This document shows, piece by piece, positions 1 through 64,000 of a stretch of DNA of 64,000 bases. This stretch comes from Planctomycetota bacterium. Lineage in GTDB: Bacteria; Planctomycetota; UBA8742; UBA2392. A program made the translations under genes and the position numbers. The DNA is taken from NCBI GenBank assembly GCA_019186845.1, contig JABARW010000004.1:79084-143083 (forward strand). Reading direction: 5' to 3'. Position 1 is the first letter of the stretch, and the number at the start of each line of letters is the position of its first letter. The notes under the pieces were generated by a model that was not told the DNA's origin, ran no database searches, and saw only the letters and a list, made by a program, of their open reading frames with translations.

Positions 1-795
1 GTGCGCATTGTTACGGCCGTCCCCGCCACCGAACTCAGCGCCGAGTTCATTGAACTGCCCCTGGATCGCATCATCGACCCCTACGAGGGGGCCTACGTCC
101 TGCCTGTCAGTGCCGAGATGATTCCCATGCTCATGGACGGCATTGAGCGCGGCATGGCCGCCAAGGGCCTGCCCTGCAAGGTGGACGCCGAGGGCGTGCA
201 GCGGCTGATCGTCACACCCCTTGGCGTTCGCGAAAAGACGCTGCAACAGATTTTTGATGAACTTCAGACGGTGGACATCACCTTCGAGCCCAAGACCCAC
301 TGCATCGTCGTCTTTGACGAAGAACGCAAGCGCGTCGTGATTTATGGTCCTTTGGCGCGGCGCTTTCTGGTGGGGGATGTGCTGCTGGGAACGGACCCCT
401 TCACCGTGGGCCGCGACCCGGTTACCGGCAAGAGTCGCGTGCCACAACAGCTTCAGTTCAGGGTCAGCGTGCGCTTGCTCGAACGTGCCGTGCCCGGGCG
501 CGGCGGCAAGTACGGGGTGCCAGGCCCAGAGGACCAGAAAACGGGCATCACTCCCCCCGGCAGTAAGGGCAAGGTCAACATCTCCTGGAGCTACAGCGGG
601 CGCAGCGGCGGCCTGATCAATGAAGGTGAGGAAGTCCTCAACAGCGCCGACATGGCTGACGTGCTGCGGCACCTGTGGCTGCGCGGCATGGGTCCTCGCG
701 AAGTACTCGCGTTCTGCGTGGTAGCCAAGGAAAGCTCGGCGGTCATCGCGGAGCTCGGGTTCAACCCAAAGCGCGTCAAGGTGGACGACAAGTAG
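1..795 (+). CDS. Unknown protein, possibly 5'-truncated by the window edge
   Basis: I do not recognise this family. The reading frame is open from base 1, where a GTG codon lies at the window edge, so the true start may be upstream. The 264 visible residues look soluble: there is no signal peptide and no membrane segment. The middle is Gly/Pro-rich (about residues 160-200) and the C-terminal third looks helical. The gene ends with TAG about 190 bases before smc on the same strand, and nothing in the gap looks like a strong terminator, so read-through into smc is possible. The base composition matches its neighbours. No function is proposed. Confidence 0.6.
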   Translation: MRIVTAVPATELSAEFIELPLDRIIDPYEGAYVLPVSAEMIPMLMDGIERGMAAKGLPCKVDAEGVQRLIVTPLGVREKTLQQIFDELQTVDITFEPKTHCIVVFDEERKRVVIYGPLARRFLVGDVLLGTDPFTVGRDPVTGKSRVPQQLQFRVSVRLLERAVPGRGGKYGVPGPEDQKTGITPPGSKGKVNISWSYSGRSGGLINEGEEVLNSADMADVLRHLWLRGMGPREVLAFCVVAKESSAVIAELGFNPKRVKVDDK

Positions 796-985
796 GCTGT
801 TCACGATTGTTCCACAGGTCTTCCACGGGCGCTGCCCGGCTCCGGCGCGGGTAACATGGCGCTCTACAGGGGCATTTTTGTCGGATTCTGCAAAGTTGCG
901 CCCTGCTTTTGGCCGATTCAGCGGGAACTGGGGGTAGGGGGGCGTTGTCATTTGCACCCTCGCCCGTTGATTTCGCGAGGCAACC

Positions 986-3900
986 ATGCGCATTACCCGG
1001 CTGGAACTTGATGGCTTCAAGTCGTTCGGGCGCCCGACGCTTTTTGACTTTGAGGCCCCCATGACGGGGATTGTCGGGCCCAACGGCTGCGGCAAGAGCA
1101 ACGTCGTGGACGCCGTGCGCTGGGTGCTGGGCGAGGCCAGCCGCAAAGCCCTGCGTGCCAAGGAATCGACGGACGTCGTTTTTTCCGGCAGCGCGTCGCG
1201 CAAGGCGGCGCGGCAGGCGGAAGTGAGCATCACGTTTGACAACTCCGACGGCTCCATGGGGGTGGCACAGAAGTCGGTCAAAGTGACGCGGCGGCTCTCG
1301 GCCGGGGGAGATAGCGAGTACTTCATCAACGGAGAGGATGCCAAGCTCAAGGACATCAAGAGCGTGCTGCAGGGGACGGGCGCGGGCATGAGCGCCTACT
1401 GCATCATGGAACAGGGCAAGATGGACGCCCTGTTGCAGGCCAACCCGCTGGAACGCCGGCGCGTGTTTGAGGAGGCCGCCGGCATCGGCAACCTGCGCAA
1501 GCAGCAGGAAGACGCGCAGTCCAAGCTTACCGTGGTGGACCAGAACCTCGCGGCTTTGAAGAACATTCTCGATGAAGTGCGCGGCCAGCTGCGCAAGATC
1601 AAGGGTCAGGCCACACGCGCTTTGCGCTTCACCGAACTCAAGGAGCGTCAGCGCCTGCTGCAGATGAAGCTGGCCCTGCGAGACTTCCACGGTTTTGACA
1701 AGGCGCGCGAGGCTCTGCTGGCCCGGATCTCGGATGCGGGCGCCCGCGAGGGCGCCATCCAGGCCGAGATGGCCAAAACCAAGATGGACCTCGAGGATGC
1801 CGAGGCAAAGCTCAACCACAGCGAGAACGAGTTCCGCCGCATCAGTGAAAGCGTGCATAAGCTCGAACTGCGCATCTCCTCGGAGTCCAGCCGGCGCGAC
1901 AATGCGCTGTCGCGCGTCGAGAGCCTCAAGCAGGCCATTGCCCGCGTCAAGGAGCAGGCCGAGCGGGTGCGTGAGAACACCGCATCGCTGAAGGTGCGCC
2001 GCCAGAACCTGGCGCAAAAGGCCGAGACCAGCAAGGCCGAACTGGGCGAAATGGCCCAGCGCCTTGCCGCATTGTCTGAGGCCGAGCATGCGGTGGCCAA
2101 GGCTGCGGAGGCTTTGGAGAGCGATCTCAAGGTCACGCGTGCCGCGCTGCTGGACGCGATCGGCACGGCCAACCAGAGCCTCAATGAGCGCATGCGCCTC
2201 GATGCCGAGATGCGCACGGCGCGGCGGCGCCTCGAAAGCCTTTCGGCCCGAGCCGGAGAAGTTGAACGCGAGCTGGGAGAAATCGAGGCGCGCCGCAGCG
2301 TGGCCCAGGGCGAGCGCGACACTGAAGAGGCGCGTCTGGCGGGGCTCAAGTCGGAAATGGTCCAGGTCGAGGCTGAGGCCTCACCCCTGGCCCAACGCGT
2401 GAATGAGCTGCGCCAGCGCAAACACGGTCTGGAACTCAAGCAGGGCCAGAAGGCCGAGCGCAAGGGCGTGCTTGAAGGCATGGCCCAGCAGCGCGTAGGC
2501 CTTGACGAAACTGCCGTCAAGCTGCTCTCCGACGAAAAGCGCGCCCAGAGCTTCGGTATTCTTGGCGTGTTCGCCGACGCCGTCCGCGTGGACCTGGCCT
2601 TTGCCGCGGGACTTGAGCGCGTGTTGGGCGACTTGGGCAGCGCGATCATTGTGGACAGCCGCGAGCACGCCCATGACCTGTTTGACTGGCTGGCCGGTCG
2701 GGGCAGCGTAAACATCAGCCTGGTGGCACGCGACGAGTTCAAGGCGGGCAAGGTTCCGGCGTTTCCTTCCGGACATGGCGTGATCGGGCCCATGGTCGAG
2801 CAGGTGAAGGTCAAGGCAGGCTTTGAGGTCTTGGCTCAGGCATTGCTGGGCGACGTGCTGCTGGTGGCAGACCGCAGCGTGGCGCGGCGACTGATCGAGC
2901 GCGGGGCACGCAACTACCGCATTGTCACGCCCACAGGCGAACTGTTCAGCCTGCCCGGCGCCTTTGCCCTGGCCTTTGGCGAAGGTCGCAGCGGCATCAT
3001 CACCCGTCAGAGCGAGATCGACCGCCTGCAGCGCGAGATCGGTGAACTGGGGTCGGAAATCGAATTCTCAGCTCAGGAGTTGGGCGCGGCATTGAACCTT
3101 CAAGTTCAGCTGCAGGCCCGCGCCGGCGAGCTGCGCAACGCCATCTATGACGCGAGCATGGAGGCCGCCGGCAAGCGCGTGGCACTGGAATCGCTCAAGC
3201 GTGAAGCTGCGCGACTGGGTGAGGAGCAGGGCCTCTTGTCGCGCGAGCAGCAACAGCTGAAGGCCTCCATCGAGTCTGACGTCGCACGGCACGGCAAACT
3301 GAGTGAAGCTATCGCCCTGGCCGAAGAGGCCAAGCAGGCCTGCGAACAGAAGCTGGCCTTCCTCAATGAAGAAACCACTCTGAAGCGAGAACATCTGGCC
3401 GAAGCGCGCCAGAAGCTGACGGAGGCCCGGGTATCCGAGGCTACCTGCCGCACCGAATGTCGGCAGGCGGAGGAGGCCCTGAAGGGAATTGATGACGCGC
3501 TGACGCGCTACGCCGATGAAGTCGCGCGTGGTGCCAGTGAGGCCGAGGCACACGCCAAGCAGATCCGCGAGCTGGAGCATGACGCCAAGGCCAGTGTGGA
3601 GGTACAGGCCGAGCTCGAGCGTGAGGCTCGTGAACTGCGCGATCGCCGCCTGTCGGGCGACGGTGCCTTGACGCTGCTGCGCAGCGGCGTGGAGCAGGCC
3701 CGGGGGAGCCTGGCGACTCTGCAGGAGAAGCTCTATCGCGAGCGTGAGAACGTGCAACAGGCGCGCATTGACGAGAACACCCTGTTCATGAAGATGGACC
3801 AGGTGCGCCGTCGAATGGCCGAACTGCACAATGCGGACATCGACACGCTGTACCGCGAGTACGACCCCCAGTCCGAGAATGTGAACGAGGAAGCGGCCCA

Positions 3901-4567
3901 GGCCGAGCTCGACGCTTTGAACGAGCAGCTGGCCAAGCTGGGCAACGTGAACATGGAGGCCATGGACGAACTCAAGGAAGTCGAAGACCGTAACAGTTTC
4001 TACTCGCGGCAGGAGCAGGACCTGATCAAGGCCAAGCGCACGCTCAGCGATGCCATTGCCCGCATTGAACGCGAGTCCAAGCGCCTGTTCGTGACCACGT
4101 TTGAGGCCATCCGCACGAACTTCCAGCGCATTTTCCGTCGCTTGTTTGGCGGCGGTTCTGCCGACATCATCCTGCAGAATCCCGAAGACCCGCTGAACAG
4201 CGGCGTGGACATCATTGCCAAGCCTCCGGGCAAGGAGGCCCTGAGTATATCCATGCGCTCGGGTGGCGAGCGGGCGCTGATTTCGGTTGCGATGATGTTC
4301 TCGATTTACGAGATCAATCCCGCGCCCTTTGCCATCCTTGACGAAGTTGACGCGCCGCTGGACGAGGCCAACGTGGACCGCTTCTGCGATATCGTGCGGG
4401 AGTACGCCAAGCTTTCTCAGTTCATCGTGATTACGCACCACAAGAAGACGATGAGCGCCTGCGATATGCTCTACGGCGTGACCATGCAGGAGCCGGGCGT
4501 GAGCACCAAGGTCAGTGTGGACCTGCGCGCGTCTGAGCAGCCCGAACTGGCGGCGGCCGGAGCCTGA
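986..4567 (+). CDS. smc: Chromosome partition protein SMC
   Basis: This is the structural maintenance of chromosomes ATPase, which dimerises and, with ScpA and ScpB, organises and helps segregate the nucleoid. At 1193 aa it is the usual SMC length. The order is an N-terminal ATPase half with Walker A GPNGCGKSN (residues 31-39), a long coiled coil, a hinge at roughly 500-640, a second coiled coil, and the C-terminal half with the ABC signature and Walker B ILDEVDAPLDEANV. The signature reads RSGGE near residue 1090 where most SMCs have LSGGE. The start ATG follows a CGAGG ribosome-binding site. No scpA or scpB lies beside it. A strong hairpin after the stop separates it from the convergent gene. 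Confidence 0.96.
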   Translation: MRITRLELDGFKSFGRPTLFDFEAPMTGIVGPNGCGKSNVVDAVRWVLGEASRKALRAKESTDVVFSGSASRKAARQAEVSITFDNSDGSMGVAQKSVKVTRRLSAGGDSEYFINGEDAKLKDIKSVLQGTGAGMSAYCIMEQGKMDALLQANPLERRRVFEEAAGIGNLRKQQEDAQSKLTVVDQNLAALKNILDEVRGQLRKIKGQATRALRFTELKERQRLLQMKLALRDFHGFDKAREALLARISDAGAREGAIQAEMAKTKMDLEDAEAKLNHSENEFRRISESVHKLELRISSESSRRDNALSRVESLKQAIARVKEQAERVRENTASLKVRRQNLAQKAETSKAELGEMAQRLAALSEAEHAVAKAAEALESDLKVTRAALLDAIGTANQSLNERMRLDAEMRTARRRLESLSARAGEVERELGEIEARRSVAQGERDTEEARLAGLKSEMVQVEAEASPLAQRVNELRQRKHGLELKQGQKAERKGVLEGMAQQRVGLDETAVKLLSDEKRAQSFGILGVFADAVRVDLAFAAGLERVLGDLGSAIIVDSREHAHDLFDWLAGRGSVNISLVARDEFKAGKVPAFPSGHGVIGPMVEQVKVKAGFEVLAQALLGDVLLVADRSVARRLIERGARNYRIVTPTGELFSLPGAFALAFGEGRSGIITRQSEIDRLQREIGELGSEIEFSAQELGAALNLQVQLQARAGELRNAIYDASMEAAGKRVALESLKREAARLGEEQGLLSREQQQLKASIESDVARHGKLSEAIALAEEAKQACEQKLAFLNEETTLKREHLAEARQKLTEARVSEATCRTECRQAEEALKGIDDALTRYADEVARGASEAEAHAKQIRELEHDAKASVEVQAELEREARELRDRRLSGDGALTLLRSGVEQARGSLATLQEKLYRERENVQQARIDENTLFMKMDQVRRRMAELHNADIDTLYREYDPQSENVNEEAAQAELDALNEQLAKLGNVNMEAMDELKEVEDRNSFYSRQEQDLIKAKRTLSDAIARIERESKRLFVTTFEAIRTNFQRIFRRLFGGGSADIILQNPEDPLNSGVDIIAKPPGKEALSISMRSGGERALISVAMMFSIYEINPAPFAILDEVDAPLDEANVDRFCDIVREYAKLSQFIVITHHKKTMSACDMLYGVTMQEPGVSTKVSVDLRASEQPELAAAGA

Positions 4568-4585
4568 TATCAGCGGCGGACAAAC

Positions 4586-4613
4586 AAAGAACGGGCCCTG
4601 GGGCCCGTTCTTT
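4586..4613. terminator. Bidirectional terminator between smc and the convergent gene
   Basis: A perfect 13-base inverted repeat (AAAGAACGGGCCC and its complement) is separated by two bases. It ends in TTT on the + strand and, read on the - strand, also ends in a T run. It sits between two convergent stop codons, as expected for a shared Rho-independent terminator. Confidence 0.85.
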
Positions 4614-4636
4614 GATTCGTGGCGCGTCGGAGGGCA

Positions 4637-5089
4637 TCAGATTCCGATCTGCACTTCCATGGGCTGGCGCTGATAGTACGCAATGGCCGAAGTCGGCACG
4701 CCGCCCTCAATCTGCTTACGGGTGAACTCGACGGCCTGGTCACGGCCGGTGAACTCGTGGGTCTCCGGTCCGGAGGCGCCGCGAACGACCACCACATGCT
4801 GCGGAAGGCCGCTGAGCGTGCGCTGCACCCGGGCAGCCGCCTTGTCGGACTTGCGGCGGCCCGCCTTGCGCGGCGTCTGAGCGGCATTGGCCTGTGCGCG
4901 GCGGCCGCGATTCTCGATCTTGCCGCCGATGCGCTCCCACACTTCCTTGAGCTTGGGGAACGCAAGCTGAGTGCCGAACTTCTGGCGCACCAGCTTGCCG
5001 ATCTGATTCATCGTCAGCTTGGGGTTCTCCTTGTGCTGCTCCTCAACGAACGCCTGCTTCTTGAGCGTATTCTCGATCGATCGGGACAC
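4637..5089 (-). CDS. Unknown small basic protein
   Basis: The family is not recognised. The likely start is the GTG at 5089, preceded eight bases upstream by GAGG, giving 150 aa; a longer frame from a TTG at 5116 has no ribosome-binding site. The N-terminal 60 residues look helical, and the stretch MNQIGKLVRQKFG could be a helix-turn-helix. A basic Arg/Lys/Ala-rich linker (about 65-90) follows, then a short alpha/beta-looking C-terminus. That layout would suit a nucleic-acid-binding protein, but this is inference. The gene is convergent with smc and downstream of rtcA on the same strand. Confidence 0.6.
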   Translation of the reverse strand: MSRSIENTLKKQAFVEEQHKENPKLTMNQIGKLVRQKFGTQLAFPKLKEVWERIGGKIENRGRRAQANAAQTPRKAGRRKSDKAAARVQRTLSGLPQHVVVVRGASGPETHEFTGRDQAVEFTRKQIEGGVPTSAIAYYQRQPMEVQIGI

Positions 5090-5179
5090 GGTCTCTGCCT
5101 CTCTCTCATAGTTCAATGAAGTGCTTCAGAAGGGCGGCATGGTGCGCATACATTGGGGCCATGTCAATAATCAAATTCA

Positions 5180-5196
5180 GCGGCCCTGCCGGCCGC
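5180..5196 (-). terminator. Weak hairpin downstream of rtcA
   Basis: GCGGCC and its complement are separated by five bases, 37 bases after the rtcA stop on the - strand. The following sequence is AT-rich but has no clean T run, so terminator function is uncertain. Confidence 0.35.
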
Positions 5197-5232
5197 CGCA
5201 TAAATCTGAGTAATAATATCAGTTATGGCACA

Positions 5233-6261
5233 TCAGGACGACTGGGGCCCGATCGCTACCTCAAAACTGCCGTCATCCAGCTTGGCGATCTGAATGTCCA
5301 CGGGAAGGAACATCCGAATGACTTCGGCGTTGGTCACGGCGTGACGCGTGGGCTTGACCGTGCGGAAGCGCCCGCCGCCCGCCAGCGCCAGCGGCAGCAT
5401 GAGCTGGTCGCACAGGTATCGCCCGACGGGCGCCGTCGAGGCGAGATATTCGCGCGACTCGGTCAGGGCCTCCTCGGCGAATTCCTCGGGTGTGATGCCG
5501 CGCCGGCCGAAAGCGGTGAAGACTTCCGTGATCTGCTCGTGCTCGACCTCAATGCAGACGACATTGCCGGCGCTGTCATTGCCGGTGATGGATTCCGGGT
5601 GAATGTCGCCGGCGCCCAGGCCCAGCTTCTGTGCGATGATGTCAAGCTCGCGGATGGCAAAGGTCATAGAAAGGTTGCTTACCAAGGCCCGGGCCCTTGT
5701 GCGCACGTGATCGCCGCGTTCGAGCAATTCAAAGCCCTGCAGTTCCTCGACTGGCTGCACGTCAACCTTCATGCGGCCGCCGCCCGCAGGATAGAACCCG
5801 TGACGTTCCAGAGTCGCCTGCACCCCGGGGCCCATGCGCGCCAAGGCAGGCAGGTAGGTCAGCGCCAGAAAGTCATAGGGTGGCGCAAAGGGGTTATGAG
5901 TCCCACCTTCCAGCGTGATTTCGGAGGGTCCGGGAGCCAGCATCAACGCGGGCAGGATCGTCTGCAACACAAGTGATGTGCTGCCTGCGGTGCCAACGGA
6001 ATAGAAGTACCGTCCGTTACCGATCACGCCGGGCTCGAATGTGAGCTCTGTCGAGCCTTCGCGCATGCCTTCCACCTTGGCGTTGCTGACTGCCTTGGCG
6101 GCTTTCACGGCCGTGAGGTGCTGGGCCATCATGCCCGGGTTTTCACGGTTGACGCGAATGTTGGAGATGCGAAAGGGCGTGCCGGTCACCATGGAAAGCG
6201 ACAACGCGGTGCGCAGCACCTGGCCGCCGCCTTCTCCCTTGGCACCGTCGATTTCCAGCAT
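5233..6261 (-). CDS. rtcA: RNA 3'-terminal phosphate cyclase
   Basis: RtcA converts an RNA 3'-phosphate to a 2',3'-cyclic phosphate using ATP through a covalent enzyme-AMP on histidine. The 342 aa match the bacterial enzyme (about 340). The N-terminus carries the family hallmark EGGGQVLRTALSLS. The C-terminal RHAVTNAEVIRMFLP contains the histidine expected to be adenylylated. No rtcB ligase or RtcR regulator is adjacent, so here RtcA is not in the RtcBA operon known from E. coli. The gene is divergent from the carotenoid operon, across about 300 bases of non-coding DNA. Confidence 0.93.
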   Translation of the reverse strand: MLEIDGAKGEGGGQVLRTALSLSMVTGTPFRISNIRVNRENPGMMAQHLTAVKAAKAVSNAKVEGMREGSTELTFEPGVIGNGRYFYSVGTAGSTSLVLQTILPALMLAPGPSEITLEGGTHNPFAPPYDFLALTYLPALARMGPGVQATLERHGFYPAGGGRMKVDVQPVEELQGFELLERGDHVRTRARALVSNLSMTFAIRELDIIAQKLGLGAGDIHPESITGNDSAGNVVCIEVEHEQITEVFTAFGRRGITPEEFAEEALTESREYLASTAPVGRYLCDQLMLPLALAGGGRFRTVKPTRHAVTNAEVIRMFLPVDIQIAKLDDGSFEVAIGPQSS

Positions 6262-6567
6262 GTTCGCTCCGCCTCACGTCAAAGCTGAGTGGTGCCCATC
6301 TGGCACGCCAGCTTCCCCATGATCCAGGCCAAGGGTTTAGCGGCGTGGCCGGATTCGTCAACGGCACACGCCCTTCCGACCGCTGGGCAGTGAGCATCAT
6401 GGCGCTCAAACTCGAAAGCGCACTGAGTCCCTTAGTAAGGCGACTATGTATTGTTGTGCAAAAATCATTTCACTCAAGTCAAAAATTTTCTTTCAAAGAA
6501 CATGGAATTGCGCTACGGTAAATCGCGTTGTCCTCCAAGTGAAAGCCCAACAGCGGAGTCCGCGGCC
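6262..6567. promoter_or_regulatory. Divergent intergenic region between rtcA and the carotenoid operon
   Basis: This is about 306 bases without a convincing gene. The half next to crtB (6440-6540) is clearly AT-rich compared with its surroundings, as expected for a promoter region. I could not settle on a -35/-10 pair with canonical spacing. An in-frame extension of crtB starting at 6451 or 6499 is open, but it has this promoter-like composition and no ribosome-binding site. Confidence 0.4.
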
Positions 6568-7581
6568 ATGTTCCAGCTCATTGCACCTCAAGGCGCCTCA
6601 TCCAACTGGACTGCAGAGCGGTGGGAGGTCGAAAACCATCGCGCAACCCAGCGGGCCCTGGCCGGCGAAGAAGGGCAGGCTCGTAAAGCGTTGACGCGGC
6701 TGGCGCGTGGGGTGCTGCGCCGCTACAGCTCGAGTTTCTTCATGGTCACGCGCTTTCTGCCCCCGGCCAAGCGCGCCCAGGTTGAGCTGATCTACGCCGC
6801 CGTGCGCTATCCTGACGAAGTGGTGGACACCTTTGCGCTGTCCCCTGGCCAAAAGCGGCTGCTGCTCTCAGGTTGGCGGCAGTCATTCATGCGCGCCCTG
6901 GCGTCCGGATCGATGCTTGAGGCCCTGCGGCAGGGGCTCCCGGCGATTCTGGCGGGCTTCGCTCAGGTGGTTCGCGAAACTGCAATCCCGCCGCGGCACT
7001 ACCACGCTTTTGTCGATGCCATGGAGGCTGACATCGAGCCGCGCCGCTACGCTACGCTGGCCGACCTCACGGAGAATTACATTTACGGCAGCGCCATTGT
7101 GGTGGGGTACTTTCTGGCCCATGTTTACGGGGCGTCAGCCCCCGCTGAGTTCCCCCGGGTCATGGAAGTGAGCCGTCGCCTGGGCATAGCGCTGCAACTC
7201 ACCAACTTCCTTCGCGACGTCGTGGAAGATCGCGGGCGCGGCCGCCTCTATTTGCCGCAGGACGTCCTGCGCGCCGAGGGGCTGTTTGAACCCGATCTGG
7301 TGTCGCCGCGCGGCCGCGAGGCCACGGGCCGCGTACTGGCACGCTTGGGGGAGGTGGCGCGGATGGACTATGCATTTGCTCGCGACCACCTGCGGGCCTT
7401 TGCTCCGGACAGCCAGCCCGCCATCAAGGCCTGTATCGAAGTTTATGGGCTGCTCAACGAGCAGGTTTCGACTGCTTCAGCACTGCACCGCCGCCAGAGC
7501 GTTTCTGCCTATCGCAAGTTTCTGTCTTTGCCGGCGAGCAAGTACTGGCGCCTGCCCCTGGCATACCTTGGCGCTATCTGA
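6568..7581 (+). CDS. crtB: Phytoene/squalene synthase family protein (CrtB type)
   Basis: It condenses two prenyl diphosphates head to head, the first committed step of carotenoid synthesis. Both Asp-rich metal sites are visible: RYPDEVVDTF and LTNFLRDVVEDRGRGRLYLP. Two further in-frame ATGs lie upstream (6451, 6499), but 6568 is the first with a GGAG at reasonable distance, giving 337 aa, which fits the family. It is the first gene of a same-strand run with 4-11 base overlaps that carries the other carotenoid genes. Because a GGPP synthase lies four genes on, phytoene (C40) is the more likely product, but a C30 product cannot be excluded from sequence. Confidence 0.88.
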   Translation: MFQLIAPQGASSNWTAERWEVENHRATQRALAGEEGQARKALTRLARGVLRRYSSSFFMVTRFLPPAKRAQVELIYAAVRYPDEVVDTFALSPGQKRLLLSGWRQSFMRALASGSMLEALRQGLPAILAGFAQVVRETAIPPRHYHAFVDAMEADIEPRRYATLADLTENYIYGSAIVVGYFLAHVYGASAPAEFPRVMEVSRRLGIALQLTNFLRDVVEDRGRGRLYLPQDVLRAEGLFEPDLVSPRGREATGRVLARLGEVARMDYAFARDHLRAFAPDSQPAIKACIEVYGLLNEQVSTASALHRRQSVSAYRKFLSLPASKYWRLPLAYLGAI

Positions 7582-7604
7582 CCATCCCTTGCGGAGCACC
7601 AGTC

Positions 7605-9167
7605 ATGACCACCGAACTACTGCCGCCCGCCCTGGACGCACATTCCGGCGCCGCCGCCAGCACCGCCTCAACGCAGGACAGAGGCCGCCGTGTGGCCATT
7701 ATCGGCGGGGGGCTGGGCGGCCTTTCGGCGGCCATTCACCTGAGGATCACGGGCTTCGACGTCACTGTTCTTGAAGCCAACGAGCGGGTGGGCGGCAGGG
7801 CCAGCCGCATCGAGCTGGAGGGCTTCGCTTTTGACACGGGACCTTCGCTGCTCAACTACCCTTGGGTCTTTGAGCAGCTGTTTGCGGCCGCCGGACGCAA
7901 ATTCTCGGATTACGTTGAGCTTCGGCCCGTCGAGCCGTCAGTGAGTTTTCAGTGGCCAGAAGGCCGCCGTCTGGAACTCTCAAGCGACTACTCGAGGTTG
8001 CTGGCCGCTTTCAGCGAGTTTGAGCCATCGGCGGGGCCCAGACTCGCGGCTTGGCTTCAGGACTGTTCCGAAAAGTACCGCATCAGCTTTGACAGACTGG
8101 TCACACGCAACGCGGATGGCCTTTTCTCATGGTTGTCCGCGCTGAGCTTTGGCGAGTTGCGGCGCACAGCTGTTTGGCGTTCGCTGGACTCCGAACTCAA
8201 GCGTTTTTTCAAGAGCCGGCACATTCGCGAGGCCCTGGGTGCCTACGGCATGTACCTCGGTGGCTCGCCGTTCACTTTGCCCGGCATCTTCACGATCCTC
8301 GCCTACGGCGAACTGGCCTACGGGCTATGGCTGCCAAAAGGCGGCATCTACGGTTTGGTGCGCGGCATCGAGCGCCTGGCTCTGGAGTTGGGCGTGAAGA
8401 TTGAGACCAGCACACGTGTCAAACGCATCGTGGCCGATGGAGGGCGCGTGCTGGGTGTGGAGATGGCATCAGGCGCCGTGCGGGCCTTTCCGCTTGTGGT
8501 CTCGAACGTTGACGTACCCACGACCCAGAGCGAACTCCTGCCCGAAGAGATGCTGGCCAGGGGCCGCCGCGAAGCGCTGCGAACGCGCATGACTCCGGGG
8601 GTGATGACCTTTTACTGGGGTGTCCGCGGCCAAGTTAGGGGCCTTGGGCATCACACCATCTTCCTTCCCGGTGATTACCGCGGTGCCTTCAAGGATCTGA
8701 CGGAGCGCGGGCGAATACCGGCAGATCTGCCGTTCTACGTGGCAGTGCCCTCGGCCACGGACGCGTCCATGGCTCCTGCCGGCGATTCCTCGGTGTTCGT
8801 GCTGGTACCAACGCCGGTTCTGAGCGAACTGGGCCATCCGGACTGGGACAGCTTGATCAAGGATACCAAGGCACGCGTGCTGAAGCGTCTGGCAGCCCAA
8901 GGTGCTGAGCTGCCTCCGGAGCGCATAGTAGTTGAGCAGGCCTGGACTCCCGAGACCTGGCGCGCCCGCTTCGGCCTCTACAACGGCTCGGCCTTTGGTG
9001 CAGCTCACAATCTCTTTCAAGTAGGGCCATTTCGGGCGCCTAACTGGTCGAAGGCGCTCAAGGGCCTCTATTTCGTGGGCGCGGGCACAACACCGGGAAC
9101 GGGCATGCCCATGGTCGTTCTGAGCGGTCGCCTCGTGGCCGAAAGGATGGCGACCCATGTTCTCTAA
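7605..9167 (+). CDS. crtI: CrtI-type phytoene desaturase
   Basis: This FAD-dependent carotene desaturase/isomerase introduces double bases-wise conjugation into phytoene. The N-terminus has the dinucleotide-binding motif VAIIGGGLGGLSAAIHLR after a 25-residue leader, then the family stretch FDTGPSLLNYPWVFEQLF. The C-terminus has the family FAD contact GLYFVGAGTTPGTGMPMVVL. The length of 520 aa is normal for CrtI. The start ATG follows a GGAG. It shares its last 11 bases with the alpha/beta hydrolase gene, implying translational coupling. A second CrtI paralogue is in the same operon; which one acts on phytoene cannot be decided here. Confidence 0.88.
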   Translation: MTTELLPPALDAHSGAAASTASTQDRGRRVAIIGGGLGGLSAAIHLRITGFDVTVLEANERVGGRASRIELEGFAFDTGPSLLNYPWVFEQLFAAAGRKFSDYVELRPVEPSVSFQWPEGRRLELSSDYSRLLAAFSEFEPSAGPRLAAWLQDCSEKYRISFDRLVTRNADGLFSWLSALSFGELRRTAVWRSLDSELKRFFKSRHIREALGAYGMYLGGSPFTLPGIFTILAYGELAYGLWLPKGGIYGLVRGIERLALELGVKIETSTRVKRIVADGGRVLGVEMASGAVRAFPLVVSNVDVPTTQSELLPEEMLARGRREALRTRMTPGVMTFYWGVRGQVRGLGHHTIFLPGDYRGAFKDLTERGRIPADLPFYVAVPSATDASMAPAGDSSVFVLVPTPVLSELGHPDWDSLIKDTKARVLKRLAAQGAELPPERIVVEQAWTPETWRARFGLYNGSAFGAAHNLFQVGPFRAPNWSKALKGLYFVGAGTTPGTGMPMVVLSGRLVAERMATHVL

Positions 9168-9933
9168 GAGCTGGGGAAGCGGAGATGAGGTCACCATCGG
9201 CCTTCACGGTTGGGGCGGCAGCCACGAAACGTTTGTGCCCCTGGCCTCCTGGTTGCCCGAGCACTGCATGCTTGTTGCCTGTGACCTACCGGGCTTTGGA
9301 AAGACCCCCGCGCCTGCGCGACTGGATCGGGACGAAATCTCGGCTGGCATGGCCCGTTGGATTGACGGGCTCGGATTGAAGCGCGTGAGCCTGCTGGGAA
9401 ACTGCTCTGGAGCGCTGGCGGCGCTGTTGGCTGCGCCGATGCTCAAGACGCCTGTCTCGCGGCTGATCCTGTTGGATGCGTTTGCCTATGTGCCCTGGTA
9501 CTTCCGCGTGTTCAGCAATCGGGTGTTTGGCGATTACGCCTACTACACGACCTTTGCCAACCCACTGGGACGCTGGCTGACCAACCGCGGGCTGGCGGCA
9601 AGGCGCAGGCCCGGCACGGACATGACGGGATCCTTTGCCCGCGCTGACCACGAGTCCACTCTCTCTTGGCTGCGCCTGCTGGCCGACATCCCGGGATATG
9701 AGTTCTTTCGTCCCGTGCACGCCCCCGTCGAGCTGGTCTACGGTGAGCGCACCTTTGGCGCCGTGAAGCGCTCCGTCGCGCTCTGGAAGAAACTCTGGCC
9801 CCAGGCCCCCGTCACCGAACTCAAGGGCGCGGGCCACCTGGGCATCGCCGAGGCGCCCCGAGATCTGGCCCGGATTGTTTTCAAACCCAACGTCGCGCGT
9901 GAGGCCCTGCCGCACGCGGTGGCGATTTCATGA
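9157..9933 (+). CDS. Alpha/beta hydrolase with Cys in the nucleophile position
   Basis: The fold is clear: an oxyanion-hole LHGWGGSHETF, a nucleophile elbow near residue 88, and a late GAGHLG histidine with family spacing. The elbow reads LLGNCSGA, so the usual GxSxG serine is cysteine. Cys nucleophiles are known in a few alpha/beta hydrolases such as dienelactone hydrolase. Sitting between crtI and the prenyl synthase with overlaps on both sides, it may act on a carotenoid ester, an acyl donor or a lipid intermediate; that is inference. It is 258 aa, with no signal peptide. Confidence 0.8.
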   Translation: MFSKSWGSGDEVTIGLHGWGGSHETFVPLASWLPEHCMLVACDLPGFGKTPAPARLDRDEISAGMARWIDGLGLKRVSLLGNCSGALAALLAAPMLKTPVSRLILLDAFAYVPWYFRVFSNRVFGDYAYYTTFANPLGRWLTNRGLAARRRPGTDMTGSFARADHESTLSWLRLLADIPGYEFFRPVHAPVELVYGERTFGAVKRSVALWKKLWPQAPVTELKGAGHLGIAEAPRDLARIVFKPNVAREALPHAVAIS

Positions 9934-10787
9934 AAGGCCAAGCCATGGCCAAGGTTCTGCAGGAATTCATGCAACAACATCGCCTTGTGATAGAAGCCGA
10001 GTTGGAGCGGCGCCTGCCGCGGGGTGGCATACCTCAGCTCAAGGCACTCGACGACGCAGTGGAGCATGCGCTGTTCACCGGCGGAAAGCGCATGCGCCCT
10101 GTGCTTTGCCTGGCATCGGCGGCTGTATGCGGCTTTGCGACCGCCAAGGCACTGAATGTGGCGGTCGCGCTCGAGTTCCTCCACTCGGCCTCGCTGATCT
10201 TTGACGATCTGCCCTGCATGGACTGCTCGCTGGAGCGACGGGGCGAGGACACCGTGCACGCGAAGTTTGGCGAAGGGGTTGCCGTGCTGGCGGGGCTGGC
10301 TCTGCTCAACGAAACCTACGCGTTGCTGTCCGAGGCGGATTGCACGGGTTCGCTTATGAAGCAGGCGGTCCAGTGCATCGGCACGCGGGGGATGATTGCC
10401 GGCCAGTGCCTTGACCTGAAGCACGAGCGGGTCTCGAGCCTAGACGATCTCGAGGCGCCCTACCTGAAAACCACAGCCCTGCTCAAACTCGCACTGGTGG
10501 CCGCGCCGCTGTCACTGGGTGCCCCAAGCGCTGCTGTGGAGGCCCTGGCGCGGTTTGGCCAGAAGCTTGGCATGGCCTACCAGCTGCTTGACGACGAACT
10601 GGACCAGGACGAAGCCACCGTGGCCGGCGAAAACCTCGAGGCTGTGCTGGGCAAGGCGCGGACCTGGATCGAGGAGGCCAAGGGCGCTCTTGTGGCCCAG
10701 TTCGGATCGGGGCCGGCCCGCGATGTGCTGTGTGAGTTCGCCGAGAGCGTCTGGGCCCGCGCGCTGCAGGACGTTCGCAGCCGCTGA
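9930..10787 (+). CDS. crtE: Polyprenyl (geranylgeranyl) diphosphate synthase
   Basis: It extends allylic diphosphates with IPP to make the C15-C20 precursor for CrtB. The first Asp-rich motif is IFDDLPCMD, near residue 92, with the four-residue spacing DDxxxxD typical of short-chain bacterial enzymes. The second is LLDDELDQDEA. The basic GGKRMRPVL substrate site precedes them. It overlaps the hydrolase stop by four bases (ATGA); a second ATG at 9945 is possible. Length 285 aa is normal. Chain length (FPP or GGPP) is not provable from sequence, but the operon context favours GGPP. Confidence 0.88.
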   Translation: MKGQAMAKVLQEFMQQHRLVIEAELERRLPRGGIPQLKALDDAVEHALFTGGKRMRPVLCLASAAVCGFATAKALNVAVALEFLHSASLIFDDLPCMDCSLERRGEDTVHAKFGEGVAVLAGLALLNETYALLSEADCTGSLMKQAVQCIGTRGMIAGQCLDLKHERVSSLDDLEAPYLKTTALLKLALVAAPLSLGAPSAAVEALARFGQKLGMAYQLLDDELDQDEATVAGENLEAVLGKARTWIEEAKGALVAQFGSGPARDVLCEFAESVWARALQDVRSR

Positions 10788-10807
10788 CCAGCGATCAAGG
10801 AATCGCC

Positions 10808-11920
10808 ATGATATTGACCGCCTCTGTCATTCTCACTCTGGCTGCGCTAAGTCTGCTGATCGTGCTGGGCAACGTGCTGTTCTGGCCCCGCGTGAGAGCG
10901 GCTCACGCTCTGGGTCGCGTCTCGGTTCTGGTTCCCGCGCGCAACGAGGAGCAGACCCTGCCCCGCCTGCTGGAAAGCCTGCGCGGCGAGGCCAGCATAG
11001 AGGAAATACTGGTTGCCAACGACCACTCGACGGATCGGACGCAGGATGTCATTGACGACTTCTCCTCTCGGGATTTCCGCATTCGCTCCATGACTCCCGC
11101 CCCCTTGCCGCCGGGCTGGTTCGGCAAGAATTGGGCCTGCGCGAGCCTGGCCGAGGAAGCACAGGGGGAATGGCTGCTGTTTCTGGATGCGGACACGAAG
11201 CTCGAACCCGGTGCGGTGGAAGCGCTGCTGGCCGAGGTGCAGGCGCGCCAGCTCAGTTTTCTCAGTTGCTGGCCCGCACTCGAAATGCGCAGTTTTGCAG
11301 AGCGGCTGCTGATGCCCATGCTGAATTTTGTGCTGCTCACGCTCTATCCGGCGCCGCTGGCGACGTTGCGAATGGAGGACGCCTCGCTGGGACTGGGCCA
11401 TGGGGCCTGCATGTTCATGCGCCGCGCAGAGTATCTGCGAGTAGGAGGGCACGCAGCCGTGCGTGGCGAGATCTTTGAGGACAGCAGGCTGGCTCAGCTC
11501 TGGCGCCGTCATGGCCTGCGGGGCCTCTGCCTGGACGGGCGCGGGATCATTTCGGTGCGGATGTATCGCAGCCTCGCTGAAATCTGGCGCGGCTTCTCCA
11601 AGAACCTGTTTCCCGCATTTAGGCACCAGGTCAGTTTCTGGCTGTTCTGGCTGCTGCACTCGGCCGTGTACCTCGCGCCCTTCGTCCTCATGTGGGTTCC
11701 CGGGCCGACTGCGGGGCTTTTCATGGCTTCGGCTGCTTGTGTGGTCGGGGCGAGACTGGCCCTGGCTGCGAGATTTGGTCACTCGTGGTGGTCTGCGCTG
11801 CTGCATCCCCTGGCACAAGTTTTCGTTCTGGCGCTGGGCTTGGCCTCGTGGCTGAGCGTGGTGAGCGGGCGGGGCGTGTCGTGGAAGGGACGCAGATACC
11901 TGCAAGCGGAGGCACCATGA
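10808..11920 (+). CDS. Family 2 glycosyltransferase, carotenoid-type (CrtQ/CruC-like)
   Basis: A membrane-associated GT2 enzyme. An N-terminal hydrophobic anchor is followed by the GT-A core: VLVPARNEEQTLPRLLESL, the nucleotide-binding VANDHSTD, and the metal-binding DAD in LLFLDADTKLEPGAVE. The later FEDSRLAQLWRR supplies the acceptor/catalytic acidic motif. Several hydrophobic segments close the 370-residue protein. This architecture is shared with CrtQ (diaponeurosporenoate glycosyltransferase) and CruC. In this operon its likely job is to glycosylate the hydroxyl made by the CruF-type hydratase. The start follows AAGGA. Its stop overlaps the next gene by four bases. Confidence 0.8.
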   Translation: MILTASVILTLAALSLLIVLGNVLFWPRVRAAHALGRVSVLVPARNEEQTLPRLLESLRGEASIEEILVANDHSTDRTQDVIDDFSSRDFRIRSMTPAPLPPGWFGKNWACASLAEEAQGEWLLFLDADTKLEPGAVEALLAEVQARQLSFLSCWPALEMRSFAERLLMPMLNFVLLTLYPAPLATLRMEDASLGLGHGACMFMRRAEYLRVGGHAAVRGEIFEDSRLAQLWRRHGLRGLCLDGRGIISVRMYRSLAEIWRGFSKNLFPAFRHQVSFWLFWLLHSAVYLAPFVLMWVPGPTAGLFMASAACVVGARLALAARFGHSWWSALLHPLAQVFVLALGLASWLSVVSGRGVSWKGRRYLQAEAP

Positions 11921-13374
11921 AGCACATTGTGATTATTGGAGGCGGCTTAGGCGCCTTAGGGCTGGCCGTACGTCTGGCAGCGAGGCACTGGCGGGTCACT
12001 GTTTGCGAGCAGGGGCCAAGCCTCGGCGGCAAACTCAATCGCTGGCAAGAAGGCGGCTTCACGTTTGATACAGGACCCTCTCTGATCACGATGCCCTGGG
12101 TGTTTGAAGAAACCTTTTCGGCCGCAGGCGCGCGGCTGGCGGAGTTCGTGCAGTTCCAGCGGCTGGACCCCATTGCGCACTATGTATACCCCGACGGCAG
12201 CCGGCTGGACTGGTCCAGCCGCCTGCCGGTGATGCTGGATACGCTGAAGCACATCGAGCCGCGCGACGTAGACGGCTTTATGCGGTTGCTGCAACTGGGC
12301 GCGGGGCTCTATGAACTGAGCCACGAGACATTCCTGAGGCGGGCGGCGAGCGAACCGCCCGATTGGCGGACCTTCAAGGCTCTGCGCCACATGCCGCTGC
12401 GCTACGGCTGGGGCAATTATGACAAGACCGTGCGCGCCCACCTTCGCAGCCCGCACCTGATTCAGCTTTTCAACCGGTACCCCACCTATGTGGGTTCGTC
12501 TCCTTATGCGTGCCCGGCCACGTTGCTGGTGATCCCCTACATTGAGTTTGCCTTCGGCGGCCATTACGCACTGGGCGGGCTCTATCGCATCGCGGAGGGG
12601 CTGGTGCAGGTCGGTCGCGGGCTGGGCGTGGAGTATCGCACCGGCGCATCCGTCGAAGGTATCGAACGCGAGCGCGCCGCTGTCCGCGCCGTGCGACTTG
12701 CCGGCGGAGAGCGTATTGTCTGTGACGCTGCCTGTATGAATGGCGACGCCTCCCATCTGGAGCGCTTGCTGGGTCATGCCGGCCCGGCTGAAGCCCCGCC
12801 TGAAGAGCGCTCGCTATCCGGCTTTCTGCTGCTGCGTGGCCTGAAACGCGACCGGCCGGAATTGGGGCACCACACCGTCTACTTCTCGCAAAGCTACGGG
12901 CGCGAGTTCAGTCAACTTTTCGGCGAGCGTCGCTTTCCGGAGGATCCGACAGTGTACGTCAACGCGCCCTCACGTAGCGATCGGTCTCTGGTTCCGGGCC
13001 GGGGTGAGACGCTCTTCATCATGGCGAACGCCGCGGCCGATGCCGCGCCCTGGAGCGAATCCGAAACGGCGCGTGCTCGCGAGCGGGTGCTGGCCCGCCT
13101 GGCGGCAAGCGGCCTTGCTCTTAGCGAGGAAGAAACCACGGTGGAGCAGGTCTGGACTCCGCGCACCATGGCCGCGCGCTATGCCATGCCGGGGGGTTCT
13201 ATCTACGGCAAGCACAGCCACGGATTCAGTCGGGCGTTTCTGCGCCCGGGCAACCGTCAAGGCCGCGGACTTTATCTGGTGAGCGGCAGCGGGCATCCCG
13301 GGGGCGGCACGCCCATGGTTCTGACCTCAGCGAAAATCACGAGCGAGCTGATCGCAAAATATGAGCACGCCTGA
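11917..13374 (+). CDS. Second CrtI-family FAD oxidoreductase
   Basis: This is a paralogue of the CrtI encoded at 7605. The start at 11917 puts the FAD motif HIVIIGGGLGALGLAVRL at residue 3 and overlaps the glycosyltransferase stop (ATGA), so the much longer upstream frame is not used. It has GGKLNRW, FDTGPSLITMPWVFEETF and a C-terminal LYLVSGSGHPGGGTPMV. In other clusters the second family member is a 3,4-desaturase (CrtD), a diaponeurosporene oxidase (CrtP) or a further desaturase; beside a CruF-type hydratase, CrtD-like 3',4'-desaturation is the simplest guess. 485 aa. It overlaps cruF by 14 bases. Confidence 0.82.
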   Translation: MKHIVIIGGGLGALGLAVRLAARHWRVTVCEQGPSLGGKLNRWQEGGFTFDTGPSLITMPWVFEETFSAAGARLAEFVQFQRLDPIAHYVYPDGSRLDWSSRLPVMLDTLKHIEPRDVDGFMRLLQLGAGLYELSHETFLRRAASEPPDWRTFKALRHMPLRYGWGNYDKTVRAHLRSPHLIQLFNRYPTYVGSSPYACPATLLVIPYIEFAFGGHYALGGLYRIAEGLVQVGRGLGVEYRTGASVEGIERERAAVRAVRLAGGERIVCDAACMNGDASHLERLLGHAGPAEAPPEERSLSGFLLLRGLKRDRPELGHHTVYFSQSYGREFSQLFGERRFPEDPTVYVNAPSRSDRSLVPGRGETLFIMANAAADAAPWSESETARARERVLARLAASGLALSEEETTVEQVWTPRTMAARYAMPGGSIYGKHSHGFSRAFLRPGNRQGRGLYLVSGSGHPGGGTPMVLTSAKITSELIAKYEHA

Positions 13375-14107
13375 ACTCACAATTCCGCTTCAGTCGCGCC
13401 CATCCTTGATGGCCTTACGCCTGGTGCTGGCCACGGCCTATGGATGCCTTTGTGTGGGTGGCGTTGTGAGTTATGCGTTCATGGGTGGGCCGCCCGAAGG
13501 CTTGAAGTGGACAGCGCCGGTCTATCTGGCCCTGGCGGGTGTTCTGGTGCTGGCCTACACGCCGGTGAAGCAATGGCAGGGTCCTCTCACGGCGGCCTTG
13601 ATCGGCTTTGCCAGCGAACTAAGTGGTGTCGCCTATGGGCTTCCCTACGGCCACTACGAATACACGCCCATTCTTGGTCCAGCGTTGCTGGGGGTGCCGC
13701 TGGTCTTGACTTGCGCGTGGCTGGTGCTTGCCGCGCACGTGCGCGGGGCCATGGAGGCCTGGAGGATTCCGGCGTCGGTACAGCCTTTCCTGGGCGCGGC
13801 ATGGATGACCGCCCTTGACCTCGTCATCGACCCTCTGGCTGCCGGCCCCCTGGGGTACTGGAGCTGGAACGCCAGCGGCTTCTATTACGGGATTCCGGCC
13901 AGCAACTTCGCAGGCTGGTTCGTGGTGAGCCTCGTCATTTTTCTGTCTGTGCCCGCGAACTGGCGGCCGCAGCGGTCCCTGGTGTGGCTGGGGGCCAGTG
14001 TCATGGCCTTCTTTGCCGCGCTGGCTCTATTGCTGGGTTACGGCTGGCTTGGGTTACTGGGTCTGGTGCTCGTGGCGGCGGGGTTGGGCTCTAGGAGACT
14101 GCCATGA
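13361..14107 (+). CDS. cruF: CruF-type carotenoid 1,2-hydratase (Carot_biosynthesis family)
   Basis: An integral membrane protein of 248 aa with about seven hydrophobic segments. The central GLPYGHYEYTPILGPALLGV is the recognisable hallmark of CruF and haloarchaeal bisanhydrobacterioruberin hydratase. These enzymes add water across the terminal 1,2 double bond of an acyclic carotenoid end. The following LDLVIDPLAAGPLGYWSW is also conserved in the family. The hydroxyl formed would be the acceptor for the GT2 enzyme upstream. It overlaps the second CrtI gene by 14 bases and the permease gene by four. Confidence 0.85.
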   Translation: MSTPELTIPLQSRPSLMALRLVLATAYGCLCVGGVVSYAFMGGPPEGLKWTAPVYLALAGVLVLAYTPVKQWQGPLTAALIGFASELSGVAYGLPYGHYEYTPILGPALLGVPLVLTCAWLVLAAHVRGAMEAWRIPASVQPFLGAAWMTALDLVIDPLAAGPLGYWSWNASGFYYGIPASNFAGWFVVSLVIFLSVPANWRPQRSLVWLGASVMAFFAALALLLGYGWLGLLGLVLVAAGLGSRRLP

Positions 14108-14937
14108 TGTCTCCCCTGCGCATGGTTGAAGGCCTCGGCGGGTTGCTCAACCGCTTTTCATCGGAGTTCGGAGCTACCTTGCGCTTCACCGCCCATGCGT
14201 TTGGCCTGGGCCTGCTGGGCCTCGTGAAGCCGCGCCTCTACGACCGAGGCGAACTGGCGCGGCAGATCGAGTCCATGGGGGCGCGGTCGCTGCCACTGGT
14301 ACTCTTTGTGGCCTTCCTGATCGGCGCGGGCGTCATGGCCCAGACTCAGCCGGACTTCGAACGACGCGGCATTCCTGAGGTCGCGCCGGGAGTTGTCGCC
14401 ATCACGGTGACCCGGTTCATCGCGCCGGTGATAACGGCGCTTCTGTTCGCGGGCCGGGTGGGGGCCTCTCTTTCGGCCGAGATCGGCGCCATGAAGCTGG
14501 GCGAAGAACTCGACGCACTGAAGACCATGGCGGTCAACCCCCTGGCTTGGGTGGCGGCCCCACGGCTGCTGGCCGTGGGCCTTGCCTTGGCCGGATTGAC
14601 GGTGATCTTCCAGGTCGTGGCCATGCTCGGGGCGCTGGCCATGGGGGCGTTGTCTTTCGATGTGCCGCTGGACCTGTTCGTTGAAAGTGTGCGTCGCTTC
14701 ATCGTGCTGTGGGACGCGCTGTTTGCCGTCATCAAGGCCTTCCTGTTCGCGCTGGCTATCGGCGCCGTCGCCTGCCACAAGGGCTTTGGCGTTGAGGGGG
14801 GCAGCGCCGAACTGGGCAAGGCCACGATGTCAGCCGTTGTTCTGTGTCAGGGGGCCATCATCGCCATTGACCTCTTCTGCGCCATGGTCAACAACGCCTT
14901 GGCCAATCACGGTCTCGTTCCCCAAGCCCCGGTGTAG
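14104..14937 (+). CDS. mlaE: MlaE-family lipid ABC transporter permease
   Basis: This is the membrane permease of an MlaFEDB-type lipid transporter in the inner membrane. It has the family core FLIGAGVMAQTQ, the GVVAITVTRFIAPVITALLF segment, and the highly conserved GRVGASLSAEIGAMKLGEEL loop, followed by C-terminal membrane helices. At 277 aa it is the usual length. The ATG overlaps the cruF stop by four bases, tying transporter expression to carotenoid synthesis. No MlaD (MCE) subunit follows, so the periplasmic partner must be encoded elsewhere. The direction and cargo of transport are not evident. Confidence 0.9.
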   Translation: MMSPLRMVEGLGGLLNRFSSEFGATLRFTAHAFGLGLLGLVKPRLYDRGELARQIESMGARSLPLVLFVAFLIGAGVMAQTQPDFERRGIPEVAPGVVAITVTRFIAPVITALLFAGRVGASLSAEIGAMKLGEELDALKTMAVNPLAWVAAPRLLAVGLALAGLTVIFQVVAMLGALAMGALSFDVPLDLFVESVRRFIVLWDALFAVIKAFLFALAIGAVACHKGFGVEGGSAELGKATMSAVVLCQGAIIAIDLFCAMVNNALANHGLVPQAPV

Positions 14938-14939
14938 CC

Positions 14940-15785
14940 ATGCACAGTGAAGCTTCCCTTGCCCCATGGTCTGAGGCGCTGGCGCCGCGGGGGCGGCCCC
15001 GGCGTACGCAGAAAGTCGATGCACGCGGGCACGTTGTGGTCCGCGTGGAGGACCTTCACAGCGGCTTTGGTGAGGGTCCGGTGCTCCGCGGGGTGAGCTT
15101 TGAGTTGATGAAGGGTCGGGTCTATTCCGTGATCGGTCCCTCTGGTTGCGGTAAAACGACGCTGCTTCGAAACCTGCTCGCGCTCCTGATGCCGACTTGG
15201 GGCCGCATCGAGATTCTGGGACAGGACATCATCAGCGCGCCGCCCGCACGCCTTGAAACGCTGCGAACGCGCATGGGCGTGCTGTTTCAAAGCGCTGCGC
15301 TGATTTCGAGCATGAGCGTAATGGAAAACGTGGCCTTGCCCCTCAGGCTGCATCGCGGGCTCGCGCCCCGCGAAGCGCAGCAAGCAGCCTGTGTCAAACT
15401 TGAACTGGTGGGTATGGTCGATGCGCGCGACCGTATGCCCGGCGAGCTTTCCGGCGGCATGAAGAAGCGGGCGGCGATGGCCCGGGCCATCGCGCTGGAT
15501 CCTGAGCTGCTCTTTCTCGATGAGCCGACGAGCGGAGCCGACCCCGTCACGGCGGCGGCTCTGGACGACATCCTGCTGGACCTCACGCGCCGCCTCGAGG
15601 CGACCGCCATCGTCGTGACCCACGACATGCGCAGCGCCTTCCGCATCAGTCACGAGATCATGATGCTCTGGCGCGGCCGAATCCATCATCGGGGGCCACC
15701 GTCGGACTTCATTGAGTCGGACGATGCGGCCATCAGCCAATTCGTGCGGGGAGCGCGGCAAGGTCCGCTGGCAGGTTGCGACTGA
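14940..15785 (+). CDS. mlaF: MlaF-type ABC transporter ATP-binding protein
   Basis: The ATPase partner of the preceding MlaE, two bases downstream of it. Walker A is IGPSGCGKTTLLRN (about residues 62-75), the signature is ELSGGMKKRAAMARA, and Walker B is ELLFLDEPTSGADP, with the switch histidine in IVVTHDM. The LSGGMKKR form is characteristic of the MlaF branch. A basic 35-residue N-terminal extension precedes the domain. It ends the operon; the next gene is convergent one base later. No MlaB STAS protein or MCE protein is present. Confidence 0.92.
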   Translation: MHSEASLAPWSEALAPRGRPRRTQKVDARGHVVVRVEDLHSGFGEGPVLRGVSFELMKGRVYSVIGPSGCGKTTLLRNLLALLMPTWGRIEILGQDIISAPPARLETLRTRMGVLFQSAALISSMSVMENVALPLRLHRGLAPREAQQAACVKLELVGMVDARDRMPGELSGGMKKRAAMARAIALDPELLFLDEPTSGADPVTAAALDDILLDLTRRLEATAIVVTHDMRSAFRISHEIMMLWRGRIHHRGPPSDFIESDDAAISQFVRGARQGPLAGCD

Positions 15786-15786
15786 A

Positions 15787-17616
15787 TCAGCGGCGGCGGC
15801 GCAGCAACAGGATCCCGAGCAGCGCCAGTGCCCCCAGCCCTTCGCCGGCCGTGCAGCCTCCACCTCCACCTGAGCCTGAACTGGATCCCGTTCCGCCGCC
15901 TCCGCCCCCCGCCGTGCCTTGTGCCGTGATCGAAGAAGTGTTACTGGGCGCGGCATCGCCGGCGGCGTTGTAGGCCACAATCCGGTAGGTGTACGTGGTG
16001 CCCAGGGTCAGGCCGCTGTCGTTGTAACTCGTCACGTTTGCGCCCACTGTGGTCAGAGTTGCAAAGGAAGCCGCGCCGATTTGCCGCTCGATGCGGAAGC
16101 CGGATTCGTCGCTGGAGTTGTCGCTCCAGTTCAGGCTGGCCCCCAGCGTCATGTTGGCCGTGGCCGTCAAGCCGCTGGCCGCGTTGGGCGGCGTGGTGGG
16201 CACACTGCCCGCCTCGAAGGCGCCGATGTCGAAGGTGGCGTCCACGGGGCGCGCCTGGCCCTGCTGGTGCTTGACGTAGTGGCGCGTGACGTTGTGCGTG
16301 GGTAGCACGGCGGCGGCGAGCGTCGTGCCGGCGTTGATGCACGCTGAGCCTGCGGCGAGCGAGAAATCCTGCCCGCCCTCGTTGAGAAAGCCCGGGCTTG
16401 TTCCCACCACGTTGCCGCCCTGATTATTCACGGTGCCCTGCATGGCGCCGCCGGAGTGGCTGCTGATGTAGCCGGTCTTGAGCCAGTTGTTGCGGTAGTT
16501 GAGCACACCGGTGTCGTCGATCAGGCCCAGGAAGCTGCCCGCCGCCGAGACGTAAATGATGTTGTTGCGGCAGTCGCAGGTTTCGCTGTTGGTGGAAAGC
16601 CGCATCAGCGTGGTGTTGCCCGTGCGCGTGGAGACAATGGTATTGCCATAGAAGTAGAGCGTGCCTTTGCGGTAGGTGGCGGTGTTGCCGTTATCGCCGC
16701 CGTAGTGAAGGATCTGCGAGTTGCCCGCACCGTTGGGCTCAATGAGTACATTGCCGTAGACGTAAGTCGTGTTGTACCCGGCCAGGGTTTCAATGCCCGA
16801 GCCATCAGCCTCGACGAGATCGAGTTGCCGGTTGCCGCTCTCAATCCAGTTGTAGCGCACGACGCAATTGGCGCTTCGATCTTTCAGCGCGTTGCCGTTG
16901 GCGCCGCTGCGCAGCGGGCCGTAACGGTTGTATTCGTAAACGATGCCGTTGCACTCGCAGTAACTGTTGTGCTCAAACGCGGAAGCATTGATGCCGTTGC
17001 CGTGGATGTAGCAATAACCCACGTAAACGTCCTCCGTCAGGTTGGGGTTGCCCGTACCGCCGACGCTGCCCGGTGCCACGAAAAAGCCGTTGCCGCAATC
17101 CGTGAAGGTGCAGTTGCGCACGATCAGGTGTTTGACCTTTTCAACGTAGATGCCCGAGGCGTTGCCGGCATAGGCGATGCCCGATGCGCCGGTGTCGTCC
17201 GTGAACGTATAGCTGGGATGGGCGCTGCGGAACTCGAGATTTTCGACCACAATCCACTGGGGCATGAGGTCGGCGGGGGTGTTGGCGCCGCCGATCTTGA
17301 GCACGCCGCGGTTCTCACCCCAATAGTTCAGGCCCGCGGCCGTGGTGGCGCTTGCGCCGGTGATCACCGGCAGGTTGCCGGTGCCGGCCTCGGGCACGCC
17401 CTGGATCGTGATGGGGTTGCCGCTTGCGCCCTGGCGGCACAGCACCCACTTTTCGGCATAAGGAGTGGCCCGATAGTGAATGCGCACGATGTCGCCGGGG
17501 CCCAGCGTTGCCCACGGCACCGCACCGATTGTTGAAAGAGGCTGGCCGGGACCAACGTTGTAAGTGGCGGCCGCTAGGGGCGATGCCAGCAAGAACGCGA
17601 GCAGGAACAGGCGCAT
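15787..17616 (-). CDS. Secreted right-handed beta-helix protein with FN3 domain and C-terminal sorting tail
   Basis: A start at 17616 follows GGAGGATCC and gives a signal peptide (MRLFLLAFLLASPLAAA), so the longer upstream frame is not used. Residues of about 20-450 are rich in Asn/Gly/Val and in short repeats such as NCTFTDCGNGFFV and GNTIVS, typical of a pectate-lyase-like parallel beta-helix. A fibronectin type III domain follows (about 470-565), then a Gly/Ser linker, one Cys (GCTAGEG), a hydrophobic stretch and four Arg. That tail resembles MYXO-CTERM/Synerg-CTERM sorting signals. The protein is probably exported and surface-anchored; polysaccharide binding or cleavage is plausible, but no catalytic residues are identified. 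609 aa. Confidence 0.8.
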   Translation of the reverse strand: MRLFLLAFLLASPLAAATYNVGPGQPLSTIGAVPWATLGPGDIVRIHYRATPYAEKWVLCRQGASGNPITIQGVPEAGTGNLPVITGASATTAAGLNYWGENRGVLKIGGANTPADLMPQWIVVENLEFRSAHPSYTFTDDTGASGIAYAGNASGIYVEKVKHLIVRNCTFTDCGNGFFVAPGSVGGTGNPNLTEDVYVGYCYIHGNGINASAFEHNSYCECNGIVYEYNRYGPLRSGANGNALKDRSANCVVRYNWIESGNRQLDLVEADGSGIETLAGYNTTYVYGNVLIEPNGAGNSQILHYGGDNGNTATYRKGTLYFYGNTIVSTRTGNTTLMRLSTNSETCDCRNNIIYVSAAGSFLGLIDDTGVLNYRNNWLKTGYISSHSGGAMQGTVNNQGGNVVGTSPGFLNEGGQDFSLAAGSACINAGTTLAAAVLPTHNVTRHYVKHQQGQARPVDATFDIGAFEAGSVPTTPPNAASGLTATANMTLGASLNWSDNSSDESGFRIERQIGAASFATLTTVGANVTSYNDSGLTLGTTYTYRIVAYNAAGDAAPSNTSSITAQGTAGGGGGGTGSSSGSGGGGGCTAGEGLGALALLGILLLRRRR

Positions 17617-17683
17617 GGATCCTCCAGACAGAGTATGGCTTGCCCCGTAAATGCAGCCGCTTGAAAAAGGGGTCAGGAAATCT

Positions 17684-17785
17684 GAGCGTTGGAGAGATGG
17701 AGAGATTGAGCGTTGGGCGAACGGAGGAATGACGGACAGCGGCCGTTTTTGGCCATCTCTCCAACACTCCAACTCTCCATCTCTC
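17684..17785. repeat. Two facing arrays of four 8-base units
   Basis: Bases 17684-17715 are four consecutive octamers close to GAGAGATG or GAGCGTTG. Bases 17754-17785 are four consecutive octamers close to CATCTCTC or CAACTCTC, which is the reverse complement of the first set. The 38 bases between include a short CGGCCG/GGCC hairpin. The whole would fold into a long imperfect stem. It lies between the beta-helix gene and selD, which diverge. Confidence 0.75.
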
Positions 17786-17852
17786 AATTCCTGTGCCTTT
17801 GCCGTAACTTCTGTACCCTGTACACGCTTTGTGAATCCCGACAGGAGTCGCC

Positions 17853-18911
17853 ATGGCTGAATCGCCTGCTGCCGCCAAACCCAAACTCACCTCGCTTTCG
17901 CACGGCGCCGGTTGAGGCTGCAAGCTCTCCGCTTCCGACCTCGTGCAGGTCCTCAACAAGCTTCCCAAGATCACCGACAAGAACGTTCTTGTCGGCACGG
18001 ATGGCATTGACGACGCAGCCGTTTACAAAGTCAGCGAGACACAGGCGATCGTGCAGACGCTCGATTTCTTTACGCCCATCGTCGATGACCCCATGCTCTT
18101 TGGCGAAATCAGCGCCGCTAACTCGATCTCTGATATCTACGCCATGGGCGCGCGGCCTTTGTTTGCGCTCAACATCGTGGCCTATCCCATGGCCACGCTG
18201 GGGCCGGAAATCCTTGCGCAGATGCTGCTGGGCGGCAGCAAAAAGGCCGCCGAGGCCGGCATTTTCGTCGTCGGCGGACATTCAATTGACGACGCCGAGC
18301 CCAAGTACGGCATGAGCGTGACCGGCATCGTGCACCCCGACAAAATCATGGCCAATTCCGGCGCCAAACCCGGCGACGTTCTCATTCTCACGAAACCGCT
18401 CGGCGTGGGCATTCTCACCACCAGCGTCAAGCGCGGCTTGCGCACCGAAGCCCAAATCGAAGCGGCGATTCACTCCATGGCCTCGCTCAATCGGCCCGGA
18501 GCAGAGGCCATTGAGGAAGTGGGCGCCAACAGCGCCACCGACATCACCGGCTTTGGCCTCGTCGGCCATTTGTGCGGCATGGCCGGTTCAAGCAAAGTGG
18601 GCATTGAGTTGAACTTCGGCGCGCTGCCCGTGCTGCCCGAGGCCATGGATTTCATCAAGCAGGGCGTGGTGCCCGGCGGCACGAAGAAGAACCACAAGTT
18701 CTACGCCCCGCGCGTGGCCTATGACCCCGCGCTGGGCGAGCCCGAGCAACTGCTCTGTTGCGATGCCCAAACCTCGGGCGGCATGGTGATCTCCACGCCG
18801 GCAGACAGGGCGGATGCCATGGTTGCCGCCCTGAAGAGGCGGGGCGCCCTGGTTCAGGCGGTGATTGGCCGCGTTGTGGGTGAGCACCCGGGCCGTATTA
18901 TCGTGAAGTAG
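17853..18911 (+). CDS. selD: Selenophosphate synthetase with in-frame TGA read as selenocysteine
   Basis: SelD makes selenophosphate from selenide and ATP, the selenium donor for Sec-tRNA and selenouridine. The ATG at 17853 follows AGGAG. Codon 21 is TGA (17913-17915) within SHGAG-U-GCKLSASDL, exactly where SelD has its catalytic Cys or Sec; the next residues GCK and all of the downstream protein are standard. Residues include the ATP-site DGIDDAAVY, TLDFFTPIVDDP, and the C-terminal CCDAQTSGGMVIS. The full product is 352 aa, normal for the family. Gene callers that stop at TGA would begin at 17943 and lose the active site. No selA, selB or selC is visible in this window. Confidence 0.95.
17913..17954 (+). 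promoter_or_regulatory. Candidate bacterial SECIS element in selD
   Basis: Just after the TGA, GACCT (17937-17941) pairs with AGGTC (17947-17951) around the five-base loop CGTGC, which contains the GU dinucleotide expected of a bacterial SECIS apical loop, at a suitable distance from the TGA. An alternative larger fold pairs GAGGCTGCA (17914-17922) with TGCAG plus CCTC (17944-17954). Either could present the loop to SelB. No folding program was run. Confidence 0.5.
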
Positions 18912-19057
18912 CTCACTAAGTTCTTCCGGCTGGTGCGAGGTGCGCGCCCCTTGTTTGAGTCTTGCGTGCAACTTACCCTGCTGTGCCCTTGTTTATCCTG
19001 TTGCCGCGGCATGACTTCCGCGGTCGTTTCGTTGACGCATCCCGGGAGAGGTTGGCT

Positions 19058-20269
19058 ATGGCTGTGACGATGACTCAGCTGCTCGAATTTCTGGTCGCGC
19101 AAGGGGCTTCGGACCTGCATCTCTCGGTAGGTCGCAAGCCAACCATCCGCAAGTCGGGCCACCTCAAGGACGTCAATGCTCCTGAACTGACGCCGGCCGA
19201 TACGATTCGCCTGGTCAAGGAAATCTGTCCTGAGAAGAACCTGAAGGAGCTGCAGGAAGTCGGCGGCACGGACTGGGGCTATGCCTTTGGCGACAAGGCA
19301 CGTTTTCGCTGCTCGGCATTCAAACAGAAGAGCGTCGTGGGCATGGTGCTGCGCCAGATTCCCAACCGCCTGCTGACGTTCGAGCAGATTGGCCTGCCCG
19401 AGACGATCAAGAGCGTGCTGGACCGTCCGCGCGGCCTCATTCTGGTGACGGGGCCAACCGGCTCGGGCAAGACCACGACGCTGGCCACGATGATCGACTA
19501 CATCAACCAGAACGAGGACTGCCACATCATCACGATCGAGGACCCGATCGAGTATTACCACGAGCACAAGAAGTCCATCCTCACGCAGCGCGAGCTGGGC
19601 AACGACGTGCCCAGCTTCGCCGAAGGCCTGCGCCGCGCATTGCGCCAGGACCCCGACGTCATCCTCGTAGGCGAAATGCGCGACCTTGAAACCATCGGCG
19701 CGGCCATTACCGCCGCCGAAACGGGCCACCTGGTGTTCGGCACCCTGCATACGACGGGTGCCACGCGGACGGTGGACCGCATCATTGACGCCTTCCCCAC
19801 CAACCAGCAGGAGCAGGTCCGCGCCCAGCTTGCGGTGTCCATCATCGCGATCATCAGCCAGGTGCTGATGCCCAAGGTGGGGGGCGGGGTGGTGGCGGGC
19901 TTCGAGATCATGGTCAGCAACAGCGCCGTAGAAAATCTGATTCGCGAAGCCAAGACCTATCAGCTGGCCAGCGTGATCCAGACAGGCAAGAACCAGGGCA
20001 TGTTCCTGCTCGACGACTACCTGATGGACATCTACATGGCGCAGAAGATCACTCGAATCGAGCTGATGCAATTCTGCGCAAACCCCAAGGACATGCGCGA
20101 AAAGGTCGATCAACTCAAGCGCAGCAAGGGTGGGCGCCTGTGGGACGAAGAGCTGGTGCGTGAAAAGCTGGCCGCCGTTGATGCCCTCAATGCGCCTCCC
20201 GCCGCCGCCATTGCCGCGCAGCAGACGGCACGGCCCGGCCAGACCTCGGTACGGAAGCCGGGAACGTAG
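19058..20269 (+). CDS. pilT: Type IV pilus retraction ATPase PilT
   Basis: PilT is the hexameric cytoplasmic motor that depolymerises type IV pili for twitching motility. The start at 19058 follows GGGAGAGG and begins MAVTMTQLLEFLVAQGASDLHL; the longer upstream frame is non-coding. Walker A is VTGPTGSGKTTTLATMIDYI near residue 131, then the Asp box TIEDPIEYYHEH, Walker B DPDVILVGEMRD and the His box GHLVFGTLHTTGA. The AIRNLIRE-type motif of PilT appears as AVENLIREAKTYQ. 403 aa. A second family member, pilB, follows on the same strand about 200 bases downstream. Confidence 0.93.
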   Translation: MAVTMTQLLEFLVAQGASDLHLSVGRKPTIRKSGHLKDVNAPELTPADTIRLVKEICPEKNLKELQEVGGTDWGYAFGDKARFRCSAFKQKSVVGMVLRQIPNRLLTFEQIGLPETIKSVLDRPRGLILVTGPTGSGKTTTLATMIDYINQNEDCHIITIEDPIEYYHEHKKSILTQRELGNDVPSFAEGLRRALRQDPDVILVGEMRDLETIGAAITAAETGHLVFGTLHTTGATRTVDRIIDAFPTNQQEQVRAQLAVSIIAIISQVLMPKVGGGVVAGFEIMVSNSAVENLIREAKTYQLASVIQTGKNQGMFLLDDYLMDIYMAQKITRIELMQFCANPKDMREKVDQLKRSKGGRLWDEELVREKLAAVDALNAPPAAAIAAQQTARPGQTSVRKPGT

Positions 20270-20372
20270 GTTCTGCGCCAGGGCGCCGGCGGTTCGAAAC
20301 CACGCGGCACATGAAGAAACCGGATTGAGTCACTCGAGCCGCGCTCAGGGGGTTGCCCTTCAGGACCGTTTC

Positions 20373-20400
20373 AATCCGGAATCTGTAATCTAGAATCGTC
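20373..20400 (+). repeat. Array of four 7-base units
   Basis: Four consecutive heptamers each begin AATC (AATCCGG, AATCTGT, AATCTAG, AATCGTC). The array lies in the 208-base gap between pilT and pilB and is less GC-rich than the genes on either side. A similar four-heptamer array is found upstream of GAPDH. Confidence 0.65.
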
Positions 20401-20477
20401 AGATGCGTAGGAATGGCTTGGCGTAGGCAACGGGAGCCTCGCCTGGCTTGCAGCAACATCCCCAATTGAGGTCCACC

Positions 20478-22205
20478 ATGGCCATGATGGGCAAACGCCG
20501 CAAGCTGCTCGGTCAGATTCTCAAAGAGATCGAACTCGTCACCGAAGGTGACATCCAGGAAGCGCTGGCCAAGCAGAAGAAGTCCGGCGGCCTGATCGGC
20601 AAGATTCTGATTGATGCCGGCGTCTGCAGCGAAGGCGACATCACCATGGCGCTTGCTGCGCAGAACGACATGAGTTTCGTCGATCTCGGCGGCGTCGAGA
20701 TTCCCATCGAACTCCTCGACCTTTTGACCGAGGCCCAGGCCCAGACCTATCGCGTCGTACCTCTGGAGTTTGACGCCGCCAAGAAGACGCTGGTTGTGGC
20801 CATGGACGACCCGACCAAGATCGTGGTCTTTGACGAGCTCTCATTTGCCCTGCAGGGGCGTGTGCCGGGCATCCGCATCCAGGGGGCCTTGGCCAGCAAG
20901 GAAGACATCGACGCCGCGCTGGAGAAGTACTATGGCGGCGGCGGCTTGGGCAAGGGTTTGGGTGACGAAGAGCTGGCGCAGTTCGAGGAGGGGGTAACGG
21001 GTAAGGAAGCCATGTCGGTGGACAACTCCGACCCCGATGCCCCGGCGGTGGTCAAACTGCTGAACTTCCTGCTGGCGACGGCGATCCGCGACCGCAGTTC
21101 GGACATTCATCTGGAGCCCTTCGAGGACGAGTTCCGTGTGCGCTATCGTGTGGACGGCGCCCTGCTGCAGATGGAGAATCCGCCACGCGAACTCTCCAGC
21201 CCGCTGATTTCGCGCATCAAGGTCATCTCGAAACTGGACATCGCGGAAACGCGCATGCCCCAGGACGGACGTATCGAGCTGACCATTGAGGGCCGCAACG
21301 TTGACTTGCGCGTATCGACCCTGCCCACGATGTTCGGTGAAAGCTGCGTGATGCGTATCCTCGACCGCAGCAACGTCAGCCTCAGTCTGGACAATCTGGG
21401 TTTGCGCCAGAACGACAACGAAATGATCAAGGCGCTGATCGCCAAACCCAACGGCGTCGTGCTGGTGACGGGCCCGACCGGCTCGGGAAAGACCACCACG
21501 CTTTATTGCTGCCTCAACCACATGAATACGCCGGACATGAAGATCATCACGACGGAGGATCCCGTCGAGTATGACCTCCCCGGTGTGATGCAGTGTCAGG
21601 TGAACTCGGAGGTGGGCCTGACTTACGCGAAGGCTCTGCGCAGCATCCTGCGCCAGGACCCCGACATGATTCTGGTGGGCGAGATCCGCGACAAGGAAAC
21701 GGCCAGCATCGCCGTGGAAGCCGCCCTGACCGGTCACCTGGTGCTTTCCACACTGCACACCAACGACGCCGCCAGCGCGATCACGCGTATGGTGGATATC
21801 GGCGTAGAGCACTTCCTGATTGCGGCCACGCTCGAGGCCATCATCGCTCAGCGCCTGGTGCGCAAGATTTGCTCAAGCTGCAAGGAATTCTATACGCCCG
21901 AAGAAGAGCACCTCTATGAACTGGGCCTGCGCGCGCAGGACGTTGCCGGAAAAAAGTTCGCCTACGGCAAAGGCTGCTCGCGCTGTAACGGCACCGGCTA
22001 CAAGGGGCGCATGGGCCTTTACGAAATCCTGCGCTGCACAGACAGCATCAAGCAGATGATCATGGACCAGGCGGGTGTCGCTCAGATTCGAGAGGCCGGG
22101 CGACGCGGCGGCATGCGCACACTGCGCGAGAGCGGCCTGCTGGGCATCTATGACTGCTCGACCAGCATCGAGGAAGTGCTGCGCGAGACGATGATCATGG
22201 AGTAA
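20478..22205 (+). CDS. pilB: Type IV pilus / type II secretion assembly ATPase (PilB/GspE)
   Basis: The extension ATPase for type IV pili or a type II secretion system. The start at 20478 follows GAGG. An N-terminal MshEN-type domain (about 1-150) is followed by LRVSTLPTMFGE, Walker A VTGPTGSGKTTTLYCCLN near residue 331, the Asp box TTEDPVEYDL, Walker B DPDMILVGEIRDKET, and the His box GHLVLSTLHTNDA. A zinc-binding tetracysteine element is formed by ICSSC and CSRC. At 575 aa the length fits PilB. Its placement next to pilT favours a pilus role over secretion. No pilin or pilC is within the window. Confidence 0.92.
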   Translation: MAMMGKRRKLLGQILKEIELVTEGDIQEALAKQKKSGGLIGKILIDAGVCSEGDITMALAAQNDMSFVDLGGVEIPIELLDLLTEAQAQTYRVVPLEFDAAKKTLVVAMDDPTKIVVFDELSFALQGRVPGIRIQGALASKEDIDAALEKYYGGGGLGKGLGDEELAQFEEGVTGKEAMSVDNSDPDAPAVVKLLNFLLATAIRDRSSDIHLEPFEDEFRVRYRVDGALLQMENPPRELSSPLISRIKVISKLDIAETRMPQDGRIELTIEGRNVDLRVSTLPTMFGESCVMRILDRSNVSLSLDNLGLRQNDNEMIKALIAKPNGVVLVTGPTGSGKTTTLYCCLNHMNTPDMKIITTEDPVEYDLPGVMQCQVNSEVGLTYAKALRSILRQDPDMILVGEIRDKETASIAVEAALTGHLVLSTLHTNDAASAITRMVDIGVEHFLIAATLEAIIAQRLVRKICSSCKEFYTPEEEHLYELGLRAQDVAGKKFAYGKGCSRCNGTGYKGRMGLYEILRCTDSIKQMIMDQAGVAQIREAGRRGGMRTLRESGLLGIYDCSTSIEEVLRETMIME

Positions 22206-22269
22206 TGCCGACTGGGCCGGCGCAGCAGCTGGAAGTTCTGTTTCTGAGTTTGAATGGGTCAGGCTCGTC

Positions 22270-23466
22270 ATGTCTGAGATGCAGCCATCCACAAGAGATG
22301 CCGCCGGGAAACCCAAAGGCCGCGGCCCCCTCGTGCTTGGCTTGACCGGTGGTGTATTGGCCGCGCTGACGCTGGCGGGAGCCGCTTTCAGCTACCTTTG
22401 GCCCCAGGCCCTGTGGGCGGAAATCTGGTTCGCCATGGCCATTTCCGGCCTGGTCGGCTTTGGTACCAACTGGATTGCCATCAAGATGCTGTTTCATCCG
22501 CGCGTGCGCCTGTTCGGCGTGCAGGGGGTAGTTCCCTCGCGCCGCACTGACCTGGCGCGAGCTGTGGCTGCAACCATCGAAGAGCACCTGATCTCTGCTG
22601 ACCGCATGCACCGCCTGCTCGTGGACACCGGTGCCGTCAATGCCACTCTGGACAGCCTGACGGTCAAACTGCCCCGCCTGCTGGAGGACCCGGCGGCCAG
22701 GCACCTTGCCCACAACGAAGTTCGCCGCATGATCGGCGATGCCGTTACCACCGTGGCGGCTGAAGCCCGCGCCAAACTCAAGAAGAAGATGCGCTCCACC
22801 GGTCTAGCCGCGGCCAGCGGCGCGGCCGCCACCGCCGCCTTCGGCCCGCTGGCCGGGTTGCTGGCCGTAGGTGCCGCCAAGAGCGGCGTGATGGACCCTG
22901 TCGTGGACAAAGTGCTCAACGACATGGTGGATGAATTGCAGAGTTCCGGCGCGCTGGACCAGGCAGCAGGCGATGTAGTGGCCGCGATTCCCGACGCGAC
23001 ATCGGGCCTGCTGCGCAACAAGGAGATCCGGCAGCGCTTGACGCTGCTGGTGTCCGATGCCAGCGAAGACCTGCTCAAGGCCGTGGACGTGCGCGGCCTC
23101 ATTGAATCCGAACTGCTGGCCCACGACGATGCGGAACTCGAAGCCCTCATTGACCGCGTGGCGAGCAATGAACTGGTGTTCATCCAGGTGATCGGCGGCG
23201 GGCTTGGAATGGCGGCCGGCCTGGCGCTGGTCTGGCCCTGGCTGCTGGCGCCCTTTGCGGTCGCCTTTGGAGTGGCCTGGGTTCTGGGCCGCCGCGCCGA
23301 AAGGCTGCACGCACGCGCCCAGAGCGCCAATAGTGTACGGACCAGCATCGAGAAGGCCCAAGCAGTTCAGTCACCGGCCGAGCCTGAGCGCCTGACGGAA
23401 GTCTTCAGTGTGGAAGCCGCGCGCGTTGATGTGGTCGTCGAGCCTGTTGCAGTGCCTGCCAAATAA
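22270..23466 (+). CDS. DUF445 family membrane protein
   Basis: This is a 398-residue member of the DUF445 (YheB-like) family, of unknown function. Two N-terminal hydrophobic segments surround the hallmark FGTNWIAIKMLFHPRVRLFG, followed by GVVPSRRTDLARAVAATIEEHL. A long helical, Ala-rich soluble region follows, and a hydrophobic hairpin near the C-terminus (GMAAGLALVWPWLLAPFAVAF). Some family members are associated with envelope or cell-surface maintenance, but no role can be assigned here. It starts 65 bases after pilB on the same strand and ends eight bases before the convergent queD. Confidence 0.85.
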   Translation: MSEMQPSTRDAAGKPKGRGPLVLGLTGGVLAALTLAGAAFSYLWPQALWAEIWFAMAISGLVGFGTNWIAIKMLFHPRVRLFGVQGVVPSRRTDLARAVAATIEEHLISADRMHRLLVDTGAVNATLDSLTVKLPRLLEDPAARHLAHNEVRRMIGDAVTTVAAEARAKLKKKMRSTGLAAASGAAATAAFGPLAGLLAVGAAKSGVMDPVVDKVLNDMVDELQSSGALDQAAGDVVAAIPDATSGLLRNKEIRQRLTLLVSDASEDLLKAVDVRGLIESELLAHDDAELEALIDRVASNELVFIQVIGGGLGMAAGLALVWPWLLAPFAVAFGVAWVLGRRAERLHARAQSANSVRTSIEKAQAVQSPAEPERLTEVFSVEAARVDVVVEPVAVPAK

Positions 23467-23474
23467 TCTGACTG

Positions 23475-23837
23475 CTACGGAAACGGGCAGAGTTCCGCCC
23501 GCGCCGTGCAGGTTTCATGCACGATGACCTTGTATAGTTGCGGCAGGTGCGGCTTGACACGGTTCCAAAGCCAGAGCGCAATTTTTTCGCTCGTGGGGTT
23601 GTCCAGCCCCGGAATATCGTTGAGATAGCGGTGGTCCAGCTCGTTGTCGATGATCGGCTTCACGATCTTCGAAATGTCGTCAAAGTCGATGACCCATCCC
23701 AGTTGCGGGTGCAGTTCGCCGCGGCAGACAATCTCAATCCGGAACGAATGACCGTGAAGACGCTTGCACTTGTGGTCTTCCGGCAGGTGGGGCAGGCGGT
23801 GCGCTGATTCAAACGTAAATGTCTTGACGATGTCCAT
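23475..23837 (-). CDS. queD: 6-carboxy-5,6,7,8-tetrahydropterin synthase
   Basis: QueD converts dihydroneopterin triphosphate to 6-carboxytetrahydropterin, the second step to 7-deazaguanines such as queuosine. The zinc ligands are the His in FESAHRLPHL and the HGHSF pair; the catalytic Cys is in HKCKRLHGHSF. WVIDFDDISKIV and ETCTARAELCP complete the family pattern. 120 aa is normal. No queC, queE or queF lies beside it. A 6-pyruvoyltetrahydropterin synthase activity is the alternative within this family. It starts with ATG about 60 bases from the end of the upstream gene on the same strand. Confidence 0.9.
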   Translation of the reverse strand: MDIVKTFTFESAHRLPHLPEDHKCKRLHGHSFRIEIVCRGELHPQLGWVIDFDDISKIVKPIIDNELDHRYLNDIPGLDNPTSEKIALWLWNRVKPHLPQLYKVIVHETCTARAELCPFP

Positions 23838-23900
23838 GGGGCACAGGATAGCGCGGCCAGCCGCTTCGGCCAGCAGGGCAAAGCGCTGCGGACATACAGC

Positions 23901-25001
23901 TCAGGCACGATCGCTGCAGCGCAGCAGATCTCCGCGGATCTCCCCGACGCTGCGGTACCCGCACAGGGCCAGTGCGCGGTCAAACTCGTCGCGCAGAATC
24001 TCAAACACCCGCGCTGCTCCGGTCTCTCCTGCCTGGGCCAGACCCCACAGAAACGGCCGGCCCACGAGCACAGCTTGCGCCCCCAGGGCCAATGCCTTGA
24101 CGACATCCGTGCCGCGCCGCACCCCCCCGTCCAGCAGCAGGGGCGTGCCCCTGGCGGCAGGGGCGATGGCAGCCAGAGCATCGAGAGTGGCCGGGGTGGT
24201 GTCCAACTGTCGTCCGCCGTGGTTGGAAACGATGATGCCATCCACACCCCGCCTGGCGGCGCGGCGGGCGTCATCGGGGCGGAGGATGCCCTTGAGCCAC
24301 AGCGGCAGGCCTGTCAGGCCGCGCAGCCACTTCAAGTCGTGCCATTTCAGGGAAGCGTCATGCCGCGAAGCGAAGAACGCGGCCAGGGTGGCGTTGTGCC
24401 GAGAAGCCATGTAGGGCGCCAGGTTGGCCATGGTCAGCCCTCGTGGCAGGGCAAAGCTGTTGCGCAGGTCGTTGAGGCGGCGGCCCAGCACCGGAACGTC
24501 GACCGTGAGCACGATGGCGCTGTAGCCGGCGGCTTCAGCGCGCCGGATCAGTGACGCGGTGACTTCGCGGTCTTTGTGAACATAGACCTGAAACCAGCGG
24601 GGTCCGCCAACGCTAGCGATTTCCTCGAGCGTGAAAGTGGAAAGTGTGGAGGCCACATAGAGGCTGCCCGCCGCGGCTGCGGCCCGGGCCAGGGCCAGTT
24701 CACCCTGGGTGTGAGCCAGACGCTGATAGGCCATGGGGGCGACCAAAACCGGCAGGGAAAGGTCATGTCCCCCGACGCGGCACCCAAGTCTGCGCTCTGA
24801 CACGTCCACCAGTACGCGAGGCCAAAGCCTGAAGCGGTCAAAGGCCCGCTCGTTGTCGGCCAATGTCAGTTCGTCATCGGCTCCGGCGCGGAAGTAGTCG
24901 CGGGCGGGCTTGGGGAGGCGCACCTGCGCCGCCTCAAACTCCCGGAGCGTGAGCATCAGTTTGAGCGCCTGCGGGGAGCGCTTGGTTAATGGGCGCGGCA
25001 T
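23901..25001 (-). CDS. FMN-dependent alpha-hydroxy acid oxidase/dehydrogenase
   Basis: A TIM-barrel flavoenzyme of the lactate/glycolate/mandelate oxidase family, oxidising an L-2-hydroxy acid to a 2-keto acid. The start at 25001 (MPRPLTKRSP) lies two bases after the upstream stop and excludes the longer frame. Visible family motifs are LPVLVAPMAYQRL, ASTLSTFTLEEIA, WFQVYVHKDREV, the active-site HGGRQLD, and the FMN-phosphate site LLDGGVRRGTDVVKALALGA. 366 aa. The exact substrate and whether O2 or the respiratory chain is the acceptor cannot be read from sequence. It is probably co-transcribed with the AsmA-like gene upstream. Confidence 0.88.
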   Translation of the reverse strand: MPRPLTKRSPQALKLMLTLREFEAAQVRLPKPARDYFRAGADDELTLADNERAFDRFRLWPRVLVDVSERRLGCRVGGHDLSLPVLVAPMAYQRLAHTQGELALARAAAAAGSLYVASTLSTFTLEEIASVGGPRWFQVYVHKDREVTASLIRRAEAAGYSAIVLTVDVPVLGRRLNDLRNSFALPRGLTMANLAPYMASRHNATLAAFFASRHDASLKWHDLKWLRGLTGLPLWLKGILRPDDARRAARRGVDGIIVSNHGGRQLDTTPATLDALAAIAPAARGTPLLLDGGVRRGTDVVKALALGAQAVLVGRPFLWGLAQAGETGAARVFEILRDEFDRALALCGYRSVGEIRGDLLRCSDRA

Positions 25002-25003
25002 GG

Positions 25004-26848
25004 TCAGTCTCCGGCCCGGAAATCGAGGAAAATCTCGCCCAGCCCGGCCATTTCGAAGGGGTTGCCGCGCGTGGCGGCCACCACGCCGCACATGCGCGTT
25101 ATATCTGCGACGCGCTCGACGCGTTGCGCGGCGCTGACGTCGGGGTTGTCGAGGCCGGCAATGACGCGGCCGAGATCATCGGGGCGCATGGCGACCTGTT
25201 TGAAGATGAGGCCGGGTGCCGAAAGGCGCCCGGTTACCTCGATATTGAGTGGAGTCTCGCGGGCTTTGCCCTTGAGGTGGCCGCGCAGCGAAGCTTCGCG
25301 CGGGGGTGCCAGGGGGCTGAACACAAGTTTGCCCTCTGCTTCGCCCCGGGCCTCGCAGAAGTCGAAGCGGCCTTCAGCCAGGGCCAGTTCGCCCGCCAGG
25401 CGCACGCTGACAAAGGGCTCGTCGTTCTTCTTGATCAGGCTGCCGGTGAGTTCTCCAGCCAGCTTCCCCGTAAGGGGTTTGCAGGCAACATCCAGCTTCT
25501 CGACCTTCAGTTGGAGCGTGAGATTGAACGAAGGCAGCAGCTCGATCAATGGAATCGAGTTGGGCTCCAAGTCACTTAGGGGTCGCCCCGTGCGCGTAAA
25601 CTCAAGAGGAGCGAGTACGTTGCCTTCGCGCAGCGTGGCCTGCACGCTGCCGCTGAGCGCGGGCCAGACTCCGTTGACGGTGAGGTCGAGCGCGCCCCGC
25701 GCGTTGAGGACGGGGTCCGTGGCGAGGGGGCAGTCCGGAATGACACCGCGGATGGCTATGAATTCGAAGTCGCGTCCGGACAGCACGTGCAACTCGCCCG
25801 TAATCTCGGCTTGGGGCACGGAAAATCGGCGCGAACGATCCAGCTTCATGGCCGTGGTATGAAAGTAGTCCAGACCCGAAAGTGTCAGCCTCGGGCGCAG
25901 GCGCAAGCGCGTGAAGTCGCCCGCGACATCGATGACGCCCTGACCCTCGCCGCTGAACTGCGACCAGGTGGCGTAGCGATCCCAGATCGGGGCCAGCTGT
26001 GCGTGATCGAGCGTGATGCGCAGGCCCTCTTCCCTGAACTCGGGCGTGAGGTCGCCGCGAATCACGCCGCGCCCCGCCTGCTCCTGCAGGAAGTGCAGGT
26101 TGCAGTGGAGGCCAAAGCCGGCCGACTGGCGCGAAATTTCCACGCTGCCCAGCAGGCTCAACGCGTGGGCGCGGCGGTTGACGGTCAACTCAATCCATTG
26201 GGGCTGCGCCTGAAGTCGGGCTTGCTCTCCGTCTCCCCTGGCCGTGACCTTGGGGGCAAAGGCTCTGGCGCTGACCATGGGGCCCACGATGGCCAGCGTC
26301 ACATTGCTGAGTTCGGCTTCGAAGGCGCGGCCTGGGTGCTGCTCAAGTCGCTCGGCCCAGCGCCGCAGGCCCTGCCCGTCCGGCGCCAGCTCAACGCTCA
26401 CTCCTCGAGCCCAGACGCGCGGCGGGCCCGGCCAGAGCAACCCCGGCAGCACGGAAACTTCAAAGGACTCGACAATCAGGCGCCCCCCGACATCAGGAAT
26501 CTCGCAGGTCACGCCCGAGAACTGCAGTTCGCCGGTCACAGCGGAACCCTCAAAATTTGCGTACTCCGGGCGCGCACCCAGCGCGACTTCAATCTGATCC
26601 AGGGCGCGCTCGCGGGCCAGCATCAGAAGCGGATTGTGCCCCAGAGCCGAGAGCGCCAGACATGTCAGCCCCCCCAGCAGAAACGCAAAACCAAAGCCCC
26701 GGGCGCGGCGCAGGGCCACCAGCAGGGCGGGCAGGACCAAAACGTAGGCCCCCAGCGAAAACACGGTCAAAGATGCCAAAGCGCCCAAGGCAGGGCCCCA
26801 GAGCCTGCGGCTTGCTGGCGCTTGAAAGGGGGTTGCGGTTGTTGTCAT
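25004..26848 (-). CDS. AsmA/TamB-like membrane-anchored protein
   Basis: The start at 26848 gives a 614-residue protein with two hydrophobic segments near the N-terminus (about 15-75) and then a long beta-rich region with repeating patterns such as LTLSGLDYFH, GALDLTVNG, KLAGELTG and VRLAGELALAEGRFDF. This layout and low-complexity beta character resemble AsmA-like or TamB-like proteins, which bridge the periplasm and are thought to move phospholipids. No catalytic motif is seen. If right, it would be a second envelope-lipid function in the window besides MlaEF. It diverges from lon across 77 bases and is followed by the hydroxyacid oxidase gene. Confidence 0.6.
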   Translation of the reverse strand: MTTTATPFQAPASRRLWGPALGALASLTVFSLGAYVLVLPALLVALRRARGFGFAFLLGGLTCLALSALGHNPLLMLARERALDQIEVALGARPEYANFEGSAVTGELQFSGVTCEIPDVGGRLIVESFEVSVLPGLLWPGPPRVWARGVSVELAPDGQGLRRWAERLEQHPGRAFEAELSNVTLAIVGPMVSARAFAPKVTARGDGEQARLQAQPQWIELTVNRRAHALSLLGSVEISRQSAGFGLHCNLHFLQEQAGRGVIRGDLTPEFREEGLRITLDHAQLAPIWDRYATWSQFSGEGQGVIDVAGDFTRLRLRPRLTLSGLDYFHTTAMKLDRSRRFSVPQAEITGELHVLSGRDFEFIAIRGVIPDCPLATDPVLNARGALDLTVNGVWPALSGSVQATLREGNVLAPLEFTRTGRPLSDLEPNSIPLIELLPSFNLTLQLKVEKLDVACKPLTGKLAGELTGSLIKKNDEPFVSVRLAGELALAEGRFDFCEARGEAEGKLVFSPLAPPREASLRGHLKGKARETPLNIEVTGRLSAPGLIFKQVAMRPDDLGRVIAGLDNPDVSAAQRVERVADITRMCGVVAATRGNPFEMAGLGEIFLDFRAGD

Positions 26849-26925
26849 CCGGGGCGCCTGATAAGGTCGAATCAAGCTTGCCCATAGAGGCTGTTGGGCG
26901 CAAGCGTCACGAAAGGCAAGAAGCC

Positions 26926-29403
26926 ATGGTACAGGGACCCACCGACAGCACACGCGTCATTGCCAAGGACGTGCCACACAGCATGCCGCTGCTGCCCATC
27001 GTCTCCACGGTGGTGTTTCCCTTCAATGTGACCAGCTTCAGCGTGCACAAGAAACCCAACCTGGCTGTGATCCACAAGCTGCCCCGCACCGACCAGATCG
27101 TGTGCATCACCCTTTAGCGGCAACTGGAGCAGGACTATCCCCAGGGCCGCAGTGACGTCTACGATATCGGCGTAGCGGCGCGGCTGATTCACCAGATGAA
27201 TCTCCCGGATGGCACGATCCAGGTTGCCTTTCAGGGCCTGTCCCGGGTGCACATCCGCAAACTCACCAAAACCAAGGACGGCTATTTTGAGGCTGACGTG
27301 AGCCCTGCCCATACACTGGGCGGCCACGACAATTCGCCTGAAATGAACGTTCTGATCGCCCAGGCCTTGGAGCGGTTTGAGCTGCTGACCAATCTGGACA
27401 GCGCTTACTCACGCGAGCTGACGAATATCCTGAAGATGAACATCAAGGGGCCGGGCCGCTTCGCCGACCTGATTGCCACCTATGTGGGCTTCCCCGTCAC
27501 TGTCAAGATGGAGATTCTGTCCGAGCTGAACTGCAAGGATCGGCTCAAGCGCCTGACCGAGCGGCTGGACGAGGAAATCGCCCGCCTGGCCGTCGACCAG
27601 GAGATGCGCAATCGTGCGCAGATCACCATCGACCAGGCCCAGCGCGAGTTCCTGCTCCGCCAGCAGCTCAAGGCCATCCGCGCCGAGCTTGGCGAAGGCG
27701 AGGGCCCCGAGGCCGAAATCGAGAAGCTCAAGGAGAAGCTTGCAGCCGCCAAGCTGCCACCCGAGGCCGAGAAAGCCTGCAAGTCCGAGATCGATCGCCT
27801 GAGCCTGATTTCAGAGGCCAGCGCCGAATACAACGTCGTCCACACCTATATTGATTGGCTGCTGGCCCTGCCCTGGCACACTCAGACGCCCGACAACCTC
27901 GACCTCGCGCGTGCCAGGGAAATTCTCGACGACGATCACTTCGGCCTCGAAAAGGTCAAAGATCGCTTCATTGAGTTCCTGGCCGTCATGAGCCTCAAGA
28001 AGGAACACAAGGGCCCCATTCTTTGCCTCGTGGGCCCGCCGGGTGTGGGCAAGACCAGCCTGGGCAAGAGCGTGGCCCGCGCCATGGGTCGCAAGTTCCA
28101 GCGCCTCTCCGTGGGCGGCCTCCACGACGAAGCCGAGATCATGGGACACCGCCGCACCTATGTTGGCGCCATGCCGGGCCGCATCATCCAGGCCCTCAAG
28201 AAGGCCCAGAGCATCAATCCCATCATCATGATCGACGAAATCGACAAGATGGGACACGACATGCGCGGAGATCCGGCGGCGGCCATGCTTGAGGTGCTCG
28301 ACCCCGAGCAGAATAGCGCGTTCACCGACCGCTACATGGACGTGCCGGTGGACCTTTCCAAGGTACTGTTCATCTGCACCGCCAACATGCTGGACACCAT
28401 TCCCGGACCGCTGCGCGATCGCATGGAGGTCATCCAGCTTTCTGGCTACACCCTCGAAGAAAAGGAACGAATCGCCCAGCAGTACATCGTGCCGCGCCAG
28501 ATCGAGGCTGCGGGGCTCAAGAAGTCCCAGGTCAAGATTACACGGGACGCCATTCGCGAGATTGTGCGCGGCTACACCCGCGAGGCGGGCCTGCGCACAT
28601 TTGAGCAGCGCCTGGCCGCCATCTGCCGAAAGATTGCCACGAAGGTGGCCCGGGGCGAGATCAGCCGCAGGGAAAAGGTGACAGTGCAGCCCGGCGAGGT
28701 CGAAGGCTACCTGGGCCAGCGCATCTGGGCTCCGGAAGAGGCCCTGCGCCCGCCGGAAATCGGCGTGGTCAACGGCCTGGCCTGGACGGCCATGGGCGGC
28801 GACGTGCTCCTGATCGAAACGGCCCGTTACCCCGGCGATGGCAAAGTAAGCGTGACAGGCCAGCTTGGCGACGTGATGAAGGAGAGCGTAAGCACCGCCT
28901 TGAGCTTCGTGCATGCCAACGCCGAAAAGCTTGGTATCGACCTGGCCGACTTCAAGAAGTACGACATCCACCTGCATTTCCCTGAGGGCGCCGTGCCCAA
29001 AGACGGCCCCAGCGCGGGCGTAACGATTGCGACAGCTTTGGTCAGCCTGCTGACCCAGAAACCCGTGCGTGGCGATGTGGCCATGACCGGAGAGATAAGC
29101 CTGCGCGGCAAAGTGCTGGCGGTGGGCGGCATCAAGGAGAAAGTGCTGGCGGCCTTCCGCAGCGGTATTCGCCATGTGCTGCTGCCCAAGGCCAACGCCA
29201 AAGACCTGCAGGATGTGCCGCTGGAGGCTCGCCGGGAACTGAAGATCAGCCTGACGGAGAACGTGCTGGAGAACATTCTCACGGCGGTGGTGGGCCTGCG
29301 CATGTTCGGTGAAAAGCCCCGGCTGCCCCGGCCCGTGGAAAAGCCCAGACGTCCGCTCAAGACTCCCCGCACTGATGCTACGCCCGCCGGCCCCTCAGCC
29401 TGA
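26926..29403 (+). CDS. lon: ATP-dependent Lon protease interrupted by an in-frame TAG
   Basis: Lon is a cytosolic AAA+ serine protease for misfolded and regulatory proteins. The ATG at 26926 opens the N-terminal substrate-binding domain ([15 protein letters not shown]). Codon 64 is TAG (27115-27117). After it the same frame continues without a gap as [18 protein letters not shown] and the rest of a normal Lon: Walker [14 protein letters not shown] (about 370), Walker [12 protein letters not shown], catalytic Ser 696 in PKDGPSAG and the Lys in GGIKEKVL. Full length would be 825 aa. One base (CAG to TAG) explains the stop. An internal ATG at 27196 could give a 735-residue form missing part of the N-domain but has no clear ribosome-binding site. 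Confidence 0.88.
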
Positions 29404-29415
29404 CTTGGAGACCTC

Positions 29416-30759
29416 ATGAGCCAATCGCGTCGCGGCAAGAGCATCCGCCTGGACACCAAGCCCAAACCCAGGCACCGCAAGGTGCCAGACGGCGTAGCCA
29501 TGGAGTCCTTTCTTATTCATGGCCCCTCCATCAGCGAGAAGTGGGATTTCCGGCATCACGTCATTCCACCCATCTCTTCAAGCGTGACCTATCGCCTTGA
29601 AGACACCGAGCGCGGTGGCCAGGGCTTCCGCGAGTACGCCAGCGGTGAAGCCCACCGCACGGGGCCCATCTACATCTATGACCGCCTCGACGAGCCCACG
29701 CGCGGCATGCTGGAAGATGAACTGGCCGGCGTCGAGGGTGGCGACAACTGTGTGTGCTTCGCGACGGGCATGGCGGCCATTTCCGCGGCGCTGGGCATCA
29801 CACTGAAAGCCGGCGACGAACTGGTCGCTCACAAGACGCTCTACGGCTGCACCTACAGCCTGATCACCAACTGGTACCCCAAGCTGAACATCAGCGCCAG
29901 GCTCATTGACCTGCGCGATGCGGCTGCGCTCGAAAAGTCCATTACGCCCAAGACACGCTGCGTGTATTTCGAGACGCCCGTCAATCCGACAATGGAACTG
30001 ATTGACATCGCCGCTGTTGCGGAAGTCGTGCACCGGGTCAATGACAAGCGCAAAGAAGGTGAGAAGATATACATCATCGTGGACAACACCTTCGCCACAC
30101 CATTCTGCCAGCGTCCGCTGGCCCTGGGCGCACACATTGTCGTCCATTCGCTGACCAAAAACATTGGCGGATTCGGAACAGACATGGGCGGTGCCGTCAT
30201 TGCTCCCCATGAACTGGAGGGCCAGCTTCTGCTCTACCGCAAAGACTTCGGCGGGGCCCTCGCGCCCAAGAGCGCGTGGCCCATCCTCGTGTACGGCCTG
30301 CCGACGCTTCCCTTGCGGCTCAAAAAGCAGCAGGAAAGCGCATATGAAGTTGCCCGCTTCCTGCGCGGGCACCCCAAGGTCAAGCGCGTGGCCTACCCCG
30401 GCCTGGAGGATCACCCCCAGTTCGCCCTGGCCAAGCAGCAGATGCGTGACCTTCACGGAGAATTCGCGCCCGGCAACATGATCTACTTCGAGACCATCGA
30501 GAAAGGCGCCGAACCGAAGAACAGTGTCAAGGTCGTGGACTGGATTGCCAAGAATGGCTACGCGCTCACCCTCGCCGTCAGTCTGGGCCAGCTTCGCTCT
30601 CTGATCGAGAACCCGGGCGCCATGACTCACGCGGCCGTTCCCGCCGAGAAGCGGGCCGAAGGCGGCATTGCCCCCAACGGCATCCGCCTCAGCATTGGGA
30701 TCGAGCACCCGGATGACATTATCCGTGACCTCGAACGCGGCCTGGAATTGGCCGACTAG
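29416..30759 (+). CDS. Cys/Met metabolism PLP enzyme (cystathionine gamma-synthase/lyase family)
   Basis: A fold-type I PLP enzyme of the trans-sulfuration group. The cofactor lysine is in [16 protein letters not shown], and the family pattern [15 protein letters not shown] and [12 protein letters not shown] precede it. It is 447 aa, longer than most members (about 390), with a 35-residue N-terminal extension and an unusual [20 protein letters not shown]. The reaction could be cystathionine gamma-synthase, O-acetylhomoserine sulfhydrylase or methionine gamma-lyase; sequence reading alone does not separate them. The ATG follows GGAG and starts 12 bases after lon, but its function looks unrelated. 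Confidence 0.85.
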
Positions 30760-30803
30760 GTTTGTGGGGGAATCTGCCGGCGCATGCCGGGGATTTGCCG
30801 AGT

Positions 30804-31346
30804 TTACTCGTAGCGGTCGCCCTCATCTTGTTTGAGCCCTTCAAGCCAGCCCGCGCGCGCGGACGCAAAGGCGTCGCTGTACGGGACGTAGGGCTTGATA
30901 TCGAGTACCGGAGTGCCGTCCAACAGGTCGATGCCGCGTACGTGCAGCACCCGTCCTTCTACGCGGATCAGGCGCAGGGCCGAAAGCCCGATGGGGTTGG
31001 GCCGGTGGGGGGCGCGCGTGGCAAACAGGCCTCGTTTGACCTTGGGTCCGCGCGGCGGTACGACCTGCGGATTCCAGCCTGAGTTGAGGTGCAGCCAGGC
31101 CAGAACCCAGATGTACTCAAAGCCCGCCAGGTCCTGCAGGGCCTGCTCAAAGTTCATGCCGGGTAGAAGCTCGATGCGCGCGTCCAGTGCGCGATCTTCA
31201 ATGGTCTGCGCGGTCACCACGGGCTGACGCGGAGTGCCGAAGCGTTCTTTGTAGGGAGAGTGCACGTGGCCAATGGCCACGCACGTGAACGTGGCAGGAG
31301 CTGTCTGCCCCGCAGTGTGGTCCTGTGCAGGTTTCTTACGTTGCAT
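30804..31346 (-). CDS. trmO: tRNA (t6A37) methyltransferase TrmO
   Basis: TrmO (TsaA/YaeB family) methylates N6-threonylcarbamoyladenosine at position 37 of certain tRNAs with SAM. The family signature is plain: IGHVHSPYKERFGTPRQP near the N-terminus and RAPHRPNPIGLSALRL in the middle, with LDIKPYVPYSDAF near the end. The start at 31346 (MQRKKPAQD) fits; the longer frame adds 17 residues with no family match. 180 aa. It diverges from icmF with about 150 bases between them. Confidence 0.92.
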   Translation of the reverse strand: MQRKKPAQDHTAGQTAPATFTCVAIGHVHSPYKERFGTPRQPVVTAQTIEDRALDARIELLPGMNFEQALQDLAGFEYIWVLAWLHLNSGWNPQVVPPRGPKVKRGLFATRAPHRPNPIGLSALRLIRVEGRVLHVRGIDLLDGTPVLDIKPYVPYSDAFASARAGWLEGLKQDEGDRYE

Positions 31347-31496
31347 CACTTGATTGTAGCCGCGCGATGTGCGCCCGTGGCCTCTGTAAAAGGCCAAAGG
31401 GGGGCGCTATCATCCCCCAGCTATACCTGCAACTTTGCCAGCGTCAGGGGCCCGTGCCCCGGCGCGCAAGTTGAATTGTCGGACAGCGCAAGTTCC

Positions 31497-34400
31497 ATGA
31501 GCGAGACGCTTTACAAACCGAGCCACAAAGTCCGCTTTGTCACCGCAGCGGCGCTGTTTGACGGCCATGACGCTTCCATCAACATCATGCGGCGCCTGTT
31601 GCAGGCGCACGGCGCTGAGGTGATTCATCTCGGCCACAACCGCAGCGCCGAAGAGATCGTGGATGCCGCGATCCAGGAAGACGCCCAGGGCATTGCCGTC
31701 TCGAGTTACCAGGGCGGGCACATCGAGTTCTTCAAGTACATGAAGGATCTGCTCAGGCAGAAGGGCGCCTCGCGCATCAGGATTTACGGCGGGGGCGGTG
31801 GCGTAATCGTGCCCGAGGAAATCGCCGAACTGCACGCCTACGGCATCAACCGCATTTTCAGCCCGGAAGACGGCCGGCAGATGGGTCTTCACGGCATGAT
31901 TGAACTCATGGTGCGCGAGTGCGATTACGCCACCATCGAGCACGTCAATGGTGAGGTGGACGCGCTCTCCCCAGACCAGAAGCTGGTGGTGGCGCGCCTG
32001 ATTTCCTACGCCGAGCAGAACGGCCAGCGAGATAGCAAGGAAGCCGCTCAAGTGGCCCAGCGTGTGCGCGAGCGCGCCAAGGCCAGGCAGGCGTCCGTGA
32101 TTGGCGTGACCGGGACGGGCGGCGCCGGCAAAAGTTCGCTGTGCGATGAGATCCTGCGCCGCTACCTCGCCGACTTTCCGGAGAGCCAGGTAGCGGTGCT
32201 CAGTGTGGACCCCACCAAGAAGAAAACGGGCGGCGCCTTGCTGGGCGACCGCATCCGCATGAACGCGCTGAATTCCCAGCGCGTGTATATGCGCTCGCTG
32301 GCTACACGTGACAGCGGCAGCGAAGTCAGCGAGGCCCTGGATGAAGCCATCGAGGTCGCCAAGGCCGCGGGCTTTGACCTGATTCTCGTCGAGACCTCGG
32401 GCATTGGCCAGGGCAACAGCAAGGTCACGGAGCTCGTGGACCTGAGCATCTACGTGATGACGAGCGAGTTTGGCGCGCCATCGCAACTCGAGAAGATCGA
32501 CATGCTCGACCTCGCCGATCTGGTCGTCATCAACAAGTTCGAGCGGCGCGGCAGCGAAGACGCGCTTCGAGACGTACGCAAGCAGGTCTGGCGCAATCGC
32601 GGCGCCCGCAAGGATCAGAAGCCGCAGGAAATGCCGGTGTTTCCCACCATCGCCAGCCAGTTCAACGATCCCGGCGTCAACGCATTCTATCAGGCGCTGC
32701 TGGCGCGGCTTTCCTCGCTGGTTGGCCGCGAACTCAAAACCCGCTACTTCACGCAGGTGCCGCAGGACGGCGTGCCGCGCGTCAAAGGCGTCATTCCTGG
32801 AAATCGCGTGCGCTACCTGAGCGAAATCGCGGAGAGCGTGCGGGGTCATCACAAGTGGGCTTATGACCAGCGCAACCTGGCCAGTTCGCTTGGTGCCACC
32901 TGGCGCGTGCTCAAGGATCTGGGTGACACGCCACCGGACAAGCTTGAAGCCTACACGGAAGACAAGCTGCACGCGCCAAAGCACCCGTCTCCCAGGATGC
33001 AGAACCCGGCCCCCGCAGTGTTCGCCCTGCGCCAGCGCTACAACGAGCTTTTGGCTTCGCTCGCACCCGAGTGCCGCAAATTGCTCGCCCACTGGCCGCA
33101 ACTCAAGCAGAGTTACGTGGCCGACGAGAACGTTTACTCGGTGCGGGGCAAGGAAATCCGGGTCCAGAACTACATCAAGACGCTCAGCGGCACGCGTGTA
33201 CCCAAGGTCAGCCTGCCCCAGTTCAGCGATTGGGGGGACCTGCTGTTCTGGATGCTCGAGGAGAATGTGCCCGGGCAGTTCCCCTTCACAGCCGGCGTGT
33301 TCCCCTACAAGCGCAGCGGCGAAGACCCCACCCGCATGTTCGCCGGCGAAGGTTCCCCTGAACGCACCAACGCGCGCTTTCACCTCGTGTCGCGCGGCCA
33401 GCCGGCGGCGCGCCTCTCCACGGCCTTTGACAGCGTGACGCTTTACGGCGAAGACCCCCATGAGCGCCCCGACATCTACGGAAAGGTGGGCGAGTCGGGC
33501 GTCAGCATCACCACGGTCGAAGACATCGAGCTGCTATACGCCGGCTTTGACCTCTGCGCGCCCAACAACTCCGTCAGCATGACTATCAATGGGCCCGCGC
33601 CCATCATTCTGGCGTTCTTCATGAACGCGGCCATTCGCCAGCAGGTGCGCAAGGTGCTCATGGTCGAGGGCAAGCTCAAGCCCGCGCGCCCGCCCGAAAG
33701 GCTCTACTCCGGCCTCAAGGGCCTCGATCCGGCCCAGGGGAGCGAGGGCGCGCTTGCCTTTGCCTGGCTTGACCCGCGCTGCTTTGACCTGCGCTGGGAA
33801 GACATCCGCCGGCTCATCTCCGACGAGAACTACCGCAAAGTGGCCGCGGCCACAGCCTCCACGGTGCGCGGCACGGTGCAGGCTGACATCCTCAAGGAAG
33901 ACCAGGCCCAGAACACCTGTATTTTCAGCATCGAGTTCGCCCTGAAGATGATGGGCGACGTGCAGCAGTGGTTCATCGAGCATGACGTGGTGAACTATTA
34001 CTCCGTGAGCATTTCCGGCTATCACATAGCCGAAGCCGGCGCCAACCCCATTTCGCAGCTCGCGTTCACGCTGGCCAACGGCTTTACCTACGTCGAGTAC
34101 TACCGCTCGCGCGGCATGGACGTGAACGATTTTGCCGACAACCTGAGTTTCTTCTTCTCCAATGGCATGGACGCCGAGTACTCGGTGATTGGCCGCGTCG
34201 CGCGGCGCATCTGGGCCGTGGCCATGAAGCGGCTGTACGGCGGCAACGACCGTTCACAGAAGCTGAAGTACCACATCCAGACGAGCGGCCGTTCGCTGCA
34301 CGCCATGGAGATTGATTTCAACGACATCCGCACCACGCTGCAGGCGCTGTACGCGATTTACGATAACTGCAATTCACTGCACACCAACGCCTACGACGAA

Positions 34401-34967
34401 GCCATCACCACGCCCACGGACGAAAGCGTGCGCCGCGCGCTGGCTATCCAGCTCATCATCAACCGCGAGCTGGGGCTGAACAAGAACGAGAACACGCTGC
34501 AGGGCAGCTTCATCATTGAGCAGCTTACGGCGCTGGTCGAGGAAGCCGTGCTCGCCGAGTTCGACCGCCTGACCGAAAGAGGCGGCGTAGTCGGTGCCAT
34601 GGAAACCCAATACCAGCGCGGCAAGATCCAGGACGAATCGCTCTATTACGAAGAGCTCAAACACAGCGGCGAACTGCCGCTCGTGGGCATCAACACGTTC
34701 TTGAACCCCAAGCCGCGCGAAGTGAAGACAACCGTGCAACTGGCGCGCAGCAACAAAGAAGAGAAAGACGCACGCATTGCCAAGATCCGCCAGTTCCAAA
34801 GCAACCACGAAGGCACCGCCCCCTTCGCGCTGGAGAGACTCAAACGCACTGCGCTCGAGGGCAAAAACACCTTCAACGAGTTGATGGAAACCGTGCAGCA
34901 CTGCACGCTGGGCCAGATCAGCGCGGCCCTCTACGAAGTCGGCGGCCAGTACCGGCGGAATGTTTAG
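31497..34967 (+). CDS. icmF: Fused isobutyryl-CoA mutase (IcmF)
   Basis: IcmF joins an adenosylcobalamin mutase and its G-protein chaperone in one chain, rearranging isobutyryl-CoA and n-butyryl-CoA (some members isovaleryl/pivalyl-CoA). The start at 31497 gives 1156 aa, the expected size. Order: B12-binding domain with DGHDASINI and GAEVIHLGHNRS (about 1-150); MeaI-like GTPase with GVTGTGGAGKSS (about 202) and SVDPTKKKTGGALLGDRIRM; then the mutase barrel (about 560-1156) with GVFPYKRSGEDPTRMFAGEG, STAFDSVTLYGEDP and SISGYHIAEAGANP. The Phe in GVFPYKR is where ICM differs from the Tyr of methylmalonyl-CoA mutase. Requires cobalamin and GTP hydrolysis for cofactor loading. Confidence 0.95.
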   Translation: MSETLYKPSHKVRFVTAAALFDGHDASINIMRRLLQAHGAEVIHLGHNRSAEEIVDAAIQEDAQGIAVSSYQGGHIEFFKYMKDLLRQKGASRIRIYGGGGGVIVPEEIAELHAYGINRIFSPEDGRQMGLHGMIELMVRECDYATIEHVNGEVDALSPDQKLVVARLISYAEQNGQRDSKEAAQVAQRVRERAKARQASVIGVTGTGGAGKSSLCDEILRRYLADFPESQVAVLSVDPTKKKTGGALLGDRIRMNALNSQRVYMRSLATRDSGSEVSEALDEAIEVAKAAGFDLILVETSGIGQGNSKVTELVDLSIYVMTSEFGAPSQLEKIDMLDLADLVVINKFERRGSEDALRDVRKQVWRNRGARKDQKPQEMPVFPTIASQFNDPGVNAFYQALLARLSSLVGRELKTRYFTQVPQDGVPRVKGVIPGNRVRYLSEIAESVRGHHKWAYDQRNLASSLGATWRVLKDLGDTPPDKLEAYTEDKLHAPKHPSPRMQNPAPAVFALRQRYNELLASLAPECRKLLAHWPQLKQSYVADENVYSVRGKEIRVQNYIKTLSGTRVPKVSLPQFSDWGDLLFWMLEENVPGQFPFTAGVFPYKRSGEDPTRMFAGEGSPERTNARFHLVSRGQPAARLSTAFDSVTLYGEDPHERPDIYGKVGESGVSITTVEDIELLYAGFDLCAPNNSVSMTINGPAPIILAFFMNAAIRQQVRKVLMVEGKLKPARPPERLYSGLKGLDPAQGSEGALAFAWLDPRCFDLRWEDIRRLISDENYRKVAAATASTVRGTVQADILKEDQAQNTCIFSIEFALKMMGDVQQWFIEHDVVNYYSVSISGYHIAEAGANPISQLAFTLANGFTYVEYYRSRGMDVNDFADNLSFFFSNGMDAEYSVIGRVARRIWAVAMKRLYGGNDRSQKLKYHIQTSGRSLHAMEIDFNDIRTTLQALYAIYDNCNSLHTNAYDEAITTPTDESVRRALAIQLIINRELGLNKNENTLQGSFIIEQLTALVEEAVLAEFDRLTERGGVVGAMETQYQRGKIQDESLYYEELKHSGELPLVGINTFLNPKPREVKTTVQLARSNKEEKDARIAKIRQFQSNHEGTAPFALERLKRTALEGKNTFNELMETVQHCTLGQISAALYEVGGQYRRNV

Positions 34968-35078
34968 TCCGATCGTGTCGACAACCCGTCGTGTACCAAT
35001 GGGAGTGGGCTAAAGTCTCAGATACGGAACGTCCGATAACTGAAACGGCGTTGAGCTCGACTCGGCATCGGAGCGAAG

Positions 35079-35662
35079 ATGGCTCGCGAAATTGCGTTCG
35101 ACATGGAAGGGCTTCTGCCGCCCTATGCAGGCGAAAACGCGGGGGACCCGGCCATTCACCCTACTTTGTTGGGTCGATTGAGTTCGTCAATTTCTTTGCG
35201 ACATCACTCAAGCGCGTGGCTCTGACGGAGTCGCTGTTTGAACTCCGTCGTCGCGTTCACGCTGTGGGTTTCTTGAGCGGAGAGCAATGGGTCGGGGGGA
35301 GCTTTGTCGAAAAGAGGGCAAACCAGCCCGAACCCGGTGACATCGATGTTGTTACGTGGCTTTATGACCGGCCTGGGTGCAAGTCGAGGCGCCTCACAGA
35401 CCAGATGCGAAAGGCGATTCTCGTACTCGGGCGCAATCATGCAAAGGCAGAACTGAACATTGACCACTTTGTCGTCGAGACAAGAGAGTTGGATACGCGG
35501 AGCCTTGCAGATTGGTTACGCTACTGGCACGGCCTGTGGTCACATCGCAAGGTTTCAGAGAGATGGAAAGGTTACGTCGCGCTCGAACTTGGCACTGAGG
35601 CGGATGACGACGCCGCTTGTACACTGTTAAAGCAGGTGAAGAGTGAACTGGCCAGAACGTAG
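35079..35662 (+). pseudogene. DUF6932-like nucleotidyltransferase-fold gene with a one-base frameshift
   Basis: The ATG at 35079 follows GGAG and encodes MAREIAFDMEGLLPPYAGEN up to GDPAIH. At about 35160 the frame shifts by one: restoring a single C in the CCC run continues into PYFVGSIEFVNFF and the rest, giving a smooth 194-residue protein. GGSFVE followed 14 residues later by DIDVV, and later LNIDHFVV, matches the DNA polymerase beta nucleotidyltransferase pattern (GS, DxD and a third Asp). I recall this as the DUF6932 family, usually of unknown role. Base composition is visibly less GC-rich than the neighbours, suggesting horizontal transfer. The shift may be real decay or a sequencing error. 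Confidence 0.72.
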
Positions 35663-35669
35663 GACTTAG

Positions 35670-36596
35670 ATGCGTACGTTTCTCAAGAAATCCCTAGAGA
35701 ACCAAAAAGCCACAGCTCGTAGCCTGCTGGACAAGCTGCCTTCTGACGCTGTGAACCGTGGCACCATGCAGGACTTGCTAGCGAAATTTGGCGAGCAAGA
35801 GCGTGCCCTTGAGGAACACCCCGATGGAAGAGCAAAGGTCATTCTGAAGTTTGGCGGTGCGCCAGTTCAGGACCGAAAATCCATCGACGCCAAGTTTGGT
35901 GCGGCGGCTGTAGGCGCTTTTCAAGATGTCGTGCAAGCTCAACTCGTGAGTCTCGTACAAGGTCCGCTAAATGAGCGAGGACCGCTGCCTTTACGTGACG
36001 CGTCCAATCTGAGGATTTCTGATGTAGTCCGAGGATCATTTGGCTTTGTCCTTGAGGAGGGCAGCCAGATGCAACTCAAACTTTCCAGCGACCTGTCGCA
36101 AGCCGTTGATGAGACCATTGATCTCCTTGCCCTCGCAGCCTCTGAAGACGAAGAGCTCTCAACAAGACTGCTGGTGGCAGACGGCAGGCTATTGGACAAG
36201 TTACGCGAATTCGCCTCGCTAGTGGATCGGAGTGAGGCGACAGTGAGTGTCTTCGGTGGCACTAAGCGGGTCGAATTGGACCGCTTTCATATGGCTAAGG
36301 CGAGCGGGGCACTTTCGCAGACGCAAATCAACACTCACCAACTCGAACTCAACGGGATCTTATCAGGGCTTCTGCCCGCCAAGCGTCAGTTCGAGTTCGA
36401 GTATCTCGAAGAGGAGCAAACACTTTCTGGGCGTATTTCGGCCGAGATAAGCCACGCTGCGCTGCTCGACATTGCTCGCAAGTACATACTACAACCATGT
36501 CATGCCACAATTCAGCGTCGCACGGTCACTCGCGGCAGCAAGGTCTCTGAGCCATCGTTCACTCTGCTCTCAGTGCAAAACGTTCCCGAAGAGTAA
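35670..36596 (+). CDS. Unknown protein, partner of the DUF6932-like gene
   Basis: The gene starts seven bases after the DUF6932-like stop and shares its lower GC and codon use, so the two form one transcription unit of probable foreign origin. The 308-residue product has a helical N-terminus (about 1-50), a central alpha/beta region containing FGGAPVQDRKSIDAKFGAAA and ISDVVRGSFGFVLEE, a helical stretch, and a beta-rich C-terminus. I see no signal peptide, membrane segment, nuclease motif or known catalytic triad. No function is proposed. It is intact, unlike its neighbour. The next 121 bases before the TetR gene show no gene. Confidence 0.75.
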   Translation: MRTFLKKSLENQKATARSLLDKLPSDAVNRGTMQDLLAKFGEQERALEEHPDGRAKVILKFGGAPVQDRKSIDAKFGAAAVGAFQDVVQAQLVSLVQGPLNERGPLPLRDASNLRISDVVRGSFGFVLEEGSQMQLKLSSDLSQAVDETIDLLALAASEDEELSTRLLVADGRLLDKLREFASLVDRSEATVSVFGGTKRVELDRFHMAKASGALSQTQINTHQLELNGILSGLLPAKRQFEFEYLEEEQTLSGRISAEISHAALLDIARKYILQPCHATIQRRTVTRGSKVSEPSFTLLSVQNVPEE

Positions 36597-36717
36597 CCGT
36601 TCGCCCACCTCTGAAACCGCTCTCTTCTGGCGGATTGCCCGGCTTGTGGCCCCAGAAGGGCCAATCACGAAATCCTGCCTCACACCACCTTAGGCGCTCC
36701 GGGTGGGCTCATGCGGA

Positions 36718-37296
36718 CTATACGCAATCGGAGGCCTGCGCCATGAGGCTTGCCGCTTCTTCGTCGGTGAGGCCGGACTTGCTCAGTTCCTGCCAGGTGT
36801 GGAACGAGATGGCGAGCGCGATCAGGGCGGCGGTCTGTTTCAACTTTTCGCGCGAGCCTTGGCAGTTGGCCATGAGCACGGCGTGCAATTCACGGAAGAA
36901 CTGCTCAATGGCCTGCATTGAGGGCTTCATGGCGGGCACGACTGCGGCGTCGCGCAGGATCAGTGCCAGCATGGCCTGATTGCGGCGGAAATATGCATAC
37001 AGCGCACCGAGCGCGGCGTTGAGCCTTTTGGCGGGATCGTGCATGGCCGCGAACTCTGCCAAGTCCGGCAGCGGGTTTTGCGCCATGTAGTGCCCTGAGC
37101 ACGCGGCGAAGAGCGCTTTCTCACTGGGGAAGTGGCGGTACACCGTCAGACGCTGCACCCCCGCGCGCTTAGCAATTTCGGAAATCGTGGTCTTCGCCGG
37201 GCCGACCGTGCCGTGTAGCTCGACCGTGGCCTCGACAATGCGCTGGCGTGTGTTCTGCTCGCTTTGGGCGCGTTTGGTTTTGCGGTAGTGGCGCAT
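36718..37296 (-). CDS. TetR family transcriptional regulator
   Basis: A 192-residue one-component repressor. The N-terminal DNA-binding helix-turn-helix is clear (TTISEIAKRAGVQRLTVYRHF, about 41-61; quoted here only as the core EIAKRAGVQRLTVYRHF). The C-terminal domain is Ala/Leu-rich with no recognisable ligand. It diverges from a diiron hydrolase-fold gene. Two matching 20-base operators and a good promoter lie in the 93-base gap, so it probably represses both itself and that gene. A -10-like TATACT on the - strand at 37308-37303 is only six bases before the ATG, so its mRNA may be leaderless. Confidence 0.9.
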   Translation of the reverse strand: MRHYRKTKRAQSEQNTRQRIVEATVELHGTVGPAKTTISEIAKRAGVQRLTVYRHFPSEKALFAACSGHYMAQNPLPDLAEFAAMHDPAKRLNAALGALYAYFRRNQAMLALILRDAAVVPAMKPSMQAIEQFFRELHAVLMANCQGSREKLKQTAALIALAISFHTWQELSKSGLTDEEAASLMAQASDCV

Positions 37297-37302
37297 GTTT
37301 TC

Positions 37303-37322
37303 AGTATACAGATTTGTTCACT
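37303..37322. promoter_or_regulatory. TetR operator 1 (overlaps the tetR -10)
   Basis: An 8-4-8 imperfect palindrome, agtatacagatttgttcact. Its right half is identical to operator 2. It covers the -10-like TATACT of the divergent TetR gene, consistent with autorepression. Confidence 0.7.
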
Positions 37323-37328
37323 TAAATG

Positions 37329-37356
37329 TTGACACAATCCGGACGCCGTGTATGTT
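37329..37356 (+). promoter_or_regulatory. Sigma-70-type promoter of the diiron gene
   Basis: TTGACA (37329-37334) and TATGTT (37351-37356) are separated by 16 bases. The promoter lies between the two TetR operators and 34 bases before the ATG, which has an AAAGGAAA ribosome-binding site. Confidence 0.7.
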
Positions 37357-37357
37357 G

Positions 37358-37377
37358 AGTGAACATTACTGTTCACT
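37358..37377. promoter_or_regulatory. TetR operator 2 (at the transcription start of the diiron gene)
   Basis: A perfect 8-4-8 palindrome, agtgaacattactgttcact, immediately downstream of the -10 box. Binding there would block initiation. It matches operator 1 in all eight bases of one half and five of eight in the other. Confidence 0.78.
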
Positions 37378-37389
37378 GAAAGGAAAGCC

Positions 37390-38109
37390 ATGCCCGCAGA
37401 CATCCACGAAATCGCCCCCGACCTCTTCCGCATCTCCACCTTCATCCCGGAGATTGACCTCGCCTTCAACCAGTTCCTTCTGCGAGACGAAAGGCCGCTG
37501 CTCTATCACACGGGCATGAAAGCCCTGTTCCCCGAGGTGCGCGCCGCCGTGGCCAAGCTGATTGACCCTGCGAAGCTCGCTTACATTTCATTTTCGCACT
37601 TCGAGGCTGATGAGTCCGGCGCCCTCAACCAATGGCTCGAAGCCGCGCCTCAGGCCGAAACCGTCGTGGGCATGATCGGCGCCATGGTCAACATGGGCGA
37701 CTACGCGATGCGCCCCGCGCGCGGCCTGGTCGACGGTGAAACCTTCTCGACGGGCAAGTACCGGCTGCGATTTCTGGCCACGCCGCATTTGCCGCATGGC
37801 TGGGACGCGGGCCTGTTGTTCGAGGAAACGCGGCGCACGCTGTTCTGCTCCGACCTCATGCACCAGAACGGCAAGAACGCGCCCATCTCGAGCAACATCA
37901 TCGAGGGCGTGCGCAATTCGCTTGCGGCCTACGAGAAAACGCCCATGCACAGCTACATGCCCTTTGGCCCGCGCACCGAAAAACAGATCGACCGGCTGAT
38001 CGAGCTCAAGCCGCAGACCCTGGCCATCATGCACGGCGCATCTTTCAGCGGCGATGGCGCAGCCGCGCTCAGGGCTTACAAGGACGTGCGTGCTTCGCTA
38101 TTGAGCTGA
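37390..38109 (+). CDS. Metallo-beta-lactamase-fold diiron protein (flavodiiron/ODP-like)
   Basis: A 239-residue stand-alone version of the diiron domain of flavodiiron proteins, which reduce O2 or NO. The metal ligands follow the flavodiiron order: HFEADESG (H-x-E-x-D, about 69-74), HLPHGWD, FCSDLMHQ and IMHGASF. The flavodoxin domain found in FprA/NorV is absent, so an external electron donor, a sensor role or a different reaction is possible. The gene is divergent from a TetR regulator and has its own operator and promoter, suggesting it is induced by a small molecule. It ends in front of a strong hairpin. Confidence 0.82.
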   Translation: MPADIHEIAPDLFRISTFIPEIDLAFNQFLLRDERPLLYHTGMKALFPEVRAAVAKLIDPAKLAYISFSHFEADESGALNQWLEAAPQAETVVGMIGAMVNMGDYAMRPARGLVDGETFSTGKYRLRFLATPHLPHGWDAGLLFEETRRTLFCSDLMHQNGKNAPISSNIIEGVRNSLAAYEKTPMHSYMPFGPRTEKQIDRLIELKPQTLAIMHGASFSGDGAAALRAYKDVRASLLS

Positions 38110-38123
38110 TGCGAGCTTTGGCG

Positions 38124-38175
38124 CGGCAACGGCCCCGCTTGCCCTTGAGGGCGCAGGCGGGGCGTCTTGTTGCCG
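38124..38175 (+). terminator. Terminator after the diiron gene
   Basis: GCCCCGC (38132-38138) pairs with GCGGGGC (38157-38163), with an inner GCCC/GGGC and an outer CGGCAAC/GTTGCCG. The structure starts 15 bases after the stop codon. It lacks a long T run, so strength is uncertain. Confidence 0.5.
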
Positions 38176-38285
38176 GAGTCATGGGCGGTTTTACATGGCG
38201 CTTACAAGTCAGGCTGAAACAGCGCGGCCTTGGGTGCGTACTCCATGTGCCGGCCAATGGTGGCCGAGCCAAACCAGGAGTCGCC

Positions 38286-38795
38286 ATGAGTTTTCCCGCA
38301 CGCAACACGCTGGCCACACTCGGCATCGCCGCTGTCAGCATGTTTGCCACACTGGCCCTGCTTTCGCCGCGCCACGCTGACGCCGAGGACGAAGAAGTCA
38401 AAACCGCCGAGAACCTTCGCGTCATCAAGCCCTACATCGGCGAGCCCAGCGTCGAGCAGGACGGCTGCAAGCTGACGCTCAAGATCGACAAGGAATCCTA
38501 CGCCGCGGGCGAAAGGCCTGTCGTCACGCTCGAGATCAGCAACACCAGCGGCAAGGCCCTGACGCGCACTTTTGACGTCTCCATGAGCGGTCGCAACGTC
38601 GAAGCCATGTCGCGCATGCCTGCCATGCCGCGCCTGCTGTGGGAGGGCAGCCGCGAGGTGACGCTGGCCGCAGGCGAGACCAAGACGATTACCTTCGAAA
38701 CGGGCTTTGCGTTGAAGGACAACGAGTCGGTGGCGATTCGTATCGGCAAGGAGGAACTGCTGGAAAGGCCCATCCGCATCCGCACCGAAAACTGA
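38286..38795 (+). CDS. Unknown exported protein with probable Ig-like fold
   Basis: The start at 38286 follows AGGAG and gives an N-terminal signal sequence or anchor (ATLGIAAVSMFATLALL, cleavage after about residue 32). The mature part (to 169 aa) is beta-rich with KLTLKIDKESYAAGERPVVT and TLEISNTSGKALTRTF, the pattern of an Ig-like or transglutaminase-associated beta sandwich. I do not recognise a named family. The next gene, 34 bases on, encodes another exported protein, so the two may work together in the periplasm. Confidence 0.7.
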   Translation: MSFPARNTLATLGIAAVSMFATLALLSPRHADAEDEEVKTAENLRVIKPYIGEPSVEQDGCKLTLKIDKESYAAGERPVVTLEISNTSGKALTRTFDVSMSGRNVEAMSRMPAMPRLLWEGSREVTLAAGETKTITFETGFALKDNESVAIRIGKEELLERPIRIRTEN

Positions 38796-38829
38796 CCCGT
38801 CTGAGCCTGTGAACCCAAGGGGCATCGCC

Positions 38830-39969
38830 ATGACCGACCATCCGCACTCCAATCTGATTCGCTGGCCGCTGGGCATTCTGCTTGGCGTCGCGGCCGCGCT
38901 CCTGGCCATGCCCCTGCTGGGCAATGGCAGCCAGGCCAAAGCCTCGACGGTGGGGGCGCTGCAAAGTGACTGCGACGGCACCATCTCGGAACTGGTCATT
39001 CACTACACGCCGGATTCCTTTGCCATTGTTTCTGTTCCTTACCGCGACTTCCTGCGCCAGCTTCCGGCTGTGAAAGTGCATGTGCTGGTGCGCAGACTGG
39101 AGGATTTCGAGCACTTGAAGGCCCTTGTCGGCGACACGACCTGCAGCCTCTCCCCCCTGGTCGTGAACCACGGGATCACTTCGTGGTCGCGCGACCGCTG
39201 GCTGGCGCTTCACCCTGCCGGCGGCGCGCGCGCCGTAACATTGGTGGCCCCCCAGGGCGAACTGGGCGCCGATGTCTGGCCCGCGCGCAAGGGTGATGAG
39301 CGCGCGGCCGAGAGCCTCGCGGCGGCCCTGGTTGACGTCAACGCCGCGCGCAGCGAGCTTTACTTCGACGGCGGCGACTTCGTGACCGACGGGGAGACTG
39401 CCTTCGTCACGCCCAATCTGCGCCGTCGCAACCTCGGCTTGACGGTGCACTCCGATGCGGAACTGAAGCGCCGCCTTGAAAGGTTGCTGGGCCTCAAAGT
39501 GGTGCTGCTGGACACGGCGCTGGATCATCACGCGGGCATGTACATGATGGCCACGGGCAACCGCACCGTGCTCGTAGGCGACCCTCGCACCGCCCGAGAT
39601 CTGCTGACTCCCGTTGAGGCCGCGGCTCTTCCACTCAAAGGCGGAGTCGACTTCAGCGAGGCCACGCTGGCTGCTTTTGACGCCGTGGCCGAGCAGTGCG
39701 CCCGGGCCGGCTACCGCGTGGTGCGCATTCCGCTGGCGCCGGGCGGTGACGGCCGCACTTACTTCACCTACCTCAATGCGATTCTTGACCAGCGCGAGGG
39801 CCGGCGCGTGGTCTATGCGCCCACCTTTGACGGCGCCGGGCGGCTGAACGCGGCGGCGGCTGACGTATGGAAAAGCCTTGGCTATGAGGTTCGGCCCGTC
39901 AACTGCACGAGCAGCTACCGCCACTTTGGGAGTCTTCGCTGCCTCGTCAGCGTGCTTCGGCGCGGCTAA
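38830..39969 (+). CDS. Exported guanidino-modifying enzyme-like protein (agmatine/arginine deiminase superfamily)
   Basis: The start at 38830 follows AAGGGG. An N-terminal hydrophobic segment (about 12-28) looks like a signal or anchor. The body carries the order of motifs found in agmatine deiminase and peptidyl-arginine deiminase: WSRDRW, FDGGDFVTDG, DHHAGMYMM, and a C-terminal GSLRCLVSVLRR in which the Cys would be the nucleophile. In agmatine deiminase the third motif normally has Asp two residues after His (HxD); here HHAG lacks it, so the reaction may differ. 379 aa. A terminator follows. The family assignment is by motif order only. Confidence 0.5.
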   Translation: MTDHPHSNLIRWPLGILLGVAAALLAMPLLGNGSQAKASTVGALQSDCDGTISELVIHYTPDSFAIVSVPYRDFLRQLPAVKVHVLVRRLEDFEHLKALVGDTTCSLSPLVVNHGITSWSRDRWLALHPAGGARAVTLVAPQGELGADVWPARKGDERAAESLAAALVDVNAARSELYFDGGDFVTDGETAFVTPNLRRRNLGLTVHSDAELKRRLERLLGLKVVLLDTALDHHAGMYMMATGNRTVLVGDPRTARDLLTPVEAAALPLKGGVDFSEATLAAFDAVAEQCARAGYRVVRIPLAPGGDGRTYFTYLNAILDQREGRRVVYAPTFDGAGRLNAAAADVWKSLGYEVRPVNCTSSYRHFGSLRCLVSVLRRG

Positions 39970-39991
39970 GCCGCAGAAAACTCGCCGTTCA

Positions 39992-40024
39992 GGGGCCGGT
40001 GCTGGTGCACCGGCCCCGCGTTTT
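39992..40024 (+). terminator. Rho-independent terminator
   Basis: GGGGCCGGTGC and its complement pair around a four-base loop, followed by GCGTTTT. It begins 23 bases after the stop of the deiminase-like gene. Confidence 0.8.
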
Positions 40025-40319
40025 CAGGGGGGGCGTGCGCTCGCGCCCTGGCCATTGCTTGCGCCGATGGCCCGTAGAGGGTGCGCGCAACACTTACCTG
40101 CGCGCCAGTGAGATGCCTTAGACTTGCGGTTGGATGTTCGGGCCCCACACTTTGGGAGCCTTGGGAGGTCAGCTAAGAGCTGAAAATATTGCATTTTGTT
40201 GGAACTTGGAGCCTCCTTTTCACGTATCATTCTTCCCCGGAAGGGGGCGATTCTCCGGCTTTTGCCGCTATACTTGCGCGTTACGATTTGGCCCAAGCAG
40301 GGCCCATACGAGTGAGACC
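40025..40319 (+). promoter_or_regulatory. Long leader region of the kinase gene
   Basis: Together with the terminator, about 350 bases have no gene. An AT-rich part at 40180-40235 looks promoter-like, and TATACT at 40269-40274 could be a -10 box, but I found no convincing -35 at 16-18 bases. The open frame upstream of the chosen kinase ATG has no family match. Confidence 0.35.
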
Positions 40320-43300
40320 ATGACCGAAGGCGAAAAGCCCAAGCACCAGCCTGAAACGCTCATGAACTTCGAGCCGACCAATGCCCCGGTCGGCCCGGCA
40401 CCCACCCAGGCCCAACCCCGCACCCAGTCAGGTTCGCGCACCGGCGCGTCTCCCCGCATTCCCACCAGTCAAGTGCCTGCCGCCCGCTCTACGCCTGGCA
40501 CCATGGCCGAGGGTCCCAGCGCGGCGGCCGTGACGGGCGGCAAGATCATGGTCGGCACCAAGCTGGGCCAGATCGAGATTACAGGCGTGCTGGGCAAAGG
40601 CGGCATGGGCCAGGTGTTCCGCGGCTATCACGCGGCGCTGGACATCGAGGTCGCCATCAAGGTGTTGCCGGACGAACTATCGCGCAACGAAGTTGTGCGC
40701 CAGCGCTTCCTGCGTGAGGCGCGACTGTGCATCAAGCTCGACCACCCCAACGTGGTCCGCGTTTTCAACGTCGATGAGTGGCAGGGCAATCTCTACCTGG
40801 TGCTGGAGCTGATTGAGGGCACCGATGCTGCGGGCATGCTCAAAGATGGCGGGCGATTCCGCTACAAGCGCGCCCTGGAAATCGGCAAGGCCGCGGCCGA
40901 GGCCCTGGCCTACGCCCATACGCAGGGGCTGGTGCATCGCGACGTCAAGCCGCACAACATTCTGCTGGGCGCCAAGGACGGCAAGATCAAGCTCTCTGAC
41001 TTCGGGTTGGCGCGCGCGGCTTCTTCGGCCAGTCACCTGACCATGAGCGGCCAGATCATGGGCACGCCGCACTACATGAGCCCCGAGCAGGCGGAGAGCA
41101 AGGAAGTCACGGACAAGAGCGACGTCTACTCCCTGGGCGTGACGCTGTATCACATGTTGACGGGCGAGACGCCCTTCATCGGCGATACGCCCATTTCCGT
41201 GGCGGTGCAGCACATCGCCAAGGAAATCCTTTATCCAGAGATGCGCTTTTCCGCCTTCCCCAAAGAACTGGTGGCGGTGCTCAAGCGCATGACGGCCAAG
41301 GATGCTGCCAAGCGCTGCAGCGCCAAGCAGGCGGCTGTGTGGCTGGCCAAGCTCTATGACATGGCGGGCGATGAAGACGTGCTGGCCGAGCCGGCAGCCA
41401 TGAAATCGCTCGCGCCGGTGGTAGCCGAGAGCGAGGCGTTCCGGATTGCAGCCGAAAAACGCAAGGCCGCCGATGAGCGGGCGCGCGAAGAGGCCAAAAG
41501 CATGGTGGTCATGCAGCAGACCATGCGTGAAGCTATGGCCGTGGCCGAGCGCACCATTCTGGAGAGCCGGCAGGCCCAGTCGGAGCCGGCCACGCCGGCC
41601 GCTGCATCCCAGCCGGCCTTAGCGGCTCCGGCACCCAGGTCTTCGGGCATGGGTAAGCTGGTGGCGGCGGCAGCGGTTCTGATTCTGGCCGGAGGCGGTG
41701 CAGCGGGCTGGTACTTTCTTGCGGGGCCTGGCGCCAACACCAGGGGTACGCAGAACACGGACCGCATTGCCTCAGATGGCGGCAAGACCGATGGGGTCAA
41801 GACGGACGGTTCCAAGACCGACGGCAGTAAGACCGACGGCGGGAAGACTGACGGTTCCAAGACCGACGGAAGCAAGACCGACGGCGGGAAGACTGACGGT
41901 TCCAAGACCGACGGAAGCAATACGGACGGCGGGAAGACCGATGGCACGCCAGGCGACGGCACCAAGACCGACGGCACCAAGACCGATGGCGGCAGGACCG
42001 ATGGCACGCCCGGCGACGGTACGACTCCGCCGCCCGAGCAGGACAATCCCTTCGTAGCGACCAAGATTGCCCAGGCTGAAGAGGCCCTGAATAACGCCAA
42101 GACGACCGATGATTTGCGCACGGCCAAGCGCTCCCTGGACTCCGCCCTGCTGGAGATTTCCAAGGCCAGCGCGGCACAGCGCGAGAAACTCAAGGAGCTT
42201 GAAGCCTTCTACGCCCGCCAGAATGCCTACTTCGGCGCCAACGAGGCGCTGGACCGCATGGAGCGGGCACTGGAGGCATTCAAGACAGACCCGGAGGCCG
42301 ATGCCCAGCTCAACACGGCGCTGGAAGCTGCCGAGGCCCTGGGGCGCCTCAATATCCCGGACAATGTCAAGCCGCTGATTGCCGAGCGTCAAGAGGAGCT
42401 CCTGCGCGGCGCCCAGGACGCCTTGACGGCCCGCCACGACGTTTTGCTCAAGCGTGCCAATGACGCGGCGGCGGCGCAGAAGTACGAAGAGGCGGAAACT
42501 TTGCTCGGGCGCCTGCTGGCCTTGAAGCTGGATGAAACCCGCAAGGTTGCCGTCAATGAGCGGCGCACCGCTGTCGTCTGGGAGGGCCGCGTCTTTGGCA
42601 CCCGCGCCCAGATCTCCAACAAGAAGTACCGCGATGCCCAAAAACGTCTGGCCGAATATGAGGCTGCGGGCATTCCGGACACCCAGAAAGAAGCCATCGT
42701 CGCTCTGGCGAAGCTGCTCAGCGAAACGGTCGAGAAGGAACTGGCCGAGCGCGTGGCAGCTGTGCAGCAGCTCTGCGAAGAAGCCAAGTTCGAGGATGCG
42801 CGGCTCAAGCTGGACGAAACCGTCAGCCTGCTGCCCGACAACAACACGCACCTCGTGATCCTGGGCGAGAATCGCCTCCATGTGGACGTGCTGGAGAATC
42901 TGCACAAGTCGGGCCTCGCCCTTGATGCTGAAGATTTCAAGGAGTCCCTGCGCCAGCTGGACCTCGCCCGGGCCCGCCTCGATAAGGACAAGGATGCTCG
43001 CAACGCCGCAGACCTGGCCACGCGCGTTGCCGCGCTTCAGACGCGCCTTGAGGGGGCTGTAAGCAAGCGCTTTGGCGAATACATGGCGGCGGCCAAAGCC
43101 CACATGGCACGCAACGAGTTTGCAGAGGCCGGAGCCGCTATCGACAAAGCATCATTGCTGCCCCTGGGCCCCGATCAGCGGACGCAGCTGACGGACTTCA
43201 CAGCACAGAACGCCCAGAAGCTGAAGGCCTACGCGAAGTCCCTGCTCGATGAAGTCGAGAAGGCCCTCAACGCTTCGGACTTCGACAAAGCCAAGTCCGG

Positions 43301-45029
43301 CCTGGACAAGGCCTCGGCCATGTCGCTCGAGGGCGACGAAAAGGCCCGCTATGAGCGACTCTCGCAGCGCTTTTCCGAGGACGCCGCCAAACGTTACCTC
43401 ACCCTTTTTGATGCCGCGCAGAAGGCCATAGAGTCCGGCGCCTACAGTGATGCCCTGGCGCGCATCGACGAGTTGAAGAAGCTGCCCGTGGAGAAGTCTC
43501 TGCGCGACAAGGTGGCGGAGCTGGAAGGCGCCCTGGCGGCCAAGGCGGACAAGGCCGTGGTCGCCAAGTTGCGCGAGTCCGAAGACTTGATGGAAAAGGG
43601 AGATTTTGCCAAAGCCAGGGACTCCATCGACGAAGCCGAGCGCCTCGCCCAGCACAGCGATGACCTGAAGCGCAAGGTGCGCCTGGCCAACGATGAGTGG
43701 GCCCGCACCGTCGAGGACGAGTTCGACAAATATCTGAAGGAATCGCGCGACGCCTGCGAGAGATTCGATTACAAGTCCAGCAACGCTGCCCTCAAGAATG
43801 CAGAAGCCCTGCCTTTGGCCCGCCATTCCAAGCAGCAGCAGCTCACGCTGCGGCTCTCCGGCGCCCGGGACGATCATGACAAGTCCCTGAAGGCCTATAT
43901 CGGGGACCTCTTCAAGCAGCTGGAAGAGGCCGTTCAGAAGGGCGATGAGCGTGGGGGGAACGCTGCCGCCGACAAACTGGCCGCCCTGGGCAGCGCACTT
44001 TCCCTTACGCAGCAGAACCACTTGCGGCGTCTCCGGGAGAGTCTCACCGGCGAGTCGCGCGAAAAGCGCGTCGAGCGCATGCCGACGTGGATGAGGAATC
44101 TCCAGTTTGGGACCTACCTACAGGCAGAGCAGACCTTCAGCGTAGGCGAGAGTATCGAGTGCGTCGCGGCTTCGCCCGATGGCAAGATTGGCGCCATTGG
44201 CACGCGTGAAGGCAAGGTCGTTTTCTACAACCTGCGACGCGGCAACCGCATCGGCGAAAGCACGGGAGGTCGTCGCGCCATTCGCTCGCTGGCCGTGAGT
44301 GCTGACGGCAAGTGGGGGGCCTGCGGCAACAATGATGGCGCCGTGGTCCTGTTTGACCTTGCAGCGAGTTCCATGCGCACGCTTCAGCTTGGCACGCTGC
44401 CCAACGAAGTCACCGCTTTGGGCTTCTCCACGGACAACCGCGTACTCTATGTGGTGGTGCGCAACGGCAACCTGGTGCGCTACAATGTGGCTAACCAGTC
44501 GCAGATAGACAGCAACCCAACGGGTATCCCCAAGCCCAATGCTCTGGCCGTGGACCCCACGGGCTCACTGATTGCCGTGGGCGGTGATGACGGCCTTATC
44601 AACGTGTTTGAGGCCGGACGTCTGGTGGCCAAACGTGCCAAGCCCATGTCGATGCCAAATGACGACATGGTCCAGAATCTCTGTTTCTCGCCGGACGGTC
44701 GATTGCTGGCAGCCGGAAACATGGGCGATGGCGTCGGCGTCTGGAACACGAGCAACCTGACGGAGAAGCCTGCTGCCCAGGCCAAGGGGCTTAGTGAATG
44801 GGTGCGTGGCGTGGGCTTTTCGCCCGATGGCCGCCGCCTGATCGGGTTTGACAATGAGAAGCGGCTGGCCGTGTGGGACGCGCGCAGCGGCGCACTGAAC
44901 AAGTCCTACGAGTTTGAGATCTTCAAGCGCGAGAAGAAAACCCTGCCGCGCTCGGGTTACGTCGGGCCGGACGGCACGATTCTGATCGGTACGGAAGACG
45001 GTGAGCTGATTCATCTTTCCGCCAAGTAG
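40320..45029 (+). CDS. Very large membrane Ser/Thr protein kinase with KTDG repeats and WD40-like domain
   Basis: A 1569-residue Hanks-type kinase. A Pro/Thr-rich leader precedes the kinase domain (about 86-365): LGKGGMGQVF glycine loop, VAIK lysine 114, HRDVKPHN with Asp 208, DFG Asp 227, and MSPEQ. One membrane helix follows (about 443-467), then 16 five-residue units close to KTDGS (486-567), a long helical coiled-coil-like region with repeated LDKA/DEVEKAL patterns (about 580-1260), and a C-terminal beta-propeller region with WD40-like blades (about 1270-1569; SPDGKIGAIGTREGKVVFYN). The kinase would be cytoplasmic and the coiled coil and propeller outside. Substrates are unknown. A deacetylase gene follows after three bases. 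Confidence 0.9.
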   Translation: MTEGEKPKHQPETLMNFEPTNAPVGPAPTQAQPRTQSGSRTGASPRIPTSQVPAARSTPGTMAEGPSAAAVTGGKIMVGTKLGQIEITGVLGKGGMGQVFRGYHAALDIEVAIKVLPDELSRNEVVRQRFLREARLCIKLDHPNVVRVFNVDEWQGNLYLVLELIEGTDAAGMLKDGGRFRYKRALEIGKAAAEALAYAHTQGLVHRDVKPHNILLGAKDGKIKLSDFGLARAASSASHLTMSGQIMGTPHYMSPEQAESKEVTDKSDVYSLGVTLYHMLTGETPFIGDTPISVAVQHIAKEILYPEMRFSAFPKELVAVLKRMTAKDAAKRCSAKQAAVWLAKLYDMAGDEDVLAEPAAMKSLAPVVAESEAFRIAAEKRKAADERAREEAKSMVVMQQTMREAMAVAERTILESRQAQSEPATPAAASQPALAAPAPRSSGMGKLVAAAAVLILAGGGAAGWYFLAGPGANTRGTQNTDRIASDGGKTDGVKTDGSKTDGSKTDGGKTDGSKTDGSKTDGGKTDGSKTDGSNTDGGKTDGTPGDGTKTDGTKTDGGRTDGTPGDGTTPPPEQDNPFVATKIAQAEEALNNAKTTDDLRTAKRSLDSALLEISKASAAQREKLKELEAFYARQNAYFGANEALDRMERALEAFKTDPEADAQLNTALEAAEALGRLNIPDNVKPLIAERQEELLRGAQDALTARHDVLLKRANDAAAAQKYEEAETLLGRLLALKLDETRKVAVNERRTAVVWEGRVFGTRAQISNKKYRDAQKRLAEYEAAGIPDTQKEAIVALAKLLSETVEKELAERVAAVQQLCEEAKFEDARLKLDETVSLLPDNNTHLVILGENRLHVDVLENLHKSGLALDAEDFKESLRQLDLARARLDKDKDARNAADLATRVAALQTRLEGAVSKRFGEYMAAAKAHMARNEFAEAGAAIDKASLLPLGPDQRTQLTDFTAQNAQKLKAYAKSLLDEVEKALNASDFDKAKSGLDKASAMSLEGDEKARYERLSQRFSEDAAKRYLTLFDAAQKAIESGAYSDALARIDELKKLPVEKSLRDKVAELEGALAAKADKAVVAKLRESEDLMEKGDFAKARDSIDEAERLAQHSDDLKRKVRLANDEWARTVEDEFDKYLKESRDACERFDYKSSNAALKNAEALPLARHSKQQQLTLRLSGARDDHDKSLKAYIGDLFKQLEEAVQKGDERGGNAAADKLAALGSALSLTQQNHLRRLRESLTGESREKRVERMPTWMRNLQFGTYLQAEQTFSVGESIECVAASPDGKIGAIGTREGKVVFYNLRRGNRIGESTGGRRAIRSLAVSADGKWGACGNNDGAVVLFDLAASSMRTLQLGTLPNEVTALGFSTDNRVLYVVVRNGNLVRYNVANQSQIDSNPTGIPKPNALAVDPTGSLIAVGGDDGLINVFEAGRLVAKRAKPMSMPNDDMVQNLCFSPDGRLLAAGNMGDGVGVWNTSNLTEKPAAQAKGLSEWVRGVGFSPDGRRLIGFDNEKRLAVWDARSGALNKSYEFEIFKREKKTLPRSGYVGPDGTILIGTEDGELIHLSAK
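41775..42020 (+). repeat. In-frame 15-base tandem repeats (KTDGx) inside the kinase gene
   Basis: Sixteen 15-base units encode KTDGS, KTDGG, KTDGT and variants (NTDGG, PGDGT, RTDGT). In the middle they form a 45-base higher-order unit (S-S-G order) present about three times. This is a likely site of copy-number change. Confidence 0.85.
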
Positions 45030-45032
45030 CTC

Positions 45033-45833
45033 ATGGCCAAGGCGTTTGCCATCAAGGTTCTTGCGGCCTGTGGCGTGTTTGCGGCGCTCTGGTTCCTGGC
45101 GTCGCCGTGGTCATGGCTGACGGCGGGCTTGATTCTGCTGGCGGCGTTGGGGCTCATCGCCTGGGGCGTCTTTGACGTCAACAGTTCACTCTGGGCCCGC
45201 ACGCTGCATCGCGCGCCGGGCGTCTTGGCCGTGGCTTTGACGTTTGACGACGGGCCCGACGCTGATTTCACACCCAAGGTGCTCGAGATTCTGGCGCGCG
45301 AAAAGGTGTCCGCGACGTTCTTTGTCGTCGGCCAGCGCGCTCTGGCGCACCCCGACCTCGTGCGCGAAATCGACCGCCAGGGGCACCTTGTCGGCAACCA
45401 CAGTTTCACCCACGCCTGGAACATCAACTTCAGCCTTCACTCCAATTTGACGCGCGAGATTACGCGCTGCAACGCAGCAATCGAGGCGGCCATCGGCAAA
45501 CGACCCTGCTTTTACCGGGCACCTCACGGATTCAAGAACCCTGCTTTGGGGGATGTACTGGAAAGGCTGGGTTTGGTCTGTGTGGGTTGGCAGGTACGAG
45601 GCTTTGACGCTGTTTCTTCCAACGCAAATGCCATTGCTCGTCGCCTCGTTCTCAAGGCCGGGCCGGGGGACGTGCTCCTGCTTCATGACGGTGCCGGACT
45701 CCAGGGGACAAACGACCGCAGCGCCACCCTGGAAGCGTTGCCCATGATCATCGATGGCCTGCGTGCGCGCGGCTTTGCCTTCAAGCGGCTGGATGAGCTA
45801 TTTCCTGCTGCTGCGCCACAGATGAAGGCCTGA
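45033..45833 (+). CDS. Polysaccharide deacetylase (NodB domain)
   Basis: A carbohydrate esterase family 4 enzyme that removes N-acetyl (or O-acetyl) groups from glycans. Two hydrophobic segments open the protein (about 1-45), so the catalytic domain is probably anchored and faces the periplasm. Family motifs are LTFDDGPDADFTP (motif 1, catalytic Asp and metal Asp), HSFTHAW (motif 2, metal His pair), FYRAPHG (motif 3) and the late LLHDGAG. 266 aa. It starts three bases after the kinase stop with no clear ribosome-binding site, implying coupled translation. Target, peptidoglycan or exopolysaccharide, unknown. Confidence 0.9.
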   Translation: MAKAFAIKVLAACGVFAALWFLASPWSWLTAGLILLAALGLIAWGVFDVNSSLWARTLHRAPGVLAVALTFDDGPDADFTPKVLEILAREKVSATFFVVGQRALAHPDLVREIDRQGHLVGNHSFTHAWNINFSLHSNLTREITRCNAAIEAAIGKRPCFYRAPHGFKNPALGDVLERLGLVCVGWQVRGFDAVSSNANAIARRLVLKAGPGDVLLLHDGAGLQGTNDRSATLEALPMIIDGLRARGFAFKRLDELFPAAAPQMKA

Positions 45834-45900
45834 AATCACTTCCAGCCCTGGCACCTAAAGGGTGGCCGGCCGGAGCAGAGAGAAATTCACTCAGCATTTC

Positions 45901-45928
45901 TTGACAGACAGACTGGTCTGTTTACACT
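45901..45928 (+). promoter_or_regulatory. Promoter of the second TetR gene
   Basis: A consensus -35 TTGACA (45901-45906) and TACACT (45923-45928) are 16 bases apart. The expected start of transcription falls on or next to the ATG at 45935, so the message is probably leaderless. Confidence 0.75.
45908..45921. promoter_or_regulatory. TetR operator A (inside the promoter spacer)
   Basis: A perfect palindrome, acagactggtctgt, lies between -35 and -10 of the TetR promoter, where repressor binding would exclude RNA polymerase. The same palindrome recurs at 46546. Confidence 0.8.
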
Positions 45929-45934
45929 CACGGT

Positions 45935-46522
45935 ATGAGCACGGCCACCAAGACTGACGTTCGGGAGAAGCTGCTGGAGACGGCAGCACGGCTCTTCTAT
46001 TCCCAAGGCTACAAGGACACAGGCATCAATCAGATCATCGATGAAGCCAGCGTCTGCAAGGCCAGCTTCTACAACCACTTCAAGACCAAGGAAGACCTGC
46101 TGATTGCCTACCTCGAGCGCAGCCATGATCAATCCATGGCGGCCCTGAGGCAGCGTCTGGCCCAGGTTTCCAGCCCGCGTGAACAACTGCGCGAGCTGTT
46201 CCGTTGCCAGGCTGAGAAGCTTGAGAAATCGGGCTTCCGCGGCTGCCCGTTCATGAACACCCTGGCCGAGGTGCCAGGTGCCGAAGACAAAGTGCGCCAG
46301 GTGATCGGCTGGCATATGTCTGGCCAGCGGCAGATACTGGAGGAAATTGTGTCCCGGGTCAGCCGGGAACGTGGTCTGGGTGCTCAAAGCTCCCGGCTTG
46401 CGGACGACTTGGAAGTCGTGATGACCGGCGGGCTCATGGCTGCGCGCGCCCAAGGCAATGTGGCGATGTTGCGTCACGCACAGTCGATGGCGGAAAGAAT
46501 GTTGGGCTTGGATGAAAGTTAG
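45935..46522 (+). CDS. TetR family transcriptional regulator
   Basis: A 195-residue repressor. The N-terminal domain has the classic helix-turn-helix: ETAARLFYSQGYKDTGINQI, then IIDEASVCKASFYNHFKTKE. The remaining ligand domain is helical, including GFRGCPFMNTLAEVPG, a Cys-Pro stretch seen in a subgroup related to YxaF/LmrA. No ribosome-binding site precedes the ATG, consistent with leaderless translation from the TTGACA promoter. Identical operators lie in its own promoter and just after its stop, in front of the ECF sigma gene, so it likely controls both. Confidence 0.9.
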   Translation: MSTATKTDVREKLLETAARLFYSQGYKDTGINQIIDEASVCKASFYNHFKTKEDLLIAYLERSHDQSMAALRQRLAQVSSPREQLRELFRCQAEKLEKSGFRGCPFMNTLAEVPGAEDKVRQVIGWHMSGQRQILEEIVSRVSRERGLGAQSSRLADDLEVVMTGGLMAARAQGNVAMLRHAQSMAERMLGLDES

Positions 46523-46545
46523 GCTTTTCTTTTCGGAATAAGCAG

Positions 46546-46559
46546 ACAGACCAGTCTGT
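46546..46559. promoter_or_regulatory. TetR operator B (upstream of the ECF sigma gene)
   Basis: The perfect palindrome acagaccagtctgt is the same sequence as operator A read on the other strand. It lies 23 bases after the tetR stop and about 77 bases before the sigma-factor ATG. No clear -35/-10 pair could be assigned. Confidence 0.75.
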
Positions 46560-46636
46560 TCGACTGGTACAGGAAACCAGAGGATTCAAACAAGCAACAA
46601 GAGCGGGCGGAATTCGCCCCAGAACAGGAGAGCGCC

Positions 46637-47206
46637 ATGGTTGCCACCTACAAAGACCTCAGGGAAGACTTCGCCCGCGAAGCCCTGCCCCTCCATGACG
46701 TGCTCTATCGCCAGGCCATGCACCTGACGCGTAATGCCGAAAACGCCGAGGACCTGGTCCAGGAGACGTACCTCCATGCCTTTGACAAGTTCGAGAGTTT
46801 CGAACGGGGCACCAACCTCAAGGCGTGGCTGGCGCGCATTCTGTTCAACCTCTTCGTAAACCAGTATCGCCGGAGCAAGAAGGCCGGCCCGCAGGTTGAG
46901 ATTTCGTCCGTGGAGCCCTTCCTGGGCGAAGAAGCCCAGGCGGACAGCGAGGCCGAGAGCGAATCGCCCGAGCAGATCATGCGCAACGAGCGCTTCCTCA
47001 ACAGCCTTGAGGGCCCCGTGCGCCGAGAACTTGAGAGCCTCGATCACCGCTTCCGTGACGTGCTCCTGCTCAACAGCGTGGGCGGCGAAAGCTACGCCGA
47101 TATTGCCGAGAAGCTCGAGGTGCCCATCGGCACGGTGATGTCGAGGCTGCATCGCGCCAAGGCCACCATGCGCGAACGCCTCGCTGAAACCAAAGTCGGT
47201 TCGTGA
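46637..47206 (+). CDS. ECF (extracytoplasmic function) RNA polymerase sigma factor
   Basis: A 189-residue sigma-70 family member with only regions 2 and 4. Region 2: NAENAEDLVQETYLHAFDKF and LKAWLARILFNLFVNQYRR. An acidic linker (SEAESESPEQ) follows, then region 4 with SYADIAEKLEVPIGTVMSRL, the -35-binding helix-turn-helix. The ATG follows AGGAGAG. It resembles RpoE/SigR-type ECF factors. No recognisable anti-sigma gene follows; instead there is a zinc-ribbon protein. A TetR operator upstream suggests it is transcriptionally repressed. Confidence 0.93.
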   Translation: MVATYKDLREDFAREALPLHDVLYRQAMHLTRNAENAEDLVQETYLHAFDKFESFERGTNLKAWLARILFNLFVNQYRRSKKAGPQVEISSVEPFLGEEAQADSEAESESPEQIMRNERFLNSLEGPVRRELESLDHRFRDVLLLNSVGGESYADIAEKLEVPIGTVMSRLHRAKATMRERLAETKVGS

Positions 47207-47214
47207 GTTTCCGG

Positions 47215-47244
47215 GCCCGGTCGGGCCTTGCGCACCGACCGGGC
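47215..47244 (+). terminator. Hairpin between the sigma gene and the zinc-ribbon gene
   Basis: GCCCGGTCGG pairs with CCGACCGGGC around a ten-base loop, starting nine bases after the sigma stop. There is no T run, so it may attenuate rather than end transcription. It argues for the downstream start at 47263 rather than 47203. Confidence 0.5.
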
Positions 47245-47262
47245 CTGGCGTTCAATCCCTCC

Positions 47263-48432
47263 ATGTCCGACGCACAGGCTGAACGGGCCCACTGCCCCGG
47301 CTGCGGCGCCGCCCTGGAACTTCAGGCCGCTCAGGCCATTGTTTCCTGCAACTTCTGCGGCACCCAGAGCAAGGTCGAGCGCCGCCTGCGCCGTGTCGAG
47401 CCCGATCTCGAGCGCGTGGCGCCGCCCTACAAGCCGCGCGACCCCAAGGAGGCCTTCGAATCCTGGGGTTGCGATCGCCTCGTGGCCGGTATCCTGAACG
47501 AGACGGATCTGGCGGTACGCGTGGCCATGGCCCGCGCCCTGGATTCCTGGCAGCACGTCCATGCCGGATGCATGCGCACGTATGTCGCCGCCTACGTCGA
47601 GGCCATGCTCCAGGCTCCGCCAGAGCTGGACAAGGCCATGTGCGGCATCCTGGGCAAGATGGTCTGCTCCGATGACCTGGCCGACAAGCACTGCGTCATC
47701 CGCGCCGGCGAACAGTACGGCTTCAGGCTCCATGGATCGCGCGGCCTTCTGTTCGCCCTCTCACTGGGAGACGCGGCTACGGTCAAGCTGTTGCTCGACA
47801 TTGCGGAATGGGCCTCACGTAACGGCGACGAGGCCTATGCCAAGGAGGCACTGATCGGCGTCCAGACGGCGATCGGGCGCGAACGCACCTACCACGAGGT
47901 GTGCACCCAGATCCTCTGTCATCGCCTGACATTCGTCAGCGGACAGGTTGCCCAATGGGTGATGAACTTCCTGAAGAACGAGTTCGACGTGGGCTACCGT
48001 TACCACCGCAACATGGTGTTAGAGGTGATGGACGCCTGCGCCATTGAGCGGCCCGAACTTCTTCCCGGACTGCAGAAGGCCATGAGCTTCGCGCGCGGCG
48101 GCGCCAAGGACCGCCATGACTATCTCACGCGCCTTTCCTGGCTGACCTACCTGCGATCGCCACAGGCGCGACTGTGTGCGCTGGAAACCCTGGGGGGGCC
48201 TCCCGGAGATGTCACGGCCGACGACCTCAAGCAGGCCCTGGACGTCCTTACGCCCTTTCATGACAACGAGGCCACCCGCGAGAAGTGCGTCGATGCCATT
48301 AAGGGCATGATCTGGCTGGGGGAAGGCAACAGCATTCCGCCGGTGGTGGAGGCCTGGCTGCAGGGGCAGGGCGAAAAGCTGCATCGCTGGCTGAAGGATT
48401 CGTGGAACCTGCGCCTCAATCGCCGCCAGTAA
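47263..48432 (+). CDS. Zinc-ribbon protein with long helical-repeat domain
   Basis: The start at 47263 places a zinc ribbon first: HCPGCGAALE and SCNFCGTQSK (four Cys in two CxxC knuckles, about residues 10-33). A long all-helical domain follows (to 389 aa), with HEAT-like repeats such as DLAVRVAMARALDSWQHV and LKQALDVLTPFHDNEATR. A GTG at 47203 overlapping the sigma stop would add 20 residues and is an alternative. No family name is offered. Its position after the ECF sigma gene makes a role in controlling that sigma possible, but the sequence does not show the usual zinc anti-sigma HxxxCxxC motif. Confidence 0.75.
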   Translation: MSDAQAERAHCPGCGAALELQAAQAIVSCNFCGTQSKVERRLRRVEPDLERVAPPYKPRDPKEAFESWGCDRLVAGILNETDLAVRVAMARALDSWQHVHAGCMRTYVAAYVEAMLQAPPELDKAMCGILGKMVCSDDLADKHCVIRAGEQYGFRLHGSRGLLFALSLGDAATVKLLLDIAEWASRNGDEAYAKEALIGVQTAIGRERTYHEVCTQILCHRLTFVSGQVAQWVMNFLKNEFDVGYRYHRNMVLEVMDACAIERPELLPGLQKAMSFARGGAKDRHDYLTRLSWLTYLRSPQARLCALETLGGPPGDVTADDLKQALDVLTPFHDNEATREKCVDAIKGMIWLGEGNSIPPVVEAWLQGQGEKLHRWLKDSWNLRLNRRQ

Positions 48433-48436
48433 AGCG

Positions 48437-48973
48437 TCAGTTGTGGCGGCAGTGGTGCTCGCGCACCTTGTTGAAGAAGGCGTGGTAGCGGCCGTCGCGG
48501 AAGTCGGGAAATGTGTACTCGTGGCTGAGCCACCGTCCATCGCGATAGCTCAGAGTTACCTCAGCGTAGATGCCGTCGCGCAGATAGAGGCGATGGGCGA
48601 AGTCCTTGGTGGTGGCCAGCACGAGCTTGGCACCCGTAATGTAGCCGGGGTCAAGGTTGATGGGCCGCGCGACCCCCATCTCTTCGGCGTAGGCTTTGGT
48701 CAGGCGCTCTTCCAGGGAATTGGTGGCCAGTTTCCAGGTCGCCAGTTCAGCGGGATCTGAGGGTCCCTCGAAGGCGATGAAGCGCCGCTTCAGCGGTCCG
48801 CCCATTTGTTCGAAGTAGTACTGGGTCAGGTCGAAGGGGTACTCCTCGCTCTCGAGCACGACTTCGCCCATGAGCTTTTCCAGCTCCCACCAGGAATTCT
48901 CCAGCACCCGGCCATCGCGGTAAATGACGCCGCAGATGGGCGTGACGCGACGGGCCTGTTTGATTTCTCCCAT
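48437..48973 (-). CDS. DUF4416 family protein
   Basis: A 178-residue member of DUF4416, of unknown function. Recognisable family stretches: PICGVIYRDGRVLENSWWEL, YPFDLTQYYFEQMGGPLKRR, INLDPGYITGAKLVLATTKD, and FAHRLYLRDGIYAEVTLSYR, ending in YTFPDFR. Family members are often annotated as GTP-binding, but I see no P-loop. It is convergent with the zinc-ribbon gene and divergent from the GAPDH gene. No signal peptide or membrane segment. Confidence 0.85.
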   Translation of the reverse strand: MGEIKQARRVTPICGVIYRDGRVLENSWWELEKLMGEVVLESEEYPFDLTQYYFEQMGGPLKRRFIAFEGPSDPAELATWKLATNSLEERLTKAYAEEMGVARPINLDPGYITGAKLVLATTKDFAHRLYLRDGIYAEVTLSYRDGRWLSHEYTFPDFRDGRYHAFFNKVREHHCRHN

Positions 48974-48985
48974 GGCCTTAATCTT

Positions 48986-49013
48986 CAGTTATCAGATATC
49001 AGTTATCAATTGC
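48986..49013. repeat. Array of four 7-base units upstream of gapdh
   Basis: Four consecutive heptamers (CAGTTAT, CAGATAT, CAGTTAT, CAATTGC), distinctly AT-rich within high-GC surroundings. It lies between the divergent DUF4416 and gap genes. The CAGTTAT unit also occurs near 5216. Confidence 0.65.
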
Positions 49014-49083
49014 CAAAAACCGCTGGATTGCGCATTCACTGCAAGACTAGAACGGTTCACTGAAAACCGCTCACGGAGTGTCC

Positions 49084-50112
49084 ATGGCCCTTGCGAAAAT
49101 TGCGATCAACGGATTTGGGCGTATCGGGCGTATCGTCACCCGCATCGCCAAGCTGCGCCATCAGTTTGATGTCGTGGCTGTCAATGACCTCGCCGAGCCC
49201 GAGGCGCTGGCCTACGCCTTCAAGTACGACAGCATTCACGGCATCTACCCCGGCGAGGTCAGTGTCAGCGGTGACACCATGACCATCGACGGCGACCCCT
49301 TCAAGGTGCTCAACGAGAAGGACCCCGCCAAGCTGCCCTGGCGTGAACTCGGCGCCGATTACGTCATCGAGAGCACCGGCAAGTTCCGCAAACTGTCCGA
49401 GCTCGACATTCACCTCCAGCGTGGCGCGCGACGCGTGATCGTTACCGTGCCCACCAAGGACTACCTTGAAGCCACGGTGGTGCTGGGCGTCAACGATCAG
49501 GTGGTCACGAAAGACGCCAGGATCATCTCCAACGCCAGCTGCACGACCAACTGTGCGGCACCCATGGCCCTGGTCCTGGAAAAGAACTTCGGCATCCGCC
49601 GCGGCCTGATGAACACCGTGCATGCCTACACCAATGACCAGCGCCTGATGGACATGCCGCACAAGGATTTCCGCCGCTCGCGCAACGCCGCCACGAACAT
49701 TGTCCCTACGGAAACAGGAGCGGCCAAGGCCGTGGGCCTGGTGATTCCCAGCCTCAAGGGCAAGCTGGACGGTCTGGCCATGCGCGTGCCCGTGCCGGAC
49801 GGCAGCGTGGTGGACCTCACGGTGGAGCTGAATCAGGCCGTCAGCGTGCAGGCCGTGAACGAGGCCATGAAGACGGCCAGCGCGGGCTACCTCAAGGGCA
49901 TCATGCAGTACTGCACGGATCCCATTGTGTCGAGCGACATCGTGGGCAACAGCCACTCCTGCATCTTGGACAGCGAGCTGACGCAGGTCATCGACGGCAA
50001 CTTCCTGAAGGTCGTGGGCTGGTACGACAATGAATGGGGCTACTCGACGCGCGTGGAGGACCTGATCGTCAAGGTGGCGATCATGGACGGCTTGACGGCG
50101 AATCTGCGTTGA
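49084..50112 (+). CDS. gap: Glyceraldehyde-3-phosphate dehydrogenase
   Basis: The glycolytic enzyme that oxidises glyceraldehyde 3-phosphate to 1,3-bisphosphoglycerate with NAD. The start ATG at 49084 follows GGAG. N-terminal NAD site: KIAINGFGRIGRIVTRI. Catalytic Cys (about 153) is in SNASCTTNCAAPMALVLEK, the phosphate site in NIVPTETGAAKAVGLVIP, and the C-terminal GWYDNEWGYSTRVEDL is standard. Position 33 region reads VNDLAEPE, the NAD-type Asp. 342 aa is normal. It is followed ten bases later by phosphofructokinase, giving a two-gene glycolytic unit. Confidence 0.96.
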   Translation: MALAKIAINGFGRIGRIVTRIAKLRHQFDVVAVNDLAEPEALAYAFKYDSIHGIYPGEVSVSGDTMTIDGDPFKVLNEKDPAKLPWRELGADYVIESTGKFRKLSELDIHLQRGARRVIVTVPTKDYLEATVVLGVNDQVVTKDARIISNASCTTNCAAPMALVLEKNFGIRRGLMNTVHAYTNDQRLMDMPHKDFRRSRNAATNIVPTETGAAKAVGLVIPSLKGKLDGLAMRVPVPDGSVVDLTVELNQAVSVQAVNEAMKTASAGYLKGIMQYCTDPIVSSDIVGNSHSCILDSELTQVIDGNFLKVVGWYDNEWGYSTRVEDLIVKVAIMDGLTANLR

Positions 50113-50122
50113 ACAAGAACCC

Positions 50123-51151
50123 ATGAAACGAATCGGCGTCATCACCAGCGGCGGAGATGCTCCGGGCACCAATGCCTGTGTGCGCACCATTGCCCGGCGC
50201 GGCTTTGCCGACGGGGTCGAGGTGTTCGGCATCTTTGACTCCTGGGACGGCCTGCTCAAGGGCGAGGTCCGCAAGCTCGAACGGCAGGATGTGGCGGGCA
50301 TCGTTCAGCGCGCGGGCACGATACTGCGCAGCGCGCGCAGCACCCTGTTCCTCAAGCAGGGCGACGCGAAGATCGCCATTGATGCCTTGACGCGTCAAGG
50401 CCTTGAAGGGGTCGTTGCCATCGGCGGCAACGGTTCCCAGACCGCCGCGTCTCTGCTGGCCCAGGCCGGTTTTCCCGTTGTCGGTGTGCCCAAGACCATC
50501 GATAACGACCTCGTGGGTACGGATTTTTCCGTGGGCTTCTTTACGGCGGCCGAGGTCGCCACCCAGGCGCTGGACAACCTGCGCGCCACGGCCGAGGCCC
50601 ATTCGCGCGTCATGATCGTGGAAACCATGGGCCGGGACTCGGGTTGGATTGCCGTCGAGGCCGGCATTGCCGGCGGCGCCGACCTTGTGCTCATCCCTGA
50701 GCATGAGTTCACGCTCGATGCCATCTGTGAGCGTCTGCGCACCCGCCACGAAGTCCACAAGCGCAATTACAGCATCGTCATCATCGCCGAAGGCGCCATG
50801 GACAAGGACAAGAAGCTGGACCCGCGGCGTGGCACCAAAGACCTCAACGCGCGGCCCAGGCTCGGCGGCGTGGGCACCATGCTCGCGCTCGAAATCGAGC
50901 GTCGCCTGGGCTACAACGCCCGCTGCACCACACTGGGCTATCTCCAGCGGTGCGCAGCACCCATCGCCGTTGACCGTGTGCTGGCGACGCGACTGTCGGA
51001 CTTCGCCTTTGACCTTCTGCTGAGCGGCAAGTCGGGCCTCATGGCGGCCCTGGCCGGTCGCGACCTGGAGGCCGTGCCCCTGGAGCTTGTGGCGGGCAAG
51101 ACCAAGCTGGTGACGGACGACTATTTCCGCCTGGCCGAGATTTTCGGCTGA
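50123..51151 (+). CDS. pfkA: 6-phosphofructokinase (PfkA family)
   Basis: It phosphorylates fructose 6-phosphate at C1. N-terminal RIGVITSGGDAPGTNACVR is the donor site. The metal site reads VVAIGGNGSQTAA, with Asn where most PFKs have Asp (GGDGS). The acceptor loop is VPKTIDNDLVGTDFSVGF; Lys after Pro is usual in PPi-dependent and mixed-clade enzymes, while Gly after the Asn is usual for ATP users, so donor choice is unclear. VETMGRDSGWIA supplies the sugar site. 342 aa. It begins ten bases after gap, and no strong ribosome-binding site is seen. Confidence 0.9.
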   Translation: MKRIGVITSGGDAPGTNACVRTIARRGFADGVEVFGIFDSWDGLLKGEVRKLERQDVAGIVQRAGTILRSARSTLFLKQGDAKIAIDALTRQGLEGVVAIGGNGSQTAASLLAQAGFPVVGVPKTIDNDLVGTDFSVGFFTAAEVATQALDNLRATAEAHSRVMIVETMGRDSGWIAVEAGIAGGADLVLIPEHEFTLDAICERLRTRHEVHKRNYSIVIIAEGAMDKDKKLDPRRGTKDLNARPRLGGVGTMLALEIERRLGYNARCTTLGYLQRCAAPIAVDRVLATRLSDFAFDLLLSGKSGLMAALAGRDLEAVPLELVAGKTKLVTDDYFRLAEIFG

Positions 51152-51250
51152 TGACCGCTGTCGCCTCCCCCCGTTGCTAGCGGGGGAAGCCTTTGCCATG
51201 CTGGACCGTTGAAACATAAAGGGGGCGCCAAGCCCCATAAAGGAATGCCC

Positions 51251-52657
51251 ATGTCCCACGACTTCAACGCCGACATTTTCAAGCGCCGCCGCGCCGAGTT
51301 CATGAAGCGCATGCTGCCCGGGGTGGCCATATTGCCCAGCGCTCCCGAGGCCAAGCGCAACAATGACGTTTACTTCGAGTACCGCCAGGACAGCGACTTC
51401 TACTACCTGACGGGTTTTGAAGAGCCGGGCTCGCTGTGCCTCATCATCAAGGACCACCCCGAACACAAGTTCATCCTCTTCGTGCCGCCCCGCGACAAGG
51501 CACTGGAGATCTGGAACGGCCGCCGCGCGGGCCCTGACGGCGCCAGGAAGCGCTACCACGCCGACGCAGCCTACCCGCTCGAGGAAATCGACAAGCTGGT
51601 GCCCGATTACCTGAAGAACCAGCAGCGCATTTACGCCCATTTCGGAGACGATGACCGCTTCGACGACCGCGTCATGGGCTGGCTCAACAAGGTGCGGGCC
51701 ATGAAACGCCTGGGCATTAACGCCCCGACGGAAATGCACGACCCCAGCGAGATTCTGCACGAAATGCGCCTGGTCAAGACCGAAGACGACCTGCACTTCC
51801 TGCGCCGGGCTGCGAAGCTCGGCGCTGGGGCGCACAGGGCGGCCATGATGGCCACTCGCCCCGGCATGTATGAATACGAAGTCCAGGCCGAGTTCGAGTA
51901 TCACGCCAAGAAGGGCGGCAGCCGCCGCCTCGGCTATCCCAGCATCGTGGCCGCGGGCGACAACGCCAACATCCTTCACTACCACGAGAACAACGCCCTG
52001 TGCCGCGATGGCGACCTGATTCTCATGGACGCCGGATGTGAATACGGCATGTACACCTGCGACATCACCCGCTGCTGGCCCATCAACGGCAAGTTCAGCG
52101 AGGCCCAGAAAGAGGTCTACAACTGGGTGCTCAAAGCCCAGCTTGCAAGCATTGAGCTGTGCCGTGCCGGCACCCCCTACATGGACACGCACTGGAAGTC
52201 AGTCGAGGTCCTGACGGAAGGCATGGTGGCCATGGGCCTCTTGCAGGGCGACGCCAAGCAGATCATCGCGACGCAGAAGCAATGGGACGAAGACGTCAAG
52301 AACAAGAAGAAAGACCCCAAGGTGGACAAGGCGCCCAGGACTTTCCGGGAGTTCTACATGCACAACACCGGCCACTGGCTGGGCATGGACGTGCACGATG
52401 TCGGCAAGTATCGCGACGGAGAGCAGTGGCGCCCCCTGCAGAAGGGCAACGTGCTTACCATCGAGCCCGGTCTCTACATCTCGGCCGAGCGCGACGACGT
52501 CCCCAAGAAGTACCTGGGCATTGGCGTGCGCATTGAGGACGACGTGCTGGTGACCGACGGCGCCCCGGAAGTGCTGACCAAGGACGCACCCAAGACCGTC
52601 GACGAGATTGAGCATGTCATGGCCGAGGGCAAGAAAGCCATGGCCAAGGCCCGCTGA
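51251..52657 (+). CDS. pepP: Xaa-Pro aminopeptidase
   Basis: A metalloprotease removing N-terminal residues before proline. The ATG at 51251 follows AAGGA by seven bases; an upstream ATG at 51209 has none. The N-terminal domain carries NDVYFEYRQDSDFYYLTGF. The pita-bread catalytic domain has the five dinuclear metal ligands: the two Asp in LILMDAGCEYGMYTCDITR, the His in HNTGHWLGMDVHDVG, and the two Glu in LTIEPGLYI and VRIEDDVLVT. 468 aa, with a lysine-rich insertion KNKKKDPKVDKAP at about 360. Cytoplasmic. The gap after pfkA is short and shows only a weak hairpin. Confidence 0.93.
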   Translation: MSHDFNADIFKRRRAEFMKRMLPGVAILPSAPEAKRNNDVYFEYRQDSDFYYLTGFEEPGSLCLIIKDHPEHKFILFVPPRDKALEIWNGRRAGPDGARKRYHADAAYPLEEIDKLVPDYLKNQQRIYAHFGDDDRFDDRVMGWLNKVRAMKRLGINAPTEMHDPSEILHEMRLVKTEDDLHFLRRAAKLGAGAHRAAMMATRPGMYEYEVQAEFEYHAKKGGSRRLGYPSIVAAGDNANILHYHENNALCRDGDLILMDAGCEYGMYTCDITRCWPINGKFSEAQKEVYNWVLKAQLASIELCRAGTPYMDTHWKSVEVLTEGMVAMGLLQGDAKQIIATQKQWDEDVKNKKKDPKVDKAPRTFREFYMHNTGHWLGMDVHDVGKYRDGEQWRPLQKGNVLTIEPGLYISAERDDVPKKYLGIGVRIEDDVLVTDGAPEVLTKDAPKTVDEIEHVMAEGKKAMAKAR

Positions 52658-52767
52658 TCGGATTCGTCCGGATTTCGGTGCCCGCGGCGGGTGTCGCGGG
52701 CACTTGTATTTTGTGTCCGGGCTGTGGTTTCATCCGTTGGAATGCCGTTGCGAGGGGCACTACAGGC

Positions 52768-53427
52768 ATGAGCTTTGACGCGGTTCTCTGGGACATGGAC
52801 GGCACGCTCGTCGATACTGAACGGGTCGTGTGGGACGTCATGCAGGGCGCCTTTGAAGAGGTGCTGGGCTTCCGCATGGACGAAACCCTGTTCGAGAACC
52901 TGTTGGGCCAGAGTGAGAACGACTTCTTCGCCACCGTCGGCCGCAAGTTCGGCTTCACTCGTGAGCAGGTTGAGCAGGTACGCGAATTGTTCCATAGCGA
53001 CTACGTGCCGGCACTTGCCACCATTGCGCCACTGCCCGGCGCTGTGGCTGCCGTGCACCACAGTCACGAGCGCTTTCCCATCGCCCTGGTCACCGGCAGC
53101 ACCCAGCGCCAGGCCCTGGCCGTGCTGGATGCCCTGGACCTCAAGTCCTGTTTCGAAATCATAGTCGCCTGCGACCACTACGAGCGCGGCAAGCCCCACC
53201 CCGAGCCCTATCTTTCGGCGGCAGCGCGGCTCAAGGCCAATCCGGCGCGCTGCCTGGCCGTCGAGGACAGCCCCGCCGGTATCGCCTCGGCAAGAGCCGC
53301 GGGCATGAAGGTGGTGGCTGTACATGCCGGCAACAAAGGCAAGGCCGACACCAGCCAGGCCCACCTGCAGCTTCCCACCCTCGAAGTGTTCAACCTCGTC
53401 GAAATTGCCGACGAACTGGGTTTGTAG
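52768..53427 (+). CDS. HAD-superfamily phosphatase (beta-phosphoglucomutase-like)
   Basis: A 219-residue HAD hydrolase. Motif I is LWDMDGTLVDTE with the nucleophile Asp and acid Asp, motif II is the LVTGS threonine/serine, motif III is the Lys in GKPHPEPYLSAA, and motif IV is VEDSPAGIASARAAGM. The helical cap between motifs I and II is of the beta-PGM/phosphoglycolate type. The substrate is unknown; it could be a sugar phosphate or a damaged metabolite. The start at 52768 follows AGGCA/AGGGG-like sequence; the longer frame from 52678 has no family match. Confidence 0.85.
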   Translation: MSFDAVLWDMDGTLVDTERVVWDVMQGAFEEVLGFRMDETLFENLLGQSENDFFATVGRKFGFTREQVEQVRELFHSDYVPALATIAPLPGAVAAVHHSHERFPIALVTGSTQRQALAVLDALDLKSCFEIIVACDHYERGKPHPEPYLSAAARLKANPARCLAVEDSPAGIASARAAGMKVVAVHAGNKGKADTSQAHLQLPTLEVFNLVEIADELGL

Positions 53428-53472
53428 GCGCCTGAATCGTGCAGCCGGGCGCGGCGCTGCTAGACTTCGGCC

Positions 53473-54324
53473 ATGCGCGTTGAAATCGAAATGCTCGGCA
53501 GTGGCACGTCCGCCGGCGTTCCCATGATCGGCTGCGAGTGCTGGGTTTGCCGCTCTCCCAATCCGCGCAACAAGCGGCTGCGCGCCAGCGTGCTCTTCCG
53601 CGTGCTCAAGGACGGCAGCGAGCGCCGCATTCTCGTGGATGTCACGCCGGACGTGCGGCTGCAAGCCCTGCGCAGCGGCTTTTCCTCGGTGGATGCTGTG
53701 CTGATTACCCACACCCATGCCGACCATTGCCACGGGCTGGACGACCTTCGCGCCATTTACTGGGGCGGCGGCAAGAAGCCCATAGATCTTTACGGTTACC
53801 CCGAAAGCGTGGCCAGCCTGCGGCAGACCTTTGCCTACATCTTCGACGAGGACTATGACTACAAGGGCATTGCGCGCATCAACACCCACGTGTTCGAGCA
53901 CGAGCCTTTCCGTGTCGCGGGCCTGACCGTAAAGCCGATTCCGGTGGTCCACGGCAATATGCGCGTGGCGGGCTTCCGAATCGGCGATGCCGCCTACATC
54001 ACGGACACCAACCTGGTGCCGGAAAGCAGCATCGAACTGCTGAAGGGCGTCAAGCTGCTGGTGCTTGACGCCCTCAGGCGCGCCCCGCACCCCACCCACA
54101 TGAGCCTGCCCCAGGCGCTGGAAGTCGCGCGGCAGGCGGGGGTCGAGCGTGTGTTCTTCACCCACATCAACCACGACCTCGAGCACGAGTCGATCAACAA
54201 CACGCTTCCGCCCTTTGCACGCCTGGGCTATGACATGCTGCGCGCCAGCGTAGAAGAAGACGGCAGCGTCAAAGTCCATGACATCGAACAGAGCGGGCTG
54301 CCGCCCATCGTTGCGCTGCGTTGA
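53473..54324 (+). CDS. MBL-fold phosphodiesterase (PhnP/RNase Z-like)
   Basis: A metallo-beta-lactamase-fold hydrolase of 283 aa. The metal motif is LITHTHADHCHGLDD, and further ligands are the His in VVHGN, the Asp in YITDTN and the late His in FFTHINHDL. GCECWVC near the N-terminus looks like the structural zinc knuckle of PhnP (5-phosphoribosyl cyclic phosphate phosphodiesterase). No phn genes surround it, so a general cyclic-phosphate or nucleic-acid phosphodiesterase is as likely. It starts 45 bases after the HAD gene. Confidence 0.85.
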   Translation: MRVEIEMLGSGTSAGVPMIGCECWVCRSPNPRNKRLRASVLFRVLKDGSERRILVDVTPDVRLQALRSGFSSVDAVLITHTHADHCHGLDDLRAIYWGGGKKPIDLYGYPESVASLRQTFAYIFDEDYDYKGIARINTHVFEHEPFRVAGLTVKPIPVVHGNMRVAGFRIGDAAYITDTNLVPESSIELLKGVKLLVLDALRRAPHPTHMSLPQALEVARQAGVERVFFTHINHDLEHESINNTLPPFARLGYDMLRASVEEDGSVKVHDIEQSGLPPIVALR

Positions 54325-54341
54325 GTCATTGGAGAGCCGAC

Positions 54342-54533
54342 ATGAAAAACGTGGAAATGAAGGTGGAAGGCGACAGCCTCGTCATCCGTGTGGACCTGAC
54401 GCGGGAGTTCGGCCCCTCGTCCAGCGGCAAGACCATTATTGTGGCCTCCACTGAAGGCAACCAGAGCATCGATTACGACAAGGGCGGCAAGTCCGGCTTC
54501 AAGATCGGGCTCAACGTCTATCGCAAGCCCTGA
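54342..54533 (+). CDS. Small conserved protein of unknown function
   Basis: A 63-residue protein starting at 54342, preceded by GGAGAG. It has three likely beta strands and the run GPSSSGKTIIVASTEGN, which looks like a P-loop but is too short for an NTPase, followed by IGLNVYRKP. I have the impression that this short sequence is conserved among bacteria, without a known role. It begins 17 bases after the MBL gene and is probably in the same operon. It ends three bases before the convergent glycosyltransferase gene. Confidence 0.75.
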   Translation: MKNVEMKVEGDSLVIRVDLTREFGPSSSGKTIIVASTEGNQSIDYDKGGKSGFKIGLNVYRKP

Positions 54534-54536
54534 AGT

Positions 54537-55688
54537 TCATGCCAGTTGTTCGTAGACGTCGGCTGCGCGCGCGACGCCATAACGCTCCTCGGCCAGGCGG
54601 CGTGCGCGTTGACCCATGGCCTTGCGCAGTTCTGGGTCACGCAGGCGCTCGATCGCCGCGGCGATCTCCTCGGCGTCGGCCGGGTTCTTTACGGTCAGTC
54701 CTGCCTGCTCACGCTCGACAAGGGCGCCCAACTCCGTATCCGGCCCTGCCAGGCACAGCAGCGGACGCCCCGAGGCCAGGATGCCCTGCAGCTTGCTCGG
54801 CATGGCCAGCCTGTCGGCGCGGGCCGTGAGCGCGATGGCGGCCACATCACAGTCCCCCAGGGAGGCCGCGAGTTCGCTCAGGGGTTTGTAGTCGAAGAAC
54901 TTCACCTGCTTCCACTGCTCGCGCTGGGCCAGGGCTTTGATTTCTGCCAGCCTGACTCCCCGACCCACATAGTGCAGCTCAACGCCGGTGAGCCTGCCTG
55001 CTGCGCGCGTGAGACCTTCGAGATCGTGGAGCACGCCCATGTTGCCCGAGTACTGGATGATCAGGGGTGCGCCGGGCGCCGGCTGGCGCGGCTTGGGCGC
55101 GATGGCATCGAGGTCTACCCAGTTGGGTTGCACCTCCACGCGGGCATGCGGGCTGCGCGCCCGGGCGACCTGCTTCATGCCCTCCGTAAGGGTAATCACG
55201 GCTTGGGCTCGGCCCATGGCCAGATTGCCGGCCAGGCGCACCAGGCCCGCGGCGGCGCCGGGTTTCATGGCGCCCAGGGCCAGCCCCAGTTCAGGGTGGA
55301 TGTCGTGCAGCACATAAAGATAGCGCCGTCCCAGCAGTGAAAGTTGCCAGGCCGCCAATGCAAGGCCCGGCGGGCTCGATGGCACAATCAGGGTGCCGCG
55401 GCAGAACAGCGCTCGCCAGGCCCCGCTGCACATCAGCCACCACGCACCCAGCGCGCGGGCCCACAGGCTCTTGCCTCCGGGCGCCCACCAGCGCCGCACA
55501 CTCACCCCGTCCAGGTTCTCCCGGCGGGGGGCGACTTCGCTCAGGCCCTGATATCGGGGCTTGTAGGTCAACACCTGCACCCGATGGCCACGTGCCGCCA
55601 GTTCGCGCGCCAGCAGGGCAAAGAGCTGGCCGTCTGCCGCAACGTCCGGCGGAAAGTAGGGGAGCAGGAAGGTGATGCGCTTGGGCAC
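54537..55688 (-). CDS. Family 4 glycosyltransferase
   Basis: A GT-B glycosyltransferase (WbuB-like). The GTG at 55688 begins [15 protein letters not shown], the natural start; upstream open frame overlaps the gmd promoter. N-terminal [20 protein letters not shown] and [17 protein letters not shown] suit the acceptor domain. The C-terminal domain has [40 protein letters not shown] (EX7E-like region) and [20 protein letters not shown]. 383 aa. It diverges from the gmd-fcl pair, and the three probably serve a fucose-containing surface polysaccharide. Confidence 0.85.
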
Positions 55689-55794
55689 GCCGCGATTATG
55701 CAAAGCAATCCTCGCCGGGGCAGTCGCGGGTGAAAATTGCGGCCCGACTGTTACTGCTTTCCAAGGGGCGCGCGGCAATCCAGAATCGGGCCGC

Positions 55795-56823
55795 ATGGCA
55801 AAAGGCAAACGCACGGCCCTGATCACGGGCATCACCGGGCAGGACGGCAGCTATCTGGCGGAGCTGCTGCTGGCCAAGGGCTACGTGGTGTACGGCGTCA
55901 TCCGCCGCAGCTCCACGTTCAATATTGACCGCATCGAGCATCTGTATCAGGACCCGCACGCCCGCGACTATCGCTTGAGGCTCGTATACGGCAACCTGAC
56001 CGACGCCTCGCGCATCACCCAACTTCTGGCCGAGATCCGCCCCGACGAGATCTACAACCTCGGTGCACAGAGCCACGTCAAGGTCAGTTTCGAACAGCCG
56101 GAATACACCGGCGACGTGGATGCCGCAGGTGTCACGCGCCTGCTGGAAAGCGTGCGCAGCCTGGGCCTGAAGTCCCGCATCTATCAGGCCTGCTCAAGCG
56201 AGATGTTCGGCAACGCGCCCGCTCCCCAGAGTGAGGACACCGCCATGCTGCCTCGCTCGCCCTACGCCGCCGCAAAGGCCTACGCCTACTGGATGTGCCG
56301 CACCTACCGCGAGGCTTATGGATTGTTCATCGCCAACGGCATCCTTTTCAATCACGAGAGCCCGCGGCGCGGGCCGACGTTTGTCACGCGCAAGATCACC
56401 CGCGCCGTGGCGCGCATCCAGGCCGGCCTGCAGGACAAACTCTATCTCGGCAACCTCGACGCGCGGCGCGATTGGGGCTATGCGCCCGACTATGTCGAGG
56501 GGATGTGGCGCATGTTGCAGCACAAGCGGCCCGACGACTTCGTGCTGGCCACGGGTGAAAGCCACAGCGTGCGCGAGTTCTGTGAGCTGGCCTTTGCGCG
56601 CGTAAAGCTGGACTGGCGCCGCTTCGTCAAACTCGACAAGCGCTATCTGCGCCCCGCCGAGGTGGACCACCTGTGCGGCGACGCGGCCAAGGCGCGCCGC
56701 GTGCTGGGCTGGAAGCCTCGGGTCACGTTCCGCGAGCTGGTGAACCTCATGGTCGACGCGGATGTTGAGGCCTTGCGGGCGGGCCGTGACGACTTCCGCA
56801 GCGAGGAGCGCTGGTTCAAGTGA
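55795..56823 (+). CDS. gmd: GDP-mannose 4,6-dehydratase
   Basis: It converts GDP-mannose to GDP-4-keto-6-deoxymannose. An extended [22 protein letters not shown] for [22 protein letters not shown], the catalytic [18 protein letters not shown] with the YxxxK pair, [20 protein letters not shown], and [13 protein letters not shown]. The start at 55795 excludes the leader of the longer frame. 342 aa. It precedes the fcl gene by 69 bases; together they make GDP-L-fucose. Confidence 0.95.
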
Positions 56824-56892
56824 CAGGGAGACAGGGCTTGCGGTCAAGGCACCGCCTGAACCAGGACTCCAACTCCAAGAGAAATCACGACG

Positions 56893-57861
56893 ATGCTCGA
56901 TCTGACCCACGAACGAATGCTGATCACCGGCGGCAGCGGATTTCTGGGCCGGGCACTGGCCGAGCACCTGCGCTCACTAGGCTGCAGAAACCTGTTTACG
57001 CCGCGCCACGCCGACATCGACCTGCTTGACCGCGCGGCGGTCGCCCGCATGTACGACACATGGCGGCCCGGAGGGGTGATTCACGCGGCGGCGCGGGTGG
57101 GGGGCATCGGCGCCAACCGGGCCAATCCAGGCCTGTTCTTCTACGAGAACATGCAGATGGGGCTCAATCTGATCGAGGAGGCCCGCCGCTACGGCAAACT
57201 TTCCAGGTTTGTCCAGTTGGGCACCGTCTGCGCGTATCCCAAGCACGCCCGGGTGCCCTTTCGCGAGGACGAACTCTGGGAAGGCTACCCAGAGGAAACC
57301 AACGCGCCCTACGGTGTGGCCAAGCGTTCCCTGCTGGTCATGCTCCAGAGCTATCGGGCCCAGTACGGCCTCAACGGAATCTTCCTGCTGCCGGTGAATC
57401 TCTATGGACCGGGTGACAACTTCGACCTTGAGTCCAGCCACGTCATTCCCGCGATGATTCGCAAGTTCGATGAAGCCGCGCGCTCCAACGCGCCCCAGGT
57501 CAAACTCTGGGGAGACGGGCGTCCCACCCGCGAGTTCCTCTATGTGGGCGACTGCGCGCGCGGCATCGCGCAGGCCACAGCCTCCTATGACAAGGCGGAG
57601 CCCGTCAACCTGGGAAGCGGGCAGGAGCTCTCCATGGCCGAATTGGCCCAGATCGTGGCGCGGCTCACAGGGTTTCGGGGCGAAGTAGTCTGGGACAAGA
57701 CCATGCCCAACGGACAGCCGCGCCGAAGGCTGGACACCAGTCGCGCCAAGATTGAATTCGGCTTCACGGCCTCAACTCCGCTGGAGGAAGGGTTGCGCAA
57801 GACTCTGGCCTGGTGGCAGGGACAGCGCGCCGAGCAGGGCCGGCGTCCCGGCGCGTGCTGA
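56893..57861 (+). CDS. fcl: GDP-L-fucose synthase
   Basis: It epimerises and reduces the Gmd product to GDP-L-fucose using NADPH. The extended SDR pattern is clear: MLITGGSGFLGRALAEHL, VIHAAARVGGIGANRANP, FVQLGTVCAYPKHARVPF, and APYGVAKRSLLVMLQSYR carrying YxxxK. NLYGPGDNFDLESSHVIPAM is the family substrate loop. 322 aa. Its position after gmd confirms the pathway, likely for an O-antigen, capsule or glycoprotein. Confidence 0.94.
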   Translation: MLDLTHERMLITGGSGFLGRALAEHLRSLGCRNLFTPRHADIDLLDRAAVARMYDTWRPGGVIHAAARVGGIGANRANPGLFFYENMQMGLNLIEEARRYGKLSRFVQLGTVCAYPKHARVPFREDELWEGYPEETNAPYGVAKRSLLVMLQSYRAQYGLNGIFLLPVNLYGPGDNFDLESSHVIPAMIRKFDEAARSNAPQVKLWGDGRPTREFLYVGDCARGIAQATASYDKAEPVNLGSGQELSMAELAQIVARLTGFRGEVVWDKTMPNGQPRRRLDTSRAKIEFGFTASTPLEEGLRKTLAWWQGQRAEQGRRPGAC

Positions 57862-57917
57862 GAGCGACAAGCGTGAAGTGAAGCAGCGCGCCGGCGCGTA
57901 TCGAACCAGGGAAACCT

Positions 57918-59234
57918 GTGGGAATTTCGGGCGAGAACGTCTACCTCTTCCGGCACGCCTTGCTGCGTGATGCGGCCTATCAACTTCAGCTGCCGAGTAC
58001 TCGGGCCAGGCTGCACGAACTGGCTTTTGAACTGGTGGAGGCTGCGCTGGGTGGCCGGGCGCCCCAGATGCCCGCCCTCGACTTGCTGGAGAAGGCGGAC
58101 TTTGCGCCCCACAGCACCGACGCGGCCGCGGGCGAACTGGCGGGCCATGCGCTGGCCGCTTCCGAGGGGCCCAAGCGCGAGTTCTTTCTCAGCATGCATG
58201 CGAGGTACCTGCGGCGCCACGCTGAGCACTGTCAGCGGAGTTTCAGAAATGAAGAGGCTGTCGCGGCCTGGCGGGCCCTCAGTTTGGTCGAGGGCACGCG
58301 GGAGCCCTGTGCTGCCTTGCAACGCTGTGCGGAGGTGTTGTCCAAGTCGGGACGCCGTCGTGAAGCCGAGGACGTTCTGATCGAGGCCCTGAAGCTGCAA
58401 CGAACCTTGGGCGACAGCAAAGGAGAAAGCGCGCTGCTGGGCTACCTGGGCATGGCGCAGTGCGCCACCGGCCGGCATGCCGAGGCTGAGGCCACGCTCC
58501 TGAGAGCCCACGCGATGCTGAGAGACAGTCGCCATGCGCGGCTCCGAGGTCTGGTTGTTGGCAATCTGGCGAGCATCTACTACCTGACGGGCCGTCCGGA
58601 GCAAGCGGAGCAACACCAGTTGATGGCTGCCGCGGCCCTGGAAGAAGCGGGCGACAAGGTCAACCGGGGCATTCTGCTGAGCAACCTGGGACTGACCTAC
58701 CACCGCGCCAAACGCCATGAGCTGGCCGATGCGACCCTGAAGCAAGCGCTGACCCTGCATCGCCAGGCGGGGGATCGTCGCACGGAGGGCATCACTCTTG
58801 GGCACCTGGCATTGCTGCTCAAAAGCCGGGGAGACTCAGCCGGCGCAGAAGCCATGACCCAGGAAGCCCTGGCCATACACAGGCAGGTAGGTAATCGCGC
58901 ATCGGAGGGTATGACGCTGGGCCATCTCGCGTCGATTTACATGACTACCGGCCGCAAGAAGCTCGCCGAGGAGTTCTACTGGGCTGCCGTGGCCATTCAC
59001 GCCGAAGTTGGCAATCGAAGGAGCGAGGGGGCCGATCTTTGCGGGGTGGGGATCTGCGTGCTGGACCAGGGACGTCCCGGGGAAGCCAAGGAGGCCTGGA
59101 GCCGTGGCATGGCCATTTTGAGCCTCATCGGCGACCAGGAACTGATGCGGCTGGAAGAGCAGGCCATGGTAGCTGCCTGTGCCGCGGCCGGTGTTCCCCC
59201 GTTTGAATCCGCCGGCGTCGCGCCACAAGCATGA
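57918..59234 (+). CDS. TPR-repeat protein, apparently the tail of a larger signalling ATPase
   Basis: The GTG at 57918 follows AGGGA. The first 30 residues, VYLFRHALLRDAAYQLQLPS then RARLHELAFELVE, match the segment that, in adenylate-cyclase, kinase and STAND-type ATPases, joins the P-loop domain to C-terminal TPRs. Here no ATPase precedes it. The rest (to 438 aa) is about eight tetratricopeptide repeats, e.g. LSNLGLTYHRAKRHELADAT and ASIYMTTGRKKLAEEFYWA. It may be a free-standing scaffold or a truncated remnant. It ends just before the terminator shared with clpC. Confidence 0.75.
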   Translation: MGISGENVYLFRHALLRDAAYQLQLPSTRARLHELAFELVEAALGGRAPQMPALDLLEKADFAPHSTDAAAGELAGHALAASEGPKREFFLSMHARYLRRHAEHCQRSFRNEEAVAAWRALSLVEGTREPCAALQRCAEVLSKSGRRREAEDVLIEALKLQRTLGDSKGESALLGYLGMAQCATGRHAEAEATLLRAHAMLRDSRHARLRGLVVGNLASIYYLTGRPEQAEQHQLMAAAALEEAGDKVNRGILLSNLGLTYHRAKRHELADATLKQALTLHRQAGDRRTEGITLGHLALLLKSRGDSAGAEAMTQEALAIHRQVGNRASEGMTLGHLASIYMTTGRKKLAEEFYWAAVAIHAEVGNRRSEGADLCGVGICVLDQGRPGEAKEAWSRGMAILSLIGDQELMRLEEQAMVAACAAAGVPPFESAGVAPQA

Positions 59235-59301
59235 GTCCGCACCTGGCGTGCTGCCGCCCCAAGGGCGCCGCAAGTGCTTTGGGCGCGGGGTAGCAAGCAA
59301 T

Positions 59302-59328
59302 CGGGCCCCGGTTTGGAACCGGGGCCCG
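59302..59328. terminator. Bidirectional terminator between the TPR gene and clpC
   Basis: A perfect 12-base inverted repeat, CGGGCCCCGGTT and its complement, around a three-base loop, lies between two convergent stops. Confidence 0.8.
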
Positions 59329-59350
59329 CATGCAAAGGAGTGCTGCCCTG

Positions 59351-61975
<2,625 letters not shown>

Positions 61976-62179
61976 GTTTGCCTCTTACGGGCCGCGATGC
62001 GGGGCCAAGCCCCGGTGAGTCACGGTAACACGGCGCAAATGGCCGTCAATTGCCGTTGAAAGGCCGTTTTTCGGCCCATGCCGCAACGGCATACGCTGGA
62101 TTTAACCGCAAAGCCCGTGCCGTGTATTCCGCCCAAGCGCTGCACTTGTAAACCTCGTTTGAGCATGCATGATGCCGCC

Positions 62180-62608
62180 ATGAAAACCACTCCCAAAGTC
62201 AAAGCCTTCTTGATCTGCGACCAGGTCATCCATTCCACGGACCGCAAGTACACTGTCGTCGGCATTTTCCGCCGCGTCCATGCCGCGCAGTTCCCGGTGT
62301 TTCATGCGCGCTTTGGACTCTACCTCATGCTGGGCGAACTCAATGGTCGCTGCGACCTGACCATCCAGTTTATCGACCCGGGCGACGGCCAGGTGCTTGG
62401 CCGCGCTGACCTCAAGGGCGTCGAGCACCGCAGCCCGCTGGATGACTTCGAGACGGGCCTGAACCTGCCGGGGCTGCACTTCCCCAAGGCCGGCACCTAC
62501 GAGATTCACCTGCTGGTCAACGGAGAGCTGCTGCACGTGGATACGATTCACGCGGTGCAGATGGAGAACCCGCCCCAGCAACCCCTGGGCGGGGAGCAAC
62601 GTCCCTGA
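62180..62608 (+). CDS. DUF6941 family protein
   Basis: A 142-residue protein of unknown function. It opens VKAFLICDQVIHSTDRKY and continues TVVGIFRRVHAAQFPVFH, the pattern I recall for DUF6941, with a beta-rich fold and later IHLLVNGELLHVDTI. No motif suggests catalysis. The chosen start at 62180 (MKTTPKVK) is the first that fits the family; a Met four codons earlier is possible. A terminator follows it. The gene is divergent from clpC. Confidence 0.72.
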   Translation: MKTTPKVKAFLICDQVIHSTDRKYTVVGIFRRVHAAQFPVFHARFGLYLMLGELNGRCDLTIQFIDPGDGQVLGRADLKGVEHRSPLDDFETGLNLPGLHFPKAGTYEIHLLVNGELLHVDTIHAVQMENPPQQPLGGEQRP

Positions 62609-62635
62609 GCGGCATCGACCTAGAGTCGCAACGTG

Positions 62636-62665
62636 AAGCGGGGCCGCCCTGGGGCGACCCCGCTT
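62636..62665. terminator. Bidirectional terminator between DUF6941 and tRNA-Val
   Basis: A 14-base stem with one mismatch (AAGCGGGGCCGCCC against GGGCGACCCCGCTT) and a two-base loop. It lies after the DUF6941 stop and six bases beyond the 3' end of the convergent tRNA. Confidence 0.75.
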
Positions 62666-62670
62666 GAATG

Positions 62671-62746
62671 TGGTAGGCGCTACAGGACTCGAACCTGTGA
62701 CCCCTGCCGTGTGAAGACAGTGCTCTACCAACTGAGCTAAGCGCCC
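62671..62746 (-). tRNA. tRNA-Val (anticodon CAC)
   Basis: On the - strand the 76 bases form a full cloverleaf. The acceptor arms are GGGCGCT and AGCGCCT, with the first pair G1-U72; the D-arm is GCTC/GAGC; the anticodon stem CTGTC/GGCAG holds the loop TTCACAC, giving anticodon CAC that reads GTG (Val). The T-arm is ACAGG/CCTGT with TTCGAGT. The CCA tail is encoded. It is read towards the DUF6941 gene. Confidence 0.95.
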
Positions 62747-62860
62747 GGGTCAGACGTATGACGCGCGTGTGGCACGCGCGCCCCGCTCGCAGCCTTGTGG
62801 GCCCGCTTGGGGGCGCGTATAGTATTCCCCTCTTGGGCAACGTCAAGCGGCGGAACATCC

Positions 62861-63541
62861 ATGGAAACCATCCTCGTGGTCGAGGACGACCCATCTATCC
62901 AGCGCGGCCTGGAATTGAACCTGCAGGTGGAGGGCTATTCCGTATTCACTGCGGCAGACGGCGAAACCGGCCTGCAGAAGGCCATTGAGCACAAGCCTGA
63001 TGTGATCCTGCTCGATGTCATGCTGCCCAAGCTTTCGGGCTTTGACCTCTGCCGCCAGTTGCGCAAGCAGGGCATGACCATGCCCATCATCATGCTCACG
63101 GCCAAGACCCAGGAAATCGACAAGATCATGGGTCTTGAGCTGGGTGCTGACGACTACGTGACCAAGCCTTTTTCCATCGCCGAGGTTGTGGCGCGCGTCA
63201 ACGCCCACGTGCGCCGCAGCAAGCGCTTTGAAACGACGGAAGCCAATTACGTGTTTGGCCCCTACACCCTTGACGTCAAAGGGCAGGTCCTGCGCAAGGA
63301 CGGGAACCAGATCGAACTCTCGCAGAAAGAGTTCCAGATGCTCAAGCTCTTCCTGGAGAACGAGGGCAAGGTGTTGTCCCGCCAGGAGATTCTCACCAAG
63401 GTCTGGGGTTTTGACTATTTTGGCACCGACCGCACGGTGGACAACTTCATCAACAAGCTGCGCCAGAAGGTCGAAGACGACATCAACAGGCCCGAGCACA
63501 TCCTCACCATGCGCGGTTCGGGATACAAGTTTGTGCGCTGA
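62861..63541 (+). CDS. OmpR/PhoB-family response regulator
   Basis: A 226-residue two-component DNA-binding regulator. The receiver domain has the acidic pair in TILVVEDDPSIQRGL, the phosphoacceptor Asp in VILLDVMLPKLSGFDL (about residue 51), TAKTQEIDK and the Lys in YVTKPFSIAE. A winged-helix output domain follows: YTLDVKGQVLRKDGNQIELS, EFQMLKLFLENEGKVLSRQE, TVDNFINKLRQKVED and the terminal TMRGSGYKFVR. No histidine kinase is seen in the following sequence; a strong terminator is right behind it, so the kinase is elsewhere. Confidence 0.94.
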   Translation: METILVVEDDPSIQRGLELNLQVEGYSVFTAADGETGLQKAIEHKPDVILLDVMLPKLSGFDLCRQLRKQGMTMPIIMLTAKTQEIDKIMGLELGADDYVTKPFSIAEVVARVNAHVRRSKRFETTEANYVFGPYTLDVKGQVLRKDGNQIELSQKEFQMLKLFLENEGKVLSRQEILTKVWGFDYFGTDRTVDNFINKLRQKVEDDINRPEHILTMRGSGYKFVR

Positions 63542-63568
63542 CTTTGCCGGCCCTTGCCCCATCAACGC

Positions 63569-63602
63569 CACATGCCGCCCTGACCGGCGGCATGTGTTCT
63601 TT
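63569..63602 (+). terminator. Rho-independent terminator of the response-regulator gene
   Basis: CACATGCCGCC pairs perfectly with GGCGGCATGTG around a six-base loop and is followed by TTCTTT. It begins 27 bases after the stop. Confidence 0.85.
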
Positions 63603-63622
63603 GGTGTGACTGGGCAGCGGCA

Positions 63623-64000
63623 TCACTTTCCGCGCTGTTCATCCACCCACTTGCGCACGGCCGCGGCGTGTTCTTTGGCCAGGCGGTTGCTGGTTTCGGT
63701 AAACTTGCGGGCGAAGACTTTGTCGGCCTTCTGCATGGCGGTGATAGCGGCGTCGAATTCCTTGAAGTCCTTGTAGGTGCCGTTCTTGGTCTCCTTGACG
63801 GCCGTGTTCCAGTCGTCGTCGAGGTTGACCTGGCGGTTCTGTTTGATGCTGTCGAGCTTGATCTCGTAGTACTTCTTCCAGACGCGCTCAAAGTCTTCAA
63901 ACAGCTTCTGGCCGGCCTCGGTCATCTTCTCCTCTTCGGCCTTCTTCTCGACGCTCTTCTCGCCTTCGGGTTTCTCCGAGGTCTTGGGCGGGTCCTTGGG
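63623..64000 (-). CDS. Unknown protein, truncated by the window edge
   Basis: The frame is open to the last base; the start lies beyond the window. The 125 visible residues begin with a Lys/Glu/Pro-rich low-complexity stretch (PKTSEKPEGEKSVEKKAEEE) and then become helical and charged (FEDFERVWKKYYEIKLDSIK; FDAAITAMQKADKVFARKF), ending RKWVDEQRGK. This looks like a soluble helical or coiled-coil protein. I do not recognise a family, and there are no cysteines or catalytic motifs in the visible part. A convergent terminator lies just after its stop. Confidence 0.6.
   Translation of the reverse strand, partial: PKDPPKTSEKPEGEKSVEKKAEEEKMTEAGQKLFEDFERVWKKYYEIKLDSIKQNRQVNLDDDWNTAVKETKNGTYKDFKEFDAAITAMQKADKVFARKFTETSNRLAKEHAAAVRKWVDEQRGK

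What the first reader, a model, noticed from the sequence alone, without database searches (positions are those of the whole stretch)
35079..36596. Two-gene accessory island: DUF6932 nucleotidyltransferase-like gene plus an unrecognised partner
The pair sits between core genes, has visibly lower GC and different codon use, and is tightly spaced (seven bases). The first product has the GS...DxD...D pattern of the polymerase-beta nucleotidyltransferase fold, as in MNT antitoxins and AMP-transferring toxins. The second has no recognisable domain. A small mobile nucleotidyltransferase-plus-partner unit is the usual shape of toxin-antitoxin or phage-defence modules. The motif match and composition are seen; the system role is inference.
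Basis: partly seen in the sequence, partly recalled or inferred. Interest (0 to 1): 0.66.

Follow-up and report, generated by a model that had tools for sequence, protein, structure and literature searches.

The report
Nucleotidyltransferase–partner phage-exclusion gene pair
This is a small, recently acquired pair of bacterial genes, an enzyme that probably transfers nucleotides and a partner of unrecognised family, which travel together on chromosomes, plasmids and prophages (often in the slot where phage lambda keeps its phage-exclusion genes) and so probably form an anti-phage module, although the enzyme gene in this particular genome looks broken.

Summary
The island is real. Two genes (A 35079-35662, B 35670-36596) lie in a 1.77-kb stretch at 55% GC against 63%, between core genes. 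Both congeners searched lack them; the one aligned through has a REP-type transposase there. B is not an orphan. Of 61 B homologues found using B alone, 60 have A or its remains directly upstream, and A and B co-diverge (Mantel r 0.92). In lambdoid prophages the pair sits right behind the CI repressor, the rexAB slot. B's confident model matches DUF6575 phage proteins; a DUF6575 protein belongs to a validated E. coli anti-phage system. Other DUF6932 genes carry an XRE-HTH partner instead, so A is more likely the effector and its partner the regulator. PADLOC lists the kind as candidate PDC-M63AB; the A model matches, while B matches no PADLOC model. Deleting PDC-M63AB in E. coli NILS69 gave no phenotype against ten phages. 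Best reading: a phage-exclusion module, NTase effector plus DUF6575-like regulator; a variant of a known candidate, mechanism untested. This copy may be non-functional.

The parts
34968..36732 (.). Accessory island (low GC) inserted between the end of the icmF-like gene and a tetR-like gene
   Evidence: GC 55.2% vs 63.1%; same junction in congener G001 aligns on both sides and holds a different insert; in G002 alignment stops at the icmF end and a similar transposase ORF lies downstream
35079..35152 (+). N-terminal piece of gene A (MAREIAFDMEGLLPPYAGENAGDPA...), in a different frame from the rest; homologous part 35094-35144
   Evidence: Second-best hit in the whole six-frame window for the A model, model positions 5-21, directly before the main hit; homologues start ...FNxxGVLPPxxG...SPY
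35153..35662 (+). Main part of gene A: DUF6932 nucleotidyltransferase domain (model positions 26-190)
   Evidence: PF22014 E 4e-22, PADLOC PDC-M63A E 1.8e-12, phrog_9194 E 1e-21, AlphaFold pLDDT 87
35297..35302 (+). GS of the NTase motif
   Evidence: Invariant in 56 homologues
35339..35347 (+). DxD of the NTase motif (D62, D64 of the modelled piece)
   Evidence: Invariant in 56 homologues
35462..35464 (+). Third acidic residue (D103 of the modelled piece), start of a beta strand
   Evidence: 94% conserved; strand E102-109 in the model
35670..36596 (+). Gene B, 308 aa, intact; phrog_18731 family, DUF6575-like fold
   Evidence: model pLDDT 92.5; BFVD match to DUF6575 protein E 3e-12
35673..35816 (+). 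B: N-terminal two-helix hairpin (residues 2-49)
   Evidence: DSSP of the model
35835..36317 (+). B: alpha-beta core with the invariant RGS(F)GF motif (residues 56-216)
   Evidence: Model; invariants G63 V66 F76 G122 S123 G125; hhalign to a DUF6575 protein E 7e-5 for one pairwise comparison
36321..36581 (+). B: C-terminal OB-like beta barrel (residues 218-304)
   Evidence: Strands in the model; local PDB matches to OB folds such as SSB (Rim1), CusF/SilF, eIF5A, none with E <= 0.001

Best explanation
A and B form one two-gene phage-exclusion module that moves between chromosomes, plasmids and temperate phages. A is a small polymerase-beta-type nucleotidyltransferase and the likely effector: it transfers a nucleotide to a cell or phage target still unknown. 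B is a non-enzymatic partner (two-helix hairpin, DUF6575-like core, OB-like barrel) that most likely binds A, keeps it inactive and senses infection through its core or barrel. In lysogens the pair is probably made together with the CI repressor, as rexAB is in lambda. Shown here: linkage, co-divergence, intact NTase motif, B's fold class, rex-slot position, the frame break in this copy. Inferred: activity, which partner is effector, sensing, and protection itself.
For: Linkage: of 61 loci found with B alone, 60 have A or its remains directly upstream, mostly overlapping by 4-17 nt. A and B pairwise identities correlate (Mantel r 0.92, 0 of 2000 permutations). All four plasmid B genes have A upstream. 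Position: in E. coli lambdoid prophages the order is LexA/CI-type repressor, DUF6932, B; in 8 of 10 viral contigs tested the gene just upstream is a repressor (HTH_3, mostly with Peptidase_S24). Lambda rexAB and CarolAnn 43-44 are exclusion genes co-expressed with the repressor (PMC6426606). Defence neighbours: type IIG and type I restriction enzymes, DpdE, PLD-helicase, but not at every locus. Fold: B model pLDDT 92.5 matches a DUF6575 phage protein E 3e-12 and a DUF6575 sequence by hhalign; DUF6575 is in a validated anti-phage system (PMC9519451). A: invariant GS, DxD and a third D; weak top fold hits are MNT NTases. Effector/regulator assignment: elsewhere DUF6932 is followed by an XRE-HTH protein, a regulator type, so the NTase is the constant part.
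Against: Deleting PDC-M63AB in E. coli NILS69 did not change infection by ten phages (PMC12409345). No E <= 0.001 PDB match for either model. B lacks a conserved catalytic residue set, so its role is inferred. B without intact A occurs (L063, L072, L075, and this window) and A without B occurs (L037), so tight toxin control is not evident. No complex was modelled. The neighbour survey has only a small baseline, and the window itself is not a defence island or prophage.
Confidence: 0.5

Rival explanations
1. Type VII-like toxin-antitoxin pair: A is the antitoxin, as MntA is, and silences the toxin B by adding AMP to it.
For: A's top (weak) PDB matches are MntA and other MNT antitoxins of HEPN/MNT pairs; it carries the GS...DxD motif that transfers AMP in MntA (PMC7641770); A comes first and overlaps B.
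Against: B has no HEPN motif: no alignment column is mostly His, and no tyrosine reaches 70% conservation as an AMP acceptor. B genes survive where A is lost or broken (L063, L072, L075, L039, window), unlikely if B were a constitutive toxin. Other DUF6932 partners are HTH proteins.
Confidence: 0.2
2. Not defence: a housekeeping-like or mobile-element modification enzyme (for example of tRNA or protein) with an OB-fold substrate adaptor, carried as cargo.
For: OB-like barrel in B; several homologues sit between ordinary metabolic genes, as here; negative deletion test (PMC12409345).
Against: Patchy presence (5 of 343 genomes of the phylum; 8 of 5426 E. coli), prophage rex slot and restriction neighbours fit conflict systems better.
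Confidence: 0.15
3. The window copy is a decaying remnant: a real frameshift has disabled A and only B is made. (This concerns this copy and can hold together with the best explanation of the family.)
For: A's N-terminus and body are in different frames; two other A genes are frame-broken at other sites (L030, L039), so decay is common and the break is not a shared programmed site.
Against: The genome is an 88%-complete 89-contig assembly; a single-base assembly error next to a G5 run cannot be excluded. B is intact.
Confidence: 0.55
4. A makes a small nucleotide signal sensed by B, as in CBASS.
For: NTase plus partner layout; mobile distribution.
Against: A is about 190 aa, a minimal NTase; no PADLOC CBASS model and no CD-NTase Pfam family matches.
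Confidence: 0.05

Closest known systems
PADLOC candidate system PDC-M63AB
   Same: Two-gene unit, A model PDC-M63A matches (E 1.8e-12), prophage-borne in E. coli NILS69 (PMC12409345)
   Different: The B protein here, and those of four plasmid homologues, match no PDC-M63B model; defence never shown
HEPN/MNT (MntA-HepT) type VII toxin-antitoxin
   Same: Minimal NTase with GS...DxD; weak fold similarity of A
   Different: Partner is not HEPN, lacks RX4-6H, has another fold
DUF6932 + XRE-HTH gene pairs
   Same: Same first gene family, same order and spacing
   Different: Partner is a 130-167 aa HTH protein; no significant profile similarity to B
DUF6575 proteins (one is in an E. coli anti-phage system, PMC9519451)
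   Same: B's fold over about 280 columns (E 3e-12) and core sequence
   Different: B lacks the DUF6575 Pfam signature and comes with an NTase; no DUF6932 gene is seen next to the DUF6575 gene in L131
Lambda rexAB / CarolAnn genes 43-44 exclusion systems
   Same: Two genes behind the lysogeny repressor in prophage homologues
   Different: No Pfam or PADLOC match of A or B to those families; the window copy is not in a prophage

Membership tests
DUF6932 (PF22014) | Score above the curated cut-off | tested here: met
   79.5 bits vs 27
DUF6932 (PF22014) | Conserved GS, DxD and third D | tested here: met
DUF6932 (PF22014) | One uninterrupted gene in this genome | tested here: not met
   Two frames; concerns this copy, not family membership
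PDC-M63 (PADLOC candidate) | A component | tested here: met
   PDLC04744 E 1.8e-12
PDC-M63 (PADLOC candidate) | B component matches a PADLOC model | tested here: not met
   No PADLOC match up to E 10; plasmid homologues likewise have no M63B match
PDC-M63 (PADLOC candidate) | Protects against phage | not testable with these tools
   Published deletion in NILS69 negative (PMC12409345)
HEPN/MNT type VII TA | NTase of MNT type with GSX10DXD | tested here: inconclusive
   Motif present with a different spacing; fold hits weak, E 0.03
HEPN/MNT type VII TA | Partner is a HEPN protein with RX4-6H | tested here: not met
   No conserved His; other fold
AbiE (AbiEii type IV TA) | AbiEii Pfam family NTase | tested here: not met
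   Only DUF6932 found
CBASS / CD-NTase | CD-NTase family match | tested here: not met
DUF6575 (PF20215) | Pfam match | tested here: not met
   None of 56 B proteins at E <= 0.05
DUF6575 (PF20215) | Shared fold | tested here: met
   Foldseek E 3e-12, prob 1.00, TM 0.42 with flexible domains
Rex-type exclusion systems | Gene pair behind the lysogeny repressor | tested here: met
   In prophage homologues, not in the window
Rex-type exclusion systems | RexA/RexB family proteins | tested here: not met
   No such Pfam match

The most novel reading that the evidence does not exclude
DUF6932 nucleotidyltransferases are the constant effector of a modular family of phage-exclusion systems whose sensor/regulator half is exchangeable (XRE-HTH, a 330-aa protein, or the DUF6575-like B protein), and the B branch is a lysogen-expressed exclusion system that replaces rexAB in lambdoid phages and kills or stalls infected cells by nucleotidylating a cell target.
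Probability: 0.3. Interest if true: 0.78.

Novelty: new variant of a known kind. Interest (0 to 1): 0.5.

Why it matters
A search of the open-access library held here found no paper naming DUF6932, and the PADLOC candidate PDC-M63AB has no mechanism. Showing that the pair occupies the rex slot, that its second protein shares a fold with a component of a validated anti-phage system, and that the NTase swaps partners turns it into a directly testable exclusion system of temperate phages.

Tried and rejected
Single-sequence search of genome contigs with B found nothing; a four-sequence alignment worked. PDB sequence searches gave no credible match. A tethered A-B model through a stop codon (L064) was considered, but the mixed alignment put B rows on A's GSF motif, so no complex was modelled. 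HEPN and CD-NTase ideas were rejected. Homology of B to the 330-aa partner of L024/L027 looks plausible by order of elements but is not significant; those two share an N-terminal hairpin with the HTH partners. A programmed frameshift in A was rejected because the three broken A genes break at different places. No repeats, tRNA or promoter signals mark the island's edges. More DUF6575 relatives could not be collected.

Full report
Observation. Two genes lie at 35079-35662 (A) and 35670-36596 (B), seven bases apart. The stretch 34968-36732 has 55.2% GC against 63.1% on both sides, and no other stretch of that size in the window is below 59.2%; GC3 of B and A are the lowest of the genes compared. 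The place is variable in the genus: in congener G001 both flanks align at 89-91% identity around the same junction, which there holds a REP-type (IS200-like) transposase ORF; in G002 alignment stops at the icmF end and a similar ORF lies downstream. The names icmF, tetR and transposase are read from sequence and general knowledge, not tested here.

A profile of intact homologues, made without the window's row, matches A from model position 26 to 190 in one frame (nt 35153-35647). Its second-best hit in the entire six-frame window is model positions 5-21 (LLPPYAGE) in another frame at 35094-35144, directly upstream. Either A is broken in this organism or the assembly has a small error. Two other A genes (L030, L039) are also frame-broken, at other sites, so a programmed frameshift is unlikely.

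A is DUF6932 (PF22014 E 4e-22), PADLOC PDC-M63A (E 1.8e-12) and phrog_9194. GS, DxD and a third D are invariant or 94% conserved, with invariant Y, H and KG. The AlphaFold model (pLDDT 87) gives weak best PDB matches, several of them MNT nucleotidyltransferases including MntA with AMP-PNP (E 0.03).

B has no Pfam, NCBIfam or PADLOC family but is phrog_18731 (E 5e-35). Its model is confident (pLDDT 92.5): a two-helix hairpin, an alpha-beta core with an invariant RGS(F)GF motif, and an OB-like barrel. No PDB match reaches E 0.001, but viral predicted structures give a DUF6575 protein at E 3e-12, a Leptospira phage protein at 5e-10 and a further phage protein at 1.5e-9. Profile comparison with a DUF6575 protein gives E 7e-5 for one comparison. 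A DUF6575 protein is in one of the validated anti-phage systems of PMC9519451.

Linkage. Searches with B alone found 38 genome loci (mostly Pseudomonadota, one Chloroflexota, one Spirochaetales) and 23 viral contigs. A lies directly upstream in 60: 57 apparently intact, one frame-broken (L039), two truncated (L063, L072); in L075 an insertion element replaces A and B's start. The genes usually overlap by 4-17 nt. Some viral loci are near-identical, so independent cases are fewer. Identities of A and B between loci correlate (Mantel r 0.92), as expected for joint inheritance. All four plasmid B genes have A upstream; one plasmid A has lost B beside a transposase (L037).

Context. In E. coli the pair is in 8 of 5426 complete genomes. 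In both contexts examined it is in a lambdoid prophage, between the repressor and the early left genes, on the repressor's strand. In 8 of 10 viral contigs tested the upstream gene is a CI-type repressor. That is the position of lambda rexAB and of CarolAnn 43-44, a proven exclusion system (PMC6426606). On chromosomes some copies adjoin type IIG or type I restriction enzymes, DpdE or a PLD-helicase, and nine alphaproteobacterial copies adjoin a DUF6527-E1 (ThiF) gene pair that belongs to a multiubiquitin cassette where the sequence reaches far enough. The baseline for neighbour enrichment is small.

Direction. Other DUF6932 genes in the same phylum are followed by XRE-HTH proteins or a 330-aa protein whose N-terminal hairpin resembles that of the HTH partners. 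The NTase is the constant part and the partner changes, which favours A as effector and the partner as regulator. B also survives without A and lacks a conserved catalytic set, which speaks against B as a constitutive toxin. This is inference.

Known status. The only paper found that names PDC-M63 reports its deletion in E. coli NILS69 without effect on ten phages (PMC12409345); no paper in the held library names DUF6932. The kind is therefore known as an untested or negative candidate. The B lineage here is outside PADLOC's models, and the DUF6575 link, the rex slot and partner swapping were not found in the papers read. Verdict: a new variant of a known candidate kind, probably a phage-exclusion module, with a possibly dead copy in this genome.

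Noticed in passing
L100 (G001 C17) 449-1503; L117 downstream of icmF: The same icmF-tetR junction in congener G001 holds a REP-associated (IS200-like) transposase ORF; in G002 a similar ORF lies downstream of icmF. The junction is an insertion hotspot.
   Followed up: partly
L002, L038, L040, L042-L045, L051, L073: Nine alphaproteobacterial A-B pairs lie next to a convergent DUF6527 - ThiF (E1) gene pair, followed in seven of them by a multiubiquitin gene within the fetched sequence; L014 (DUF6932 + HTH) is also next to a multiubiquitin-like ORF.
   Followed up: partly
L013, L014, L016, L017, L020-L023, L025, L026, L033: Other DUF6932 genes are followed by an XRE-HTH gene with an N-terminal helical hairpin, a likely separate toxin-antitoxin-like family.
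   Followed up: partly
L024 493-1482 (-), L027 512-1495 (-): A third DUF6932 partner type of 330 aa with the same order of elements as B (hairpin, GS motif, barrel-like end); its hairpin resembles that of the HTH partners. One is in a congener of the window genome (G001).
   Followed up: partly
L030 1-330, L039 7300-7620: Two further A genes with frame breaks in the N-terminal third, at sites different from the window's.
   Followed up: partly
window 62671-62746 (-): tRNA-Val, the only tRNA in the window; not near the island.
   Followed up: no
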